Shown here: one piece after another, positions 1 through 64,000 of the stretch | Layout of the letters: each line of letters opens with the position of its first letter | How positions within the stretch are numbered: position 1 is the first letter of the stretch | From: Prevotella sp. | Lineage (GTDB): Bacteria; Bacteroidota; Bacteroidia; Bacteroidales; Bacteroidaceae | Length of the DNA stretch: 64,000 bases | Assembly: GCA_016286575.1 (NCBI GenBank) | Contig: JAEETB010000001.1 | Coordinates: forward strand, 1 to 64,000 | Direction of reading: 5' to 3' | The notes under the pieces: model-generated | Database searches by the model: none | What the model saw: the letters and a program-made list of their open reading frames with translations, nothing else | What the model was told of the DNA's origin: nothing | Translations under genes and position numbers: made by a program

Positions 1-110
1 GTAATCTCATTACACTCCAGACGCCTTTTCATCAATAGCATCTCATCATGCATAGCCTTCATATCTGACATGCACTCACCATTGTCATCGAGAGTATATA
101 TCTTATTCAT
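1..110 (-). CDS. Start of an IS66 transposase-type reading frame (partial)
   Basis: An ATG at 108-110 on the minus strand opens a frame that is still open at the window edge. It begins MNKIYTLDDNGECMSDMK and continues with a charged, heptad-like stretch (MHDEMLLMKRRLE). It lies 15 bases after the stop of the IS66 first frame. IS66 transposases usually begin with a coiled-coil region, so this is probably the N-terminus of TnpC. Only about 36 residues are visible and no catalytic residue can be checked. Identification rests on position and coiled-coil character only. Confidence 0.4.
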   Translation of the reverse strand, partial: MNKIYTLDDNGECMSDMKAMHDEMLLMKRRLECNEI

Positions 111-125
111 TATTATATTGCAATC

Positions 126-476
126 TTAGTTTGGATAGCAGTAGACAGCAACTGCATACAGGTTATTACTCTTAATCTCAATACTGTCACCATCAGGACT
201 CTGAAGCTGTAACATCTTAACCTCCCAGGTCATCTGCTTTGGAGTTTCTTCCTCCAGCGAGAGGGATATGAAAGAGTGCTGCGGCTGCTCCACTGGCTTT
301 GTTGCAGAATAGGTTTTCTTGAACTCCATGAGCCAATTGTAGTCCACTGCTTCATCCTTACCGCTCGGCTTTGCCGCTTGCCACCAACGGGACGCAAGAA
401 TATTACGCAGGCTCCTTCCATTACGGTTCTGGTTGTAGTCCTGCATTACTTTCTCAAAATACTCTCTTGTCTCCAT
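126..476 (-). CDS. IS66 accessory protein (first frame) carrying an in-frame repeat insertion
   Basis: The protein starts METREYFEKVMQDYNQNRNG and matches, nearly residue for residue, the N-termini of the IS66 first frames at 8.3 kb and 24.6 kb. The ATG at 476 is preferred because those copies start at the same METxEYF. Relative to the 8.3-kb copy, about 12 extra residues (around ILASRWWQAAKPSG) separate RSLR from DEAVDYNWL. The extra bases are a copy of a palindromic repeat found elsewhere in the window. The frame stays open through it. The role is that of the small protein encoded first in IS66 elements. Whether this version is functional is unknown. Confidence 0.75.
   Translation of the reverse strand: METREYFEKVMQDYNQNRNGRSLRNILASRWWQAAKPSGKDEAVDYNWLMEFKKTYSATKPVEQPQHSFISLSLEEETPKQMTWEVKMLQLQSPDGDSIEIKSNNLYAVAVYCYPN
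361..401. repeat. Bipartite palindromic element, copy A (inside IS66 frame)
   Basis: It begins CCGCTCGGCTTTGCCGCTTG and ends GGGACGCAAGAAT. Hairpin 1 is CGGC-TTT-GCCG and hairpin 2 closes with CTTGC/GCAAG. The second half is almost identical to copies B (13.9 kb) and C (15.0 kb). The first half equals copy D (26.0 kb). It is inserted in frame in the IS66 first open reading frame. Confidence 0.8.
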
Positions 477-502
477 AATCAACTGAAATTTGAATTTGGC
501 GA

Positions 503-510
503 CAAAGGTA
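503..510 (-). promoter_or_regulatory. Bacteroidetes -7 box for the IS66 first frame
   Basis: On the minus strand this reads TACCTTTG, an exact match to the Bacteroidetes -7 consensus TAnnTTTG, 27 bases upstream of the METREYF start. The same octamer occurs at the same place in the IS66 copies at 8.4, 47.7, 48.4 and 48.8 kb. Confidence 0.65.
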
Positions 511-620
511 AATATTATATTTTGAATGACCTTACGCTAAAATGATGGCTTACACTCCATCCTCCAGAAACAACAGAGAATTATGAACAACGGTTTTATA
601 TAATGAGTTTTCAAAAGTAT

Positions 621-3600
621 TCATGAGTTATAAGCTCTGTGACATTCTACCCTCATTAATTTCTCTTGCATTTTAAATCTTAACATGCCACTAGATGTAA
701 CACCTTCTTTAAGGTAACTGGCAAAGTTCACCACCTCATCAGAAATGAACTCTTTCACATATCCTTTATTCAATGCATATTCCAAAATTGTTAACGATAG
801 TGTACTCAATGCATATGAAAGGAGCGGAAGCACTTTAAGTACAAAAGTCCTTGCCTCAACTAATAGTTCTGGTTTAGCAGGGTCCCCTATTACGTTATTC
901 ATCTCCAAGAATGTAGCCCCTTCTACAAACATAAGAAGCAGTGTCTCCATTCGCTTGATTCCTTCCGCTGTAAAATCTCTATTTTCCCCTCCCTCAAACA
1001 ACTTTCTCATCTTCTTTACTGTTGTGTCAGAAAAGAACAGATGCTCAAAAAGATGTGGTGCTTCGGCCAACCAAGAACAATAGAATCGAATAAGATCTTG
1101 CACTGAAGATGATAATAACTCATCCATATCTGTAGAATCCAGTTTACTCTTAAAAGTCTGAATTACGCCTGCTGTCACTCCCGTCTTAAAGGAAACTTCT
1201 TTAATCCAAGATTCCTCTGTTTCTTCATCACTTACCAAGTCTGCTATTTCAAAAATCTTCTTAATGCGTTGCTCTACAGCTTGTTCTCTATTCCTTGTTC
1301 GCAATCGATATGCAAACAAAGCATTCGAGAACATTTTCTCTCCATCCTCCTTAAAACTATTGATTTTCAAAAGTGTATTATGTTGAATCGAATCAACACT
1401 ATTCGTTGTCAACACGTCAGCCAACATCTTGTTGATAGGGTCATCTACTGTCAAACACTGATCTCCTTTCGCAAAAATTTCATCGGTAATGGCATACCAA
1501 TCCCTACTCGTAGGGGCATCTTGATAACCTATCACATGGCTTGGAACAAGTATAGAGGCCCCTTGGGAACTAAATCCTGCACGACCCGCTCTTCCTGTTG
1601 CATTTAGTATTTCTTCAGCACTTATCATCACTGGCCTTCCCTTATCTTGGTCAAATCTCATTTCACCTGCAATGATAACAACATCTACAGGAAGGTTTAC
1701 ACCTTGAGCCAAGGTTGGTGTTGCAGCCATAACATCTATGGTTCCTTTGAAATAAGATTCCATCACCCATCTTTCCTCACGCAATAAACCCGCATGATGA
1801 ACTGCCACATTCATTTCTTCGGAAATATAGGAGTATTGTGAACCTCCTAGTTCTATACTAATACTCTTAAATAACCTTTTATCTCTTGATGTCGGTGTGG
1901 CTGTGCGTAAATTCAAGTCTTGTATTTGTTTAGCGAGTGTCAGAGCAATGGATGGTCTGTCAATAAACACAATAGATTTCATTCCAAGGGATGCAAATTT
2001 GGCAGCAAGTTGCATGGAAACCGCATTCTTATTCGAACTTACATACCAATTCTTATCAGCAGATAGAAACAACTTTTTGTCCAACAAAGGAACTAGATAA
2101 AAATCATCCATATTACTAGAATCCCATTCGCTCTTCAGTGAGAACAAGCAATAAGGTGTGGCCTTCATCATTTCTTTATCTGCTTTCCCTGGGGCTTTAG
2201 TTTTCCCTCTACTTCTTGCTTCGTCCAGTATTGTTATCAGTTCATCAATCTCTCTTTGCTTATACATCAAGCATCCTTGCAACTGACTGGTAGGTTTCCA
2301 CGGCATAGAGAGGTTTAAGCATTCGCGCCCAGTTACATCACTTATCCAGTTCGATATTTCCTCCCCATTCTCTACCATAGCTGATATTAGCACATAATCA
2401 GCATTAGGCCTTCGCAAAAAGAAAGAGAGCAAACATAACATAGCTCCTAATGATCGATGATCTCCGCCTTTATCTTTACTACTGATTATATGGAATTCAT
2501 CCATTACAACTAGCTGCACATCGTCAAAACGGCTAGGATTTAGCGTCATTATTGTGGTACAGCGTTCTGGAGTCATCACCCATACTGGTGCATCCTCTTC
2601 TTGTAACGTAGTAAACTCCCCTCCAAAATACAATCCTTCCGTTTCTTCAATTCCAAGTAGTGTCGTTATATTCCTTACAACTTGATATTCGAGTGCATGT
2701 GTAGGTACTATATATACCACCCTGCCACCGGAAAGCACAGTCTGTATTATCTTCAACTCAACAAGGGTTGATTTGCCCGCACCAGTTGGGAATGTAATAA
2801 CTGACGAGATGCCAGGAATAAGGAAGCCCTTGTTGATGGCATCCAAATGGTTATCCCATAAATAAGGTCTCTTATGAGCTATTTTGCGTATGGTTTCGCT
2901 CCAGCGCTCCTTGACAACTATCCTACTTTCTATTTTTACAGTTGCATGTTCTATCAGTATTTTTGATGCCATCTTCAGCAAACGTGAAAGTCTGTTGAGG
3001 CTGGGATAGACGTGTCTTAAGGGTGATCGCTGAAAATGAAATGTAAATAATGACAGTTCTGTTACGATGTCAAAGTAGGTGGCATCGAACTCTGTATCGT
3101 TCCCAGAAAGTACTCTGGCTAAATGAACAATTCCTCCCGTCAATGTCTTCCACAACAAAGATTCCGCCCTTTCTTCAATACTGTCGGCATTTTGAACTTC
3201 TTTGTCTGAAATGGCAATAATGCTTCCTAAACGCCCTTGTGCCAAATAGCATAAGGCCATAACGAAATCCTTGCGCGACGGATTATCTATTTCGTTCCAT
3301 TTGATATACCCTGCAGTTTCTTCCGCATCCGCAAAATAATGTCCTATGATGAAAAGCAGTAACGCAACTAGTTCTGGTGGCGCATCATATTTATCAATGG
3401 CTACTGCACTTGGTTCAGCAATTTTTGCTAATAGTTTATGGCACATAGCTGCAACATATGCAATAGAACTGTTTAAAGACTCAAATTGTCCAGACTCTAA
3501 ATAAACCTCCAAAGCCAAAGACAGTTTACCTAAATATTCTCTGTCCTGTTCAAGTTCTTCAGCAGGAAATTGAAGCACATCGCCCGCATACTTTGTTCTC

Positions 3601-3713
3601 ATGCCAAGAATGTGGGCATATATCTTAGAAAGCATCTGTGGCAGGTGGTCAATGTCAACACCATCCACAGAGGGTATTTCTTTAATATAGTCTGCTGTTA
3701 CGCTATTAAACAT
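621..3713 (-). CDS. hamB: Hachiman helicase HamB (SF2 DExH, Ski2/HelQ-like)
   Basis: This is a superfamily 2 helicase of 1,030 residues. Visible motifs are Walker A FPTGAGKST near residue 310, a DEFH box near 405, a SAM motif III, and the motif VI region ATGRAGRAG near 710. The order fits the Ski2/HelQ-like HamB family, the ATP-driven sensor half of Hachiman, which acts with the HamA nuclease on invading or damaged DNA. HamA is directly upstream: its stop is at 3715 and the ATG at 3713 follows after one base. The ORF track begins earlier, at a TTG inside hamA, and I reject that start. It is last gene of a three-gene operon. The family call is strong because of the HamA neighbour. Activity is inferred. 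Confidence 0.88.
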   Translation of the reverse strand: MFNSVTADYIKEIPSVDGVDIDHLPQMLSKIYAHILGMRTKYAGDVLQFPAEELEQDREYLGKLSLALEVYLESGQFESLNSSIAYVAAMCHKLLAKIAEPSAVAIDKYDAPPELVALLLFIIGHYFADAEETAGYIKWNEIDNPSRKDFVMALCYLAQGRLGSIIAISDKEVQNADSIEERAESLLWKTLTGGIVHLARVLSGNDTEFDATYFDIVTELSLFTFHFQRSPLRHVYPSLNRLSRLLKMASKILIEHATVKIESRIVVKERWSETIRKIAHKRPYLWDNHLDAINKGFLIPGISSVITFPTGAGKSTLVELKIIQTVLSGGRVVYIVPTHALEYQVVRNITTLLGIEETEGLYFGGEFTTLQEEDAPVWVMTPERCTTIMTLNPSRFDDVQLVVMDEFHIISSKDKGGDHRSLGAMLCLLSFFLRRPNADYVLISAMVENGEEISNWISDVTGRECLNLSMPWKPTSQLQGCLMYKQREIDELITILDEARSRGKTKAPGKADKEMMKATPYCLFSLKSEWDSSNMDDFYLVPLLDKKLFLSADKNWYVSSNKNAVSMQLAAKFASLGMKSIVFIDRPSIALTLAKQIQDLNLRTATPTSRDKRLFKSISIELGGSQYSYISEEMNVAVHHAGLLREERWVMESYFKGTIDVMAATPTLAQGVNLPVDVVIIAGEMRFDQDKGRPVMISAEEILNATGRAGRAGFSSQGASILVPSHVIGYQDAPTSRDWYAITDEIFAKGDQCLTVDDPINKMLADVLTTNSVDSIQHNTLLKINSFKEDGEKMFSNALFAYRLRTRNREQAVEQRIKKIFEIADLVSDEETEESWIKEVSFKTGVTAGVIQTFKSKLDSTDMDELLSSSVQDLIRFYCSWLAEAPHLFEHLFFSDTTVKKMRKLFEGGENRDFTAEGIKRMETLLLMFVEGATFLEMNNVIGDPAKPELLVEARTFVLKVLPLLSYALSTLSLTILEYALNKGYVKEFISDEVVNFASYLKEGVTSSGMLRFKMQEKLMRVECHRAYNS

Positions 3714-3714
3714 A

Positions 3715-4527
3715 TTATTGCTTTTTGCTTTCCAGAATGGCAACTACACGCTCACTCAAATCCTGCATCCATTCCCTCATCTGGGTCAGATAGATTGAAG
3801 CCCCTTTTCTTCGTTCCACATCTCCAATAACAACGGCATCATATCCCTTAAAAAGACCTTGACGCCCTTTATCAGTATTATGACATGATTCACGGGTTAT
3901 ACCTATACGATAAGTCCAATGATCATGATTAGCAAATGAAGGGCTCAACTCTATATATAAATCGCGATTGTTTACCGGGGAAACGAATTGAGTTAATTCT
4001 GACTTCAGTTTATTATCATATATATGCTTTTCGTAGTCCTTAAATTCAGGCAACACTTTATTCCTTACAAAATCACGGGGATTAGTCGTACATTTGTCCT
4101 CTGTAATAATAATCCGTCTTATCTTGTTGTCTGCGGTCAACACCATTGCTAATCCATCAATACCATGCTTAGCCCGTGCATCATGTGGGGCAACCATATG
4201 GATTGGGCAACCCGGATAATCCTGATGCAATTTGATGTTCAGTGCTATCCACGACATCATCTGAAACAGCCATCCATCCCGATGGTCTATCAGCGTTTCA
4301 TTATCAGCAGGAACAACTAACCTACTTATCATATAGTCAATTGACCCATTGTCTGATGGCATTTCTTCTGGTGCGAGTTTCTCTATAATCATATAGACAT
4401 GCCCATATTCGCCCAGCACCAACTGAGCAATCCATTCTGCTAGTTGTTGCTTATCCACAACCTCATAGTCATCATCGACGACCAAAGGGGAAAGGTCTGT
4501 TCCTATAATTCTAATTGGGTATGCCAT
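3715..4527 (-). CDS. hamA: Hachiman nuclease HamA (DUF1837)
   Basis: The 270-residue protein has the DUF1837 layout. GIDGLAMVL (D124) is followed by IIITEDKCT (E143, K145), a PD-(D/E)xK-type active-site pattern. HamA is the effector nuclease of Hachiman and is held in check by the HamB helicase until foreign or damaged DNA is sensed. It is coupled to hamB, with one base between stop and start, and begins 33 bases after the stop of the upstream GHKL gene, so the three genes are probably one transcript. Length is normal for the family. Identity rests on the motif pattern and on the helicase partner. Confidence 0.87.
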   Translation of the reverse strand: MAYPIRIIGTDLSPLVVDDDYEVVDKQQLAEWIAQLVLGEYGHVYMIIEKLAPEEMPSDNGSIDYMISRLVVPADNETLIDHRDGWLFQMMSWIALNIKLHQDYPGCPIHMVAPHDARAKHGIDGLAMVLTADNKIRRIIITEDKCTTNPRDFVRNKVLPEFKDYEKHIYDNKLKSELTQFVSPVNNRDLYIELSPSFANHDHWTYRIGITRESCHNTDKGRQGLFKGYDAVVIGDVERRKGASIYLTQMREWMQDLSERVVAILESKKQ

Positions 4528-4560
4528 AATTACATTTTATCATTCACCCTTCACATCCAT

Positions 4561-6588
4561 TCAATACTCCAGCGACAGCATCTCCTTTGTCAATTGATTC
4601 ACTCCGCTTACGTCCTGTCTCACCTGCTGAATTTCTTGCTGAATAGCCTCATTATCAAAATTCAATTTCTCCAAGATATAATGGTGCCTGTACTCAAACT
4701 CCTTGAACAAGTCATCCCAAGTCAGAGCATATATTTCGTAACGGTCTTGAATATTCACAAGATACCGCTTGTTGTAAACCTTAAAGCTGTCATACTTGTC
4801 AGTGACGTCCTTGTCTAGTGTTTTCCCCACTACAAAGAATTTCCAAATTCTGCTTTGAGCATTGAACTTTGGATCATTCTTTATCAGTCTGAAATAATCC
4901 TCTGTCTGCCTATACTCTTTAATACCAATCTCAACTGATGGCCGTTTTAGTTCCACTATGATGTTGTCCTCCAGCATCGACGATGTGTTTGCATCGTTCA
5001 CCATTCTCTTCCTCGCCAAGAAAATATCAGGTCTTCTATTCTTCTGCTCGTTGTCAATAGATACGTCTTCTGGTTTCTCTTTTCCATCGAGCACATAAGT
5101 ATAATTTGCCAGAGCCTTTTCAAAAGTCACGTCAGCTGAAACCAGATTGAATTGTTCCCCAAACAGCCAAAAGCATTTCTCCATTATCTTTTGGATGTGA
5201 TCTCTCTCCGTTGTAAACTTTTCCAAATCATTAACCAGCAATTTCAGTCTCTCAATAGCAACCAGACGATTATGCATCATGTTTGCCACTTTGCTGATGT
5301 TCTTGATAGAGGTCGTTTTTAAAACATTGTAAAGTCCACTCCTCTCTTCTTCCGTAAGTGTAACGATATCTTCCAGAATACTCAGGATTTTCTCTCGCTC
5401 ATCTGAACTCAAAAGGATATTCAAGAATGCCACAAGTGTTTTTGACTGGTCCTCGTTCAATCCATTGAATATTTTTGGTTGAATAGAATATATCTGCTTG
5501 ATGGTTTCTATTAAGTCCTGTTTACGGCTTTGGTCATATATGTCTTGCTTAAAACTCGGTAATATTCCCTCACGTTCATACCCGTTTACCAACTTGACTG
5601 CTGCAACCTCCTGTACAAAACCCTTTTCCTTTTCTTCCAGCAGCTTCTTCAGTTTCTTTTGCAGCGACTTATATACCCCGTCTGCCTGATTCTTCACTCC
5701 ATCAAACCGTTCTGAAGGATTCTCTTCGTATTCAAAATTATCAAAATACGCAGACTTTACATATATGCTATGATAAAAGCCCGTTGTCTTGTTATTAAAT
5801 GAAGTAAGAGTCTTAAAGTTCTCATTCAGATTAGATTTCATCATGTAAAAATAGAACTTATCACTTATTCTCTTATTCCATCTAATATAGGTTACATCGA
5901 AATGGCTGTTTTCTATATCCATTGGAATATCATCCGAGTCTGCAATGATATCATCATAAGCCATCTCAATTCCATTTATTTTCAACGCTACGCCCTGTGC
6001 TTCTTTCAAGTATAAGAACCACGCGAACTGTTGTTCTAAGTACTCATAAAAAGACTCCTGTTCCAAATTATCAACCGAAATATCATGCAGATTGATGAAT
6101 TTGACTTCTGTGCCTGTTGAATAAACGGTTTTGTCTAGAGTCCTCTCCTCTGTTGTTTCATACGAAGATAGATCCTGAACATCAATTGATATGGTATATT
6201 CTTTTAACTCATCTTGCTGATTCAAATACCTGGTAGTCCATTCTGCACGATAGGCAAACTTCTGGAACGAGAATCTGCCTTTTCCTTTCTTACCATGCAC
6301 GTCTGAAGTTCGCTGATATGTTTGCCTCTTTTGGGAATCAAGAAACTGTCCAAATGTATACTCAAGCAGGTCTCTTCTGATACCTTTACCATTATCAGAA
6401 ATAATCAAATATGCCAAATTCCCCAATTCATCAGCCTTCTGATACTGAATATCGACGACCTTTGCCTCTGCATCAAAGCCATTCCAAATATACTCAACGA
6501 TAGCCTGACGATAATCATCAGTTAATCCGGAATTGATTACGCTTCTGCTGCTTGCAGATAGCTTATGCTTTACGTTATTAGTAGCCAT
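4561..6588 (-). CDS. GHKL ATPase fused to a PD-(D/E)xK-like nuclease domain
   Basis: The N-terminal domain is a GHKL (Hsp90/MutL/MORC-type) ATPase. VEYIWNGFDA carries the N-box (E32, N36), DNGKGI is at 65-70, and a glycine-rich lid (GKKGKGRFSF) lies near 100. The middle, about residues 330-480, is rich in helix-forming and charged residues. The C-terminal part has RRPDIFL (near 518) and IIVELKRPS (near 545), matching a restriction-endonuclease D...ExK site. Fusions of paraMORC/MutL-like ATPases with nucleases are known around restriction and defence genes. It is first gene of the operon with hamA and hamB. It is not a standard Hachiman component, so it may be a third subunit, a regulator or an independent system sharing the promoter. 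Confidence 0.75.
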   Translation of the reverse strand: MATNNVKHKLSASSRSVINSGLTDDYRQAIVEYIWNGFDAEAKVVDIQYQKADELGNLAYLIISDNGKGIRRDLLEYTFGQFLDSQKRQTYQRTSDVHGKKGKGRFSFQKFAYRAEWTTRYLNQQDELKEYTISIDVQDLSSYETTEERTLDKTVYSTGTEVKFINLHDISVDNLEQESFYEYLEQQFAWFLYLKEAQGVALKINGIEMAYDDIIADSDDIPMDIENSHFDVTYIRWNKRISDKFYFYMMKSNLNENFKTLTSFNNKTTGFYHSIYVKSAYFDNFEYEENPSERFDGVKNQADGVYKSLQKKLKKLLEEKEKGFVQEVAAVKLVNGYEREGILPSFKQDIYDQSRKQDLIETIKQIYSIQPKIFNGLNEDQSKTLVAFLNILLSSDEREKILSILEDIVTLTEEERSGLYNVLKTTSIKNISKVANMMHNRLVAIERLKLLVNDLEKFTTERDHIQKIMEKCFWLFGEQFNLVSADVTFEKALANYTYVLDGKEKPEDVSIDNEQKNRRPDIFLARKRMVNDANTSSMLEDNIIVELKRPSVEIGIKEYRQTEDYFRLIKNDPKFNAQSRIWKFFVVGKTLDKDVTDKYDSFKVYNKRYLVNIQDRYEIYALTWDDLFKEFEYRHHYILEKLNFDNEAIQQEIQQVRQDVSGVNQLTKEMLSLEY

Positions 6589-6745
6589 ATTTCGTATTAT
6601 GACATTATTCTCTTCGTCTCTGTGCTCACAGATTACCCTGTAGACTTATTCCTTTTCCCCAACTGCCGCCAAAAACAAGAAAGAGCAAAAAGCCCAAACA
6701 CCTTTCACCAAAGCCATGATCTTTCCGCTCTTCATTTCACGTTCA

Positions 6746-6975
6746 TCACTTAGTAAGAATATCATCCTCCCCCAACGGCTCATACGCCCCGTCCTTCGAT
6801 TCAAAAAGTACCGACCCGCTCTCCAGGCACTCCAGCGAATGCCACCAGTCTTTCTCTACCACAAGCATGCGGTTTTCGCCATTCGCGTCAAGCAGAACAC
6901 GCTCTGTCTCGTTGCCATTCTCGTCGTAGAATATCCAACGGATCTTTCCACGAATAACGACAACTGTCTCCGAGC
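6746..6975 (-). pseudogene. C-terminal stump of a WbuC-type cupin, cut by IS66
   Basis: Reading from the IS66 end the frame gives ETVVVIRGKIRWIFYDENG and ends SVLFESKDGAYEPLGEDD. That matches the C-terminal half of the WbuC-family cupin that is intact at 33.2 kb (STIFEAKDGAYEPQR). The N-terminal half is missing because the IS66 terminus at 6976 interrupts it. The ORF-track methionine lies inside the insertion element and is not a native start. The intact homologue ends the glycan locus, so this fragment marks a former or duplicated locus edge. Confidence 0.75.
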
Positions 6976-7076
6976 GTAAACCACCATATGAACGTAACCC
7001 CGATTTTACGGGCATTACCGCTAACATGATTTTTTGAAAAATTTTATCTGATTGTACTTTGCGCCACTTGATAGTA

Positions 7077-8050
7077 TCAAGCGACCTTTTTTTCCTGCTT
7101 CTTTCCAGGTGTATAATAACACGGGATCATTGACCTGTAGTCATCATCGCCATTCATCATACGGGTCAGTATGTCCTCAACATACTCACCAAAATCAATA
7201 TCGTTCATCTTGCAGCTCTCATACAGAGAGTACATGAAGGCAATATTGGTCGCAGCGTCATGGCTGCCAGAGTTCAGCCAACACCTCCTACCCATAGCCG
7301 CTCGAACTTGTTCGCTTATATGAGCGTAGCGAGTCTTAAGAATGTGACGAAAAACGGATTCGACCGCATTGTTATGCATTTCTATTCTACCATCATGAAG
7401 GAATTTCTTGAAAGCTTCCTCGTCATCGAGTATGTAATTTACCGCTCGCATGACCAGTGCCCCATATTTGTCTTTTTCAGCTCTTATCTTCTTCAGTAGG
7501 CTCATTATCTTGCCCACTATCGAAGCACTGTATTCCAATCGGAACCGATGTCGCCTCTCTGGCGTGTAGTTTCTCGCTTTGGCCTCACGCTCTATCAGGA
7601 ACAATGCATTAATAAGCTGTATCAGCACCAGTACGCGATGGTCAGAGACGAAAGCGTCACCAGATAGTGGGCTTCCTTCCTTATAGAGCATCACCACCAG
7701 TTTCTTCTCCAGTGACAAGGCGGCATGGATATACTCCGTATTGTACTTGAAGTCATCTTCCTTGCTCTTGCGGCTGCGTACCAGTATGCGGGTCTCATCG
7801 TTCTGCACAAAGTTGCAGCTTCTTATCACTTCCAGCATCAGTACTTCCAACCGTGTTCTGAGGTAGTCCATTATCTGATGGATGTATTTGTTCAGCGTAG
7901 ATTGTGGGAAGTGGCACTTCATACTCTCAAGCATCCTGATGACATTCTCCTCACTCAAGTAATAGGCAAACTTCGACTCGAAGTAGAAACGGCAGAAGCT
8001 GGGCATAAGCGGATTACCCTCCACGATGGTCTGCGGCTTTTTGCCAAGCT
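7077..8050 (-). pseudogene. IS66 transposase TnpC, C-terminal part only
   Basis: The frame includes AKKPQTIVEGNPLMPSF at its upstream end, which is typical of the middle of IS66 TnpC. It continues through MHNNAVESVFRHI and GRRCWLNSGSHDAATNIAFMY to the IS66 C-terminal element. Everything before that is deleted, and the junction near 8050 fuses it out of frame to the first reading frame. The ORF track starts at a GTG inside the remnant. In addition, about 15 residues (LKTRYAHISEQVRA region) interrupt the conserved FRHI...MGRR stretch. They are encoded by palindromic repeat copy E. It is unlikely to be an active transposase. Confidence 0.8.
7298..7343. repeat. Bipartite palindromic element, copy E (inside tnpC)
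   Basis: It begins CCGCTCGAACTTGTTCGCTT and ends GCGAGTCTTAAGAAT. Hairpin 1 is CGAAC-TT-GTTCG, a different sequence but the same fold as copies A to D. The right half matches copy D (GCGAGTCTTAAGAA). It is inserted in frame in tnpC, between FRHI and AMGRR. Confidence 0.75.
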
Positions 8051-8341
8051 ATTACTGTTGATGTCTATGAATCCTCCGTCGGGACTCTCAAGCCGGAGGT
8101 GAGATACCTGCCAGACTGGCTTGGGTTGAGTCTTCTCCTCTTCGATGACCAAGGGAATGAAAGACTGAGGGTCTGGTTCCGATTCCTGGACTGGCTTTGT
8201 CTCATTGGGATATGTCCTTTTGTATTCCTGCAGCCATTTGTAGTCAATGCCTTCATCCTGGCAGTACTTGCGGAGGCTGCGCCCGTTTCGATGCTGGTTG
8301 AAGTCCTGCATCACTTTTTCGAAATATTCCTTTGTCTCCAT
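8050..8341 (-). pseudogene. IS66 first frame, 3' end lost in deletion
   Basis: METKEYFEKVMQDFNQHRNG starts at 8341 and continues RSLRKYCQDEGIDYKWLQEY. This copy lacks the palindromic insertion seen in the copy at 0.4 kb, so it shows the uninterrupted form. After DINSNSLA the reading frame crosses the deletion junction into tnpC sequence in the wrong frame (KSRRPSWRV) and ends with foreign residues. The upstream start at 8374 in the ORF track would begin before the -7 box and is not used. Confidence 0.75.
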
Positions 8342-8363
8342 ACTGTAATAGTTTAAACGGAGG

Positions 8364-8371
8364 CAAAGGTA
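8364..8371 (-). promoter_or_regulatory. -7 box for the IS66 first frame
   Basis: TACCTTTG on the minus strand matches TAnnTTTG exactly and lies 22 bases upstream of the ATG at 8341. Confidence 0.6.
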
Positions 8372-8490
8372 CATCTTTATGTTGATATCACCTTACGTTC
8401 ATATGGTGGGTTACAATTCATCCCCCAAACTTCCCATCCTTACTTTCAAATGAATCAAATTCGTTATTCCTTCGTTCTACCCAAGCTCTA

Positions 8491-8553
8491 CCCATACTCT
8501 TTGAGTAAGCCTAGAGTATGCCTGCAAGCAGGCTAGAAGCAGCCTAGAGTATG
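8491..8553. repeat. AGAGTATG repeats around a perfect GCCTGC/GCAGGC dyad
   Basis: AGCCTAGAGTATG occurs at 8508-8520 and again at 8541-8553. An inverted partial copy (CCCATACTCT) is at 8491-8500. Between the two direct copies is the dyad GCCTGC-AA-GCAGGC at 8520-8533. The block lies just after the stop of the metallophosphoesterase gene, so it could be a transcription terminator, although no T-run follows. It could also be a recombination or protein-binding site. Confidence 0.45.
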
Positions 8554-8559
8554 GCAACA

Positions 8560-11500
8560 CTATACATCATCATCTTTATTCACAATTCGTTCTGGGAGCG
8601 CACTTGATTTGTAGTTCCTCGCTTTGTCCAACTCTAATCTGTTACTTCTTGAATAAAATTTAGCCATACCAGCCAAATAGAGTAACTTGGTGTTGCCAGC
8701 ATCTTGTTCGGACATCACATCGAAACGCCACTTATACAAGAGCAAATCCAAAGTATTTCCAAAGTAGTAAGAGTTTCTGTCCGCTTCTGCCAAATATTTA
8801 CGCACGTTCTCAGCCCATTTATCCGGCTGCTCGCTAACTACGATACCTATGAGCAGGTGTTTCGCAATAGGATTTATAGGATTGTTAATCTTATCATATA
8901 TCAAATTGGCCAGTTTGGCTGAATAAATATCGTCTTTATACCATGACAGCATATTGAAAGGAATAGAGACAATGACATCCACCAAGCGTTCATCGTCTGA
9001 TATATTGCTGTCACTAAATGTTTCATCCAACTGAAGGCTGAAGCCATCATAACCAGCCACGCCATCACGAGCCAATGCAGGAGCCATAAGGTAGATGACT
9101 TTTACAACAGCAAGCCATGCCTTGGTTATGGAATCAAATAGTTCTTCTTTCAGTTCTGGACGAATATAGTCACTGTTGCGCATAGCTTTAGACGCTATAC
9201 CAATCATCTCCTGCAGATAGGAAACGGAGTAGTTCTTCATCACATGGTAAACATCCTGATGATATGGTCGCGACGGATTATAGTTTTTATCTTCCCATGC
9301 ATCCTTTATTCTGTCGGGAAGTTTTGACTTCTGGAGATTGTCCTCCAGCTGCTGAATCACATTTTCAATCTGCGCCTCGTTCCTCTTCATCTTAAGCCGC
9401 TGGAATGGATTGACATCTTCAGGGATTCCCACTTTCGACTCTACACTCTGAGTAATATTCTGTATGTCTTTTATCAGCAATTCAGCGGCATCGTTACGCG
9501 TACGGTCGCTACCAGTATAGAACTCCATGATCTCTGGATAGTGGGCATAGTTCTCTTTATCGAGGATGATCGATGCAAACTCCTGGGACTTGGTCATCCG
9601 CATTGCTGCAAAATAGTAAACCCAGAAAGCAAAACGAAAACTGAAGAGATGGGGTTCGTACTGACAGAGTATCTGGTTGTTCAGCAGGATATCAAACAAA
9701 TAACGATAGTCTAGCGTTATCTTCTGTGCATCGCAGAATTTCTTTGAAGCATCAAAGAATTCTTCATCGCTGAAATAGTAATGCTCCGTACGTATAATGT
9801 GTTCGCAGATATAACCAAGCACAAACTCACAGTCCTTTACATCAGGAAGAGATTTGTAATTAGGCACTGTCTCGTTATCGAAAATGATAGAGAGCAGGCG
9901 CTGAATCATGGCCGTACGGTTGACGGGGTTGTCGTCAAACGATTTGTTGAACACCTCCAATAGCGAGATACAACTCAACGGTGTACGATGCATATTGAAG
10001 TTGGTAATATCAGCATTCAGTCGTTTCAGCACCTTGTCGTTCTCATCAATCCGCATCTTCTGGTTGTAAACCTCTACCATTTTACGTACCTGAAAAGTCT
10101 GCAATGGTGCCATGAACAAATTGACAAACGAGAAATCCTGATTGGAGGTAAACTCTTTTTCTATAAGGCTTTTCTCCAACATCGAGCTCAACAGCATGAT
10201 GGGTATTTCAGGATACTTAGCCAAAGTGAACGTCAGGATTTCCTTTGAGTCTTTGTTCGACACATTCCAATTGTCGAATACTATCCATCGTACATCCTGT
10301 GGTTTCTTCTCAAAAGTAGCCAACTGATTTTCGAACAGTTTCTCCGGTTTTCCTTTCTTATACAGGGCACAATCTAAAAACAGACCAAACTTATTCTTTT
10401 CACGCCATAAGCGCAGCAGGAAATGCCAGGCAAACGAGGTCAAGCCATATTGGGCTGGCGTAACTATCTTAATACGTTTAGGTTCCTCATTAAGGATGTT
10501 GTCCTCAGAGAAAAGCTTTTCCTTCTTGAGAGTAAACGCTCGGTCAAAACGCTCCACGCTAAAATAGCGGTCCAACCATACCAGCGACTTGTCGCCATAG
10601 ACAGCCATCGAATCGTTGAGGCGTTCTTCAAAGAGGATAGTTACCTTATCCTTGATGGTTGCCTTTTGCTGTTCTATATTCACAATACCGTCTTCCTCTT
10701 CAGTAAAGCTCCCACCAGGGCGGAAAGCATTACGCTTGTCATTCCACTCACGATAGGTAATCTTCTTTACACCATCGGTATCCAGTTCAATGATGCTGTA
10801 GCCAAGGGTATCTTTCTTATCAGTGAACAGCTGGGGTGCCATACACCAGATGTAGGAATCCTTGCCATTATTGTTGCATAATAAATCCTGCTCGTGGCTA
10901 TGTCCGGTAAGAACCAGATCAAAATTCTGCTTAACTATCTTCTTCAACTCTGCAGATGCCCAGTTGGTATAGTAATCGAAAGGATGGTGCATCAAGAGTA
11001 TTTTTTTCTTCTTGTTATTGCTCACCCATTCGTAGAGTCTACGGGTATCTATGCACAAGCGTTTATCGTCTTTCTGAAGCAAGGGGTAGTTATCATCCTT
11101 CACGCCTGCAAACGAAGTAAGTGCAGAATTAAGACAATATACACTCCACTCGTCATTCAGTTCCACAGGATAGCCAATCAGGTTGAACCCATCACGCTCC
11201 AACCCGTGTATCATGTAGTCATTGTACTGAAGGAATTTGTGTAGGAGCAGGATTCCATTCTCTGAATTAACAAACGTGTTAAAAGAATCCTCCGTAAAGT
11301 TCTGGCTCACTACAGGGCCATATACAACTATATTCTCCTTTATCCACGCACGATGTGCGTCATGGTTCCCGGGGACACAGATGATATTCTTCTTTTTGAC
11401 CCCAGTAGCCATGATAGGCTTGATGAATTGTTTATAAAATGCTCGGTAGATATCCGGAGTGTCGGGATTCTTCACCAAATCACCTCCAAGGCACACAAAA

Positions 11501-11631
11501 ACCTCATGGTCGTTCATAAGCTCTTTCTGCTTCTTGAAGTCCTCCAAGAAAGCGTCCATCACTAATCCTTGGTTCTCAGCCTTGTCTTCCGAGAAATGAA
11601 TGTCTGATACAAAGAATATAGCTACCTTCAT
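8560..11631 (-). CDS. Metallophosphoesterase fused to STAND-like protein with degenerate P-loop
   Basis: Residues 1-260 are a calcineurin-like metallophosphoesterase with all motifs: SDIHFSED, GGDLVKN, GNHDAH, MHHPFD and GHSHEQD. Near residue 390, KIVTPAQYGLTSFAWHFLLRL sits where a STAND ATPase has Walker A, but GK(S/T) is replaced by GLT. VRWIVFDNWN then resembles a Walker B strand. The remaining 500 residues are helical and have no recognised repeat. STAND proteins sense invaders and trigger a fused effector. Here the effector would be the phosphoesterase, acting on a nucleotide or nucleic acid. The ATG at 11631 has a strong Shine-Dalgarno (GGAGGGGAAATT). It follows the 500-residue gene after 16 bases, so the two probably form one operon. 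Loss of the P-loop lysine is the odd feature. Confidence 0.7.
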   Translation of the reverse strand: MKVAIFFVSDIHFSEDKAENQGLVMDAFLEDFKKQKELMNDHEVFVCLGGDLVKNPDTPDIYRAFYKQFIKPIMATGVKKKNIICVPGNHDAHRAWIKENIVVYGPVVSQNFTEDSFNTFVNSENGILLLHKFLQYNDYMIHGLERDGFNLIGYPVELNDEWSVYCLNSALTSFAGVKDDNYPLLQKDDKRLCIDTRRLYEWVSNNKKKKILLMHHPFDYYTNWASAELKKIVKQNFDLVLTGHSHEQDLLCNNNGKDSYIWCMAPQLFTDKKDTLGYSIIELDTDGVKKITYREWNDKRNAFRPGGSFTEEEDGIVNIEQQKATIKDKVTILFEERLNDSMAVYGDKSLVWLDRYFSVERFDRAFTLKKEKLFSEDNILNEEPKRIKIVTPAQYGLTSFAWHFLLRLWREKNKFGLFLDCALYKKGKPEKLFENQLATFEKKPQDVRWIVFDNWNVSNKDSKEILTFTLAKYPEIPIMLLSSMLEKSLIEKEFTSNQDFSFVNLFMAPLQTFQVRKMVEVYNQKMRIDENDKVLKRLNADITNFNMHRTPLSCISLLEVFNKSFDDNPVNRTAMIQRLLSIIFDNETVPNYKSLPDVKDCEFVLGYICEHIIRTEHYYFSDEEFFDASKKFCDAQKITLDYRYLFDILLNNQILCQYEPHLFSFRFAFWVYYFAAMRMTKSQEFASIILDKENYAHYPEIMEFYTGSDRTRNDAAELLIKDIQNITQSVESKVGIPEDVNPFQRLKMKRNEAQIENVIQQLEDNLQKSKLPDRIKDAWEDKNYNPSRPYHQDVYHVMKNYSVSYLQEMIGIASKAMRNSDYIRPELKEELFDSITKAWLAVVKVIYLMAPALARDGVAGYDGFSLQLDETFSDSNISDDERLVDVIVSIPFNMLSWYKDDIYSAKLANLIYDKINNPINPIAKHLLIGIVVSEQPDKWAENVRKYLAEADRNSYYFGNTLDLLLYKWRFDVMSEQDAGNTKLLYLAGMAKFYSRSNRLELDKARNYKSSALPERIVNKDDDV

Positions 11632-11647
11632 AATTTCCCCTCCTTAA

Positions 11648-13150
11648 TTATGCTTGTTTATACTTATTCTCTACAGCCTCTACCAGTTTGATGGCATATT
11701 TCCAGTTGTCATCGGTCTTATACTCGGTCTTCCCCCAATAGTCAACGATGGTCTGACCGGTGGTAATATCAGCCATGATATCCTCGCCCTTCAGACAATT
11801 ATATATCTCGTTACCAAATTTCGTCTTCTTTACGAAAGGATTTATCGCATCAGCAGCTACACGTAGCAACTGTACATAGGGCTTCAATTTAATTTTGTCA
11901 CGATCTTTCTCAAAAAGTTTTAGCAACTGATCCTGACCCTGACCGTAGTCAGCCCTCAACTCTGCTGAGAACAGACGTTCGAAGAAAGCATCCAACTCAC
12001 CCACCTTATGCCCGTGGGCTATCAGCGGTGTAAGTTTGCTATTGTATTTCTTTACGAGATTCAACACTCCATCTACCCTCTCCTGCACTTTTGTCCCATG
12101 ACGAGAGCCATTGAAGCGGCTCTCAAGTATAGGATCAAAATAATCCTTCATTGCGTCCATTAAGGCGAAGAGTGCTTGCAAGTTCATTTCCTGCTCTTCA
12201 GTGAGGTACACATCTTTACGAATCAGATAGTTCGAAACCTTATCTTCATCTAGCACCGGAAAACTGTTTTCACCATCCAGTCTTATAAAATACAGGAACA
12301 TGGCAAACAATTCATCGTCTGCCATGGGTTTGGCATTTGCTGGTATCTGGTCTTCTGATGGATTGGTTTCTTCTTGACTAAACAACGTACGCAGTTTACC
12401 CAGCAGTTCCTCTTGATCGTTTTTTGCGAGTTTCAGTTGCGAGAGTTCCCCTTTGGCGGTTAATTCTAGCAATCGCTGTTTAAGATAACAGAACTGTCCT
12501 TTTACGGTCTTGCTATCTGGCATACAGCAGAAATACTTGTAGTTTGTCAGCTCTGTCTGCACTTGCGCCTTCTTCGTTGAATCCTCCAAATAAAGCCGCA
12601 GGGCTTCTTTGCGTTTTTCTTCTGGCCAGTCCACTGGCATTATAGCCAACTTCAGCAGATGCTCATACACCTTTTGTAACGCCATACGGAAGGCATCCAC
12701 CATGTCCGAAGACTTCATTTTCAAGATAGCCCTGAAAGGCTCCAGTATCTCCTCATCAGGCAATGGCATAGAGCCTTCCGCACTGTCATCCGGAAGTTTA
12801 TCCAAGTGATAACCGAAAAGCTGATTCACAATAATGGTAAGGCGTTTAGCCCTACCTTCCGCAAAGAAGTTCTTATCTTCTACTTGGTATTCTACCCCAC
12901 CAAGCTGTTCTATCCACTGCTGTATCTCCTTCAGCCAGTTGTCAAACTGGAAGCGAACAAAGAAACGGATATCCATATCCGCCTGCATACGATAGTAACG
13001 CGACGACAAACCGCGGGCTATGTTGTAGGCCTCCAAAGCAAACAAGAACATATCGCTCCGATGGCGAAAGATGGGCATATTGCCACTCGCCATCATAAAC
13101 TGCAAGTGCTCAAGTCTGGCTGTTATCAATTTTGTCTGGTCTTCTTTCAT
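11648..13150 (-). CDS. Unknown 500-residue partner of the metallophosphoesterase protein
   Basis: I do not recognise this family. The protein appears soluble, with no signal peptide or membrane segment, and is mostly helical with long charged stretches. Examples are FVRFQFDNWLKEIQQWIEQLG near residue 70 and DAFFERLFSAELRADYGQGQ near 400. No nuclease, ATPase or protease motif is evident. It is the first gene of the operon and its stop lies 16 bases before the phosphoesterase start, so the two proteins probably act together. It could be a sensor, an adaptor or an inhibitor that holds the phosphoesterase off. It is flanked on the other side by a divergent M15 peptidase gene. Confidence 0.55.
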   Translation of the reverse strand: MKEDQTKLITARLEHLQFMMASGNMPIFRHRSDMFLFALEAYNIARGLSSRYYRMQADMDIRFFVRFQFDNWLKEIQQWIEQLGGVEYQVEDKNFFAEGRAKRLTIIVNQLFGYHLDKLPDDSAEGSMPLPDEEILEPFRAILKMKSSDMVDAFRMALQKVYEHLLKLAIMPVDWPEEKRKEALRLYLEDSTKKAQVQTELTNYKYFCCMPDSKTVKGQFCYLKQRLLELTAKGELSQLKLAKNDQEELLGKLRTLFSQEETNPSEDQIPANAKPMADDELFAMFLYFIRLDGENSFPVLDEDKVSNYLIRKDVYLTEEQEMNLQALFALMDAMKDYFDPILESRFNGSRHGTKVQERVDGVLNLVKKYNSKLTPLIAHGHKVGELDAFFERLFSAELRADYGQGQDQLLKLFEKDRDKIKLKPYVQLLRVAADAINPFVKKTKFGNEIYNCLKGEDIMADITTGQTIVDYWGKTEYKTDDNWKYAIKLVEAVENKYKQA

Positions 13151-13274
13151 ACAAGTTATCTTGAGGTCATCGTAGACTGGCAGTCTACAGATATCGTAAA
13201 TTACTGATTATCAATACTTATATAATAGATTGTTAAGAGACGTAAATAGATTGGGAAGACGGGCAATCCCTTAT

Positions 13275-13282
13275 TTCCTTTG
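13275..13282 (+). promoter_or_regulatory. Possible -7 box for the M15 peptidase mini-locus
   Basis: TTCCTTTG departs from TAnnTTTG at one base and lies about 100 bases before the ATG at 13382, in the divergent gap 13151-13357. No clear -33 element was found. Confidence 0.3.
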
Positions 13283-13381
13283 CAACCAGAATCCGACGAA
13301 AACCGCATCCCGGGTAGCAGTTGACAGAGGATTTCACTGAGATAAATAACAAAAAGTATGACAATTAAAAAATGTACGTGT

Positions 13382-13891
13382 ATGAACAGTAACAATTCAT
13401 TATCACCGCATTTCGAGCTCCGCGAATTTGTCGTCAGTCAGACGGCTCTCGATCATGGGCTTGACAACACGCCTCCCGCTGAGGCGGTAGAGAACCTTCG
13501 CGCTCTCTGCGTTCACACACTGGAACCGCTTCGTGAGGCCCTGGGCTTGCCCATCATCATCACCAGCGGCTACCGTTGCAAGAAACTCAACCACCTTCTG
13601 GTGAACCACTCCACGAAGAGCCAGCACATGAACGGCGAAGCAGCGGACTTCTATGTGGGCTGGAACGGTCCCGAAAATGAGAAACCCTCACGCTGGGAAC
13701 TCCTCATCAAGGCCTTCCGCCAGATCATTACGGATGACAGCATTGCTTTCGATCAGTGTATCATCTATCCCTCTTTCATCCACGTGAGCTACGTGCGTTC
13801 CGGTCACAAGAACCGCAGCAAACTCACTCGCGGTTTCGGTAATGGCAAGTATGCCGCCCTGACCCGTGCACAAGCTTTAGCGCTGGAATAA
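13382..13891 (+). CDS. M15-type peptidase (Peptidase_M15_3, D-Ala-D-Ala carboxypeptidase-like)
   Basis: The protein begins MNSNNSLSPHFELREFVVSQ and carries IIITSGYRCKKLNHLL, SQHMNGEAADFYV and FDQCIIYPSFIHVSYV. This is the typical M15_3 pattern with zinc ligands in SxHxxGxAxD and the HVSY histidine. Such enzymes cut peptidoglycan cross-links and are common as phage endolysins and in small Bacteroidales loci. The ATG at 13382 fits the family start. An in-frame ATG at 13358 would add eight residues. There is no signal peptide, so export would need a helper such as the small membrane protein encoded at 14.7 kb. It is followed by palindromic repeat copy B. Confidence 0.8.
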   Translation: MNSNNSLSPHFELREFVVSQTALDHGLDNTPPAEAVENLRALCVHTLEPLREALGLPIIITSGYRCKKLNHLLVNHSTKSQHMNGEAADFYVGWNGPENEKPSRWELLIKAFRQIITDDSIAFDQCIIYPSFIHVSYVRSGHKNRSKLTRGFGNGKYAALTRAQALALE

Positions 13892-13895
13892 TTTT

Positions 13896-13940
13896 CCGCT
13901 CGACCCGAAGGGGCGCTTGCTACCAACGGGAAGCAAGAAT
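13896..13940. repeat. Bipartite palindromic element, copy B (intergenic)
   Basis: It reads CCGCTCGACCCGAAGGGGCG, then a second half ending GGGAAGCAAGAAT. Hairpin 1 pairs CCC with GGG around GAA. It is 45 bases long, lies between the M15 gene and the next gene, and is followed by AT-rich direct repeats (TTCAATTTTCAAT). It differs from copy C by one base. Confidence 0.8.
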
Positions 13941-13984
13941 CTTCAATTTTCAATATTTAATTTTCAATTAAACATTTAGAATTT

Positions 13985-14686
13985 ATGGCACAGATTAAAC
14001 AAGTCGGCATTGGCCGCAAATCAACCGGTACCATCGACGGTATCACCTATTATGTTCGTGGTGGCGTTACCTACGCCCGTAGTACTCCTAACATGCCCGC
14101 CAGTGTTTACAACACCCCTGAGGCAAAGCTGCGTCAGGCCATCTTTAAGATGATCCAGATGCACCTGAAGCACCACCTGCGTACCATCAAGCAGACCTTC
14201 ACGCCCAAGGGCAATGGTAGTGCATCCAACCGCTACTACAGCCTCAACAGTAAGGGCCTTTCTGCCGCACTAACTCCTCTGGCTGAGCTCTATCTGGAAG
14301 GTCAGGATGTCACAATCACCGATGTAGAGGCCGCCATCAGCGCCTACGCTGCTGAGCATCCCACCTCTATTAAGATTGCCTCCAAGAGCGGCTACGCAGA
14401 GGTCTACCTCACAGGCGATTGGCCCGACACTATCACGCTCAACGCCCTTGCAGGCGACAGCACCGTCATCATCATCGTGAATGAGAATGGTGTCCAGACC
14501 ACCATCAACGCGGATGGTACGGTAACTACCGAGACCTATAGCGGCAACTCAGGTGGCGGTTCAGACTCTGGTAACGGTTCGAACTCTGGCTCCGGCAGCG
14601 ATTCAGGCTCAGGAGACTCAGGTTCAGGAGACTCAGGTTCCAGCGGTGATGACTCTGGCGGCGGCGGCTTCGACACCGGTAATTAA
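13985..14686 (+). CDS. Conserved hypothetical protein with Gly/Ser-rich acidic tail
   Basis: Residues 1-75 (MAQIKQVGIGRKSTGTIDG...) are basic and include HLKHHLRTIKQTFTPKG, which could bind nucleic acid. Residues 80-185 form a compact region with a beta-rich second half (AEVYLTGDWPDTITLNAL). From about residue 186 on the tail is almost only G, S, D and N. I believe the first part is a recurring Bacteroidales hypothetical found beside smalltalk proteins and amidases or peptidases, but I cannot name a family. There is no signal peptide. It lies between the M15 peptidase and the smalltalk-like gene, in the same direction. Confidence 0.6.
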   Translation: MAQIKQVGIGRKSTGTIDGITYYVRGGVTYARSTPNMPASVYNTPEAKLRQAIFKMIQMHLKHHLRTIKQTFTPKGNGSASNRYYSLNSKGLSAALTPLAELYLEGQDVTITDVEAAISAYAAEHPTSIKIASKSGYAEVYLTGDWPDTITLNALAGDSTVIIIVNENGVQTTINADGTVTTETYSGNSGGGSDSGNGSNSGSGSDSGSGDSGSGDSGSSGDDSGGGGFDTGN

Positions 14687-14732
14687 TCCTCCCTCTCAAC
14701 AGTATGATGGTATCATTTAAACTTATAAAGCA

Positions 14733-14915
14733 ATGAAGATCAAACTATCACAAGATCAGATTGACAGCATCCTGGAAGATCCCCAGAAGGCCCAGGAAGC
14801 TGGTGTGAAGACCTCCGACCCTTGGTGGGTTATAGTGCTGAAGGTAATAGCCTACATCATCGGTCTCCTCCTTGGAGGTACACTGACCACTTCATGTGTT
14901 TCACACTTGATGTAA
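14733..14915 (+). CDS. Smalltalk-like small membrane protein
   Basis: The protein has 60 residues. A charged N-terminus (MKIKLSQDQIDSILEDPQKA) is followed by one hydrophobic segment (WWVIVLKVIAYIIGLLLGG) and the end TLTTSCVSHLM. The hydrophobic segment followed by a TSC motif is typical of Bacteroidales smalltalk proteins, which lie beside HU-like and amidase genes. This one is longer than usual at the N-terminus. Position next to a peptidoglycan peptidase without signal peptide would suit a holin-like or anchoring role, but that is inference. Confidence 0.6.
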   Translation: MKIKLSQDQIDSILEDPQKAQEAGVKTSDPWWVIVLKVIAYIIGLLLGGTLTTSCVSHLM

Positions 14916-14923
14916 CTCTCGCC

Positions 14924-14954
14924 AGCCCTTCCGCCCCTTGCGGAGCGGAGGGCT
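14924..14954 (+). terminator. Hairpin after the smalltalk-like gene
   Basis: AGCCCTTCCGC pairs imperfectly with GCGGAGCGGAGGGCT, starting 9 bases after the stop. The following TTCCCCTTT is a weak T-tract. It is probably an intrinsic terminator of modest strength. Confidence 0.5.
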
Positions 14955-14969
14955 TCCCCTTTCAATTTT

Positions 14970-15014
14970 CCGCTCGACCCGAAGGGGCGCTTGCTACCAA
15001 CGGGACGCAAGAAT
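14970..15014. repeat. Bipartite palindromic element, copy C (intergenic)
   Basis: Same sequence as copy B except GGGACGCAAG for GGGAAGCAAG, which restores a longer pairing in hairpin 2. Both copies lie in gaps of the same mini-locus and both are followed by TTTTCAAT. Confidence 0.8.
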
Positions 15015-15037
15015 TTTCAATAAAAAAAGGTTATGCT

Positions 15038-15325
15038 ATGCGCAATATTAAGTATTTTTTCGTCAATGAAACGTCATCTCCATCCCCTACTCCTGATGCT
15101 CTTGGCAGCATCGTTTCTGACTTCCGATACAGCCACATCATCGATGCAGCAGGCCTCTCGCGAGCAGAACTCCTCCAACTTCTATCACTCGCCCGTCGCC
15201 ACTATCCAGAAGCCAAGATCCTCAGTCTCTCAGAAATCAACGGTCGGAGTATCCGTCCTAGCGATTCCATGAACCAACTCAGGAAAGAGCTGAGCGACCT
15301 GACGCCACTTCCCCAGAATCTATAA
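15038..15325 (+). CDS. Hypothetical 95-residue protein
   Basis: The frame reads MRNIKYFFVNETSS, then DFRYSHIIDAAGLSRAELLQLLSLARRHYPEAKI and ends in DLTPLPQNL. The middle is amphipathic and helical. I do not recognise it. The ATG at 15038 follows the sequence AAAAAAGG. A competing frame from 15033 (MLCAILSIF...) is less protein-like in its second half. A clear terminator lies 6 bases after the stop, which supports this as the last gene of the mini-locus. The long ORF-track version from 14822 begins inside the smalltalk gene and is artefactual. Confidence 0.55.
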   Translation: MRNIKYFFVNETSSPSPTPDALGSIVSDFRYSHIIDAAGLSRAELLQLLSLARRHYPEAKILSLSEINGRSIRPSDSMNQLRKELSDLTPLPQNL

Positions 15326-15330
15326 CAGAT

Positions 15331-15355
15331 GCCTCGTCCACCAAGCGAGGCTTTT
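15331..15355 (+). terminator. Rho-independent terminator
   Basis: GCCTCG and CGAGGC form a perfect stem around a 9-base loop, followed by TTTT. It is placed directly after the 95-residue gene and touches the 16-bp direct repeat. Confidence 0.7.
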
Positions 15356-15370
15356 CCCACTCCTCAGGGT
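15355..15370. repeat. 16-bp direct repeat, left copy
   Basis: TCCCACTCCTCAGGGT, identical to 16255-16270. The two copies bracket a single gene (15376-16152) and lie 900 bases apart, in the same orientation. Confidence 0.7.
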
Positions 15371-15375
15371 TATCT

Positions 15376-16152
15376 CTAAATTGAATTAATCTCTACCCAA
15401 GCTGGCGACTCTTCTTTTTTGCTCCACAACACATAATCGAGTTGGCGATTGACAAGTGCCTGCAGCAGTTCCTTATGTACGGTTTTCTCCAAGTCGTTCA
15501 CAATGAGCAAACCACGGATATCCTTATCAGATACAAGTCTACGATAGTCTTTTACTTCTTCCATGCCTAGAATAAAGGCGGCCAAGTTATTCTTATCAAG
15601 GTTGCCTACAGCCTGCACTAAGAATTCAGTATTCGGACGAGACACAACATAATCGAAAGTAAAGTCAATGCCCGAACGTCCTTTAATTTGCATTTGAGGC
15701 ACAGCATTTACTCTCTTATCCATCATTAACATCTTTACATTCTTCTGAAAGATGCTACTTCCTTGAGAAGTCATATCATTAATAGCAAACATTGCCATCA
15801 GCAAGCTATATTTACCCTGCTCAAACTTTTCTTTCTCCACCTTCACATCCAAAACACCATCATCACTTATATTCACTCTGAATTTCGAGAGTATCACCTC
15901 CAAAAGATGTTTCTGTTCTGGTTCATTCATGTCAAGACCAGTCGTTTCGGCATTCCATATAGTCTGTCCATCATCCGACAAACAAATAGAATCCATATCT
16001 TCCTTAATATACAATTCGAGCAGATCATTATAGAGTCCTAAAAATGGCGTGGGCATAGAAGTCCATCCTGTTTTAGAATCATAAATTGGTGCTGGCTTAG
16101 CATGAAGCCATCTCGAGTAATCATTTATCATACTGTCTGACAAGACCATCAT
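15376..16152 (-). CDS. DUF1828/DUF1829 family protein
   Basis: The 258-residue protein has the usual two-part layout. The N-terminal DUF1828 half shows GWTSMPTPFLGLYNDLLELYI and SICLSDDGQTIWN. The C-terminal DUF1829 half shows KGRSGIDFTFDYVVSRP and NRQLDYVLWSKKEE. The function of the family is not established. Members occur in mobile and defence regions. The gene faces the terminator of the preceding mini-locus and sits alone between two copies of a 16-bp direct repeat, like a one-gene cassette. Two adjacent ATG codons (16152, 16149) are possible starts. Confidence 0.75.
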   Translation of the reverse strand: MMVLSDSMINDYSRWLHAKPAPIYDSKTGWTSMPTPFLGLYNDLLELYIKEDMDSICLSDDGQTIWNAETTGLDMNEPEQKHLLEVILSKFRVNISDDGVLDVKVEKEKFEQGKYSLLMAMFAINDMTSQGSSIFQKNVKMLMMDKRVNAVPQMQIKGRSGIDFTFDYVVSRPNTEFLVQAVGNLDKNNLAAFILGMEEVKDYRRLVSDKDIRGLLIVNDLEKTVHKELLQALVNRQLDYVLWSKKEESPAWVEINSI

Positions 16153-16254
16153 TACTTACATCCCTAAGATGAAAAGACATCTTAACCCCCACCTTATCAC
16201 TATGAAAGACATCAAGCACATATATATTAAATCAGTTGAAACAGAGCATGTGCG

Positions 16255-16270
16255 TCCCACTCCTCAGGGT
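16255..16270. repeat. 16-bp direct repeat, right copy
   Basis: Perfect second copy of TCCCACTCCTCAGGGT, followed by CACCCCGCC. The stretch 16153-16577 otherwise holds the upstream regions of the two divergent genes and no further gene. Confidence 0.7.
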
Positions 16271-16527
16271 CACCCCGCCAACTAGCAGGGAGCACACTGA
16301 ACACGATATGATTGCCACACACTTCATAGATGATTGACATCCAAATGCATCATGATTTGCAGTAATCGAGGCCAAAGATACAAATAATCCACGAAGATTC
16401 CAAATAAAACGGCAAAAAACTCACAAATGATACTTAAGCATGGGTCAGAAGGCTATTCACACAAGCCCACATTAGCAATGAAACAAAGAAAAAGTTAATT
16501 TCTTACATTACTATCGTAGAAATTTAT

Positions 16528-16535
16528 TATCTTTG
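16528..16535 (+). promoter_or_regulatory. -7 box for the nuclease/STAND gene
   Basis: TATCTTTG matches TAnnTTTG exactly, 42 bases before the ATG at 16578. TTAATTT about 28 bases upstream may be a weak -33 element. Confidence 0.6.
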
Positions 16536-16577
16536 TAACCTAAATCCCACAATGGAAAACTTTTAAAAAATACGTTT

Positions 16578-19500
16578 ATGGCAGTATCTGATACACTTAG
16601 AGGATATAGGACCCAGTTCCTTTACACTTTATACAGAATCATTTCCACAAATAATTCTGGAAAAGAGGTTTTCCGTCCTGAAGGAATAGAAGACCTGGAT
16701 ATTCTTGTGGATGACAAAGTGGTAGAGTCAATACAAGTAAAAAACCACAAGAGTAGCCTATTGGGATATGCTCATTTATCATCCAATGCCCATACAACAA
16801 GCTTCTTCTCACGTGGAATAAACACATTGCGTAAGTACCCACAGGCAAAGCTAACATTGTTTTCTTTCTATGTGGTTGATGACGACCTCTCCCAAAAGCC
16901 AAGGTTGTCATACAAGCTCAAACATGATAAATACACAAAATTCTCTACAAACGATATAAATAGTCTTCTCAATGCTTATGAGATAAAGATTAGGTCAGAG
17001 CAGTCATTATATGAAGAGGTTGTTGCTATCTTGAAACAAAGATTTCCCTCCTTTAATCCAGAGTACGAGATTAAATTACTGACTCAGTGGATATACAATG
17101 CGGCTGAAGAAGGTAAAAAACTGACTTACAACGATTTGGTAAATGTGCGCGAACGATATGTTACATTTAATAATCAACAGGCTTCGGTTCTTTCTGAATA
17201 TGGCCTCACCGTTATTAAATTGGACCAAGTACCAGGTATATGTCAAGATAATATAAAAGAAGAGTTTTACAATGGCGTTTCGGCTCGTTTGTATCATATC
17301 CAGGCAGGTTTGGATGTTAAACGAGAGCAGAAACTTTTGCAAATAAAAAACGCATTTATGAACTCTAATGTTGTAATTCTTCATGGTCAATCTGGTCAAG
17401 GTAAGAGTACGTTAGCATATCGATATATAAATGACTATTGCCCATTTGCATATGAAATTAGAAATAGCAATGATGGGAATATCAGCAGAATAATAGCCAC
17501 ACTCTCTGCATTAGCCAAAGACTTACCATGGAAGATTGTATTATACTTAGATGTTATACCATCGAATACTGAATGGGTACAGATTGTCAAGGAGTTTGCT
17601 AACTACGAGAAAGTTCAGTGTATTATAACTATTCGCCAAGAAGATTGGAATCAGAAGAAAAATGAAGTCATTACCAACAATAGTACCATTTCTGAGATAG
17701 AGGTGACACTAATAAAGGAAGAGGCTCATAAAATATATGAGGCTATTAAGTCAGATGACAGGTACCCTTTTCCTTTACCGTTTGAAGATGTATGGAAGAA
17801 AGAGGGCAAACAAGGTTCTCTTCTTGAATTTATTTACTTCCTTAATCATGGGCGCAGTTTGAAGTCAAGAATTGCCGAACAAGTTGAGAAGATCACTGAC
17901 AAAAGCAGGGATTTGCTGGCTTATATTGCATTAGGGAATCACCTCGGTGGTCATATCAACAAGTATTCATTGTCTGATTTGACGAAATTGTCTATTCTTG
18001 AAGTAGAACGACTTGTAAAAAATTGGAATAAAGAATATTTTGTTATCAACGAGGATGGCGAATTCTCTGATGTTCATCCTATTCGTACAAAGCTGATCAT
18101 TGACCAAATATTTAATAACGATGTAAAAATCATAGTGAGATATGGCCTAAATCTGTATAAGCTAGTAAATCCAAATCAAACCGACATCTATCTTATCAGA
18201 TTGATGAACGAGGGTATGTCCGCATGTGATTTGATTGATTGGGAGACAAATCAGAGACAACTCACCCCTGCCCTTTATCATGGTATTGCAAAGGCATTAC
18301 TATGGAAAAGAATAAAGGAATATGAAGAAAAACATAAGGGGCTTATTGACCAACTAAAGAATAAAGTAGGTACAGCATGGAATTGGTATCTTCCCTTTAA
18401 CTTTACAGAAATTGACATTCAAGAATCTGTTGAAAAACTTGTAAAAACAATCAACAACGACATACCCGACCTATCATATATTACCAACCGCTTCGAGCCT
18501 CAATCCATTGTTTTTGAGTATATCGAAAGGTGGCTGTGCGATAAGGAACTGTGTCTTTCTATCAAATCAGGACAAGATTGGTTAAAAGCAGGAGAATTCT
18601 TATATATAGTATCTCAATTAAGCATTACCCCAAAGATAGAAATAGGTACACTTCCATTCAAAGAAACAGGAAGTTCACTTTCGGAAATGTCAACAATACT
18701 CCTAGGATTTAAGTTATACAACTATTCTGACGAAAACATTGCGGACATAGAAAAATCTTTCATTAATAATCTGAGGCATCAATATAATATTGTAAACTTT
18801 GAAATTGATGATGACAGACTGCATATTGTATCATTCCTTGATTATTTTAACAATCACGATGATGAAAGTAGAGCAGGATTTATAACGGAACAGCACAATA
18901 TGGCTATATTAGAACTCTGTCGGAGAGCATTTCCAAAAATCAAGGTATATAATTCTAAAATAATAGATGATACTATTACATCTTTTCTTCCAACTATGCC
19001 CACGGAAAAAAGTATACCTAGAGATAAATTCCCCCTTTATGAGATGACAGAATACTGTACGATATTGAGCAGGTTGTATCAACGGTCATATCTATTACCA
19101 GATCGACTTGCGTATGCAGATACTTGTATATTACTAAGAAAACGATATGCTAAGACAGTCTATGAGGTTGCCCTAAGTATAGAGAAGTGGAGTTGTGACA
19201 AATCAAGAAATAACTCATTGTTGGCCGATGCCTATAAGCAAGCATCCGATCTTATTGCATCCAGTATCATTGAGATACCTAAATCAGAAATAAGTGAATA
19301 TGGATTAGACTACAAATCTGATGAAACATATATCCCTGATGATTTGTATACTCATAAAAACAAGAAAAAGACAGACATAGAAGAGGTTCAGAATCTGATT
19401 TCTACACATATATCCTCACTAAACACTTTTTTCATCCAATCACTTAGTCTTTTAATTGGAGAGCATAATAACAATTACAAACGAACATCGATAGCCAATT

Positions 19501-20501
19501 TATATGAGGCGATTAATCAACTGTACAAATTGCAGACGATGTTCAAAAGAGTTCTTGGCGAATATGTAAACAAGAAGGATTTGGAAAGTGTAGAAAAGGC
19601 AGAAAAAGTCAATCTTAAGATGCTTTGGGTTATATGGGAGGCATATATTAGCAATAACGGCACCAAATTAAATTGTGCAAATCTAATGAGAAGATTTGAT
19701 TTTAAGGAGAAGAACTTAACAAACGAGATTCTTAAAGTGTTGAACACGTATCTCTCCGACCATTCTTCGCAGAAAAAAGCCTCCTATTACGGTTTGTCTA
19801 TCAAGATTGATTGCAAATATGAGGATATTGAGGCCAAAGCTGACATCGTCATAGAGTGTATAGATGCATTACAAAACACATTCTCTAATTACGCTTATTT
19901 CTCATCGGAGCGATTAATCATGGGACGCAAGGTAAAAGAAGTATGGATCAATCCTTTGTATTGTTGTAATGTCCATGATGATTCCAACCTCGACTTACAT
20001 TATACATCAATGTCCATCAACAGATTCTTTGAAATAGAAGAAGATGATAATCTAGAGTCAAGTAGTTACCCGCAATATGATGCTGACAAGGACGCCTATA
20101 ATCTTTGTCCCAAAGTAAGGGATTACAATACTATTATGGCCCAACTTTTTGATATGGTAATGACAACTCATAAAATAACTTCTGCAATACAATTTGTTAC
20201 AGATGACGACAAGGTCGGTTCTGAGGTGATAAAGGATTACGCGGATAAATCGAAAGAGCGCTTCCTTGAAAATAAAGTTATTAATATTCTATCGTATAGA
20301 GTTTCTTTACAGACATCTGACAATGCTGTCAACAACGATATTGGCAAGTTGTTAGATGCGATTGAATCTTTTTATTCGCTCCTCAACATAAATGATGAAT
20401 GGTGGTTAACATGCCAAGATTGCATAGAATCATATCTGGATGTCATAGCAAATGACTGGATGATAAAAGCATGTCTAACAATGAATTACCATGTAAATTA
20501 A
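16578..20501 (+). CDS. Nuclease-STAND ATPase (Cap4/DUF4297-like N-terminus), Avs-like defence protein
   Basis: Residues 1-60 read LRGYRTQFLYTLYRII, then PEGIEDLDIL (D39, D41) and SIQVKN (Q53, K55). This is the D...QxK pattern of Cap4/DUF4297-type endonucleases. Walker A is LHGQSGQGKSTLAYRY near residue 270 and VLYLDVIPSN may be Walker B. About 900 residues follow, probably a winged helix and a long helical sensor, with no clear leucine-rich or WD repeats. In this architecture the C-terminus recognises a phage product, the ATPase oligomerises and the nuclease cuts DNA. It is a single-gene unit with its own promoter, convergent with ietS. The phage trigger cannot be inferred. Confidence 0.7.
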   Translation: MAVSDTLRGYRTQFLYTLYRIISTNNSGKEVFRPEGIEDLDILVDDKVVESIQVKNHKSSLLGYAHLSSNAHTTSFFSRGINTLRKYPQAKLTLFSFYVVDDDLSQKPRLSYKLKHDKYTKFSTNDINSLLNAYEIKIRSEQSLYEEVVAILKQRFPSFNPEYEIKLLTQWIYNAAEEGKKLTYNDLVNVRERYVTFNNQQASVLSEYGLTVIKLDQVPGICQDNIKEEFYNGVSARLYHIQAGLDVKREQKLLQIKNAFMNSNVVILHGQSGQGKSTLAYRYINDYCPFAYEIRNSNDGNISRIIATLSALAKDLPWKIVLYLDVIPSNTEWVQIVKEFANYEKVQCIITIRQEDWNQKKNEVITNNSTISEIEVTLIKEEAHKIYEAIKSDDRYPFPLPFEDVWKKEGKQGSLLEFIYFLNHGRSLKSRIAEQVEKITDKSRDLLAYIALGNHLGGHINKYSLSDLTKLSILEVERLVKNWNKEYFVINEDGEFSDVHPIRTKLIIDQIFNNDVKIIVRYGLNLYKLVNPNQTDIYLIRLMNEGMSACDLIDWETNQRQLTPALYHGIAKALLWKRIKEYEEKHKGLIDQLKNKVGTAWNWYLPFNFTEIDIQESVEKLVKTINNDIPDLSYITNRFEPQSIVFEYIERWLCDKELCLSIKSGQDWLKAGEFLYIVSQLSITPKIEIGTLPFKETGSSLSEMSTILLGFKLYNYSDENIADIEKSFINNLRHQYNIVNFEIDDDRLHIVSFLDYFNNHDDESRAGFITEQHNMAILELCRRAFPKIKVYNSKIIDDTITSFLPTMPTEKSIPRDKFPLYEMTEYCTILSRLYQRSYLLPDRLAYADTCILLRKRYAKTVYEVALSIEKWSCDKSRNNSLLADAYKQASDLIASSIIEIPKSEISEYGLDYKSDETYIPDDLYTHKNKKKTDIEEVQNLISTHISSLNTFFIQSLSLLIGEHNNNYKRTSIANLYEAINQLYKLQTMFKRVLGEYVNKKDLESVEKAEKVNLKMLWVIWEAYISNNGTKLNCANLMRRFDFKEKNLTNEILKVLNTYLSDHSSQKKASYYGLSIKIDCKYEDIEAKADIVIECIDALQNTFSNYAYFSSERLIMGRKVKEVWINPLYCCNVHDDSNLDLHYTSMSINRFFEIEEDDNLESSSYPQYDADKDAYNLCPKVRDYNTIMAQLFDMVMTTHKITSAIQFVTDDDKVGSEVIKDYADKSKERFLENKVINILSYRVSLQTSDNAVNNDIGKLLDAIESFYSLLNINDEWWLTCQDCIESYLDVIANDWMIKACLTMNYHVN

Positions 20502-20510
20502 GCACTTAAA

Positions 20511-20528
20511 GGTCGAAAGATTTTCGCC
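20511..20528. terminator. Possible bidirectional terminator between convergent genes
   Basis: CGAAA-GAT-TTTCG forms a short dyad in the 64-base gap between the stops of the STAND gene and ietS. It has a short stem and AT-rich flanks, so it is weak. Confidence 0.35.
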
Positions 20529-20565
20529 ACGTTAAACGATTTTTCTGCGATTATTTGCTTTTCAG

Positions 20566-22998
20566 TCAGTCAATCTCAATAGAAACGGCATTTGCAATCT
20601 TTACGTCAATCTCTGAACTGAAGTCTATTTGCTGCTCTTCAGTTTCCAACGACACTATCAACGAGTAGCGCATACCCGCCTCTATTTTATCAAGACTATT
20701 TCGGTTATACCACCAGCCAGATACCGGGAACACCGCTATCAGATTGCATGTCGCTAAGTCTGCCGCCGACATTTCTATCCAATCTTTATGGATTGAACCT
20801 TTAGTACGTTTCTTGATACCTATGTACCAACGCTGGGTATCATTCACTACCTTTACATCATCCTCGTCATAGTCACGCTGTATGCGGTGACGGAATGCAC
20901 GTGGCTTTTCATTCACGTTACTCAACTCAAAACGCAAACCAGCAGAAGCATAGTTGTATTTCTTAAATGAAGAAACATAGTTGTCCGTTGGACCTGGTTC
21001 AATGAAATACGACAATGTAATGGACAACTTTACGGTCTTTTCGCCCATCATCAATAGTGTATCCTTTGGCCAAGGCAGTTCATAGATATGCATCTTATTG
21101 AATGAATTACCTTTCTTTTTCTGTCCTTCCTTCTTACCCTTTTTGTAGGGTTGAATACTGTTTTGAGCAATAAAGGTCACACCATTCTTCCTACTCTCAA
21201 GCATCTTCTCCAAATCAGGCACACCGTAACCGCATACGCGCAAACGTTCATCCTTGTCAGGGAAGTCCTGCTCCATTTGCTCCGTCCATTTTGCAGTATG
21301 CACAAACAAGCCTCTAATGGTTTCAGGCCAATAGCTAGGATTTTCCACTGCTACAAAACCCGCATAGCGAGCAGCTAAAGCTGTTGCAGCACTTGTAGCG
21401 TTGAATGTCCTGAAATATTTGAAATAGGTATGCTCGTTTGAAGTTGTCAGCAACTCCAAATCATTATGTCCATACGTCGCACCATTAACATCCATTGTCC
21501 TGTTACCGCCTTCCATCACAACTTCTGGTTTGATGGGCATGTTGGTCATCCACAATAGCGAGGTGGTACTGTAAGGCGACAGACTTCCTTCACGGGCTAT
21601 CACATTCATGGGGTGACCGTTACTGTCAAGCGCCCTCACCTTCTCGGTATAGGCACCAACAGTCAGGGCATTCCATGCTTGCCCCGGATTTAATATGGCT
21701 CGTGTCTTATTAGCATCTGGGTAGTTTTGCCAGTCAAATTCCTCATCCACATTGCCCGCACACTGAACAAACAGTCGCTTCAGTCCTGGTTCATCACCAA
21801 AACATATCTGGTCAAGTGCACTCGACCACGACGATGGCGTACCATCGCTCCATCCCCTATCCTCAGCCACTGCCATGCAGTAACCCATCACGTCGTTGCC
21901 ATGATTGATTTCTGCTATCGAAACACCTTGCTTCGTAAAGTCGGCCCAAAACTGTTTCTCGGCTCCATCTTGTTTGTTAGCTACTTTCACAGAGCACAGA
22001 CGGAATCTGGGTTCCTCTACTCTTCTATTTGCAAGTGCATCTGTCAGGTCACCGTAAGCAGCAACACCGGCCATCATCGTACCGTGAGGCCATTTATCGT
22101 TTACACCCCATTTATTCAATACAGAATAACGCTCATGATCAGCAATTACAGGGAGCAGCATCGGGTGTCCGGCTATAACACCTGAATCCAATATACAAAG
22201 GTATCTGTTGGTTATGGCATCATAACAGTACTGACTCATAATCATATTCAGCCAGTCCCGCTGTTCTGGACCATCCCCTTCTGCTATAAAACCAGCCAAC
22301 GTCGGTACACTTGAAACCTTGACAAAGGTATCAGAGGCATAGAACAAACGTTCCATATCCTTTTTGTTGGCACAGGCTAGAATAACAATACGCTCTGGAA
22401 ATTTCAGATATCGCTCTTTATATTCTATCTGCAAATTATGCATCAGCGAAAGCACTGGGTCAGCTGTGTTCTCAGCAAACCACAGTTCCACCCATTCTTT
22501 CACTTCAGCAGGCATCTGTCCTTTTCCGTGCCAAAGATCATCTACGGTAACAGTTCTTATCTCCTCTATACTTTCCAACAGGGGTTTGTTCAAACGCTCG
22601 TTATTTTTAGTACGTTTGTTCCCCTTATAGGTTTCTACTTTCTTGTCAAGCCAATCCTTCTGTTTCTTTTTCAAGAACAGAATGGCAGAAGTCACCATGC
22701 CACCTTCTGGTGTTGGTGTATCTTGTACTGATACTATATGGCCTATCGTCGGACTGTCAATAGATTTCAGCGCAAAATCATAGTCAGCCGTGTTTCTCAA
22801 CATGATATAGTAGCCGTCTCTGACCTGTGCTACATCAGCCTTCTTCAAGGCCTCTTCGTCCTTGGCTATCACAGCCTTATACAAATCCAGAATCTTATCT
22901 ACATGCCCACCGCCCCTTTCCGGAAGGTTAGGGGTTCCGAAACCAGAACCCTTATAGTCAAACGCCTCTCCTGCGTATGAGATATCGTAGTGCTTCAT
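20566..22998 (-). CDS. ietS: IetS-like subtilisin-family serine protease
   Basis: The 810-residue protein contains an S8 peptidase domain with the catalytic Asp in CILDSGVIAGHP near residue 271, His in PHGTMMAGV near 304 and Ser in NATSAATALAARYAG near 535. No signal peptide is present, so it acts in the cytoplasm. The flanking N- and C-terminal regions are unassigned. The upstream gene is an AAA ATPase whose stop is 6 bases away. The pair matches IetAS, first described in plasmid incompatibility and later shown to protect against phages. The ATPase is thought to control the protease. Triad residues are all present. Confidence 0.82.
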   Translation of the reverse strand: MKHYDISYAGEAFDYKGSGFGTPNLPERGGGHVDKILDLYKAVIAKDEEALKKADVAQVRDGYYIMLRNTADYDFALKSIDSPTIGHIVSVQDTPTPEGGMVTSAILFLKKKQKDWLDKKVETYKGNKRTKNNERLNKPLLESIEEIRTVTVDDLWHGKGQMPAEVKEWVELWFAENTADPVLSLMHNLQIEYKERYLKFPERIVILACANKKDMERLFYASDTFVKVSSVPTLAGFIAEGDGPEQRDWLNMIMSQYCYDAITNRYLCILDSGVIAGHPMLLPVIADHERYSVLNKWGVNDKWPHGTMMAGVAAYGDLTDALANRRVEEPRFRLCSVKVANKQDGAEKQFWADFTKQGVSIAEINHGNDVMGYCMAVAEDRGWSDGTPSSWSSALDQICFGDEPGLKRLFVQCAGNVDEEFDWQNYPDANKTRAILNPGQAWNALTVGAYTEKVRALDSNGHPMNVIAREGSLSPYSTTSLLWMTNMPIKPEVVMEGGNRTMDVNGATYGHNDLELLTTSNEHTYFKYFRTFNATSAATALAARYAGFVAVENPSYWPETIRGLFVHTAKWTEQMEQDFPDKDERLRVCGYGVPDLEKMLESRKNGVTFIAQNSIQPYKKGKKEGQKKKGNSFNKMHIYELPWPKDTLLMMGEKTVKLSITLSYFIEPGPTDNYVSSFKKYNYASAGLRFELSNVNEKPRAFRHRIQRDYDEDDVKVVNDTQRWYIGIKKRTKGSIHKDWIEMSAADLATCNLIAVFPVSGWWYNRNSLDKIEAGMRYSLIVSLETEEQQIDFSSEIDVKIANAVSIEID

Positions 22999-23004
22999 CT
23001 GTGT

Positions 23005-23970
23005 TTAGCCGGCTTTTACGTCAAATCCCTTCACACGCTGTCTCAACGACTCTTCAATCATCGCCTTCGTCAGCGGCTTGTTGGTCAAAATCGAAGTCTT
23101 GATGGCATCTGCACATACAGCACAAATCACAGCCTGACTATAGCCCACAAAAGAGCCTGCCAAATTCTCCATAGTTTTGTCAGAGACACGTTTTTCCAGC
23201 TTCTTTTGCAGTAAGGCAACTATCTCTGCCTTTGTAGGCAACATAAACAGCACCACATCGTCAAATCTGCGGAACAGTGCCTTATCCAACACTTTCATAT
23301 CGTTGGTTGCTGCTATCACGATACTCCGTATCAAAGGTTGTTCCGTCAGTTTCAGAAAACTGTTCAGGATGCGCCTCATCTCGCCAACTTCATTATCTCT
23401 TTCGCGCTCCGTGCCAATGGCATCAAACTCATCAAACAGGTAAACGCCCGGATGGGTATTAATCACCTCAAATAGTTCGGCCAATTTAGCACTGGTGCTT
23501 CCTAGAAATCTGGATACGATTTTTTCCAGCTGTACCACATATAGCGGCAGACCTGTCTCGTTGGCTATCACGCTGGCTGTCATAGTCTTTCCCGTACCCG
23601 AAGGGCCGCCAAACAACAGACGACTGCGGTTTTGCAAACCATTCCGCTCCAACAACTCACGCTCCTGATATTCCATAATGGTACGCTCTATACGTGTGCG
23701 AATCTCTTCTGAAACCACGATGTCATCCAGTGTATAAAGGTTCAGCTCCTCTACCACTGAGTCCGACAAGGCCGTGTTCATGAAACTCATCCGCAGCACC
23801 TTGCCCGCAGAGCGGTTTTTATCCACAATTTTACGAATTTCCTGAGCTGCCACCCTATGACCGGCACGAGCTTCAGCCGCTGCTATTTGCAATGCAACAG
23901 TATTAAAGCCCTCCTTATCATCTTGATAATGAGCGTTCAAAAGGGCTAAAATGCGGTCATTTTGTACCAT
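23005..23970 (-). CDS. ietA: IetA-like AAA+ ATPase
   Basis: The AAA+ domain is complete: Walker A GGPSGTGKTMTA near residue 122, Walker B VYLFDEFDAIG near 180, sensor 1 IVIAATND and the arginine finger region LFRRFDDVV. The N-terminal 95 residues form a short helical domain. At 321 residues it is typical for IetA. It is first gene of the ietAS operon, 6 bases from ietS, with a good -7 box upstream. It probably senses a trigger or holds the protease inactive. Confidence 0.82.
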   Translation of the reverse strand: MVQNDRILALLNAHYQDDKEGFNTVALQIAAAEARAGHRVAAQEIRKIVDKNRSAGKVLRMSFMNTALSDSVVEELNLYTLDDIVVSEEIRTRIERTIMEYQERELLERNGLQNRSRLLFGGPSGTGKTMTASVIANETGLPLYVVQLEKIVSRFLGSTSAKLAELFEVINTHPGVYLFDEFDAIGTERERDNEVGEMRRILNSFLKLTEQPLIRSIVIAATNDMKVLDKALFRRFDDVVLFMLPTKAEIVALLQKKLEKRVSDKTMENLAGSFVGYSQAVICAVCADAIKTSILTNKPLTKAMIEESLRQRVKGFDVKAG

Positions 23971-24003
23971 TCCACGTTAAATTGTAATATTCCTAAGATG
24001 GTG

Positions 24004-24011
24004 CAAAAATA
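24004..24011 (-). promoter_or_regulatory. -7 box for ietAS
   Basis: TATTTTTG on the minus strand matches TAnnTTTG, 33 bases upstream of the ietA ATG. No convincing -33 box. Confidence 0.5.
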
Positions 24012-24146
24012 CATCTTTTTATCGATATATCCGTAAAATAATTCGTTTTTCTGCAAAAAAAAATGGGTCAGGCCCCCGATTTCGAGGTCCAACCCACCTA
24101 TTTTTCTATTTCGTGGTAGCACTAATACCCCCCTTAAATCCAACAA

Positions 24147-24176
24147 AAGCCGACCAGATGATCATCTGATCGGCTT
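24147..24176. repeat. 30-bp near-perfect palindrome
   Basis: AAGCCGACCAGATGA is followed by its reverse complement with a single mismatch, with no loop. It lies in the otherwise empty stretch 23971-24231 between the ietAS promoter and an IS66 derivative. It has no T-run on either side, so a dimeric-protein operator or recombination site is as likely as a terminator. Confidence 0.55.
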
Positions 24177-24231
24177 CCGCACAAAGAACCTTGAAGAATC
24201 CAGTTCAGTGGCTATAATTTGGACGTCTTTG

Positions 24232-24684
24232 GTAAATTACCATTTTGACGTAAACCTGATTTTCAGCAAGTTACACACAAAACATTTTTGGAAAAAATCA
24301 CTTGGGTTAATAATCAACCCGATTGACAGAGTCAGGCCACCTTTTTTTGCTCTTCCTTGGATGAAAGAGACTTATAATTGCATGGGATGAGAGACTTGTA
24401 ATCATTCTCACCCTTCGTCAGTCTGGGCAGCACATCATTTATGTAATCAAAGAAGTTCAGATCATTGAGCTTACAACTTTCATACAGTGAGTACATGAAG
24501 GCTACATTCTGAGCTGCCATATGGCTACAATTCTTTCGCAGGCTCCTGCCATTGCGGTTCTGGTTGTAGTCCTGCATTACTTTTTCGAAATACTCTCTTG
24601 TCTCCATAATCAACTGAAATATGAATTTGGCGACGAAAGTAAATATTATATACTGAATGACCTTACGCTAGCATGATGGCTTTC
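24232..24684 (-). mobile_element. 453-bp IS66 deletion derivative
   Basis: The left end GTAAATTACCATTTTGACGT at 24232 and the inverted right end (GCCATCATGCTAGCGTAAGG, 24661-24682) match the IS66 termini at 7.0 and 0.5 kb with several changes. Almost the whole element is deleted, leaving the start of the first frame joined to the end of tnpC. No 8-bp target duplication is seen. The position equivalent to the -7 box reads TACTTTCG, so the promoter has decayed. Confidence 0.75.
24332..24607 (-). pseudogene. Fused IS66 remnant: first-frame N-terminus joined to TnpC C-terminus
   Basis: METREYFEKVMQDYNQNRNG (first frame) continues RSLRK directly into NCSHMAAQNVAFMYSLYESC, the C-terminal element of TnpC. 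The fusion is in frame and gives an open 91-residue product with no catalytic domain. It could in principle act as a small regulator, but decay is the simpler reading. Confidence 0.75.
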
Positions 24685-24731
24685 CTATCATTCCTGTTTA
24701 ATTATCTGCATGGCATAAGACAATATTGTGA

Positions 24732-25382
24732 CTACTCCAGGGAGCAGTTCGTAACCTTCCACACATACACTACCTGTGGACATTGATTATCAGAACAAGC
24801 CACAAGTTCAACCTTTATATTTTTCACCTGATCATGAATAGTCCTGTATTCCGTCTCAAAACTCGTCAAACGCTTAAGTTCTGACACATTAAGCATCTTG
24901 GGTTGATGAGAGACAAAAGGGAACCATTCTGCATATTCCGTATCTGGTTCTCTATTGCTATAGTCTGTATCAGGTATATTTCCCGGCTCAGCCTTAATTG
25001 GCGCATATTTAAATCTTTTCAGAAAATGCTCCAATTTTCCACATAGAACAAAATAATTATTCCCTTCTAAAAGTGACAACCTCATTAAATCATTAAATAT
25101 TAATTGATGTTGGTAATCGCTTGATGTAAATTTACCAAGGAACTTTAACTCAATATTACAATCAATTCCTCTAAGTGGAAAGGAAAAGTCTACTCTTCTC
25201 TTATCTAATTTATCATATAACTTCTCCAATTCAACTTCTACTCGAAGTTGTCTCTCAATATATTCCGCCAGCGGATAACGAACTGAACTTTCTAAAAGAA
25301 TGTCTGAACGGCATACTGACTGCTGGTAATTAAGCCAATAAAAAATGGCGTTAGCAAGACGAGTTACTTCCTCCTGATCCAT
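24732..25382 (-). CDS. Putative PD-(D/E)xK-like protein of unknown family
   Basis: In the 216-residue protein, KRRVDFSF (D65) is followed by CNIELKFLG (E78, K80). With an acidic residue in the preceding helix (LAEYIERQL) this fits the PD-(D/E)xK nuclease pattern. The C-terminal part has YAEWFPFVSHQPKML and no known motif. I cannot name the family. It is the second gene of a pair whose first gene (89 residues) ends 4 bases upstream. The pair is boxed in by IS66 derivatives on both sides. It may be a small defence or toxin-antitoxin unit. The nuclease call is inference from spacing only. Confidence 0.5.
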   Translation of the reverse strand: MDQEEVTRLANAIFYWLNYQQSVCRSDILLESSVRYPLAEYIERQLRVEVELEKLYDKLDKRRVDFSFPLRGIDCNIELKFLGKFTSSDYQHQLIFNDLMRLSLLEGNNYFVLCGKLEHFLKRFKYAPIKAEPGNIPDTDYSNREPDTEYAEWFPFVSHQPKMLNVSELKRLTSFETEYRTIHDQVKNIKVELVACSDNQCPQVVYVWKVTNCSLE

Positions 25383-25386
25383 AAAA

Positions 25387-25656
25387 TCACTTCAGGTTCT
25401 CAAAGAAAGCCTTTAAGTCGTCATAATGAATATCGTTTATACCTTCTATAATGACACGGACTTGTGGGATATCAAGATGAATTTCAACGAACTGATTATG
25501 AAGTTTTCCCTCCATAAACTCTGATACAACTTCATCCATATATTGTTGGGGATAGTCCTTTGTCCATCCACCACGCAATATCGTTAATCGCGCAGCACCT
25601 TCCGCAATCTGCTGTTGATACACATCCACATCTGGATATCGATTTACATCTATCAT
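25387..25656 (-). CDS. Small acidic protein paired with the nuclease-like gene
   Basis: The 89-residue protein starts MIDVNRYPDVDVYQQQIAEG and has QVRVIIEGINDIHYDDLKAFFENLK at the end. It is acidic and probably alpha/beta. I do not recognise it. Its stop is 4 bases before the next ATG. An IS66-type terminus lies 32 bases upstream of its start (25688), so the native promoter has probably been lost or replaced. As the small upstream partner of a possible nuclease it could be an antitoxin or immunity protein. Confidence 0.5.
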   Translation of the reverse strand: MIDVNRYPDVDVYQQQIAEGAARLTILRGGWTKDYPQQYMDEVVSEFMEGKLHNQFVEIHLDIPQVRVIIEGINDIHYDDLKAFFENLK

Positions 25657-25749
25657 GATCTAAGATTTTTGAGAATATTTATTATTAGTATGCATCCAAC
25701 CTTTTTTACCATAAGCCCTAGCCCCAACATTTGCTGGGGTTCTTGGACA

Positions 25750-25839
25750 CTATAAGTAAATTGGACTATTTGTTGTTTTGAGACCATCAAGCAGGTCGTT
25801 AATACGCTTCTGATAACCATTTCGTTCCATATCAGACAT
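25750..25839 (-). pseudogene. 29-codon IS66 transposase start remnant
   Basis: The frame reads MSDMERNGYQKRINDLLDG and stops after SPIYL. The heptad-like start is reminiscent of IS66 TnpC N-termini. Its place inside an element with IS66-like ends supports this. Too short for a firm call. Confidence 0.35.
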
Positions 25840-25985
25840 CCCCCCTACAGCCGACGCCTCTGCTTCCAGCTACATCGCGTACCGGCATTGCATAATCATG
25901 CGCTATATATCTATCTTCAAATCCCATAACGTTTCAATGTCTTTACTACTTACTGCCATATCTTCTGTTTTTAGAATTAATGGCA

Positions 25986-26029
25986 CCGCTCGGCTTTGCC
26001 GCTTATTCGAGCTCCGCGAGTCTTAAGAA
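25986..26029. repeat. Bipartite palindromic element, copy D
   Basis: It begins CCGCTCGGCTTTGCCGCTTA and ends GCGAGTCTTAAGAA. The first half equals copy A and the second half equals copy E, so it links the two subtypes. It lies inside the 390-bp IS66-like derivative. Confidence 0.75.
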
Positions 26030-26077
26030 AGGTAATAACTATATCTCAGACCACCTAAAAAGGGGTTGGATGCTTAC

Positions 26078-26262
26078 TCAAAGTCTACAATGTCCTCAAA
26101 GGTCTTTGACTCCAAATGCACGTGACATTCCTCATTGACATCAAACCATAGCCCCCCCTATTAATGGCAAATCCCATAATCAGTCCATGCTATTGATCCA
26201 CATGCTCCCCCAACGGACACACTCTGTATAGTGAGAATATATGGTATTTCATACTTTAGATA
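26078..26262 (-). pseudogene. Degenerate coding remnant with a 7-G tract
   Basis: On the minus strand WFDVNEECHVHLESKTFEDI reads cleanly up to the IS66-like terminus, whose GTAA supplies the stop. Upstream the frame is closed by stops just before a GGGGGGG run. This looks like the tail of a gene cut by the insertion, but the family is unknown. Confidence 0.3.
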
Positions 26263-27312
26263 TTAGATAGAGTTAACCTTCTTCCTCACAAAAACCTTGT
26301 TAATTTCATCCATAGTAGCATTATTGATGACCGAGGCATGCCCATGATGTTTCACTTCAACACTCTGCTTGTCATAGATGTCAAAGGTATACTCAACATA
26401 GCCGTAATTCTTTTGTGAGGACTTAGACGTTCCCGTCCAGTCTAACTGACAAAAACATTCCCTGTATTGCTTTACCATATCTGGTTCAGGAAGTCCTTGC
26501 CTTTTGAAAATAGTGGTGCAGGCAAGTACAGGTTTTCGTGATGCAAAAGTATCTCTCATCTTAAATCTGACTGGCAGGTGGTCTGATGATGAAGAAGAAT
26601 GATGGGGAAGCTTCGTAAGCAAAGGCTGATCGAACGCTTCCGGATTGAGCATATCTATCTCGTCATTCTCTGTATCAGCCAAAAACAATAGTTTGTGCCT
26701 ACCGTCTTTATTCCCAATACTTATCTGAAGTGAGATTGACAGGTCATTTTTGTGAATTGTCGCATTTTTCTCCAACTTATAATTAATTTTGCTGCCGTGA
26801 GGTGAAAGTGCATCAATTTGTACATCCAAGTTTCCAAAGGCATCACTAAAAGAGAGGTGCTTGACGGGCTGTGATTCGTCTTTGATGACAGATATTGTTT
26901 CATGACTCAAAAATTTTCTCTTTGTGAGACCAAGTACGGTGTCTATAAGATGCTTATCCTCTTTATTGTAATTCACTTTGTTCCAAGCTGCTCCATTCAA
27001 GTCGTAAGGCAGTATAACTATTGTATCTTCACTACAATAGTAGTTAAGAATCTCGTTGAGGCCATAGGTGTGGTCGTAGTCGGGATGTGACCAGACAAGC
27101 ATATCCACTTTTCTGTCTTTCAGTCCATAGCGTTCCATGATGTCAAGCGTCTTATGTACACCTTTGTATTTGAAGCTATCAATAACAATGGAGTAAAGGA
27201 GTTTGTTGTTGTCGCCTTTATCCAAAAATACGATAAGAATACTTTCTCCACGCTCTGAATATCCTATGACATAAACTTTGACCACAAGGTTGTCTCTGGA
27301 TGTAATTTCCAT
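26263..27312 (-). CDS. Metallo-beta-lactamase-fold hydrolase
   Basis: LVWSHPDYDHTYGLNEIL gives the metal-binding HxDxDH signature (H76, D78, D80, H81). LFLADTEND and KLPHHSSSSSDH supply the later ligands, as in ComEC-type hydrolases. The ATG at 27312 is chosen because the ORF-track start is a TTG inside the previous gene. This ATG follows the stop of the 72-residue gene after one base. It is the last gene of a tightly packed five-gene block with a trypsin-like protease. MBL-fold and trypsin-like proteins occur together as effectors around some STAND ATPase defence loci. The substrate (nucleotide, nucleic acid or peptide) is unknown. Confidence 0.75.
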   Translation of the reverse strand: MEITSRDNLVVKVYVIGYSERGESILIVFLDKGDNNKLLYSIVIDSFKYKGVHKTLDIMERYGLKDRKVDMLVWSHPDYDHTYGLNEILNYYCSEDTIVILPYDLNGAAWNKVNYNKEDKHLIDTVLGLTKRKFLSHETISVIKDESQPVKHLSFSDAFGNLDVQIDALSPHGSKINYKLEKNATIHKNDLSISLQISIGNKDGRHKLLFLADTENDEIDMLNPEAFDQPLLTKLPHHSSSSSDHLPVRFKMRDTFASRKPVLACTTIFKRQGLPEPDMVKQYRECFCQLDWTGTSKSSQKNYGYVEYTFDIYDKQSVEVKHHGHASVINNATMDEINKVFVRKKVNSI

Positions 27313-27313
27313 A

Positions 27314-27532
27314 CTAATCAAGATTGATAACCTTTATATCCATCAGAGTGGAATACTTGTCTTCTATTGAAGATACGGACACATCTCTAACAGAATATGA
27401 CACCTTCTTGATACTCGCATTATCATTAATAATACCAAATAATTCTTCAGAAGAGGAACGCTGATTAACAACACCTTCATCGGAATTTCCAAGAATCAGG
27501 TCGAAAATATTGTCATTGCTGTGGTTCGCCAT
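27314..27532 (-). CDS. Small 72-residue protein in the MBL/trypsin block
   Basis: MANHSNDNIFDLILGNSDEG starts the protein and it ends MDIKVINLD. It is acidic and Ser/Asn-rich, with no membrane segment. I do not recognise it. It overlaps the preceding gene by 20 bases and is followed after one base by the MBL gene, so it is translationally coupled to both and very likely real. In a protease-containing cluster, a small flexible protein could be a substrate or pro-peptide-like activator. That is speculation. Confidence 0.6.
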   Translation of the reverse strand: MANHSNDNIFDLILGNSDEGVVNQRSSSEELFGIINDNASIKKVSYSVRDVSVSSIEDKYSTLMDIKVINLD

Positions 27533-28361
27533 GTTCGTTGAGGTAGTTAATTGTTACAGACATTTTATATAGTTCAAACATGTAGTCGTTGATTAATTCG
27601 AGAGAGGATGACAACGCTGCAGGGAATGTAAGGTTGTCCTTCCTTATAATGTACTCATCGATATATGTATCAATATCCAAGACAGCCTGAAATGGCCTTT
27701 CACTTTCTATGCGTCGGCAATGAGTGGAATAATTAACCTTGACGGAACGATTTGCATTATCGCCCTCTGTCATGGTCTTCATGAACCTGTCGTGATATTC
27801 GCGTTCTATGATAGTTGTATCAGCATTATCAATGGTGTGGCCCTCAAAGAATCCTGTCTCGAACGTGTTATTCATATCCTCTGTCCCGGCAAAAGAGTCT
27901 CCTCCGATTTTTCTTATACCGATACGTTTGATCTTTATGTATCTGTCGGATTCCATGAAAGTCGTAAGGTATCTGTTCAAGTAGTTAAAATAGTCATCAA
28001 TGTTGGTATAATGAACACAATCCACCTGAAATGTCATGAAGAGACCAGCAATCTCCATGTTCACCTTATCTTGATGCCCATCGAAATGACTTTCACGGAA
28101 GTGATGAATGGGCAGAGAGTCAAAGGCACTTATAGGCAAAGCCCGCTGACGAGCAACTTCCTCCATTTTTGAGAGGTCGAAACTCGCTTTATTAAGGTAT
28201 GACTGGCCATAGTCGTTAAAATGATTGTTCAGAACGGGAGTTGCTTTGAATATATCTATCCACTTGTTGATATCTGTGACACCGTCATAGTCCACTCGAA
28301 TAAGAATTTTTTTCAGCATATTTTCACGCATACTGTAGCGTGTAAAGTTCTCTTTGGGCAT
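27513..28361 (-). CDS. TIGR04255-like protein
   Basis: The 282-residue protein contains KIKRIGIRKIGGDSF near residue 145, resembling the RxGxRyi motif of TIGR04255 proteins. It also has a C-terminal helix-rich tail (LELINDYMFELYKMSV) seen in that family. TIGR04255 proteins have no proven activity but recur in defence neighbourhoods. It begins 20 bases after the trypsin-like gene and overlaps the 72-residue gene. The family assignment is tentative. Confidence 0.5.
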   Translation of the reverse strand: MPKENFTRYSMRENMLKKILIRVDYDGVTDINKWIDIFKATPVLNNHFNDYGQSYLNKASFDLSKMEEVARQRALPISAFDSLPIHHFRESHFDGHQDKVNMEIAGLFMTFQVDCVHYTNIDDYFNYLNRYLTTFMESDRYIKIKRIGIRKIGGDSFAGTEDMNNTFETGFFEGHTIDNADTTIIEREYHDRFMKTMTEGDNANRSVKVNYSTHCRRIESERPFQAVLDIDTYIDEYIIRKDNLTFPAALSSSLELINDYMFELYKMSVTINYLNEHGEPQQ

Positions 28362-28381
28362 AACACAATTATTTATTGAGG

Positions 28382-29197
28382 CTATTTTGTTTTATCTAAC
28401 TTTACAACTTCAATGATATGGTCAACAGGTTCCACATTAGTAAGGCCAGTATTTTCCTCAAACACAATCCGAGCACGTTGAGTCTGCTGGCTTAAAGCTA
28501 TATCGCGGTAGGTGATACTGCTCTTAACCATCCCTATCAGACGTGACTGAGTGTTGTGTTGAGACCCCTTGATAAACATAATCTCGGGCTTTAACACGAC
28601 AGGGCCACCGCTATTGCCCGGGAACACGAGGGAGTCGATGATGAAGTCTGTGCTGGATCCTTCTAACAAGTCATTAATCCGGGCAATGGCGCCCATACGT
28701 AGAATCGTATAGTTACGCGATTCACCCACCAAACCCAAAGGAAACCCAAGAGTAAAAACGCCATCGCCCTCAGTCACGCCCAAAGATTTCATCTCTGCAA
28801 TGGTATAGCTGTCTTTATCATACCTAAATGCTGTCAAATTAACCTGATCTGCTTGCAATTGTCTGTAATAATCCATCGACAGAGGTACAGCCGACACATC
28901 GACTTTCTCATCAGGGTGGGATTTATAGATAGGGACTCCGTTTTCGTACAGATCTATTTTGTATTTCTTTGCTGCTTCGTCACCTTCTGGATTGAACAAT
29001 AAGTAAATCTCTTTTCTACCTCCAACAACGTGTTTGTTAGTTATGAGATGGACATAATACTCACCTTCATCAGATTCTTCCTTCACATCGTTATAGCCAA
29101 AAAGGAAACCCGTACCGATCCAGGAGCAGTCAGTTTTGCCCGTACTGCTTCCGATGGCAACCACACAATTGAGATATCGAGATTGGATAAGAGCCAT
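28382..29197 (-). CDS. Trypsin-like serine protease (cytoplasmic)
   Basis: The catalytic triad is visible: LITNKHVVGG (H56), DVSAVPLSM (Asp near 110) and PGNSGGPVV (Ser near 194). IGTGFLFG precedes the His, as in the trypsin fold. There is no signal peptide, which is unusual for this fold outside signalling or defence. It begins one base after the DUF2806 stop. In bacterial conflict systems such proteases are switched on by a STAND ATPase and cleave a toxin or partner. Here the NACHT gene upstream is the obvious candidate controller and the MBL or 72-residue protein a candidate target. Confidence 0.8.
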   Translation of the reverse strand: MALIQSRYLNCVVAIGSSTGKTDCSWIGTGFLFGYNDVKEESDEGEYYVHLITNKHVVGGRKEIYLLFNPEGDEAAKKYKIDLYENGVPIYKSHPDEKVDVSAVPLSMDYYRQLQADQVNLTAFRYDKDSYTIAEMKSLGVTEGDGVFTLGFPLGLVGESRNYTILRMGAIARINDLLEGSSTDFIIDSLVFPGNSGGPVVLKPEIMFIKGSQHNTQSRLIGMVKSSITYRDIALSQQTQRARIVFEENTGLTNVEPVDHIIEVVKLDKTK

Positions 29198-29198
29198 A

Positions 29199-30062
29199 TC
29201 AGTAGAATTTTTCTATATTGCGGGAATAAGTAACCTTATTGTTGCTGTCCATCATCAGGATTTTATGCAACTCTACTTTTAATATCCCTGTCTGCTTAAA
29301 CTTTTTGCCTATGAAATCATAGGTTTCAAAGTAATCTTTATTATCAATGAGACAGAGCAGTTCAACTCCTGCCCTCGTGAGCCGTCGAACCTGAAAGTCT
29401 ACTTTTATTACTTGCTCTTTAGTGTTTTCAATGGAATACAAATAGCGATTGTTGACTGGTGCAACGCAATTTCCAATAGGAATACTCCTTGTATGCGTAA
29501 GTTCGTCTGGAGTCATCAGACCTATCTCGATTAAAGAAATGACGTTCATCAGGGGCAACCCGTATTCATCCCCAGTGAGAATATACTCACCAAAGCATAG
29601 ATACTTCAATGCATCAATAAAGAGTTGAGCATCTGACCTGGTCATGTTCCGAAGAACATCAAGAGTCCTCAATGAAAAAGAGTTTGGGTGCTTCACTTCT
29701 CCTGCAAGAATCTGAGCCCAGAGGTTCTGCATGGTTTCATCAGAAACATCCTCCACAATCTTATTAAATCGGTTGAGCCAGTCATCATCAACAGGTTCGT
29801 CTGTTACAACTTCATTGTCTGAGACTATAGTTCTCGCCTTTCCTGATACTCTTTTGAAATTCTCAAAATGTTTTCTCTCCTTTAACAGAGTATAGTTTAT
29901 GGCATCTTTATCATCTTTGGGAAAATCTTCATTTTCAAAGATAATCTTGGCCAATTTACTTGTAGAACTCGTTTCGTTGGTTCCAAGCATGTTTGTTATA
30001 GTACAGTTAAACTTATCACCAAACGATATGTTCTTTCCTGTTGTTATGTTTGTCTCGCACAT
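29199..30062 (-). CDS. DUF2806 protein
   Basis: The 287-residue protein contains DDDWLNRFNKIVEDVSDETM and WAQILAGEVKHPNSFSLRTL, the hallmark of DUF2806. The remainder is alpha/beta, with RRLTRAGVELL as a helix-turn-helix-like stretch. The function of DUF2806 is unknown. It appears in prophages and defence loci. It is the first gene of the tight block and its leader holds a group II intron domain V. The long 5' region suggests that transcription may come from upstream (NACHT) or from a promoter carried in by the intron remnant. Confidence 0.75.
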   Translation of the reverse strand: MCETNITTGKNISFGDKFNCTITNMLGTNETSSTSKLAKIIFENEDFPKDDKDAINYTLLKERKHFENFKRVSGKARTIVSDNEVVTDEPVDDDWLNRFNKIVEDVSDETMQNLWAQILAGEVKHPNSFSLRTLDVLRNMTRSDAQLFIDALKYLCFGEYILTGDEYGLPLMNVISLIEIGLMTPDELTHTRSIPIGNCVAPVNNRYLYSIENTKEQVIKVDFQVRRLTRAGVELLCLIDNKDYFETYDFIGKKFKQTGILKVELHKILMMDSNNKVTYSRNIEKFY

Positions 30063-30116
30063 AGTGTTGTTAATATAGTCGAGTATGGAGAGGGACTTTC
30101 ACCCTTCCTTCTCACG

Positions 30117-30150
30117 GAACCGTGCTTGATAGTCGCTCGTCACACGGCTC
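30117..30150 (-). ncRNA. Group II intron domain V remnant
   Basis: The minus strand reads GAGCCGTGTGACGAGC and ends AAGCACGGTTC, 34 bases in all, the canonical length. The lower helix GAGCCGUG/CACGGUUC is intact with the usual G-U pair. It is followed by GTGAGAAGGAAGGGTGAAAG, whose AGGG/CCCT hairpin suits the domain VI region. No reverse transcriptase or 5' intron part is present, so this is the 3' stub of an intron left between two defence genes. Confidence 0.7.
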
Positions 30151-30172
30151 TTCGTGTTTAACTCATTTGTCG

Positions 30173-31120
30173 TTACAAATATTCCATCAACTTTTTATTC
30201 TTCTTAGGACTTGTCATCCATATCGAACCTTCTTTTTGAAAGGTCTTCCATAAATCACCTAGCAGGATATTCTCTTTGTTAACTAATTGAGAGTTTATGC
30301 CATTCATATCTTTATCATCACGATTAAGTACAGAATGTAGTAGCTGTGAGATGATTGAGAAAAATAATCCTACAGCTTTCTCTATTTCATTACCAGACTC
30401 ATGCTCCAAATGGATTTCCCCTCCGAATTCAACACTCCTATTTCTCTGGACTACTCCTAAAATAGCTTGCATAGCCTGCTCAACATCCGTAAACAAAACT
30501 ATATTATACGCATTCTCCTTTCGGATATGCTTTTTATGATTTACTAGCCATGCCATCAAGATAGTCATTTCAAAAAACAAGTCAGACAACAAAACCTCTG
30601 GAATTACAATCGACCTGTCTATATTACCGATGTTATGACTAACTACCTCTGAACAGTCTGGGGCAATGGTACCCACCACATTTATAATGGCTTCACAGAT
30701 TACCTGAAAATCAGTTCCTTTTGGATTATGAATATTCTTTATTACAGATTCGTCAATGTTATCATAGACTAAATCCAACAGCTCCAATCTCTTATCTTTT
30801 GGGAAAGCGACATTTTTAAAAACTATATTCTCAAGAAAAGCCATCATTTTAAGATACGATCTGTTACTAACATCTACTGTGAAGAATGTCCTTTCACTAT
30901 CTCTTTGAAAGCTTTGGAGCACTTTTTCCATCAGAGAGAAAGATTCTTCTGATAATATAATATCCTCGTAGGACATGGTTTTATTATGCGATAATAAGAA
31001 CTGGGCTAAATCACCAAAGCGAACCTTTAGCATCATCTCGTCGCTTGTAAACGAGATAGCACTTGCATATTTATTATCACCGGTAGTTTTGTCTTCCCAA
31101 AAATAAATTTTATTGCTCAT
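30173..31120 (-). CDS. Unknown protein following the NACHT gene
   Basis: MSNKIYFWEDKTTGDNKYAS starts at 31120. The longer ORF-track start lies inside the NACHT gene and is rejected. The protein has 315 residues with a C-terminal lysine-rich tail (KKNKKLMEYL) and amphipathic helices such as EIEKAVGLFFSIISQLLHSV. There is no recognised motif and no convincing membrane span. It overlaps the NACHT gene end by 11 bases (GCAATGAGCAATAA), a sign of coupled translation, so it is probably a dedicated partner such as an effector or adaptor. Confidence 0.6.
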   Translation of the reverse strand: MSNKIYFWEDKTTGDNKYASAISFTSDEMMLKVRFGDLAQFLLSHNKTMSYEDIILSEESFSLMEKVLQSFQRDSERTFFTVDVSNRSYLKMMAFLENIVFKNVAFPKDKRLELLDLVYDNIDESVIKNIHNPKGTDFQVICEAIINVVGTIAPDCSEVVSHNIGNIDRSIVIPEVLLSDLFFEMTILMAWLVNHKKHIRKENAYNIVLFTDVEQAMQAILGVVQRNRSVEFGGEIHLEHESGNEIEKAVGLFFSIISQLLHSVLNRDDKDMNGINSQLVNKENILLGDLWKTFQKEGSIWMTSPKKNKKLMEYL

Positions 31121-33005
31121 TGCCCAACAACTTAATATCCTTATGAATAATATCAAAAACTCTAGTCATCCTGTATTTATTATTAAAAAGGATCAATGAG
31201 TCCATCTGAGTAATTAACTCATTGATATTATCGCCTGTAACAGCATGTCCCTGTTCCGACCCGATAAAATTAACTGCGACCTTTTTACCTTTTGCCTTTT
31301 TCATAAAGGCTTCGTTCGGGGGCACATCTCCTAATATCATAACAGAACGAAGTGTACTAAGATTTAATATCTTATGAGGAACAGCACCTCCTGTATAATT
31401 GAAAATAATAATTTTCTGTAATCCCTTAAAGTTTTCTATCCAACTAGCAACTTCTTGCGATAATATATTCCATGGTAGTGCTAAAATTGTAAATGGGAAT
31501 GGAGATTTCAGATGTTCCAGATTATAACCCGTAGCACTGTAAATCATCAGAGATCTGGCTGTAGTATCTATCTTATAGTCTATAATGCCTTTTGTATATA
31601 AATGCATAAACTCTCCAAGGCACAGCTCCTTATAAAATTTCTCTACCACATCCATGCCTTCGAAAGAAACCTTTAGCCCATGATAGAATAATTCCTTTGC
31701 TAAGAAAAATTCCAAGAACGATTTATGCGAGAACTTTATATATCCTTCAGAATCTCTGTTAATCAGTGAACGTCCCGACCAACTATAGGGGTCTTGAAAG
31801 GATTTTTCCTTCAAAAACACCTCAAATTCTTCACGAGTGATGAATAAACCTCCTCTTTTAGCTTTATTTTGATATATATCCACCGCTAACTGATTGGAAA
31901 AATCATATAACTTTTCCTTAAGGCCTTCTATTTCGTTTTTCTGATTCCAATTATTTACTTCCCTATCTAGCCACTTGTCTATTAACATCTGATATAGTTC
32001 ATATAGCGTAGGGTTATTAATCTTCTCCTCAAGAAGGTCATCGATATATGATAGTAAGAGTGGCCTTACCATCACATCCCTTGCCTGAGTTACAATTTGT
32101 TTTGCTTTCTTACGCGATTTTCTTGTATGATATTTCTTCTTTAAATACTGATCGATATCATTATCATCGAAAAAAGATATATAATGGCGCGTATATTCCT
32201 GAAAATTTTTCTCGCGTCCATAAAAAGTCAATTTTGATTGACGAGGTTCTTCCGTTGCATTAGAAAAGAACTGCGTCCTACATGTAACAATAACAACATA
32301 GAAACGCTTTATTGCCTCCTCTAATTTCGGGATAAATCGCTTAAAGTCCGTAACTGCCTCTGTATTTTCATCAAGAGCATCAAGAATAAGAATTGTTGTT
32401 GAATGATTGGGGATCTTCTCTATATCTTTAATAACATTATCATTAGAAAGGCTCAACAATTGTATATCATAAATCATCGTCCCTTTTGTATGCGAGTTCA
32501 CATAATCAATAAGCAGATTTACAGAGAAAGTTGTCTTTCCCATCCCAGAACCCGCAAGGACGCAATATAAGAACTTGCTAGTATTTTTTGGAACAAGAAC
32601 GTTGTTAATGTAAAAATCGAGTAGATCTGTAGGTTGTGCAATATTCTGATTCTCGATAGGGTCTAAAGTGTCATCGGGTGGTATCAGCTGGAATTTTGTT
32701 CTTACGTAGCATGCTCTATTCTTCTTATCCATAAAGCTAGCAAACTCTCGACCAAGCCTCGCCTCGATGGTCATTTTTCTCCATTTGCAGACAGCAATCC
32801 TTTTCCTATAGAACCACCAAACGGCATATCCTATAATACCTAATACTAAGACTACAGGTATTGTAATATCAAGGATTCTGTTAATTGTTTCCGGCTCCAC
32901 CTTGTACCCCCAAGTCTCTAACATTGATGATAATCGATTACCATCAACACCTAGCCAATCAAAAGGATTAAAAAAAGATAGAAGCATGTTCTTTATTACA
33001 ACCAT
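31110..33005 (-). CDS. Membrane-anchored NACHT-type STAND ATPase
   Basis: One membrane segment (ITIPVVLVLGIIGYAVWWFY) spans residues 47-66 and is followed by basic residues. Walker A is LAGSGMGKTTFS near 152, Walker B is TILILDALDEN near 205 with the NACHT-type acidic extension, and VTCRTQFF is the sensor-like strand. SHKSFLEFFLAKEL marks the winged-helix end. The C-terminal 170 residues lack an obvious repeat array. NACHT proteins in bacteria act as phage sensors. The single span suggests action at the inner membrane or that the N-terminus is the effector. It is the first gene of the cluster and overlaps the next gene. Confidence 0.78.
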   Translation of the reverse strand: MVVIKNMLLSFFNPFDWLGVDGNRLSSMLETWGYKVEPETINRILDITIPVVLVLGIIGYAVWWFYRKRIAVCKWRKMTIEARLGREFASFMDKKNRACYVRTKFQLIPPDDTLDPIENQNIAQPTDLLDFYINNVLVPKNTSKFLYCVLAGSGMGKTTFSVNLLIDYVNSHTKGTMIYDIQLLSLSNDNVIKDIEKIPNHSTTILILDALDENTEAVTDFKRFIPKLEEAIKRFYVVIVTCRTQFFSNATEEPRQSKLTFYGREKNFQEYTRHYISFFDDNDIDQYLKKKYHTRKSRKKAKQIVTQARDVMVRPLLLSYIDDLLEEKINNPTLYELYQMLIDKWLDREVNNWNQKNEIEGLKEKLYDFSNQLAVDIYQNKAKRGGLFITREEFEVFLKEKSFQDPYSWSGRSLINRDSEGYIKFSHKSFLEFFLAKELFYHGLKVSFEGMDVVEKFYKELCLGEFMHLYTKGIIDYKIDTTARSLMIYSATGYNLEHLKSPFPFTILALPWNILSQEVASWIENFKGLQKIIIFNYTGGAVPHKILNLSTLRSVMILGDVPPNEAFMKKAKGKKVAVNFIGSEQGHAVTGDNINELITQMDSLILFNNKYRMTRVFDIIHKDIKLLGNEQ

Positions 33006-33191
33006 TTAACTTATATAAAACAAAGATTTAAAATTGGATTAATCTGTATGATATAGATACTCGATCATATCACCTCTCCCGCATACTTCATCTTTTTCCC
33101 AAGCACAGTACACAAAACCATCTGGAAGTCCTTACGATATAGACTTGTCTAGATTAAACATACTGTTTTATTACATTTCGCGAAATCAGTC

Positions 33192-33632
33192 TTACCTCTG
33201 GGGTTCATACGCCCCATCCTTCGCCTCGAATATCGTGCTCGGTTCATGCACCTCTATCGTATGCCACTTACCTAACGGCACCTGTATTCCATAAGTTCCC
33301 TCTCTCGGGCATACTCTGAAGCGTGCGACTTCCTTGAATTGTGTTTCATCAGCAGTTGTCTCGCCATCGTGAATGGGGCCACCGGTGTCAACGGTCGGGA
33401 GTTCTTCGTAGAAGATCCAGTCGAGACAGCCTTCGAGACAGATGACCGATTCGGAGGTTTTCAGATGACGATGGATAGGAACACGAGTCCCAGGCTCAAG
33501 GGCATTGAGCATGCGCTGGGAAGTATCAGCAGGGGTGGTGCGAAGATCAAAGTTCTGGCGCAGGCGCTCCGAATTCTTTGCTTTCTCGTGCAGCGCAGAT
33601 AGCAATTCGTCATTGATAAGTTGGATGTCCAT
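33192..33632 (-). CDS. wbuC: WbuC-family cupin
   Basis: The 146-residue cupin has PGTRVPIHRHLKTSESVICLEG (two His and a Glu as metal ligands) and PLGKWHTIEVHE. WbuC proteins lie in O-antigen and capsule clusters of many bacteria and their reaction is not settled. It is the last gene of the glycan locus, 15 bases after the WecA-like gene. A truncated homologue at 6746-6975 in the same orientation lies on the other side of the defence island. Confidence 0.82.
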   Translation of the reverse strand: MDIQLINDELLSALHEKAKNSERLRQNFDLRTTPADTSQRMLNALEPGTRVPIHRHLKTSESVICLEGCLDWIFYEELPTVDTGGPIHDGETTADETQFKEVARFRVCPREGTYGIQVPLGKWHTIEVHEPSTIFEAKDGAYEPQR

Positions 33633-33647
33633 ACCTTAGGTCAATTT

Positions 33648-34640
33648 TCACTTTTTATTTTCACGTAACGAGGCGAGGTATTCCTCATGCAAATGATAAT
33701 ATTTCATCATAAACAATACATACGCCAATCCTGCCAACAGAGCAATCTCCACTAAATATATCCAATGCGCCACTATAATATCCGGAATGACATAGATAGC
33801 AATCAATGAGATCACCAGTTGCAGTGCCATATAGACACCCGACACAACCACATGCGGTATCTTCAGTTCATTCGCCATCAACTGATAGGCGTGTTTGCGG
33901 TGAGCCTCTCCTAAGTTTTCATGCAGCATCATGCGATGGAAAATAGTCATCATGCCATCCGCACCATAAACCAAATATAGCACAATCCACGCGACATCTC
34001 CTGTCACCATCATCAGTCTGCCAATACAGAACACAAGTATCATCGCCATGCCGACACTACCGACATCACCAGCAAAGCATTTCGCTTTCGTCCTAAAGTT
34101 AAAAAAACAGAACACCAATACCGACAGTATTACCACCACCAGCATACTTTCTTCTATGAACTCATATTTCCTGTTCAGCAAGAACAGCGGGAATAGAATC
34201 ACCAGCGAATAACCACCAGTGATACCATTGATACCATCCATAAAATTGAAAATATTCGTGCCAGCAACAGCAACAATTAAAGCAATTGGTATGACATACC
34301 ACATATCCCAATGCAGTAGACCTATCTCATACAACACCAAAAACATCGCAGTAAACTGCGCCACCAGCCTTAGTGAGTCTGGTAAAGAGTGGATATCATC
34401 TACAAAACTAATCCCGGCCGCAAGCGTTACACCTGCTAATAACCATGGATACTGGAAACCATACATGACACTCCATATCCACAGGGCGATGGTAAAAATG
34501 ATACCACCGCCACGTAATACAATTCGTTTGTGCGAACTACGCTCGTTCGGCTTGTCAATGATGTTAAACCGATCAGCAATCTTAAAATAACATACTTCCA
34601 GCACAAACAGCAGTGCCAGAATCAAAATGTAAGTCAGCAT
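33648..34640 (-). CDS. WecA/WbpL-like initiating glycan-phosphate transferase
   Basis: A polytopic membrane protein of 330 residues with the MraY/WecA signatures: SFVDDIHSLP, NIFNFMDGINGITGGYSL, CFAGDVGSVGMA and HRKHAYQL. These enzymes move a sugar phosphate from UDP-HexNAc to undecaprenyl phosphate at the inner membrane, starting each repeat unit. It is near the end of the operon, with the epimerase that probably makes its substrate two genes upstream. Confidence 0.85.
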   Translation of the reverse strand: MLTYILILALLFVLEVCYFKIADRFNIIDKPNERSSHKRIVLRGGGIIFTIALWIWSVMYGFQYPWLLAGVTLAAGISFVDDIHSLPDSLRLVAQFTAMFLVLYEIGLLHWDMWYVIPIALIVAVAGTNIFNFMDGINGITGGYSLVILFPLFLLNRKYEFIEESMLVVVILSVLVFCFFNFRTKAKCFAGDVGSVGMAMILVFCIGRLMMVTGDVAWIVLYLVYGADGMMTIFHRMMLHENLGEAHRKHAYQLMANELKIPHVVVSGVYMALQLVISLIAIYVIPDIIVAHWIYLVEIALLAGLAYVLFMMKYYHLHEEYLASLRENKK

Positions 34641-34649
34641 ATTTTTTAT

Positions 34650-36404
34650 TTAGAAATTCACAGCCACATCCAAGGTATTACCAGAAGACCCAATGGCAAC
34701 CTGTCTATTATGTTTTGCAAACAACAAATCACTCAACCACCACGTCAGCTCGGCTGAGCCGATGCCGATGGCTGCACCAGCAGCAACGTCATACCAGTGA
34801 TGATGCTTGTTGACCACACGTTCTACGCCTATAGCCGTAGCTGCTGCATAGCCAGCAATTGGGATCCAGATACAATCTTTTCTAAATTCTTTGTCTATCG
34901 ATCTTGCCGCAGCGAATGCCATCGAGGCATGACCTGATGGGAACGACTTGTTATCAGAATGGTCAGGTCGCTCTTCGCTGACAATTGCCTTCAGGGCAGA
35001 CTTTGCGCCAAAGGCCACAATCATCGATGCGCCCGTATTCACAAAGAAACGGGGCCAGTTATGTCCACCTTCCCAATGAGTTGCCTTGCGTTTCTCTTTA
35101 GATTTATCCCACCAATTTTTACCAAACTCGTACTGGATGCCAACATTGATATCAAACCACCCGTTGCTACAATCCCAAAGAGTACTGTTATCAAACCTTG
35201 CATCAAGGAAGCCACCCGTTGTCGCTTGATAAGAAACATCAGCAAATATTTTTGTTTTGTTGCTTATGGAAAAAACCTGTTCTGTACCTATACCTAATAA
35301 GGGGCATTCAGCATACGAAGAGGAAAAATTAGAAGCCAAGCCAGCCCGAGGATAAACAATGGCATTCCATTTCCTATCCTTTTGATAACCTCCTATGATA
35401 TTATGCAGATTAAAGAACATATCAGCATAAAGAGCAATAAAGCCCCTCTTGTCAAGTTCGCCATTTGGATCATCTTTAGCAGCCAAATAGGACGCATGAT
35501 GATTGATAATGATACCATTTTGCCAATTAAATCCACCTCTTACACCGACCTCGGGTGTGAACCACTTTCCTATACCAAGGTTTATTCCAAAAGTTTTCCC
35601 ATTAGGAAACACATTTGCGAAATCTGTCTCGTATGGATTTATAAGTGACATCCCTAGACCTGCTTGAACAAACCAGTTATCCCAAAACGAATTGATGGCG
35701 ACATCACCTACACTATTGCCGAAAATATTGGACACTTTATAGAATCTATTTTCCGATGACAGATTCATCTCAACTCCAACATTAATCTCCGCATAACTAT
35801 TGCCTCCATGATCAGTGCCAGAAGCAACACCATTGACACTTGCCACAAAAGAGTATTCGAGGTCGGCAAATATTCTCCATCTATTATTGATTCGATAAGT
35901 GTTCGTAATCCCCAAGCCCATCAGTGGTCCTCCCCCAGAGCCAAGGTTAAACCAAGCGCCAGCATGAGGAGCCAAGATGAGATTCCATTTTCTGCTAGGT
36001 CTATATTCACCAAATAGATTGTGTAAGTTTAACTGTATATCCCCATTAAATGTCAGGAATCCACCGTCGTGATAGCTACCGCCTTTCACGCCGTATGGTT
36101 TATACCAAATATTATAATTGTCTTTGATAATACCATTATTCCATTTTACTTTAAATCGTCCTCCGAATTCGGGAGAGAACCACTTCCCTACAGCTAAACT
36201 CACGCCCAGTGATTTTCCATTGGGGAAAACATCTTTTACAGCATGTCCTTTAGGGAACAATAGTGTCATATCTGTACCAACTTGACCATACCAATTATCC
36301 CAAAAAGAATTTGTCAAAATGGAGTCAGCCGATGATTTTTCACAATCTTCAGCATAAACACTTACTGAAAGACAAATAGTAATCAAAACAAACAAATACT
36401 TCAT
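34650..36404 (-). CDS. Outer-membrane barrel protein fused to PAP2 phosphatase
   Basis: The start at 36404 gives a clean signal peptide (MKYLFVLITICLSVSVYA). Two similar barrel-like halves follow, each beginning SFWDNW (near residues 37 and 238) and each with FPNGK...GKWF(S/T)PE(F/V)G. The C-terminal 130 residues are a PAP2 domain with SEERPDHSD, FPSGHASMAF and HHHWYDVAAG. PAP2 enzymes remove phosphate from lipid carriers such as undecaprenyl pyrophosphate. Linking one to a duplicated barrel is unusual and suggests outer-membrane or periplasmic dephosphorylation of a lipid or glycan. The gene overlaps no neighbour after start correction. Confidence 0.75.
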   Translation of the reverse strand: MKYLFVLITICLSVSVYAEDCEKSSADSILTNSFWDNWYGQVGTDMTLLFPKGHAVKDVFPNGKSLGVSLAVGKWFSPEFGGRFKVKWNNGIIKDNYNIWYKPYGVKGGSYHDGGFLTFNGDIQLNLHNLFGEYRPSRKWNLILAPHAGAWFNLGSGGGPLMGLGITNTYRINNRWRIFADLEYSFVASVNGVASGTDHGGNSYAEINVGVEMNLSSENRFYKVSNIFGNSVGDVAINSFWDNWFVQAGLGMSLINPYETDFANVFPNGKTFGINLGIGKWFTPEVGVRGGFNWQNGIIINHHASYLAAKDDPNGELDKRGFIALYADMFFNLHNIIGGYQKDRKWNAIVYPRAGLASNFSSSYAECPLLGIGTEQVFSISNKTKIFADVSYQATTGGFLDARFDNSTLWDCSNGWFDINVGIQYEFGKNWWDKSKEKRKATHWEGGHNWPRFFVNTGASMIVAFGAKSALKAIVSEERPDHSDNKSFPSGHASMAFAAARSIDKEFRKDCIWIPIAGYAAATAIGVERVVNKHHHWYDVAAGAAIGIGSAELTWWLSDLLFAKHNRQVAIGSSGNTLDVAVNF

Positions 36405-36414
36405 CCTCAAATTC

Positions 36415-37311
36415 TTAAATTTTATAATTTTCAAGCACATCCAATGGCTCCCACCTCAACTCATGGCGTGCCTTTTCATTGCTAAAGGTCAATGACTTGG
36501 TCATTTTCTCTAGCTTATAACTGTTGATTGGTGCTTTGTTCCCAAGTAAATCCCCCACCTTGGCCATACACCATGCCATCCAATATGGAATACTAATAGG
36601 ATTTCTTTTACCTAACTGTTTGGCCACAGACTTGGAGATTTCGCCAAATGAAGGCTGGCGAGTGTCACAAACATTATAAGTACCACCTTTCTGCTCCAAC
36701 AACGGTACCAATCGGGCAATATCATCAGCCATCAAGATACTCTTGATGACATTACCACCAGCAATGTTCATATAGAACCCTTTCTTGATTCCATCTACCA
36801 TAGCCCCAAGATTTCCAGGGGCATCCTTACCCGCAAGCAGAGAAGGTCTAAGGATACCAAGTCGCACCTGATGATCCAAACACCACTTTGTGAGATATTC
36901 CTCTGCCATGATTTTGCTTTTAGCGTAAGGCGAATCACCGTTTAATGGATGTATTTCATCTATCATATCGCCATACTCACAGCCATACACGGCCACTGTA
37001 GAAATAAAAATCAGAGCCTTTGGAACTCCGACTTTCTCCAACGCATTACAAAGATGGATGGTCCCAGTATAGTTCACATCAAAAAACGCCTGCTTCTCAG
37101 CCTCTGTCTTTGGAACCACATGTGCTTTACCACAGGCATGCAGGACCACGTCATACTTCTCAGGCAACTCTGGCACATCTTTAGCCAGATTTGCCTTTAT
37201 CATATCATCCGGCGTGATACCACATGTAGTAACCTCGTATTGTTGCGCCAATAAAGGCATCACGTTCTTACCAAGGAAGCCCGTACCTCCTGTAAATAAA
37301 AGTTTCTCCAT
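36415..37311 (-). CDS. NAD-dependent sugar epimerase/dehydratase
   Basis: A Rossmann-fold SDR of the extended type. The nucleotide motif is LLFTGGTGFLG at residues 4-14, then ISTVAVYG and the catalytic SPYAKSK (Tyr, Lys). It is similar to the UDP-GlcNAc 4-epimerase or 4-keto-reductase enzymes that accompany WecA/WbpL-type transferases in O-antigen loci. The substrate is probably a UDP-HexNAc derivative used by the transferase encoded downstream. At 298 residues it is slightly short, but no motif is missing. Confidence 0.8.
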   Translation of the reverse strand: MEKLLFTGGTGFLGKNVMPLLAQQYEVTTCGITPDDMIKANLAKDVPELPEKYDVVLHACGKAHVVPKTEAEKQAFFDVNYTGTIHLCNALEKVGVPKALIFISTVAVYGCEYGDMIDEIHPLNGDSPYAKSKIMAEEYLTKWCLDHQVRLGILRPSLLAGKDAPGNLGAMVDGIKKGFYMNIAGGNVIKSILMADDIARLVPLLEQKGGTYNVCDTRQPSFGEISKSVAKQLGKRNPISIPYWMAWCMAKVGDLLGNKAPINSYKLEKMTKSLTFSNEKARHELRWEPLDVLENYKI

Positions 37312-37333
37312 TTTTAAAATGATAACAGCCCAT

Positions 37334-38407
37334 TTAATGATGTAATGTTGCAGGCTTCATCAAATGAGCAAGTATTTGATATACAAATGTTGATAATAGA
37401 CTGTCTGAATAGACAATCTTATGACGCCATCGGTTACGCCACCAGTTTTGTCCCCTCTGCCAAACATATTTCAAAAAGCCACTTTCTTTAGGCTGTGAGT
37501 TTAATGGATTGAACAAGTCTGCCAATACCCTTTCTCCGTATTCCTCGTTACCACACCCCTTAAAGATCTCTCTCTTGAATCCAAGATACGTATAACAAAT
37601 ATAATTGATGGCATCTAAAAAGTGATGCATGTTTTGGTTCTTAACTACAGACCAAAATGGGCTCCAGTGTACAGCCGTATGATAATTCTTCACAAATAGT
37701 CCCCAATCCAGTATCTGTCTCAAATTCATACCCGTAGCAGCAAATTCACTAGCCATATGTCTCAAGACAAAAAGCGCATTAAAATCTGCAGATGGTACAT
37801 AAACATTCTGTCCTTGTATGGTCGCTATCTTTTTCTCAACGCTACAAATATCCTTTAATCTCTTCTCAATCTTCTTTGTTGAGCGATGAGAATAAACATT
37901 CAGGAAATCGTAATGGTTTTCAACCGTCAAGCCTTGATAAACAAAAACCGTATGATGGTGATGACCATTATCTATATCTATTCCAAGTTCCTTTTTTACT
38001 AATTTGTCGGCTTTCTTTTGGTCACCGAACAGATAAATATCCAAATCACTGCATGGTCTATGCGAAGGTATAGGAAAATTCAAACTAAGCCCCCATCCTT
38101 TCAACACCATCATGCGTATATCATGCTGCTGATAGAATTTGGCTAAAGATGCGATAACTTTTTCCTGTCTCTTGTATTCCGATACTTGCTGGGTGGTTAT
38201 TCCTATCCACTCTAATTTTGTTTGTAAGTCGATATTGATGGGGATATTCTCATCTATACACCTCTGAATACCATCAAGAGCAATAGCAGCAACGCCATGC
38301 ATAGAAGCGAGACTCAGGACTTCACCCCAGTTGGTATGGTCTGGGACATGACATTCATTGACATTACCCAGACCATACTTGACTATTTCCAATAAGGATT
38401 CGACCAT
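37334..38407 (-). CDS. Nucleotidyltransferase-fold protein (NTP_transf_5-like)
   Basis: MVLKGWGLSLNFP followed by SDLDIYLFG gives the G...DxD core of the polymerase-beta-type nucleotidyltransferase fold, as in the uncharacterised NTP_transf_5 family common in Bacteroidales glycan clusters. The remainder is helical. Its ATG overlaps the stop of the TagF-like gene by one base. It probably modifies an intermediate or regulates the transferases, but the reaction is not known. Confidence 0.7.
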   Translation of the reverse strand: MVESLLEIVKYGLGNVNECHVPDHTNWGEVLSLASMHGVAAIALDGIQRCIDENIPINIDLQTKLEWIGITTQQVSEYKRQEKVIASLAKFYQQHDIRMMVLKGWGLSLNFPIPSHRPCSDLDIYLFGDQKKADKLVKKELGIDIDNGHHHHTVFVYQGLTVENHYDFLNVYSHRSTKKIEKRLKDICSVEKKIATIQGQNVYVPSADFNALFVLRHMASEFAATGMNLRQILDWGLFVKNYHTAVHWSPFWSVVKNQNMHHFLDAINYICYTYLGFKREIFKGCGNEEYGERVLADLFNPLNSQPKESGFLKYVWQRGQNWWRNRWRHKIVYSDSLLSTFVYQILAHLMKPATLHH

Positions 38408-39579
38408 CAGCCTTTATATTCCTTGAAAAGTGCATCAACGCACATTTCTGTCGCATGTCCGCCAATAGCAGACACTTTCATCTTCAGTTTGTCTTTAGTA
38501 AGCTGACATTCTTCCTTATAGTCCATAGTGAGAATATGATTCACCACGTCCTGCTCTGTTTTGAGTACACCAGAAGGCATCTCATGTTCAAAGTCAAGAT
38601 TCAGACCACGAATTTTTTTATATGTGTCATAATCCCATCCAAAACAGATGATTGGCCTTTCCAATATACAATAATCCGAAATGCAAGATGAATAATCGGA
38701 AATCAAAATGTCTGCCACTGCGAACAAGTCATTTATCCTTGGGTATGAAGTGTAATTCCGACAGAAATCATCAAACTGAACACCCATCAACTTATTTGTA
38801 TATGCATGAGTCCTTAGCAATAAAATATATTCATTGCCAAGTTTCTCCTCCCAATATTTTATATTCATTGGTGGGGTTATCGAATAGGTGTCACCATTAT
38901 CTGTACTCTCACGCCATGTAGGCGCATATAGTATGATCTTCTTATCTTTGGGTAACCCAAGCTGTTCTTTCAATTTATCGACTTTTTCTGGTGTAACATA
39001 GTATAATTCATCGTTCCTAGGAAGACCACTGGGGATCATACTCTCTTCTCTGATATTCAAATATTTCTTGTCAAGTTCTTTATTCCACTCGCTTTCATAA
39101 CAGAAAAAATCTACATCTGTAAAATCAAAATCCTTACGATTAGGGACCTGATTTCCCATGGCATTGACGGGTGCGCCATGCCAGGTATTCAAGTAAAGGC
39201 AATTTTTTTTCTTGTAATGCAGACCTCTTTCTATATTAACACAAGCAACCCAGTATTTTGACCTTAGAGAATACTTGAAATAGTCCAAGGTGTCAGACTT
39301 AACCTTTATTGGATTCCCTGGAATTTCAACAGTCAGATCATCTAAGCCCCACACATATTTAAGGTTCTTAAAGCGCTCTTGCTTTATCATGTATTCATAT
39401 ATCGTCCGAGGACTATCGTTATACTTCCGAGTATGTCCTGTAAACAAAACCATTTCATTATCTATGGGATTAAACCATCCCAGAACTTTCAGAGTCGAAC
39501 TGGCACAGAAATGGAATAATCGATTGAACCACCAATAATGTTTCAACCAATAATCTAATTTTGCTCTAAAACCGGTCAT
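38407..39579 (-). CDS. TagF/TagB-like CDP-alcohol phosphotransferase
   Basis: The 390-residue protein fits the CDP-glycerol glycerophosphotransferase family: LNTWHGAPVNAMG, ILYAPTWRES, LLRTHAY and DILISDYSSCISDYCIL, the last with the nucleotide-binding Asp/Ser region. These enzymes transfer phospho-glycerol, ribitol or a similar alcohol phosphate from CDP to a glycan. The preceding genes encode a cytidylyltransferase and a PLP enzyme, so the CDP substrate may be an amino alcohol made in this operon. Confidence 0.8.
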   Translation of the reverse strand: MTGFRAKLDYWLKHYWWFNRLFHFCASSTLKVLGWFNPIDNEMVLFTGHTRKYNDSPRTIYEYMIKQERFKNLKYVWGLDDLTVEIPGNPIKVKSDTLDYFKYSLRSKYWVACVNIERGLHYKKKNCLYLNTWHGAPVNAMGNQVPNRKDFDFTDVDFFCYESEWNKELDKKYLNIREESMIPSGLPRNDELYYVTPEKVDKLKEQLGLPKDKKIILYAPTWRESTDNGDTYSITPPMNIKYWEEKLGNEYILLLRTHAYTNKLMGVQFDDFCRNYTSYPRINDLFAVADILISDYSSCISDYCILERPIICFGWDYDTYKKIRGLNLDFEHEMPSGVLKTEQDVVNHILTMDYKEECQLTKDKLKMKVSAIGGHATEMCVDALFKEYKG

Positions 39580-39580
39580 T

Positions 39581-40639
39581 TTATTTGTCTATTTCTAATA
39601 ATGCATCCATAAACAGCTTCATATACTTTTCTTCACCAATAGATACACGCAGACAAGTTCCAAACTCGCCCACGTTCTCATACGACTTGATAAGTATCTT
39701 TTTCTCATCCTTCATTCTACTTACAATTGTATCTGCATCGGTTTTAGGTTCTATAAACAGGAAATTACCTGCTTCTCCCTTATGACGATAGCCATATGCG
39801 TCAAGTGTCTTGATCAGATAATCTCGACCCTGTTCAAAGTTCGAAATCAAATCTTCAAGGATATGAGGTGTCGTTAGAATCTTCTCAGCAAACTTCAATG
39901 CAAAAGCGTTTGTGTTGTGGGGTGTCGTAAGTTTCTGGACTAATTTTATTCCTTCTGCCCATCCCACAACATAGCCTAGGCGGCATCCGGCCATAGAGAA
40001 TAACTTGGAGAAAGTTCTCGTCAGGAAAATATGATCATTTTCCATTGCATACTTAATGAAAGTCTTGGGATAGAAATAATGATATGCCTCGTCAACTATC
40101 ATCGTTATCTCTTTCTCTTTGCAAACCTTTAATATCTTCTGAAACTCTTCCTCGGAATATACATTTCCCATCGGGTTGTTAGGATTCAGAAGTATCAACA
40201 TTTGTGTGTCATTGGTCAAATGGCTGATAATATGGTCGACATCCATTGTCAGGTCTTCATTATAAGGAACCTTCACAAAATCTCTTCCATACATTTCAGA
40301 ATAAACCTGAAACATAAAATAGGAAGGTACTACGCCTACAACTCTGCCACTAACCGAAGTAAATGCTTCCATTATATGTCTAATGCCTTCAGAGGAGCCA
40401 TTCACAAGACAGATATTCTCTGATTTCACACCAAGGTGATTGGCTAATACATTTGTAAAATCTTCGTCTTCAGGATACTGACCTATAAACTGAGGAGTTA
40501 TACCAGAGAGTACCTGATCAATAAACTCCTGGGGTAAACCTCCGGGGTTCTCATTAAGATCAAGACGCAAATAATCTTTTCTGCCATTTTGGGCAAAGAT
40601 CCTAACCAAATTAGGTAAATTGGGGTTTATATAATACAT
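39581..40639 (-). CDS. HisC/CobD-like PLP enzyme
   Basis: A fold-type I aminotransferase of 352 residues with LDLNENPGGLP, NPNNPMGNVY, DEAYHYF and the PLP lysine in RTFSKLFSMAGCRLGY. It resembles histidinol-phosphate aminotransferase and CobD, which decarboxylates threonine phosphate. No other his genes are nearby. Position between a cytidylyltransferase and a TagF-like transferase favours making a phosphorylated amino alcohol, such as ethanolamine or aminopropanol phosphate. Transamination of a sugar is the alternative. Confidence 0.72.
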   Translation of the reverse strand: MYYINPNLPNLVRIFAQNGRKDYLRLDLNENPGGLPQEFIDQVLSGITPQFIGQYPEDEDFTNVLANHLGVKSENICLVNGSSEGIRHIMEAFTSVSGRVVGVVPSYFMFQVYSEMYGRDFVKVPYNEDLTMDVDHIISHLTNDTQMLILLNPNNPMGNVYSEEEFQKILKVCKEKEITMIVDEAYHYFYPKTFIKYAMENDHIFLTRTFSKLFSMAGCRLGYVVGWAEGIKLVQKLTTPHNTNAFALKFAEKILTTPHILEDLISNFEQGRDYLIKTLDAYGYRHKGEAGNFLFIEPKTDADTIVSRMKDEKKILIKSYENVGEFGTCLRVSIGEEKYMKLFMDALLEIDK

Positions 40640-40675
40640 AATATTCTTATTTTACAAATTGTTTAATTTCGTTGA

Positions 40676-41395
40676 TTAATAATTTGAATCTTCGTTTATC
40701 TTTTTAGCTAGGAGCATGTCACTTACGCAGTCCACCTCTGTCCATTTCGAATCGCAAATATCATCATAGTACAACTCAAAATCTTCGTCAAAAATCATCT
40801 GGACAAGTGCATCCTCGTACCATTGGTCGTAAAAACCATCATTGAGCATTACCTCAATTTTCTCCTTCAATGCTATTGCAGAGGCAGGATTTAGAAGAGT
40901 TATACCAGCATACTCACCATAATAATCATCCAAATTTTTACTCATTACAACCACTTTGTCATGATTTACCTGAACATTGTAGTCGCCGTTTCTTTTTATC
41001 GAACTGTCAAGAAGGACCTTGGGCCTGTCAACAGGTTTACACAACAGTTCCTTAATAAGGCGGTTTTCCATGACGATATCCGCATCAAGGAGAACAACAT
41101 TGTCTTCCGTTAGATAATCTCTAGCAAACCATAGCGAAGCTATCGAATTTGTCACTTCATAGAACGGGTTCATAACAAAGGTGACATCGTATGAAGCAAG
41201 TTCTTCTTTAATTGCCTCACTCATGAACCCTAATACAACAATAATCTTTGCATCATTATCATACTTTTTGATTAGTCTAACCATTCTTTGAAGAACGGTG
41301 TTGTCCTTGTCAAGTTTGTACAAAACTTTAGGTTTGTTTAAGGTTAAAGGGTGCAATCTTGTCCCTTTACCTGCAGCCATAAAAATGTATACCAT
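40676..41395 (-). CDS. LicC-like sugar/alcohol-phosphate cytidylyltransferase
   Basis: MAAGKGTRLHPLTLNKPKVL is the nucleotidyltransferase signature, followed by VVLLDADIVMENRL for metal binding and NPFYEVTNSIASLW. The last is close to the choline-binding region of LicC-type phosphocholine cytidylyltransferases and phosphonate cytidylyltransferases. At 239 residues it is typical. It most likely charges a small phosphorylated alcohol with CTP for the TagF-like enzyme two genes on. Confidence 0.75.
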   Translation of the reverse strand: MVYIFMAAGKGTRLHPLTLNKPKVLYKLDKDNTVLQRMVRLIKKYDNDAKIIVVLGFMSEAIKEELASYDVTFVMNPFYEVTNSIASLWFARDYLTEDNVVLLDADIVMENRLIKELLCKPVDRPKVLLDSSIKRNGDYNVQVNHDKVVVMSKNLDDYYGEYAGITLLNPASAIALKEKIEVMLNDGFYDQWYEDALVQMIFDEDFELYYDDICDSKWTEVDCVSDMLLAKKINEDSNY

Positions 41396-41413
41396 ATTTG
41401 TTGAAATTTAAAA

Positions 41414-41965
41414 TTACCATAATAATAATCCAAGCCTAAGCATATAGTCCTTGGGGGGGAAGATTATTTCAAAACCATATTGTGCAGCACTCTTCACCAC
41501 ATTACATCCTGTAGCTTCTAAAGGGGAACGTGCTTCATAGGGATTGTTACAACGTTCCTTTCCACAACCGTTCTTACACAATTTGCATGAACCTCCAATA
41601 AAAGAAACTGCAGTGGAATTGTTATGATTATAACAATACTTTTCCATCAGCAGCAAACTCCTGTGATTAATAACTGAAGATTCATTTCTGGCATCCGGAT
41701 TCGATAGTGGAACCTTGACGTAAACAAAAGCCCCATAATCATATTCTGCAAACATTTTAGCATAATCAATATCTGGAATAAATGGACGACAATGCCAATT
41801 GCGATTATACCTGCCACAATAGAAGCAATTCATCTTCGTTCGTTCCTCGAAAATCATCTTCCTTGGATCTACCAAGAAAGCTTCGACTGTGGGATATGTT
41901 TTATGAACTTCTTCCAACATAGAGTTTAAAAATATGTTGGCTTCTTCGTTTTCTTGATGTCTCAT
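41414..41965 (-). CDS. DUF2284 cysteine-rich metal-binding protein
   Basis: Cysteines cluster in CFYCGRYNRNWHC (near residues 47-59) and GGSCKLCKNGCGKERC (near 123-140), a pattern of predicted Fe-S or zinc sites in DUF2284. The function is unknown. Between a glycosyltransferase and the cytidylyltransferase it is out of place for a pure glycan locus, so it may serve redox chemistry on the alcohol or amino-acid precursor. Confidence 0.7.
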   Translation of the reverse strand: MRHQENEEANIFLNSMLEEVHKTYPTVEAFLVDPRKMIFEERTKMNCFYCGRYNRNWHCRPFIPDIDYAKMFAEYDYGAFVYVKVPLSNPDARNESSVINHRSLLLMEKYCYNHNNSTAVSFIGGSCKLCKNGCGKERCNNPYEARSPLEATGCNVVKSAAQYGFEIIFPPKDYMLRLGLLLW

Positions 41966-41999
41966 ATTTTAATTCAATCTCTCACTATTATAGCTTTCT

Positions 42000-43217
42000 T
42001 CATACATTTTGATTTATTATCCCTTCTATCGCAGAGACTACCTTCTGCAGATTTGCTTCTCGTGTTAGATTATGCTCCGCATACTCACGGCTGTTCTTGC
42101 CTTGTTGATCAAGTTCTAGTCTTGTGGCCTGCGCATACTTGCGGAAAGCATCCTCCAGTTCTTCTCTATTATCTGGAGAAGTCACTATTCCACTTTTTGA
42201 GCTTCTAATAATATCAGCAGTGTCACTGTCAAGTTCTATACTTGCAATCACAGGTTTCCCACTTAGCATGTATGCTACCAATTTAGATGGAATACCGAGT
42301 TTTCCGGTACCCGTCTTTAATGCAAGTACCATCACGTCAGCCTTACTCTGCACTTCTGGCACCTTTCCGTCAGGAATAGGACCGAAAAAAACGTTCTTGG
42401 CTCCTCGCTCTTTAACAATATTCATGCAAAACTCCTTAGCGTTTCCGCCACCCATCACGTGAAGCTCTGCATTATCTATCTGGGCATCAATAAATGCATT
42501 AATAATCAAGTCAACATTTGCCTGCGCACTATTATTTCCGGCAAACATAAACTTCACTTTCTCATCACTATTCTTTTTCGCTCCTTTATAGTTCAAAAAC
42601 GCAGATTCATCCTGCCAATTGGCCACAACAAGGAACTGCTCCAAAGGGATATTTCTTGTCTCTGCCAAATAATTGGCCATCCCATCGGAAATTGTTCTCA
42701 CCTTTGCTGCTTTAGATATATAGTATTTGTCGTAAGGTGCCATGATGCTTTTCACGAACCACTGCAATAACGAAACTTTGGGCAGTTTCGTCAATACCGA
42801 TTCGGGATATATGTCCTGTATGGGCACAATATAAGGAATGTTATACTTCACACATGCTTTTGCCACCTGATAGAGGCTCACGAACTGCCACCCGTCATTG
42901 TAGACGAAATCTATCTCGCCATGATGTGCTTTGATATACTCCACGGCCTTCTTTCCAAAGCTATAGCTCTCGTGGAATCTCCCGACAACGGCTGACTTGG
43001 GATGCACATATGAATCTACTACAATTTGTTTAAAGTGTCCTTCTGCTTTCTTGCTGTTTGAAAAATCATAGCCCATCGGTCTAGACGGCCTTGGCGTAAT
43101 AACTGTAACATCATATCGTTCTGACAAACCGACTGTTAAGTCATAATTCATCTGAGCAGACGTCACTGGTTCTGGCAAAAACACACCTGTAACTATCAGT
43201 ATTTTTTTCTTTATCAT
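42000..43217 (-). CDS. Glycosyltransferase family 4 (WbuB-like)
   Basis: A GT-B protein with the Rossmann start [17 protein letters not shown], the middle [22 protein letters not shown] and the nucleotide-sugar site [21 protein letters not shown] with the E-like motif. It resembles WbuB-type GT4 enzymes. It probably adds a HexNAc residue to the repeat unit on the cytoplasmic face. The start overlaps the acyltransferase stop by four bases. Confidence 0.82.
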
Positions 43218-43756
43218 AATTTACAGAACCTACGTTTAATGAATTTTGCCGGATTACCACCCACAATTGTCCATGGTTCAACGTCTTTCACGACCACACT
43301 TCCCAAAGCCACAATTGCTCCATTTCCTATCTTTATACCTTTTCCAACGATGGAACTAGCAGCAACCCATGCGTCCTCCCCTATCTCTATTGGGGCAAAT
43401 ATCAAAGGCCTTTCTGGTTTTGATATATCGTGAGATGCAGTACATATATAGGCATATTGACTTATTATGGCATTTCTTTTAAGCGTCACATAATCAATAT
43501 TATATATTTCCGCTTTTGGTCCAATCTCAGAGCCTTCTTCCATGATCAGATTTCGTGGGTCAAAAATCTTACAAGAAGAATATATATATACATTCTTTGA
43601 CACATTTCCACCAAACAAATTAATAATAATTCTTTTCCAACTACTTCCAAAATGCTTGGGAAGCCATCTACAAAGTAAGAGCCAGGATAGTTGAAAAAAC
43701 ATCCTAAATAGTTTTGATCTATAGTTTAACGAACCTTCTCTTGTAATTACATGCAT
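43214..43756 (-). CDS. Left-handed beta-helix acyltransferase (WcaF/CysE-like)
   Basis: The start at 43756 ([13 protein letters not shown]) has the Shine-Dalgarno AAGGAG seven bases upstream. The ORF-track start has no such site. Hexapeptide repeats ([25 protein letters not shown] region) and CTASHD (catalytic His) place it among O-acetyltransferases of capsule and colanic-acid loci. The acceptor is a sugar of the repeat unit. Confidence 0.8.
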
Positions 43757-44028
43757 ATTATCTCCTTTTGAATTGTTATTACTACACCATTGCCAATACA
43801 AATAACTTGCATAGATTTAACCTGTAGGGGTTCTTTTCGCATTGATGCATAATAAGTCATGATATAATATTTTCTACAAGCACAAAAACTGAACATACTC
43901 CTGAGTATCCACCTTAACCAAAAGAGCCCATAAAACATCCCAAACGAGGTAATAAAGGTATGTTGCATTTCTTCTTCGCCAGCCTTTTTACTTCGTTTGT
44001 CATAAGGATACACTATTTTAGGAACCAT
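43747..44028 (-). CDS. Uncertain 93-residue ORF
   Basis: It starts [15 protein letters not shown], overlaps the end of the GT-B-like gene by 16 bases and runs into the acyltransferase start. A hydrophobic patch ([20 protein letters not shown]) could be a membrane segment. No family is recognised. It fills an otherwise unexplained 256-base gap in a compact operon, so it may be real. Its tail overlaps the acyltransferase ribosome-binding site in another frame. Confidence 0.35.
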
Positions 44029-45194
44029 TTGCTAAATTTTTCTTCATAATCCTTGTCACTATATTTAAGCACAGGAATGTTATGCATCTCGTATTCGTCT
44101 GCTAATGAAGAATTATACGAAACAACATAATCGACTTTTGGATAATCAAATAATCCTAATACAACCACATTTGGATAGTCTTTAGTCAAACTATCATATA
44201 TGTTTAGATCATCACCAGGATGTGGCTTTAAATATATATTTATATTTCTGCCCGCAAAGCGTTTTACAACATTCTCGTGTTTCTCAGAAAATAGTTCAGC
44301 ACAAACAATAAGTACATCTTTATTACCATTGCGAATCAATTTATCCATACCACTATACTCAAAACTATTTCTATAACGAGCTTCTGGTTTATTATCAAAA
44401 AGAGTATGCTCAAGTATCGTCTGCTGCTCATGATTTATATAATAAGCAACGTCACATTTGATTCGTTTTATTTGGTCATATCCTAATTTACCATGTTGGA
44501 TATATGTTCTTTTCAAATGGGAACTTCCTAATAAATACATCCATCTATCGTAATGGTTATACATAACCAATTCATTACTATTATCCAAATTCTCAATAAA
44601 AAAGAAACACACAAAAAAGGGAAAAGAAGAATAGGCTCGGAATGACACTTCTTCTTTACGATATTTATTAATCATAAAGGAACACACCCTTATTGAATAA
44701 GCATACGCCTTACACAACTGTCCGTAATTAATGCCGCTGAAAACTGAAACAGTTGGCAGTTCTTTATAGGAATAACTTTGTCCTGGTATGTATATATGTG
44801 TTACGTCCTTCACTCCAAAGCCTGCACTTTTATATATGTTGATAAACATTTTTTCGTGAATTGTAAGCTTCGGGCAGAACCTCATATTGTTATAGTGTTC
44901 CCTCTTTACGAAAAGGAACATCAATGAATAAATAACAAACGAGATCGTGCATATAACATACGAAATAAATTTTTCAACTGGAGTAATGTTCCTTGCAATA
45001 ATTCCTGATATACCGCCAGGTATACCTTTTCTCTTTAGAGCAACTTCAGTTCTCCTAAGCCTTAATTCTTTATAAGATGAATACTCTGCATTTTTGGTTA
45101 CTATCTTATAATCATTATGCCTTTGGGTTAAATAACCCCAAATATAGCATCGCATCATTTGCTCGCGTAATGTTCTATTATCTTTGTTAATCAT
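44013..45194 (-). CDS. Putative GT-B-like surface-glycan transferase
   Basis: The 393-residue protein has a membrane segment near residues 73-95 (FISYVICTISFVIYSLMFLF). YIQHGKLGYDQI, INIYLKPHPGDDLN and VDYVVSYNSSLADEYE resemble the HG/KPHP/S motifs of capsule-type GT-B enzymes such as polysialyl- and CDP-glycerol transferases. There is no exact family match. It is the first gene left of the IS66 nest and probably belongs to the glycan operon, possibly now separated from its promoter. Confidence 0.6.
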   Translation of the reverse strand: MINKDNRTLREQMMRCYIWGYLTQRHNDYKIVTKNAEYSSYKELRLRRTEVALKRKGIPGGISGIIARNITPVEKFISYVICTISFVIYSLMFLFVKREHYNNMRFCPKLTIHEKMFINIYKSAGFGVKDVTHIYIPGQSYSYKELPTVSVFSGINYGQLCKAYAYSIRVCSFMINKYRKEEVSFRAYSSFPFFVCFFFIENLDNSNELVMYNHYDRWMYLLGSSHLKRTYIQHGKLGYDQIKRIKCDVAYYINHEQQTILEHTLFDNKPEARYRNSFEYSGMDKLIRNGNKDVLIVCAELFSEKHENVVKRFAGRNINIYLKPHPGDDLNIYDSLTKDYPNVVVLGLFDYPKVDYVVSYNSSLADEYEMHNIPVLKYSDKDYEEKFSKWFLK

Positions 45195-45365
45195 TTTATT
45201 AAATATTATATGAGTTCACTTTAAATTGTGTTTTAAAGGTTTTACCTTTTATTTTGATGAAATATAAAGTTGTACTTATTTTCACTGCGGTGAAAAAGCT
45301 AAAGCCATGGGGTTCCAACTCTCCACCATTATACTATTCATTATCTATTCTGCGTTTTATTATAA

Positions 45366-45416
45366 GTGCAGGGAGATGACGGGCCCCTTAACAACCCCGT
45401 CATTAATCCCCTGCAC
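45366..45416. repeat. Two-step inverted repeat upstream of integrase remnant
   Basis: GTGCAGGG pairs with CCCTGCAC and, inside it, TGACGGG with CCCGTCA, around a 13-base loop. It lies 12 bases before the integrase start. This looks like an end or recombination site of the lost mobile element. Confidence 0.55.
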
Positions 45417-45427
45417 CACAATAAACC

Positions 45428-45584
45428 ATGTCCAATACCTACCTGGACAAGGCTATTGAGGCCATACCAAAATTCGGAGACCGAATTTCGCTCTTTGCCC
45501 AAAAACTCCGTCTGGCTCAGTACGCTGATGGTACTATTTATGACTATCGTCTCAAAATAGCTCAGGCGGTGTTGTATCTCAAGA
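45428..45584 (+). pseudogene. N-terminal fragment of a tyrosine integrase
   Basis: MSNTYLDKAIEAIPKFGDRI and FAQKLRLAQYADGTIYDYRL match the SAM-like N-terminal domain of tyrosine recombinases found beside IS91-type elements in Bacteroidales. The frame is cut at 45585 by an IS66-type end, after which it reads a few foreign codons and stops. No catalytic domain remains. It is the only plus-strand gene in this part of the window. Confidence 0.55.
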
Positions 45585-45696
45585 GTATGCATCCAACCCC
45601 TTTTTATACGTAAACAGCCAATTTTGACGTATAGCCCCAAAAGGTTGCCCTTTTAGGTAACTTCCGCTTTTTGTTCGACTAAATTTTAAATTATTA

Positions 45697-46083
45697 TTAA
45701 GCTGCTTTGCGAAGACAAATGGTCATGGGCAACATGTTCTCGTAGTCTGTACGCCCAATCGCTATGGCAGCAAAGAGATTCTTGAAATATTTCAATACAG
45801 ACAGCCCCATCATCTGGCAGGTTGCAATGAAAGTATGATACAAGGCCGACATCTCAGCTTTGGCATGGTTACCAAAGAACAGGGAGTTCTTACGTTCCAC
45901 AGTCAGTGGACGTATATTACGTTCCGCAATGTTGTTGTCAATTTCGTATCGCCCATCTTTCCTATATGTGAAAAGTTGCTTCCAGAATTTATTCAGATAT
46001 CGCAGGGCCTTCTGCATCATGTCTCCCAAATGAGCATTCTCATCCAACAAAAGCTCGTTGAGTCTTGTACTCATCGCTATCAT
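45697..46083 (-). pseudogene. IS66 TnpC, C-terminal piece
   Basis: KDGRYEIDNNIAERNIRPLT and RKNSLFFGNHAKAEMSALYH are the conserved C-terminal IS66 transposase segment, which includes the NNxxER acidic site. The start shown is inside the original gene. The upstream piece ends at 46080 and the central catalytic part is deleted, leaving the two pieces in different frames. Confidence 0.8.
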
Positions 46084-46922
46084 GATGTCTGTTGTCGGGC
46101 AATCAGGTCGCTTGTCGCATGAGTGCCGGGAACACGTCTGAAAGAATCAACATTTTCATCATCATAAGGTAGGTAGGCCGTCCTGGTTTCTCCGTCCTTT
46201 GTTTTGTAAACAACCATCTGACGATCATGCTGGATAATCTCAACCCGTTGCTCAAAACTGTATTTCTGATCGTATACCCTGATAATTTCTGCTCCTTCAG
46301 GTAACTTGGACAGATCCGACTTGTGAAGAATCCTGCGGGTGGCCTTCATCGTGTCATATTTCATCCCCTGACGATTCGGACGTTCTTCTTTCTCCGGACA
46401 TGGAGACTTGGTCTCTTCTACCGGTAGTTCTGACGGATCAGAGGGCTTCTCACAATTTGTACCGTCAAAACCATCACGTTCCTCATCACGATCACGATCT
46501 TCGGGCTTAGGCTGAGTGTTTGGCTTTACTTTCTTAGAAATACCCTTCTGACTCTTGTCTGCATATGTCTGCTTGTTCTTAAGCTTTAGTTGAGAAGTCA
46601 GATCGTTTATCTTCGCGAGCATCTGATCAATCTTGAGAGAATCCTGCTCATGAGACGCCATCAGATCATCAATCTTCTTCGAATCAGATTCATGCATTAA
46701 CTTAAGCATATCGAGAGTATCCTGCAGATTCTTGATGAAGGCATCTTTGTCAGCTATAGTCCGGTCGCGCTCCTTCTTCTGCTGAAGCAAGAATTCAATA
46801 TATCTGTTCTTCTCCGAATCTTCCATCGTAAGGTATGCTTTTTGAGGCGTCTCAGGACCATTCTCCCGAGACTCCAAGTGGCGCAAATGCTCCATTCTGG
46901 ACTGCAATTCCTCTAATTCCAT
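46080..46922 (-). pseudogene. IS66 TnpC, N-terminal piece
   Basis: MELEELQSRMEHLRHLESRE starts a long coiled coil (residues 1-130), followed by a basic linker (KKVKPNTQPKPEDRDRD) and the zinc-finger-like region where IS66 transposases normally bind DNA. The frame ends at HATSDLIARQQTS, where a deletion removes the middle of the gene. Confidence 0.8.
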
Positions 46923-47036
46923 ACCTTCTTATTTTTCTACAAATGTACATAAAAATCTTGAATCCACCAAACATTTTTACCACTTATTTGTCTGATATTC
47001 AGATATTTACGTTAAATATTACTAACAAAAAGGCCC

Positions 47037-47378
47037 TCACTTCAAACGTAGTTTCTTTATCACCGGACTCTCCAGAACTGCGACTAGATCCTTCCAGTCC
47101 ATACGGTAACTTTTCAGACCTTTCTCATCACAATACTCTAAGAGCATGAAGCTATAGCCATTGGTGAACACCTTCTCATGGATATAGTAGGCATGATTCT
47201 CAAAATGCACCATCTTAACCTTCCTCCGGTCTTTCGACATGAAAACAAATACATCCCCATTGTATGGATCATGGTGCGTCATCTGCTTGACTATCTGGAG
47301 CAGACGGTTATAGCCACAGCGCATATCAGTTATTCCTGGGATATAGTAGAAACGCTTCAAGCCTGAGATCGTTAGCAT
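47037..47378 (-). CDS. tnpB: IS66 TnpB (Orf2)
   Basis: MLTISGLKRFYYIPGITDMR and NGDVFVFMSKDRRKVKMVHF are diagnostic of TnpB. The ATG at 47378 overlaps the tnpA end by seven bases. The longer ORF-track frame reads back through tnpA and is not used. TnpB is needed for IS66 transposition. Here it is complete (113 residues). Confidence 0.85.
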   Translation of the reverse strand: MLTISGLKRFYYIPGITDMRCGYNRLLQIVKQMTHHDPYNGDVFVFMSKDRRKVKMVHFENHAYYIHEKVFTNGYSFMLLEYCDEKGLKSYRMDWKDLVAVLESPVIKKLRLK

Positions 47379-47713
47379 AGGCCCTCCAGTTTCTCTACGA
47401 ATTTCCGAAGGCTCTCGTAGCTTAAGTTCTTCCGCTTGATAAACACACCATTGCTCATGCAGATAGTTACAGCTATTCGGACTGATGCTTGGGAAGGTGT
47501 TTGTTCCTCTGGAGTTTCCCCCTTGGTTTCCGAAGCTGGAGCACCATCTATTTGGATTGGGTGTATTCGCTTGTGCGTATCCCTGTACCATTTATTAAAC
47601 TCGTTTACCGGTACGCCTTGTTTAAGGCAAAATTCCTCAATGGAGAGGTTGTAAGGCAGACCCTCACTTTGGTATAGAAACCAACATTTTTCAAAATCTT
47701 TGCTACTGAACAT
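47372..47713 (-). CDS. IS66 TnpA-like first protein
   Basis: MFSSKDFEKCWFLYQSEGLP and VNEFNKWYRDTHKRIHPIQI match the two other copies in the nest (48.0 and 48.4 kb). The C-terminal NGVFIKRKNLSYESLRKFVE ends in EGLC. It is preceded by the -7 box TACCTTTG (47738-47745). 113 residues, complete. Confidence 0.8.
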   Translation of the reverse strand: MFSSKDFEKCWFLYQSEGLPYNLSIEEFCLKQGVPVNEFNKWYRDTHKRIHPIQIDGAPASETKGETPEEQTPSQASVRIAVTICMSNGVFIKRKNLSYESLRKFVEKLEGLC

Positions 47714-47790
47714 AAAGTCATATTTTTAAGAACAGTGCAAAGGTATATCATTTTATCTTTTCTTGCAATACGTCAAAATTGGCTGCTTAC

Positions 47791-47962
47791 TCACCATCTT
47801 AACCGTTCTCTGGTTCTTCGACATAAAGATAAACACGTCACCATTGCTGGTGTTTAAGTGGTGCTTATGCTTAACGATTTCAAGCAGCCTATGGGCGCCA
47901 CAGCGCATGTCATTGATATCGGGTACGAAATAGAACTTCTTCAGTCCGGAAATGGTCAGCAT
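47791..47962 (-). pseudogene. IS66 TnpB of element 2, cut by element 1
   Basis: MLTISGLKKFYFVPDINDMR runs to SKNQRTVKMV and then enters the right end of element 1. The C-terminal half is missing. Confidence 0.8.
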
Positions 47963-48363
47963 ACCACCTCCAATCTCTCAATCAGATGCTTGAGCTCACT
48001 GAAACTAATGCCTGTCTTCGCGATTCGCATTCCATCCGGGAACTTGATGCTGATGGAAATTTTCTTGTTGATGTTGGCTACCCGGTCTGTGGGGTATTTG
48101 AAAGGATGCCTTACCGGATCATGAACCTTACTCTCCTCACTTACCTTGGCCGCTTCCGACTGAATCTCCGCCTCTTCATCAGCGGGCATTCCTGTTACTG
48201 TTATCGGATAGACCTTCTTATGCGTCTTCCTGTACCATTTATCGAAAGTTGGAAAGTCAACTCCGTGCTTTTTGCAGAATTCCTCTATCGAGATATTCTT
48301 CGGGAGCCCTTCAGCCTGGTACAAAAACCAAAGGCTCTCAAAATCTTTTGAACTGTATACCAT
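47956..48363 (-). CDS. IS66 first protein of element 2
   Basis: MVYSSKDFESLWFLYQAEGL starts at 48363, downstream of its -7 box TACCTTTG at 48387-48394. The ORF-track start at 48417 lies upstream of that box. 135 residues, ending in KHLIERLEVVC. Element 2 ends at 48439 (GTAAGCTGTCAATTTTGACG). Confidence 0.75.
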   Translation of the reverse strand: MVYSSKDFESLWFLYQAEGLPKNISIEEFCKKHGVDFPTFDKWYRKTHKKVYPITVTGMPADEEAEIQSEAAKVSEESKVHDPVRHPFKYPTDRVANINKKISISIKFPDGMRIAKTGISFSELKHLIERLEVVC

Positions 48364-48443
48364 TTGCCTCATTCTTAAAACGAGGCCAAAGGTATCATTT
48401 TCCCACTTCATATACAAGACGTCAAAATTGACAGCTTACATGC

Positions 48444-48800
48444 TTAACATAGTCCCTCCAGTTTCTCCACCATACTTACAAGGCTCTGGTAGGTTAAGCC
48501 TCTCTTCTGTATTTGAAGACCATCACTTGTACGGATTAAAACTTGTATACCACCTTTCTTTAACTGAAGATCCTGATTGGCTTCTTCATCTGATGGTTCT
48601 ACTGTCACCTGAGTTCCTGACACCGGAGCATCTTCTATCTCCAATGGCACGATAGCCTTGTGCATCTTGTAGTACCATTTATTGAACTCTCTATAGTTTA
48701 CACCTCGACTTACACAGAATGCATTGATCGAAACACCCTTTGGCTCTCCTTCTGTCTTATACAGTATCCAGAGCTTTTCAAAATCACTGTTACTTATCAT
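48444..48800 (-). CDS. IS66 first protein of element 3
   Basis: MISNSDFEKLWILYKTEGEP and REFNKWYYKMHKAIVPLEIE match the other two copies at lower similarity. The -7 box TACCTTTG is at 48828-48835. After the stop only ATGTTAAGC of tnpB remains before element 2 begins. The right terminus is at 48879. Confidence 0.75.
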   Translation of the reverse strand: MISNSDFEKLWILYKTEGEPKGVSINAFCVSRGVNYREFNKWYYKMHKAIVPLEIEDAPVSGTQVTVEPSDEEANQDLQLKKGGIQVLIRTSDGLQIQKRGLTYQSLVSMVEKLEGLC

Positions 48801-48912
48801 ACCTTATTGCTTTTTGGTTTAACAGCGCAAAGGTACTATCTTTTTTTCAAATTACTCTGTCACACTTTTGGACGCTTACTCATAAAAGAGCTAATAATAC
48901 AGACTAAGAACG

Positions 48913-50076
48913 TTACAGGTTTTCAAAAAACTTCTTCTGCTCTTTATTAATCGCTGGATCAAAAATACTATGATAAGGATAATATTGATCTATTCCCCTC
49001 CATTTTGTACCTGCTATTGGGACCAGATAATCACGGATAGGAAGATATAGTAAAAGTAACAACGCTATTGAATAAGCTATAACTTTCTGTTTAAAATGAT
49101 GCTTTGGTAATTCTGCAATAACAGTTGCGAGAAGAATATAATAAAATGGATCCACATATAATCTAAACCGCCATAGAGCCTGCATAAAACCTGCCAAAAT
49201 GCAGAAGACAAGATAGAATAGACCAAAAGATCCTATAAACAAATCTCTTTGGCGATGTATATAATAAATAAGAACTATCAAAATAAAGAGTCTTCTCAAA
49301 GAGTATACTGCAAAGGTATCGTGTGTACCTTGTCTCTCACTGGACATATATGCAGAGCCTAACGTGCTCATATTTTCACCGATATACCCATTATCAATTA
49401 TGGTAGTCATTAAGTTAGTTAAACTATCACTATTGAAAAAACTTAAAATACCCAAAAAGAATACAATAAGAATTACAAAGGTCCATTTATTATATTTTAT
49501 AAGATGGAATAAAGGAAATACTACTAATAATAAAGCAGAATTATGAAACAACCATGCTAAAAGCACGAAAACATAATATTTTAAAAATACTTTTCGACGA
49601 AGATAAGAAAAACCGTACAAAGCAAATCCAAGTGCTATTGAATGACGATAGACATTAAAATTTAGGACTAAATATGATAATAAGGCATAAATTAAAACAC
49701 AGAGGAATATATACTTTGTCTCTCTTTTAAAGAAAGAAAAAAAAGCTACGTTTATAAAAACGGCTTGTACAATTTTCAACAATATAAAGTCATCGGTTAT
49801 TAATTTACAGAGATAAACGAGCAGAATCCAGCCTGGCTGTCTTTGGTGATCCATATAATACTCAAAATCACTCAAATCAAACGAAGATGTTTTAAAACTT
49901 TTGTATGACTGGATATATCCAAATATATCTGTTCCAACACAATACTGAAGACCTGACAATAAAATGAACCATAACAATAATATACGATACCATATCTGCT
50001 TATTCTTTTGACACCCCTTGATGTCATAAATCACAGCTAAGACAACACAGAACAATATTGATAAGGAATAAATCAT
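48913..50076 (-). CDS. EpsG-family polysaccharide polymerase (Wzy-like)
   Basis: The 387-residue protein has about ten membrane segments. GLQYCVGTDIFGYIQSYKSF is the EpsG-type periplasmic motif (GxDxxxY) and NVYRHSIALGFALYGF follows. EpsG proteins polymerise repeat units in the periplasm. It is immediately downstream of the Wzx gene, as usual. The IS66 nest begins 33 bases past its stop. Confidence 0.82.
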   Translation of the reverse strand: MIYSLSILFCVVLAVIYDIKGCQKNKQIWYRILLLWFILLSGLQYCVGTDIFGYIQSYKSFKTSSFDLSDFEYYMDHQRQPGWILLVYLCKLITDDFILLKIVQAVFINVAFFSFFKRETKYIFLCVLIYALLSYLVLNFNVYRHSIALGFALYGFSYLRRKVFLKYYVFVLLAWLFHNSALLLVVFPLFHLIKYNKWTFVILIVFFLGILSFFNSDSLTNLMTTIIDNGYIGENMSTLGSAYMSSERQGTHDTFAVYSLRRLFILIVLIYYIHRQRDLFIGSFGLFYLVFCILAGFMQALWRFRLYVDPFYYILLATVIAELPKHHFKQKVIAYSIALLLLLYLPIRDYLVPIAGTKWRGIDQYYPYHSIFDPAINKEQKKFFENL

Positions 50077-50106
50077 ACAACTTAACCGAACTGAAATTAT
50101 TTCTCT

Positions 50107-51543
50107 TTACTTTTTCTTTTTATAATCATTGATTATGCTTACTGCATATTCTTTCAATTCTACTATTTCCGTCTTAAAAAACAATAGGGCAAACAATAAC
50201 AATATAAGAAGCATTACGATTTTAACTCCTATTACGTCGTACATCAATTGTGTTATTAGACCTCCTATGATGACAATAATAATAGTAGCAATCATGTAAC
50301 GGTAATGTTCTATTGCTCGGTAATATTTCTGTCCTACGACTGTTTTTATTACCATTGATACGATTGAAGCCACAGCGGTAGCAATAGCAATCCCTGTTAA
50401 TCCAAGAGGAATCTGTAATAGCAGACACAATAAAATATTTACTAAAACAGAACTACTAAAGACCAAAATATTATAGTAAGTCTTTTTTGAAATATCAATA
50501 CCCAATCCTGTGGTTTCGCTAATTATATAACATACTGGGCCAAGAATCAAATAAGGGAAGAAAATTTTTGCGGAACGATACTTTTCACCTAATAATAAAA
50601 AGACCACATCCTGAGAAAGGATAAGGAGTATGGCAAAAATCGCCAACATACACATGAGATAACGGTGTAGCTTTTCAAATTGTCCTGTCTGCGTTTTATA
50701 ATTTTCATATGTGTATGGAAGCCAGAATGTATTAAACCCAGCCTGTATTAAAGAAATAAGACCCGCCAATGCAGCCGCTGATGTAAATAATCCTATACTA
50801 GTATAATCCATTGTTTTTTGCATAACAACTTGTGGTATCGAAGTGTTTGCCCACATTAACACGGTAACAGGTGTCAATGGAAGCGCATATTTAAACATTT
50901 CCTTTGCAAACACTTTATCAACCTTATTAATTACCACGAATCTTTTCCTTTGAATGACAAGAAATATAACCGCCAGAATTAAGTGAGTAACAGTAAGTAC
51001 AAAAAGTGCTGGTTTATAGGATGGTTCCCAAAAACCTACTGCCAAATAGAAACATTTAGAAACAAGCGTCATCAACACTCCTTGTATTGTATACATCTTG
51101 ATATTCTTCTCCATCCTATATGACAGATTCAAATATCGTAATGTAGAGGTGCAGAAAACACTAATAAAAAATAGGTATAGTAGAAAATTATCATTTTCTT
51201 CGAATAAATGTAACGATATAAAGCTATCAAATGGAATTGATGCTATTATTGTTACAGCCAATATGGAATAGGTTATACCAAAACAGAATGAAAAGAGATA
51301 ACCAACAGACTTGTTATTTGGACGCTCGAGATAAAAACGAGCAAAAGCCTGATCCAGTCCTATTAAAATAAAAATACCAAAAAGATTGGAGTAGGTATTA
51401 AAAATGTTAATCTTTCCTACAACATCAGGAGCAAAAAGCCGAGTTGCAAAGGGGGCTGTCAAAAAACCTATTGCGAAAGATATCCATGTTACCATGGAAA
51501 ATCCAACGAATTTTTTTATGAAAGATTTGCCGGTCTCAGCCAT
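50107..51543 (-). CDS. Wzx-type flippase (MOP superfamily)
   Basis: MAETGKSFIKKFVGFSMVTW starts a 478-residue protein with 12-14 membrane segments and the polysaccharide-exporter fold (GKINIFNTYSNLFGIFILIG; INAPFATRLF-like start TAPFATRLF). It flips the undecaprenyl-linked unit to the periplasm. The start overlaps the WecF-like gene end. Confidence 0.85.
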   Translation of the reverse strand: MAETGKSFIKKFVGFSMVTWISFAIGFLTAPFATRLFAPDVVGKINIFNTYSNLFGIFILIGLDQAFARFYLERPNNKSVGYLFSFCFGITYSILAVTIIASIPFDSFISLHLFEENDNFLLYLFFISVFCTSTLRYLNLSYRMEKNIKMYTIQGVLMTLVSKCFYLAVGFWEPSYKPALFVLTVTHLILAVIFLVIQRKRFVVINKVDKVFAKEMFKYALPLTPVTVLMWANTSIPQVVMQKTMDYTSIGLFTSAAALAGLISLIQAGFNTFWLPYTYENYKTQTGQFEKLHRYLMCMLAIFAILLILSQDVVFLLLGEKYRSAKIFFPYLILGPVCYIISETTGLGIDISKKTYYNILVFSSSVLVNILLCLLLQIPLGLTGIAIATAVASIVSMVIKTVVGQKYYRAIEHYRYMIATIIIVIIGGLITQLMYDVIGVKIVMLLILLLFALLFFKTEIVELKEYAVSIINDYKKKK

Positions 51544-52691
51544 TACTTAATGTTCTTTTTGAAGATATCTTTGATTCTGTCTTCATTATAACGTTCTACC
51601 ACTAAAGATCTATTCTTTTCTTTCTCCTCTAATGATAAAGAATCAAAAAAACTAGCACTCGTGACTGTTTCAATTGGGAACACTGAGAATCCACAGTCTG
51701 TAAACCATTTGTATAGGGGACTCCTCTCAGACATATAGACTTTTATACCAAGATAAAAACCCATCATTGCCGTCCCTTGGGATTCCTGCCGCCATGCGGA
51801 CAATATCATAGATTTTAACCGCAAAAAATACTTGTTGTACTCCTGAAGAGGAATATATTTTCTTAATGGTTCTAATTGGTTAGGAAATTGTTCCTTATAA
51901 ATTGTTTCAATATCGTCTGCGTATTCTTTTGTACCCCCATAAGACAAAGGCATGATTATTTTAGTTTGTTTTGGTATGTCTATTTGCTTTAAAAAGTCAA
52001 GAACATATAAATGATTATTTGAGAAAGATGCGGAATTCCCAACAAGAACATCGTTTCCAGTTGAAAAATCAGAACCTTTTAATTCTCCAAGGACTTCATT
52101 TAATGAATAATTGAAAATCTCGTAAGAAGGAATTTCCCTCCCGACAAACTCTTTAACATATTCAGCATCATAACCACAACAATATTGAATGCTATCTATT
52201 CTATTCGCTATATACTTAAATTGTTTATTTTTTTGAAAGTCGAAACAATATTTATATCCCTTTAATGTAGCCATAAAATGGAAAAGGCCGCTAGCGTGTT
52301 GTCGTAGAAAGCCATGACTTTCATATTTTAGAGGACTGGCATAGTAAATCTTATATCCTCTCGGCTCCAAAAATTGATTATATAAGTCATAACCATATAT
52401 CTCCCAACACACAGGAATATTCTTGGGGATAAACTTAATAAAATCGATTTTATCATAGGACATGTAATGGGATATTACATGGGTCACCTTTGAAAAATCA
52501 TAATTACTGGCAAACCATTCTAAATTACGAAAATTGACAATTCTTCCCTTGTAGTCCCCTTTTAGCCTTTTAAATGGCTTATCTCCATCACCAAAAACCA
52601 GCACTTCATTACATCCTGGAAATACTTCTTCATATACTCCAAGTGTCCTTTCAATAACTTGATGATCTGTTATAAGATGTAAAATTTTCAT
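51543..52691 (-). CDS. WecF/GT56-like deoxyamino-sugar transferase
   Basis: MKILHLITDHQVIERTLGVY, then HVISHYMSYDKIDFI and NIPVCWEIYGYDLYNQFL, match WecF (TDP-Fuc4NAc:lipid II transferase, GT56). LVGNSASFSNNHLYVLDFL carries the family's substrate region. It probably adds a 4-amino-4,6-dideoxy sugar made by the DegT enzyme encoded just upstream, which starts after one base. Confidence 0.8.
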   Translation of the reverse strand: MKILHLITDHQVIERTLGVYEEVFPGCNEVLVFGDGDKPFKRLKGDYKGRIVNFRNLEWFASNYDFSKVTHVISHYMSYDKIDFIKFIPKNIPVCWEIYGYDLYNQFLEPRGYKIYYASPLKYESHGFLRQHASGLFHFMATLKGYKYCFDFQKNKQFKYIANRIDSIQYCCGYDAEYVKEFVGREIPSYEIFNYSLNEVLGELKGSDFSTGNDVLVGNSASFSNNHLYVLDFLKQIDIPKQTKIIMPLSYGGTKEYADDIETIYKEQFPNQLEPLRKYIPLQEYNKYFLRLKSMILSAWRQESQGTAMMGFYLGIKVYMSERSPLYKWFTDCGFSVFPIETVTSASFFDSLSLEEKEKNRSLVVERYNEDRIKDIFKKNIK

Positions 52692-53846
52692 CTATTTCTT
52701 GTTATCAACTATAATACCTAGAATTCTTGAGATGTCTTCATTTGATAGGGCATGATGCATCGGCAAACATAAAACCTCATCTGCCATCTTGTTAGCTAAA
52801 GGAAGATTATCCTTTTTTGATGACAGAAGTCCGCGATAAGTAGGGAAGTTACTTATCAAAGGATAAAAATATCTACGGCTTAGAATACCATGTTCTTTCA
52901 TCTTATAATAAAGTTCGTCACGGGTAATACCATATTTCTCGCTATCAACAAATACTGGGAAGTAAGAATAATTATGTCTTACGCCTGGCATATCTTCCCA
53001 AAAGGATATACCGGGGATTCCGCGTAACTCTGCACGATATTTCTTTGCCACTTCATTTCTAGCCTTTATTGCATTGTCAACCTGCTTAAGATTAAGTAAC
53101 CCATATGCAGAACGCATCTCGTCCATTTTACCATTAATTCCAGGAGCAACAACCGTTACTTCATCAGTGATTCCAAAGTTTTTTAAGTTGTCTATTCGAA
53201 CTTTCATTTTTTCGTCATGAACAACCAAAGCACCGCCCTCAATAGTATTATAAACTTTTGTCGCATGAAAACTAAGCGTACTCATATCACCTGCATTCAT
53301 TATGCCTGCAAGTCCTTTTTCATCATATGCAGACAATCCATATTGTTCAGATGGTATCTCCACACCAAATGCATGGGCTGCATCATATATAACCCTAAGC
53401 CCATATTTGTCTGCAATTTCCTGTATACGTTTAGTATCGCACGGTTTCCCGTAACAATGCACAGGCATTATACAAGTTGTTGCAGGTGTTATAGCTGCCT
53501 CAATTTTATCAGGATCCATATTGCCCGTCTTTGGATCAATATCTACAAAAACAGGCTTACACCCATTCCACCAAATACTATGTGTTGTAGCAACAAAACT
53601 ATATGGAGTTGTTATCACTTCTCCTGTTACTCTCAATGCTTGAAGAGCCGTCATTAATGGTAATGTTCCATTTGTAAACAAACAAACGTATGGAACATGA
53701 AGATATTCAGCAAGTGCTTTTTCCAATTGTTGGTGGAATTGTCCCATATTTGTAATCCATTTACTTTCCCAAATCTCTTTTAATAGTTTGGAAAATTCAT
53801 CCAATCGTGGGAGTAGAGGCGATGTAACAGTAATAACCTTATTCAT
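52692..53846 (-). CDS. DegT/DnrJ/EryC1-family sugar aminotransferase
   Basis: A PLP enzyme of 384 residues with the lysine in TLSFHATKVYNTIEGGALV, FTNGTLPLMTALQAL for phosphate binding, and YDAAHAFGV. The family makes 4- or 3-amino-dideoxy sugar nucleotides. With the adjacent WecF-like enzyme it suggests an amino-dideoxy sugar in the repeat unit. No dedicated 4,6-dehydratase is visible, so the keto-sugar may come from elsewhere. Confidence 0.82.
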   Translation of the reverse strand: MNKVITVTSPLLPRLDEFSKLLKEIWESKWITNMGQFHQQLEKALAEYLHVPYVCLFTNGTLPLMTALQALRVTGEVITTPYSFVATTHSIWWNGCKPVFVDIDPKTGNMDPDKIEAAITPATTCIMPVHCYGKPCDTKRIQEIADKYGLRVIYDAAHAFGVEIPSEQYGLSAYDEKGLAGIMNAGDMSTLSFHATKVYNTIEGGALVVHDEKMKVRIDNLKNFGITDEVTVVAPGINGKMDEMRSAYGLLNLKQVDNAIKARNEVAKKYRAELRGIPGISFWEDMPGVRHNYSYFPVFVDSEKYGITRDELYYKMKEHGILSRRYFYPLISNFPTYRGLLSSKKDNLPLANKMADEVLCLPMHHALSNEDISRILGIIVDNKK

Positions 53847-53948
53847 AATTCGAATTCCAAAATTATAATACTAATTTAATCTTTTTTATCTCATTTACAA
53901 TAATACTATTATTTTTTTTGTTTCCTCTCAATATTGAAAGAAGACATA

Positions 53949-54932
53949 TCATAACTTTATTGTAACCATGTATATATTAGAAACATTGATATCACCTTTA
54001 TGATAACTTATAAACAATTTCCTATTTTTATACACAATTCCAGGATAAGAGCAATCCTTATCACCAGAAATTCTTTCAATCGGAACTAATTCTTGTTTAT
54101 TCTTATTAAGTCTATATAGGGTGGTCTGGAGCCCGTACTTATAGCTTCTACCAGCCACCAAAAGATTCCTTTTCGCCTTAATAATTTTAGGACAAGCAAT
54201 TATTTCATCACAATCTTTCCACTGCCATTGTTTATTCGTTAGATTATAGATTCCCAAAGCCGCAAAAATATCCTTACGCACAATAGCCAACAAATGATTA
54301 TTATCTAACTTTGCCACAGAAGCCTCACTGGGATTTCCATCCAAATTGATCTTCTCTACCAGCTTGTAATTAATGCCATCTGAAGTAGTAACCATTCCAA
54401 AATAGGGTGCATAACAGAATCCATATGCTGTCCCATCAATCCATTCTATATTCCATATCCAATTCCAATTCTGACAAACATCAAAATTAACATTTTGCAA
54501 AGGAGTGAACTCTCCGTTGCTTTTTATGAATGAAACACATGAATTTCTTGTTACTGCTTTTCCGTTCTCGTACTTCACCTTTTCTGTTAACAGCATCATT
54601 TTACCAGTAGGAGTTACAGACAGCTGAGGATCTCGCAAATCATAGCCGTCTTCCTTGAAAGATAAAAAAACCTCCCATTTTTCTCCATTTGAAGACTTAA
54701 TGATCTTTATTACGCCACAATCCTTTCCACTGATATCAGCATGCATGTTTGCATTTCTAAATGCGCAGTACAGATTGTCTTGGTATTGTACTAATGCAGT
54801 AAAGGCTGCATGTGAGTCACCTTTCCATATAAGTTTGTCAGAAGATTGTTTTGATAAAATAGTAAAAGATGGAAACAGCAATAGCAGCAGAACACAAGAT
54901 AGAAAATAAATTTTGTGTTTAGTAGATATCAT
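53949..54932 (-). CDS. Exported sialidase-fold (BNR-like) protein
   Basis: The N-terminus (IYFLSCVLLLLLFPSFTILS) is a signal peptide or anchor. The body has five-bladed-propeller features such as FRNANMHADISGKDCG, LRDPQLSVTPTGKMM and CSYPGIVYKNRKLFISYHKG, with Asp-box-like turns. The catalytic residues of true sialidases (Arg triad, Tyr, Asp) cannot be confirmed by eye. Being inside a nonulosonic-acid operon it may trim or bind the glycan. Confidence 0.6.
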   Translation of the reverse strand: MISTKHKIYFLSCVLLLLLFPSFTILSKQSSDKLIWKGDSHAAFTALVQYQDNLYCAFRNANMHADISGKDCGVIKIIKSSNGEKWEVFLSFKEDGYDLRDPQLSVTPTGKMMLLTEKVKYENGKAVTRNSCVSFIKSNGEFTPLQNVNFDVCQNWNWIWNIEWIDGTAYGFCYAPYFGMVTTSDGINYKLVEKINLDGNPSEASVAKLDNNHLLAIVRKDIFAALGIYNLTNKQWQWKDCDEIIACPKIIKAKRNLLVAGRSYKYGLQTTLYRLNKNKQELVPIERISGDKDCSYPGIVYKNRKLFISYHKGDINVSNIYMVTIKL

Positions 54933-54933
54933 A

Positions 54934-56334
54934 TTACCTGCTTAATGCTTTATAATTAATTTTACCCGATTCAAATCTCGGTATTGATTCTATCACTCTC
55001 ACATCAAAGAACTTAGCCATCAAGGCGGTCTTTTCAGAAATAAGTTTCTTAACCTCTTCCTTCAAGTCCTCCTGCGTGATATAAATCAGCATCTGATTGT
55101 CATCACCCGTGCAGGCGCACTCAATACCATTAAAGTTCTCAGAGATAATCTTCTCGCTTTGATCCAGACTAACTCTAAGTCCAAAGAGCTTCAAGAAACG
55201 TTTCTTACGACCTACGATATAGAAGAAACAATCAGCGTCCTTCTTGGCCAAGTCACCAGTCTCATATACCCCGCAGAACTCATCACCTTTAGCTAGGTCC
55301 TCCACGCAGGTACCATAACCCATCGTTACGTTAGGCCCCTCATAGCGCAATTCACCTTCTACATCAGCCTCAGTTATCTCATTGCCGTTCTCATCAACTA
55401 GAATGAGCTTGCCTTCAGGAATGGCATGGCCAATGCTGCCAATATGAGTTGCAGCCTGCTCGGGTGGCAGGAATGCCAAACGGGCTGAAGTCTCAGTGGT
55501 ACCAAAGGTGGCAAAGAAACGCTTACCCTTCTCTACAGCATAATCCACAAATGTCTTGAACAGCATGTCAGACAGTTTGCCGCCTCCCTCTGCCATTGTG
55601 GTCAGGTAGGGCAAATCCATCTTCCAGAAACGCAGGCGGTTCAGAATCTCATAGCTGAACGGTACACCTGTAAAGTTGGTGCCTTTCTGTTCCTTGATAA
55701 ATGCCCAATATTTGGGACTCATCAGGTTCACTTCAATCAGCAGTACCGTTGCACCAGCATAGATGTGGCTGTTGATGACATTGAGTCCCATGGTGTATTG
55801 CATGGGCAGGTCAATGATACCACGTTCTTCGGGAGTCCAGCCAAATACCTTTGCAACATTCTTGGCGTTGCTCTCTATGTTGCCATACTTGTGACGTACC
55901 AGTTTAGGGCTACCCGTAGTGCCGGATGTGGTCATCAGCATGGAAAGGTCTGGATGCAGTGCAGGCGCTTTCTTGCCAGTCTTGCAAAGCACAAACCCCT
56001 TGTAGTCATACACCTTTTCATAACCACTCTCCTCAACCATTGCCTCCGGCATCCAGTAATAGGAAGGACCGTAGGTTTCATCCAACACTTTGAGCAATGC
56101 CTTGTCAATATGTGCACTCAATAATAAGCACACATCCTTGCAGTCATACAACGACAAGAAACCAGCCAGTGCTCCTACCCGGTTCTCACACAGGCAGAAT
56201 ACCAACTCACGCTCTGGTAGAACGGCAGACAGTTCACCACGCAGGTCAACCAGTTCGCCGTATGTTAATTGTCCACCCGCATCATCAATGGCAGCCATTG
56301 CTGATGCAGGCTTCTTATCAATATCAAACAGCAT
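54934..56334 (-). CDS. ANL-superfamily acyl ligase
   Basis: LMTTSGTTGSPKLVRH is the AMP-binding motif, ATFGTTETSARLA the second core, YETGDLAKKD the third, and GRKKRFLKLFGLRVS the hinge, with the C-terminal lysine in SGKINYKAL. The length of 466 is slightly short for a CoA ligase. It overlaps the ACP gene by one base. It most likely loads an acyl group onto that ACP. Confidence 0.85.
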   Translation of the reverse strand: MLFDIDKKPASAMAAIDDAGGQLTYGELVDLRGELSAVLPERELVFCLCENRVGALAGFLSLYDCKDVCLLLSAHIDKALLKVLDETYGPSYYWMPEAMVEESGYEKVYDYKGFVLCKTGKKAPALHPDLSMLMTTSGTTGSPKLVRHKYGNIESNAKNVAKVFGWTPEERGIIDLPMQYTMGLNVINSHIYAGATVLLIEVNLMSPKYWAFIKEQKGTNFTGVPFSYEILNRLRFWKMDLPYLTTMAEGGGKLSDMLFKTFVDYAVEKGKRFFATFGTTETSARLAFLPPEQAATHIGSIGHAIPEGKLILVDENGNEITEADVEGELRYEGPNVTMGYGTCVEDLAKGDEFCGVYETGDLAKKDADCFFYIVGRKKRFLKLFGLRVSLDQSEKIISENFNGIECACTGDDNQMLIYITQEDLKEEVKKLISEKTALMAKFFDVRVIESIPRFESGKINYKALSR

Positions 56335-56582
56335 TAAAATTCTATGTTGTGATTCTTCAAGATTTCTTTACCAGCCTCAAATGAAGTGAACTGCATCACC
56401 TCGTCGGGCTCAAACTCAATACCGAAAGCATCCTCAATGATGGCCACAAGGCTCATCTGACCAATGCTATCCCACTTATCTACACTTTCCATGGTAGCAG
56501 CTTCAACTTCTTCCATGGGGATTTCAAGACCTTCTACAAATGCTTCTTTTAATTTCTCAATGTTGCTCATTTTCTTATTCAT
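56334..56582 (-). CDS. Acyl carrier protein
   Basis: 82 residues, acidic and helical. WDSIGQMSLVAIIED contains the DSxxxM phosphopantetheine serine. The ATG at 56570 (MSNIEKLK) is an equally good start. It sits between the transketolase C-half and the acyl ligase, so it is specific to this operon and not the housekeeping ACP. Confidence 0.85.
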   Translation of the reverse strand: MNKKMSNIEKLKEAFVEGLEIPMEEVEAATMESVDKWDSIGQMSLVAIIEDAFGIEFEPDEVMQFTSFEAGKEILKNHNIEF

Positions 56583-57557
56583 TTATTTGTTTAACTCTTT
56601 TTCTATTCTCTCTGCAATCTGCGGTGCTGTGAGTCCATGCTGTTCCCAACAATAACGCAAATCGCCTAATTTTCCATAAAAATCCCCGATACCGATGCGT
56701 ACCAGCCTTGGAGTATTCTCCCTTTCTGAAAGATACTCTGCAATAGCACCACCCAAACCACCAATAATACTATGTTCCTCTACTGAAACGATCAGATTGG
56801 AGTCAGTCATAGCCTTGTCAATACATGCGGTATCAAGTGGCTTGATGGTGTGCATATCCACCACGCGAGCGTTGATACCCATGGTGGCAAGCAACTCTGC
56901 AGCATCAAGGGATTCTCGTACCATCATGCCGGTAGCAATAATGGTTACACCTTCACCTTCTCTCAATTCGTTGGCTTTACCCACCACATAGTCAAAGTCG
57001 TTGGCATATACAATGGGACAATTCAGCAAGCCAGAAAGACGCACATACACAGGGCCTTTCACATCGTGAGCCGCCTTCACTATCTTTATAGCCTCTAAGC
57101 AGTCTGCGGCTGAAAGGATGGTCATATTGGGCAGTGCTCTGGCCATCGCAATATCTTCTGTTGCCCAATGGGATATGGAGAGGGTTTCCATTGCAAAGCC
57201 TGCGGAATTACCCACTATCTTCACATTGAACTGATGATATGCCAGATTGTGTCGTACGAACTCTATGGCCTTTACCAATACAAAGGCCGCATAGGTGCAG
57301 GCATACACCGCACGGCCGTCCTCAGAAGAGAGACCGGCTGCTATGCCAATCATGCTCTGCTCGGAGATACCGGCATTGATCACACGGTCTGGATAGTTGG
57401 TATAAAAACGGTCAAGACTGGCAATAGCCACACTGTCTGCCACAACCACCCGCATATCAGGGTCGGTCTTGGCCAGTTCCATCATGCCAATGCCGGCGGC
57501 TGCTCCTTTTTGCCCTAAACGGGCGTAGGCTTTTATTAATGCTGGACTGTATGACAT
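56583..57557 (-). CDS. Transketolase-like protein, C-terminal half
   Basis: It contains pyrimidine-binding and C-terminal domains: DPDMRVVVADSVA, INAGISEQSMIGIAAGLSSE (the catalytic Glu) and VSVEEHSIIGGLGGAIAEYL. It pairs with the N-half encoded upstream. Split transketolase pairs occur in secondary and glycan metabolism, where they transfer two-carbon units. Confidence 0.85.
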   Translation of the reverse strand: MSYSPALIKAYARLGQKGAAAGIGMMELAKTDPDMRVVVADSVAIASLDRFYTNYPDRVINAGISEQSMIGIAAGLSSEDGRAVYACTYAAFVLVKAIEFVRHNLAYHQFNVKIVGNSAGFAMETLSISHWATEDIAMARALPNMTILSAADCLEAIKIVKAAHDVKGPVYVRLSGLLNCPIVYANDFDYVVGKANELREGEGVTIIATGMMVRESLDAAELLATMGINARVVDMHTIKPLDTACIDKAMTDSNLIVSVEEHSIIGGLGGAIAEYLSERENTPRLVRIGIGDFYGKLGDLRYCWEQHGLTAPQIAERIEKELNK

Positions 57558-57568
57558 TTACAATTTTA

Positions 57569-58396
57569 CTATTTACTATTTATTTCCTCTACAGCTTGTT
57601 GGTACTGCTTTTCGTTCAGCACCGCCTGATGCCAGGACTTATTATTCTCAATAAACGACACACCTTTACCCTTGGTGGTCTCTGCTATCACTACGTAGGG
57701 TTTACCTTCGGGTTTGTATTTCAGGGCTTCCAAAAGCTGGTGGATGTCATGGCCATTCACAGTGATGGACTCAAAGCCAAAGGCTTCCATCTTCTTCTGC
57801 ATATCGCGTTGCGCCATCAACTCCTCAGTGTTGCCGTCCACTGACATACGGTTACGGTCAATGATTACCGTCAGATTATCCAGTTTGTAATGAGCTGCTG
57901 CAATGAAAGCTTCCCACACAGGGCCTTCCTCACATTCAGCATCACCCAACAGGCAGTAGATTTGATATTTCTGTTCAGTTTGTTTGGCAATAATGGCTTT
58001 GCCCACGGCAAACGATATCTCCATACCCAAACTCATGGAACCATACTCCACGCCCAGTTCTTTCTTTAACTGGTGACCAACCAAAAGACCGTCATTCTGC
58101 TCGTAAGTATTCAGCACGTCCACGGGATAGAAGCCCGTCTCTGCACGGGCAGGATATTCTGCCAAACGGGCGTGTTCTTTCCCGGCAATAAAACGGTCAC
58201 GGTCGTTCCACAACGGGTTGTCAATATCATAGTTCAAGATGGCACCATACAACACAGCATAGATTTCCATGCAAGACAGACTGCCGCTCACATGAGCGCC
58301 ACGGTTGCCAGCAGCCAAAGCCATGTCCATCGCATGAAGTCTCATGCGCTTGCACATCGCTTTAATTTCTTCTTCATTTAAAACTTTTCTGTTCAT
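57569..58396 (-). CDS. Transketolase-like protein, N-terminal half (TPP-binding)
   Basis: The start at 58396 (MNRKVLNEEE) follows GGAGGAAGG and clears the SDR stop. The longer ORF-track start overlaps it. Motifs are GAHVSGSLSCMEIY, KEHARLAEYP and LLGDAECEEGPVWEAF with VIIDRNRM, the thiamine diphosphate site. It forms the active enzyme with the C-half, which begins 11 bases later. Confidence 0.85.
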   Translation of the reverse strand: MNRKVLNEEEIKAMCKRMRLHAMDMALAAGNRGAHVSGSLSCMEIYAVLYGAILNYDIDNPLWNDRDRFIAGKEHARLAEYPARAETGFYPVDVLNTYEQNDGLLVGHQLKKELGVEYGSMSLGMEISFAVGKAIIAKQTEQKYQIYCLLGDAECEEGPVWEAFIAAAHYKLDNLTVIIDRNRMSVDGNTEELMAQRDMQKKMEAFGFESITVNGHDIHQLLEALKYKPEGKPYVVIAETTKGKGVSFIENNKSWHQAVLNEKQYQQAVEEINSK

Positions 58397-58397
58397 T

Positions 58398-59123
58398 CTA
58401 CCTTCCTCCATCCACTTTGATGATTTCGCCATTGATATAGGATGCCTGATCTGATGCCAAGAATACAGCTACTTGAGCAATCTCTTCCTTCTTTCCTAAA
58501 CGCCTCAATGCAGATTCCGCAGCCAATTTGGTAAGCATCTCGTCGTTATACTGGTGGATCATTTCCGTCTCAATGGGGCCTGGTGCAATGGCATTCACAC
58601 GGATTCCCATTGGTCCAAGTTCCTTGGCCAAGCATTGTGTCATCATCATCACAGCGGCCTTACTGCTACCGTAAGCTATCTTTCCTGCCTGCGGTTCAAT
58701 ACCGGCTATGGAGCCCATATTAATGATAACGCCTTTCTTCTGTCGTGCCATCCGTTTAGATACCTTCTGGATGATACGGAGCATAGCAAAGTAGTTTATG
58801 GCAAAGAGGTTTTCAATATCTTCTACCTTGCTCATACTCAGCAAACCCACGGTGGAAAAACCGGCATTGTTCACCAGTACGTCAATAGACTGGCCGTCAT
58901 CAATAATAGACTGGATGCCAGCATTGATGGCATCATTATCAGTCAATTCAAAATAGACGGGCTTAATCCAAACGCCAGCTTTTTCTGCCGTTTCTTTCAG
59001 CCAATTTTCGTGCTCAGGTGTTGACTTACGGGCGCAAGCCCAGATGTTGGTTCCTGATGCGGCAAAGGCCTCCACCATGGCTTTGCCTATGCCTCGGTTG
59101 CTGCCTGTGATGATTACGTTCAT
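58398..59123 (-). CDS. Short-chain dehydrogenase/reductase (FabG-like)
   Basis: TGSNRGIGKAMVEAF binds NAD(P), DVLVNNAGFS follows, and MGSIAG with AYGSSKAAV provides Ser, Tyr and Lys. 241 residues, classical SDR. Next to an ACP and split transketolase it probably reduces a beta-keto or alpha-keto acyl intermediate. Confidence 0.82.
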   Translation of the reverse strand: MNVIITGSNRGIGKAMVEAFAASGTNIWACARKSTPEHENWLKETAEKAGVWIKPVYFELTDNDAINAGIQSIIDDGQSIDVLVNNAGFSTVGLLSMSKVEDIENLFAINYFAMLRIIQKVSKRMARQKKGVIINMGSIAGIEPQAGKIAYGSSKAAVMMMTQCLAKELGPMGIRVNAIAPGPIETEMIHQYNDEMLTKLAAESALRRLGKKEEIAQVAVFLASDQASYINGEIIKVDGGR

Positions 59124-59132
59124 AAGCTATAA

Positions 59133-60140
59133 TTACAAATCTGTTTCTTGTAATGGGTCACCCCTTTTAATAAATCTCTTAGCAGCTTTCCCCAACAATT
59201 CTTCATAATACTTTGGTGATAAGCCTGCACTTGGTCTAAATGAGCGAATGTTGTCCTTTGAAAACAACTCTCCTTCTGCAATATCCTTTGTCGCATACAA
59301 AGCTCTTCGTTTTCCTTTTTTTACCTCATCAAGTTCGTAAGTCACTTCGCCAAGTGCTTTCTCTACAATACGAATCTCATCAACCATTGTCTTAAACTCT
59401 GCAGGTTCCATTGAGAAACTGGAATCAGGCCCACCTTGTGAACGGGAAAGGATGAAATGCTTCTCTACTACCGTCGCACCAAGTGCTACTGCTGCTACAG
59501 GAACAACAGAACCCATAGTATGATCTGACAGTCCCACTTTCACTCCGAAACGTTTTTTCATGTCGGGAATGGTCATCAGATTTACATGCTCGTATGGTGC
59601 TGGATATTCAGATGTACATTTCAGCAATGTGATATCAAACACTCCTTCTTTTCTGCATGTATTGATAGCCAGTTCTATATCTTCAAGTCCTGCAACACCT
59701 GTAGACATAATCACAGGCTTATGCTGTTGAGCTATCTTTTTGATAAGCGGAATATCATTAATCTCAAAGGACGCTAACTTGAAAATAGAAATGCTCATAC
59801 TTTCCAAGAAATCCACTCCTTCCAAATCAAAGGGCGTAGAGAAGAATATGAGGCCTAAACTCTCTGCATATTCCTTCAGTAAAGGTTGCCACTCATATGG
59901 CATTGCTCCTTCCTTGTACAAATCATAACGTTTAATACCTTTCCAAAGCCCTGATGGTATTGGGCCAAAATACTTGTTGTCGCAATCCATCACCAAAGAA
60001 TCAGGCGTATAGGTCTGGACTTTCACGGCATCCGCACCACTTTCAGCCATTGCCTTGATGGTCCTTTTTGCCAAATCAAAGTCATGTTTGTGGTTCGCAG
60101 ACAACTCAGCAATGATAAACACCTTATTTTTATTTTCCAT
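59133..60140 (-). CDS. Nonulosonic-acid synthase (NeuB/PseI/SpsE-like)
   Basis: IIAELSANHKHDFDLAKRTI starts the TIM-barrel domain, with DAVKVQTYTPDSL and KCTSEYPAPYEHVN. The C-terminal SAF domain has AEGELFSKDNIRSFRPSAGLSP. It condenses a HexNAc-type sugar with phosphoenolpyruvate to give a nine-carbon sialic-like acid. With the PseG and GNAT neighbours pseudaminic or legionaminic acid is more likely than Neu5Ac. Confidence 0.87.
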   Translation of the reverse strand: MENKNKVFIIAELSANHKHDFDLAKRTIKAMAESGADAVKVQTYTPDSLVMDCDNKYFGPIPSGLWKGIKRYDLYKEGAMPYEWQPLLKEYAESLGLIFFSTPFDLEGVDFLESMSISIFKLASFEINDIPLIKKIAQQHKPVIMSTGVAGLEDIELAINTCRKEGVFDITLLKCTSEYPAPYEHVNLMTIPDMKKRFGVKVGLSDHTMGSVVPVAAVALGATVVEKHFILSRSQGGPDSSFSMEPAEFKTMVDEIRIVEKALGEVTYELDEVKKGKRRALYATKDIAEGELFSKDNIRSFRPSAGLSPKYYEELLGKAAKRFIKRGDPLQETDL

Positions 60141-60744
60141 ATTCGCTTAATGCTTTATCCATATTCCATTCACGGTAGAATCTGGCATACTTTGCAGTTA
60201 ATCGTTCTGTTCCTATACCATTGACCAGAGATTCTTTTTTCAACAGAGACTGAACACTAATTCGTCCATTCTTATGTTCCACTCCTGTTATCACAGCACC
60301 AAAAAACATGGTAAAAACCAGAGCTGGTTTATTATCAGCATAATTATGCCCAACTAATGCATTGAATCCAAGTACGTTCAGCAAAAAATCCTTGTAGTTG
60401 CTGAGAACGAAAATGCTCTCTCCTCGTCCCATCACTTCTGGCGCCAAATAAAAGCCTGGTTCACATATTCCTTTTTCGTAATCAATATCTATAATATTCA
60501 ATACTCCCACAGGTTTATCCGCTTTCAGAATCAGCCAATATATTACATCATCATGGTTTTTGAGATTATGACAATAGCTTAAGTGAGATTCTTCAGTTAT
60601 AGGTTCGGTATTGTTCATACACTTCCTAATGTCAGGATGATTTCTCCATTGTAAAATTAATAGAAGTTCCTCGTCCGTAAGATTGACAAAGTTCTTGTAA
60701 GAATACTTGTCGTATGTATATATTTTGTTCTTATCTATTTGCAT
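60130..60744 (-). CDS. GNAT acetyltransferase (PseH-like)
   Basis: 204 residues of GNAT fold. LKADKPVGVLNIIDID and EVMGRGESIFVLSNYKDFLL with the acetyl-CoA Q/RxxGxG/A-like turn (MGRGES) fit PseH-type N-acetyltransferases of nonulosonic-acid pathways. It overlaps neuB by 11 bases and pseG by 10. It may use acetyl-CoA or the acyl-ACP of this operon. Confidence 0.75.
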   Translation of the reverse strand: MQIDKNKIYTYDKYSYKNFVNLTDEELLLILQWRNHPDIRKCMNNTEPITEESHLSYCHNLKNHDDVIYWLILKADKPVGVLNIIDIDYEKGICEPGFYLAPEVMGRGESIFVLSNYKDFLLNVLGFNALVGHNYADNKPALVFTMFFGAVITGVEHKNGRISVQSLLKKESLVNGIGTERLTAKYARFYREWNMDKALSEYGK

Positions 60745-61697
60745 AAACTACTAAATAAGCCCTTATATTTTTTTATTGTATTTTGAGCAGTGAATCCTTT
60801 CTTGTGACCACCTTTTTCTATTGAATCAATACTAGCAAACAACCTTTCATTAATATCTAGGTCATTAAAACATCCTATGCCCCAGATGTATCCATCTTCG
60901 TTAAGCGCTTGGTAGATATTAATCTGATTATCCACATAGGTTCCAGCAATCACTTCTGTTCCCTGAGAAAGAGCTTCAAGTGCCACCCCACTGGCAGATA
61001 CTACAGCAATTGCTGTCTTAGAAAAAAGGTTAGCCATTTGCTCCGCTGTCTGATTCAAGAATAAATCTACTCCTTTTTGCCTAAAACCCTCAATTCTTTG
61101 TACTCCTATTCTATCAGTAGCGATAACCTTGACTAAATAATGCGGATACTCTCTCTTTATACTATCATAGAATTGCTCTGAATATGAGTATTGGTCTGTT
61201 CCGCCTATACAAATGATTATACCCTCTTTTTTTTCTTGGCGTTCTATGTAGAATGGCTTTCGGAGAATTGTCCAATCAAGTCCTATACAAAATTGAGTAT
61301 ATGATTCTGCGGAGAAATCAGCGGAACGTAGTTTGGTATAGTTTATTATCGCATCTGCGAAATAATGCCTGTCATTTGTACCTATACTTATCAGCTTACA
61401 GCCTTTGTCTTTGATAGACTTCTCGTAATCTGATGTATAGAAATAATTGTCCAAGAATACTATTTCATCTCCCGTCAGATAATCCAGGAACACTTTAAAT
61501 TTTGAGTCATCCGCAGGGAGTTCCACAAGCTTACATACTTTACGCACTTCCTCCTTCTGAAAGTCATTTAGAGACTGAGTAAAGAAAGTACAGTCAAAAT
61601 CATCCTTTAGCATATCTGCAAGTGCTAATGTACGGATAAAATGACCATATCCTATCTGTACACTAGCATCTGCACGTAAAAGCACCTTTTTTTTCAA
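60735..61697 (-). CDS. PseG/SpsG-like UDP-sugar hydrolase, TTG start
   Basis: LLRADASVQIGYGHFIRTLA and IICIGGTDQYSYSEQF are typical of PseG, which removes UDP from 2,4-diacetamido-trideoxy hexose before condensation with PEP. The only start that gives the family N-terminus is a TTG at 61695-61697. No ATG lies between the upstream stop and that point. Weak initiation may limit the enzyme. Confidence 0.82.
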   Translation of the reverse strand: MKKKVLLRADASVQIGYGHFIRTLALADMLKDDFDCTFFTQSLNDFQKEEVRKVCKLVELPADDSKFKVFLDYLTGDEIVFLDNYFYTSDYEKSIKDKGCKLISIGTNDRHYFADAIINYTKLRSADFSAESYTQFCIGLDWTILRKPFYIERQEKKEGIIICIGGTDQYSYSEQFYDSIKREYPHYLVKVIATDRIGVQRIEGFRQKGVDLFLNQTAEQMANLFSKTAIAVVSASGVALEALSQGTEVIAGTYVDNQINIYQALNEDGYIWGIGCFNDLDINERLFASIDSIEKGGHKKGFTAQNTIKKYKGLFSSLCK

Positions 61698-61703
61698 AAC
61701 AGA

Positions 61704-63014
61704 TCAGTTCAAACGTTTGAATCCTGATTGACATACCGGTCCCTCCAACGCCTTCATAACGTCTTCACCATCTTCAAAATCACGAATGCGAGCAAAAATG
61801 GGATCAAGAGCATCAAAATATGCATCAATAATTTCTGGCGTATGAGCCAAACATGAATTCATATTTGTACCTGCTAAAAAACCCTTTTTCAGCATCTCTT
61901 GAGTAATAAACGTCTTATATGCAAGATGATTAGGGCTATTAAATAGATATACACTCATAGCAGGTATACCTCTTAGATTAATTTCTAAGCCATATTTATC
62001 GGCAAGAGCCTGCCAACGATTACGAACCACTTTACCTTTTTCCGTAATAACCTCCCATGACCTAGTACGTTCCATTTCTGCCAATGCTGCTAACGCCGCA
62101 GTAGGTCCAATACGATCTGTCCAAAATGTCGAACTTATCCAAGAGCCCTGAGCGGCATCCATAATTTCCTTCTTACCAATAACTGCAGCAATCACATAAC
62201 CGTTACCCATTGTCTTGGAGTAGATGGTCATATCAGGATAAACACCGTATTTCTTGTGCAGGCCAAAATAGGTCTCACGGAAACCAGAGGTGCACTCATC
62301 AAAGATAAGGATTACGCCATACTCATTGCAGAGGTTGCGGATATGCTCCAGATAACCTTTTTCCGGTCCAAAGTTACGACATACCTCCATCTTAACGGCC
62401 GCAAGATCGGGAGTGTTGCGAATGATATTCTCAATCTCCTCAAAATCGTTGTAATGGAAAGGAATCGCCGTACCACGAAGTGCACGAGGGACGCCATTGG
62501 TAGGAATACCAGGCAGAAGGTGGCCTGCAAGGGCATCGTTCTCACCAAGATTTACAGACACATACCAATCGTGCCAGCCATGGTAACCGCAAATGGCAAT
62601 TTTATCCTTTCCGCTATAAGCACGGGCAATACGAATACACATAGAGTTGGCTTCACCACCACCACGAGTGTAACGCACACCACCAGCCCAAGGATTGTTC
62701 TGAAGAATCTTTTCTGCGAGATAAACTTCTTCAGGGCAATTTAAAGTCGTTAGGTTACCGTAATCTTTTACCACACGCATAACGGCTTCGTCAACCACAT
62801 CGTTGGCATATCCAAGCGTGTTGGTACCAACGCCCATAGAACAACAGTCATAATAGTGATTGCCATCCAAATCCCATACTTCGCAGCCTTTTGACTTGCT
62901 ATAATATGCAGGCCAATTCTCAGGCAGGAATTGTTCGGGTCTCTTAGAAAGGAGGGATGTTCCTCCAGGAATCATTGTTTTTGCTTTTTTGTAAAGCTCT
63001 TGTCCTTTTCCCAT
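61704..63014 (-). CDS. Class III aminotransferase (glutamate-1-semialdehyde aminomutase-like)
   Basis: LYKKAKTMIPGGTSLLSKRP starts the 436-residue protein. FDECTSGFRE and the PLP lysine in MTIYSKTMGNGYVIAAV are conserved. GSAM-like enzymes in nonulosonic operons differ from tetrapyrrole HemL by context and may aminate a sugar or act on the nine-carbon chain. No hem genes are nearby. Confidence 0.82.
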   Translation of the reverse strand: MGKGQELYKKAKTMIPGGTSLLSKRPEQFLPENWPAYYSKSKGCEVWDLDGNHYYDCCSMGVGTNTLGYANDVVDEAVMRVVKDYGNLTTLNCPEEVYLAEKILQNNPWAGGVRYTRGGGEANSMCIRIARAYSGKDKIAICGYHGWHDWYVSVNLGENDALAGHLLPGIPTNGVPRALRGTAIPFHYNDFEEIENIIRNTPDLAAVKMEVCRNFGPEKGYLEHIRNLCNEYGVILIFDECTSGFRETYFGLHKKYGVYPDMTIYSKTMGNGYVIAAVIGKKEIMDAAQGSWISSTFWTDRIGPTAALAALAEMERTRSWEVITEKGKVVRNRWQALADKYGLEINLRGIPAMSVYLFNSPNHLAYKTFITQEMLKKGFLAGTNMNSCLAHTPEIIDAYFDALDPIFARIRDFEDGEDVMKALEGPVCQSGFKRLN

Positions 63015-63038
63015 TGTTTTACTATTTAAATTGATTTA

Positions 63039-63812
63039 CTATTTAATTTGTTTATCATTTTTTAAAGACTTCGCATATCCTTCATTATTCACAAATCGAC
63101 TATTAATTGCATAAATATCCTTATGATCCATTAAATAATCGATGTATGTTTTCCAATCCTTTTCAATTCCAAGATGTTCAATAAGATTTTTTATGACCTC
63201 GAAATCTTCAGGTTCATCAACAGTGATACGATAATCATTAGCATTATAATTTCCAGCCATATTCTGATATTTACAACTCTTAAAAAGTGTACCTCCATTG
63301 GCAGTCCCATTTTTCCATATATATGGTGTTACATGCTCACGCTCAGAAATTAAGTTTGCTTCTTTATAAGCTTTCTCTAATGCCGAAAATTTAATGACAG
63401 ATGTGTCCAAACCATCTGGGAAAGACACCGCATCTGTACTTACATAGTCGTAATCATGTTGTAATGCAAAATTTACAACTTCATCAATAATATTAGGATC
63501 TATTAAAGGACAATCACTAGTCAATCTCACGACATAATCAGGATGCTCAGAAACAGCTGTTCCATAAAACCTAGATAAGACGTCATCAACAGAGCCTTGA
63601 TAATAATCGACCCCAACTCTCTTTGCCACATCAATAATAAATTTCGATCCTTCTTCTTCGGTTGTGGCTATTTTCAACTTGTTTATAGTTTTTGCGCGTA
63701 AAATCCTTCTTAGATGAATCTCAAGAAGAGTCATTCCATTCACCTCTTTCAAAATTTTAGCTGGTAAACGAGTAGAGCCATAACGTGCTTGAGTAATAGC
63801 TAATACTTTCAT
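63039..63812 (-). CDS. SpsF-like cytidylyltransferase
   Basis: ITQARYGSTRLPAKILKEVN and VRLTSDCPLIDPNIIDEVV match SpsF/NeuA-like CMP-sugar synthetases. Probably makes the CMP-activated nonulosonic acid. The start at 63812 follows the aldo/keto reductase stop. Confidence 0.82.
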   Translation of the reverse strand: MKVLAITQARYGSTRLPAKILKEVNGMTLLEIHLRRILRAKTINKLKIATTEEEGSKFIIDVAKRVGVDYYQGSVDDVLSRFYGTAVSEHPDYVVRLTSDCPLIDPNIIDEVVNFALQHDYDYVSTDAVSFPDGLDTSVIKFSALEKAYKEANLISEREHVTPYIWKNGTANGGTLFKSCKYQNMAGNYNANDYRITVDEPEDFEVIKNLIEHLGIEKDWKTYIDYLMDHKDIYAINSRFVNNEGYAKSLKNDKQIK

Positions 63813-63813
63813 T

Positions 63814-64000
63814 CTATTTCCAATTTACAGGGTTTAATAATTCTTTTTCTTTTATTTTAATTGAACGGATAAAATCAATATCCTCTACATTTAACTGAAA
63901 GCGAGACACCTCAAGGTTCCTTTCTAACTGCTGATGATTGTCAACCCCTACAAGGGCACCATCAACAGCTTTATTACTGAGAACATAACCAAAGGCAATT
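63814..64000 (-). CDS. Aldo/keto reductase, C-terminal end (partial)
   Basis: The last 60 or so codons read IAFGYVLSNKAVDGALVGVD, then NLEVSRFQLNVEDIDFIRSI and stop after NPVNWK. That matches the end of an aldo/keto reductase, where S/G-type residues before the C-terminal helices bind NADPH. The gene enters from the right edge. Such reductases accompany SpsF/GSAM genes in nonulosonic-acid loci. Confidence 0.65.
   Translation of the reverse strand, partial: IAFGYVLSNKAVDGALVGVDNHQQLERNLEVSRFQLNVEDIDFIRSIKIKEKELLNPVNWK

Follow-up and report, generated by a model that had tools for sequence, protein, structure and literature searches.

A two-hairpin palindromic element of Prevotella and its in-frame copies within genes

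Two IS66 genes near the start of a Prevotella sp. contig (JAEETB010000001.1, positions 1 to 64,000; this 64,000-nucleotide stretch of DNA is "the window" below) each contain a copy of a short palindromic repeat that leaves the reading frame intact. The two copies, A and E, are members of a dispersed family that also lies in frame in many other genes of the genus. We consider it probable that A and E are non-autonomous mobile elements of Prevotella, recognized by their structure as single-stranded DNA, that insert cleanly beside an RTT target and whose frame within genes is kept by selection.

The element family and its distribution

The repeat has the consensus CGCTCG-hairpin1-CGCTT-hairpin2-AAG, followed by AAT. 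Its ends are CGCTCG and AAG, its two hairpins are successive, and it carries neither a terminal CGTC nor a GTAG tag. Elements are about 30-45 nt in size (the common small form is 30 nt), and cores of 30, 39 or 42 nt are the commonest variants within genes. Hairpin 1 has 53 distinct sequences and hairpin 2 has 79; these occur in many combinations among 119 distinct elements, and hairpin pairing is mostly kept via compensatory changes (e.g., GGC-GCC, ACC-GGT, AGC-GCT, AAC-GTT).

A census of 398 Prevotella genomes, sampled as one genome per species, found matches in 194, with a maximum of 53 copies (G367), while a reversed control pattern had almost no matches in the same genomes. The carriers are mainly rumen species, including the isolates P. 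ruminicola KHT3, P. communis E15-14 and Xylanibacter ruminicola. The element has no specific tie to IS66, the setting in which the first-pass annotation described it. Beyond Prevotella, convincing copies were found only in Marinilabiliaceae and in a few Bacteroidales or unrelated metagenome bins, and a scan of 118 other Bacteroidales genera returned few matches, apparently due to chance. The versions in Marinilabilia, Anaerophaga and Alkalitalea (loci L299, L304, L312, L317 and L344) are 30-32 nt long, AAT included, and suggest either transfer or an old origin. Plasmid and phage collections held no match to the 33-nt form, and the element is present on 8 IMG/VR contigs. In the literature covered, which leaves out most subscription papers and preprints, no description of the CGCTCG-hairpin1-CGCTT-hairpin2-AAG family was found; the family is thus one for which we found no earlier description, while the phenomenon of in-frame palindromes is itself already known.

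The window contains five copies (none in a shuffled window), and its own genome of 3.5 Mb contains about 20. Copies B, C and D, all on the + strand, have 41-nt cores. Copy B (13897-13937) is intergenic and lies between AATTTTC/AATCTTC heptamer repeats; copy C (14971-15011) lies between AATTTTC heptamers and shares 97% identity with copy B across 58 nt. Copy D (25987-26027) is also intergenic, with a hairpin 2 of the copy-E type and AAA as its 3' neighbour.

Copies A and E in IS66 genes

Copy A occupies the IS66 first ORF (126-482, minus strand, 118 aa), which has homologues at 8045-8341 and 24533-24607. The first-pass annotation had placed in-frame palindromes at 361-401 and 7298-7343, and both are present and in frame, with cores at 362-398 and 7299-7340 that are each followed by AAT. 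The 37-nt core of copy A (CGCTCG-GCTTTGC-CGCTTG..CAAG, + strand) is followed by AAT at 399-401 (+), which reads ATT on the putative active strand and is probably native target sequence. Relative to the IS66 copy at 8.3 kb, which lacks the element, the net gain is 36 nt, in agreement with the roughly 12 added codons first described; a single base is missing beside the 37-nt insertion, so copy A is a 37-nt element that was rendered frame-neutral by a 1-nt deletion.

The 42-nt core of copy E (7299-7340, +) is followed by AAT at 7341-7343 (+), the Ile codon ATT on the coding strand. It adds codons to an IS66 tnpC that is truncated (7077-8024, minus strand; DDE_Tnp_IS66, PF03050, E=6.4e-18, covering only profile positions 175-270 of 284), within the R-x-x-A-x-G-R-K/R motif. 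The location within the FRHI...MGRR motif was read correctly at first; the size, given as about 15 codons, is exactly 14, and these lie between the I and A of FRHI-AMGRR. At this site, the sequence in four IS66 homologues of other genomes is R-P-[LVIT]-A-L-G-R-K-N with no insert, so the extra residues are not an ordinary feature of the IS66 family.

By themselves, the two IS66 genes are weak evidence for maintenance of frame, as both would remain in frame by chance about 1 time in 9. The interrupted tnpC is a C-terminal part of 315 aa that lacks its N-terminal part, and the IS66 that bears copy A runs past the contig start, so that neither gene is demonstrably functional. These facts, together with further IS66 remnants in the window, would suit an account in which A and E simply landed in dead IS66 fragments and kept frame by luck, but we regard that account as improbable, given that elsewhere, often in conserved genes, 40/40 copies of the element keep the frame. 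In isolation, copies A and E would be compatible with it.

The surroundings of these genes have features of their own. A third IS66 remnant (24332-24613) has an internal deletion that fuses the first ORF in frame to the end of tnpC. Between the IS66 fragments, at 621-13150, minus-strand genes encode a DEAD-box helicase, an HATPase_c_3 protein and a metallophosphatase (with a weak nSTAND match), a gene run that is perhaps a defence island.

Reading frame of copies within genes

To follow the frame on the two sides of a copy, a hexamer coding model, for which long ORFs in the fetched loci were the training data, was applied to 150 nt per side. In the first set, all 25 copies with same-strand coding flanks were in frame (23/23 when two chance pattern matches are set aside). 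The second set, from contigs of a named-genome scan with the copies already seen removed, gave 14/14, or 13/13 without a case at a gene end, and, with one chance match dropped, the count for the complete P. communis chromosome was 4/4. The exclusions from these counts were made by hand (chance matches L053, L097 and L482; gene end L303). Together the three sets comprise 40/40 copies with coding flanks in frame, where one third would be expected for each without selection; the 40 are not fully independent, as L151 and L367 represent one insertion shared by related genomes. The genic copies include both gene orientations and all three phases. The family as a whole thus bears out both the frame preference and the likeness to Rickettsia palindromic elements (RPE) that had been proposed from the two IS66 copies.

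Core lengths agree with the frame counts. In the first two sets, 35/36 genic copies have a core length divisible by three, vs 69/157 intergenic copies (Fisher 7e-10), and the genic count becomes 36/36 if L113 is read as a 30-nt core plus AAC. Stop codons are absent from all six frames in 28% of distinct elements vs 6% of shuffles, and genic copies are open in the frame used. The hosting genes encode SufD, RsmF, a RecD-like ATPase, a SpoU-type methyltransferase, a MenE-like ligase, TamB, an ABC ATPase, a lipoamide-dehydrogenase-like oxidoreductase, GH3 and GH53 glycosidases, CpsB and a hybrid two-component regulator; they have open frames and match intact domains. As judged from these sequences, the inserts are probably translated and the hosting proteins probably made and working. 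A single-sequence structure prediction of one hosting protein had a mean pLDDT of 40 and was uninformative.

A different fate for the inserted codons would be for the hairpin to be skipped during translation and hence absent from the protein, in the manner of the Magnusiomyces mitochondrial elements (PMC6649704). The hairpins do lie within coding sequence, and copy E interrupts a conserved transposase motif, but skipping requires neither lengths divisible by three nor stop-free frames, yet the genic copies have both, and copy E sits in a decayed gene; we give this explanation very little credence.

Only about 13% of copies lie in genes, so that either most genic insertions are lost to selection or most targets lie between genes. 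On the explanation that we prefer, cores divisible by three, often free of stops in most frames, would allow some genic insertions to be simply translated as 10-14 extra residues, and selection would discard the remainder that are not frame-neutral. The first-pass annotation envisaged a mobile unit with a mechanism of spread that tolerates coding sequence. The RPE-like element is retained in our account, but a frame-sensing mechanism is superfluous, since insertion 5' of AAT, selection, and variants that are divisible by three and often stop-free explain the pattern.

Junctions and target

Two sites define the junctions of the element precisely. At L151, the element lies within the gene for the RecD-like ATPase; it is absent from homologues at 30 loci, one of which (83% identity) belongs to the window's own genome. 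The sequence is GGACAGAATTG at the empty site and GGACAA-CGCTCG...CAAG-AATTG at the filled one; exactly 30 nt are gained before the native AAT (an N codon), with no target duplication. At L407, the hairpin-2 loop of one element holds a second, nested element of 30 nt (CTACC|CGCTCG...CAAG|AACGGG), again with no duplication. When the search pattern did not require AAT, it was nonetheless found directly 3' in 91/98 copies, with AAC or another AAN as an occasional replacement. A different 11-codon insertion (CSDYCTPAATG) is present in the RecD-like gene of L230 (G070), exactly at the L151 element position.

About a third of copies are surrounded by degenerate AATNNNN heptamer arrays (e.g., AATGTTC, AATTTTC, AATGTGG and AATTATC), which include the flanks of copies B (13890-13947) and C (14964-15021) in the window. 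Heptamer arrays have been noted in a few Bacteroidetes and Cyanobacteria (PMC4679880). Such 7-nt arrays also occur in frame within coding sequence, at L261 (residues VESGKWRVESGKW) and in the L204 and L218 proteins; L261 is a G042 homologue of the L015 gene, and its array lies in the protein region that holds the palindromic element in the window's species.

The heptamers raise the question of whether the element might be a MITE of a DDE transposon, with the AATNNNN repeats as a 7-bp target duplication. Flanking 7-nt direct repeats are in fact found at 99/277 copies vs 12 in shuffles; however, the heptamers usually extend as arrays on both sides and look like pre-existing AAT-rich targets, and the element has no MITE-type terminal inverted repeats. 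The precise sites at L151 (empty) and L407 (nested), both free of duplication, contradict a target duplication and indicate that the heptamer flanks are targets, and we judge the MITE origin to be highly improbable.

Flanking inverted repeats were also considered as part of the element and rejected, as there is no clear excess of them. A few copies lie in the loops of other palindromes. Those that do (CCCCTGT|element|AAGGGG) are at L376, L407, L453 and L458, and hairpin loops may be preferred targets. Among 250 hairpin-1 matches, none had a transposase between its hairpins, as a parent element would; of 13 atypical cases, most were other AA-targets or copies that were nested or degenerate.

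The lack of a mobilizing enzyme beside any copy examined bears on whether the family still moves. The genic copies might be in-frame relics of an RPE/REP-like repeat that was spread by an ancient or extinct process and is now immobile, and CGTC REPs, including RPE-4 and RPE-6, are likewise without a linked transposase (PMC3733652). Three observations point towards rather recent spread in Prevotella and make this unlikely: the L407 insertion is cleanly nested, L151 is filled while homologues of 83% identity are still empty, and genomes contain many near-identical copies.

Strand bias and a candidate enzyme

The explanation that we prefer, of a single-stranded DNA element, makes specific use of these junctions. 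The unit would insert directly 5' of AAT, cleanly and without target duplication; on the complementary strand, this would be insertion 3' of RTT, with subterminal hairpins, which is the arrangement of an IS200/IS605 transposase or RAYT (a Y1 HUH enzyme). The insertion site would probably be the lagging-strand template, into which insertion is predicted by the IS200/IS605 model.

Sampled GC skew served to locate origin and terminus on the complete P. communis chromosome, where 34/48 copies (71%) are in the lagging-strand-template orientation (p=0.006). When local GC skew is read in the orientation of the element, it averages -0.014 across 279 copies drawn from many genomes (p=0.001), in the predicted direction and the same after correction for gene orientation. 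The replication-strand bias is modest. Spread is apparently by copy-and-paste as single-stranded DNA.

RAYT-type Y1 genes (260-310 aa) are present in 19/22 genomes with the element vs 35/88 (Fisher 9e-5, uncorrected for relatedness). Among 31 Y1 loci examined, no Y1 gene was flanked by the element in REPtron style; the one at L407 is only an incidental neighbour, and its own palindromes differ from the element. There (L407:1000-2250), repeated palindromes of the CAGGGGCAAGCCCCTG type lie on both sides of a Y1 transposase gene (about 150 aa); they look like the REP family of that Y1 gene and also host nested element copies. Prevotella RAYT proteins include a group marked by SGTGIYHVMLRGINRQ.

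From the junctions and the strand bias, we infer a Y1-type mechanism with a Y1-type enzyme as the putative mover. The fullest version of the idea, that 30-50-nt single-stranded hairpins are currently mobile, write in-frame peptides into functional genes and are moved in trans by a Prevotella RAYT, is put forward tentatively, as somewhat less than an even prospect.

Significance

Movement of the Rickettsia elements is hard to test, as these seem to be inactive and sit in hosts that are difficult to manipulate. In the Prevotella element, the junctions and the target motif can be read, there is a nested copy as well as a strand bias, and some hosts (P. ruminicola, P. communis) are culturable, so that one can test how it moves and what the inserted peptides do. 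Prevotella proteins can bear short inserted peptides, by which annotation and alignments may be misled. If RAYT-driven mobility is correct, an RPE-like process would still be running in a dominant gut genus, where it would be open to experiment.

Comparison with known systems

The ends of IS200/IS605 elements (IS608, ISDra2) have subterminal hairpins and insert 3' of a short fixed sequence with no target duplication. The Prevotella element shares the subterminal hairpins, the fixed target, the absence of duplication and a lagging-strand bias in the matching direction, but it has no internal transposase gene and its target is only three bases (RTT). DDE-transposon MITEs differ by their terminal inverted repeats and target duplication, both of which the element lacks.

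GTAG REP/BIME units associated with RAYT are likewise structured units of 20-40 nt, mostly intergenic and sometimes within ORFs (PMC3733652), and many element-bearing genomes encode Y1 transposases; unlike GTAG REPs, the element has no unpaired GTAG tag, has two hairpins per unit and does not flank a RAYT gene. CGTC REPs (RPE-4, RPE-6, dRS3) resemble it in having intragenic copies, no linked transposase and Bacteroidetes hosts, in which they have been reported without a linked transposase (PMC3733652), but their 8-9-bp stem and CGTC at one end are both missing from the element; the absence of the terminal tag of RPE-4 and RPE-6 sets it apart by the published description of these repeats (PMC3733652).

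The closest precedent for palindromes in frame within genes is that of the RPE in Rickettsia (Ogata et al. 2000, 2002, cited in PMC6649704; also PMC3733652). Rickettsia was the one precedent named in the first-pass annotation; intragenic REPs had already been reported outside that genus, with REPs within ORFs listed for Opitutus, Thauera, Xanthomonas and others (PMC3733652). Like RPE, the Prevotella element is a short dispersed palindrome, in frame in many unrelated genes and with intergenic copies as well. It differs in host phylum and in sequence, in its two short successive hairpins and in the absence of a CGTC tag, and it occurs in many variants in a gut genus that is free-living; its clean junctions and its target motif can be read.
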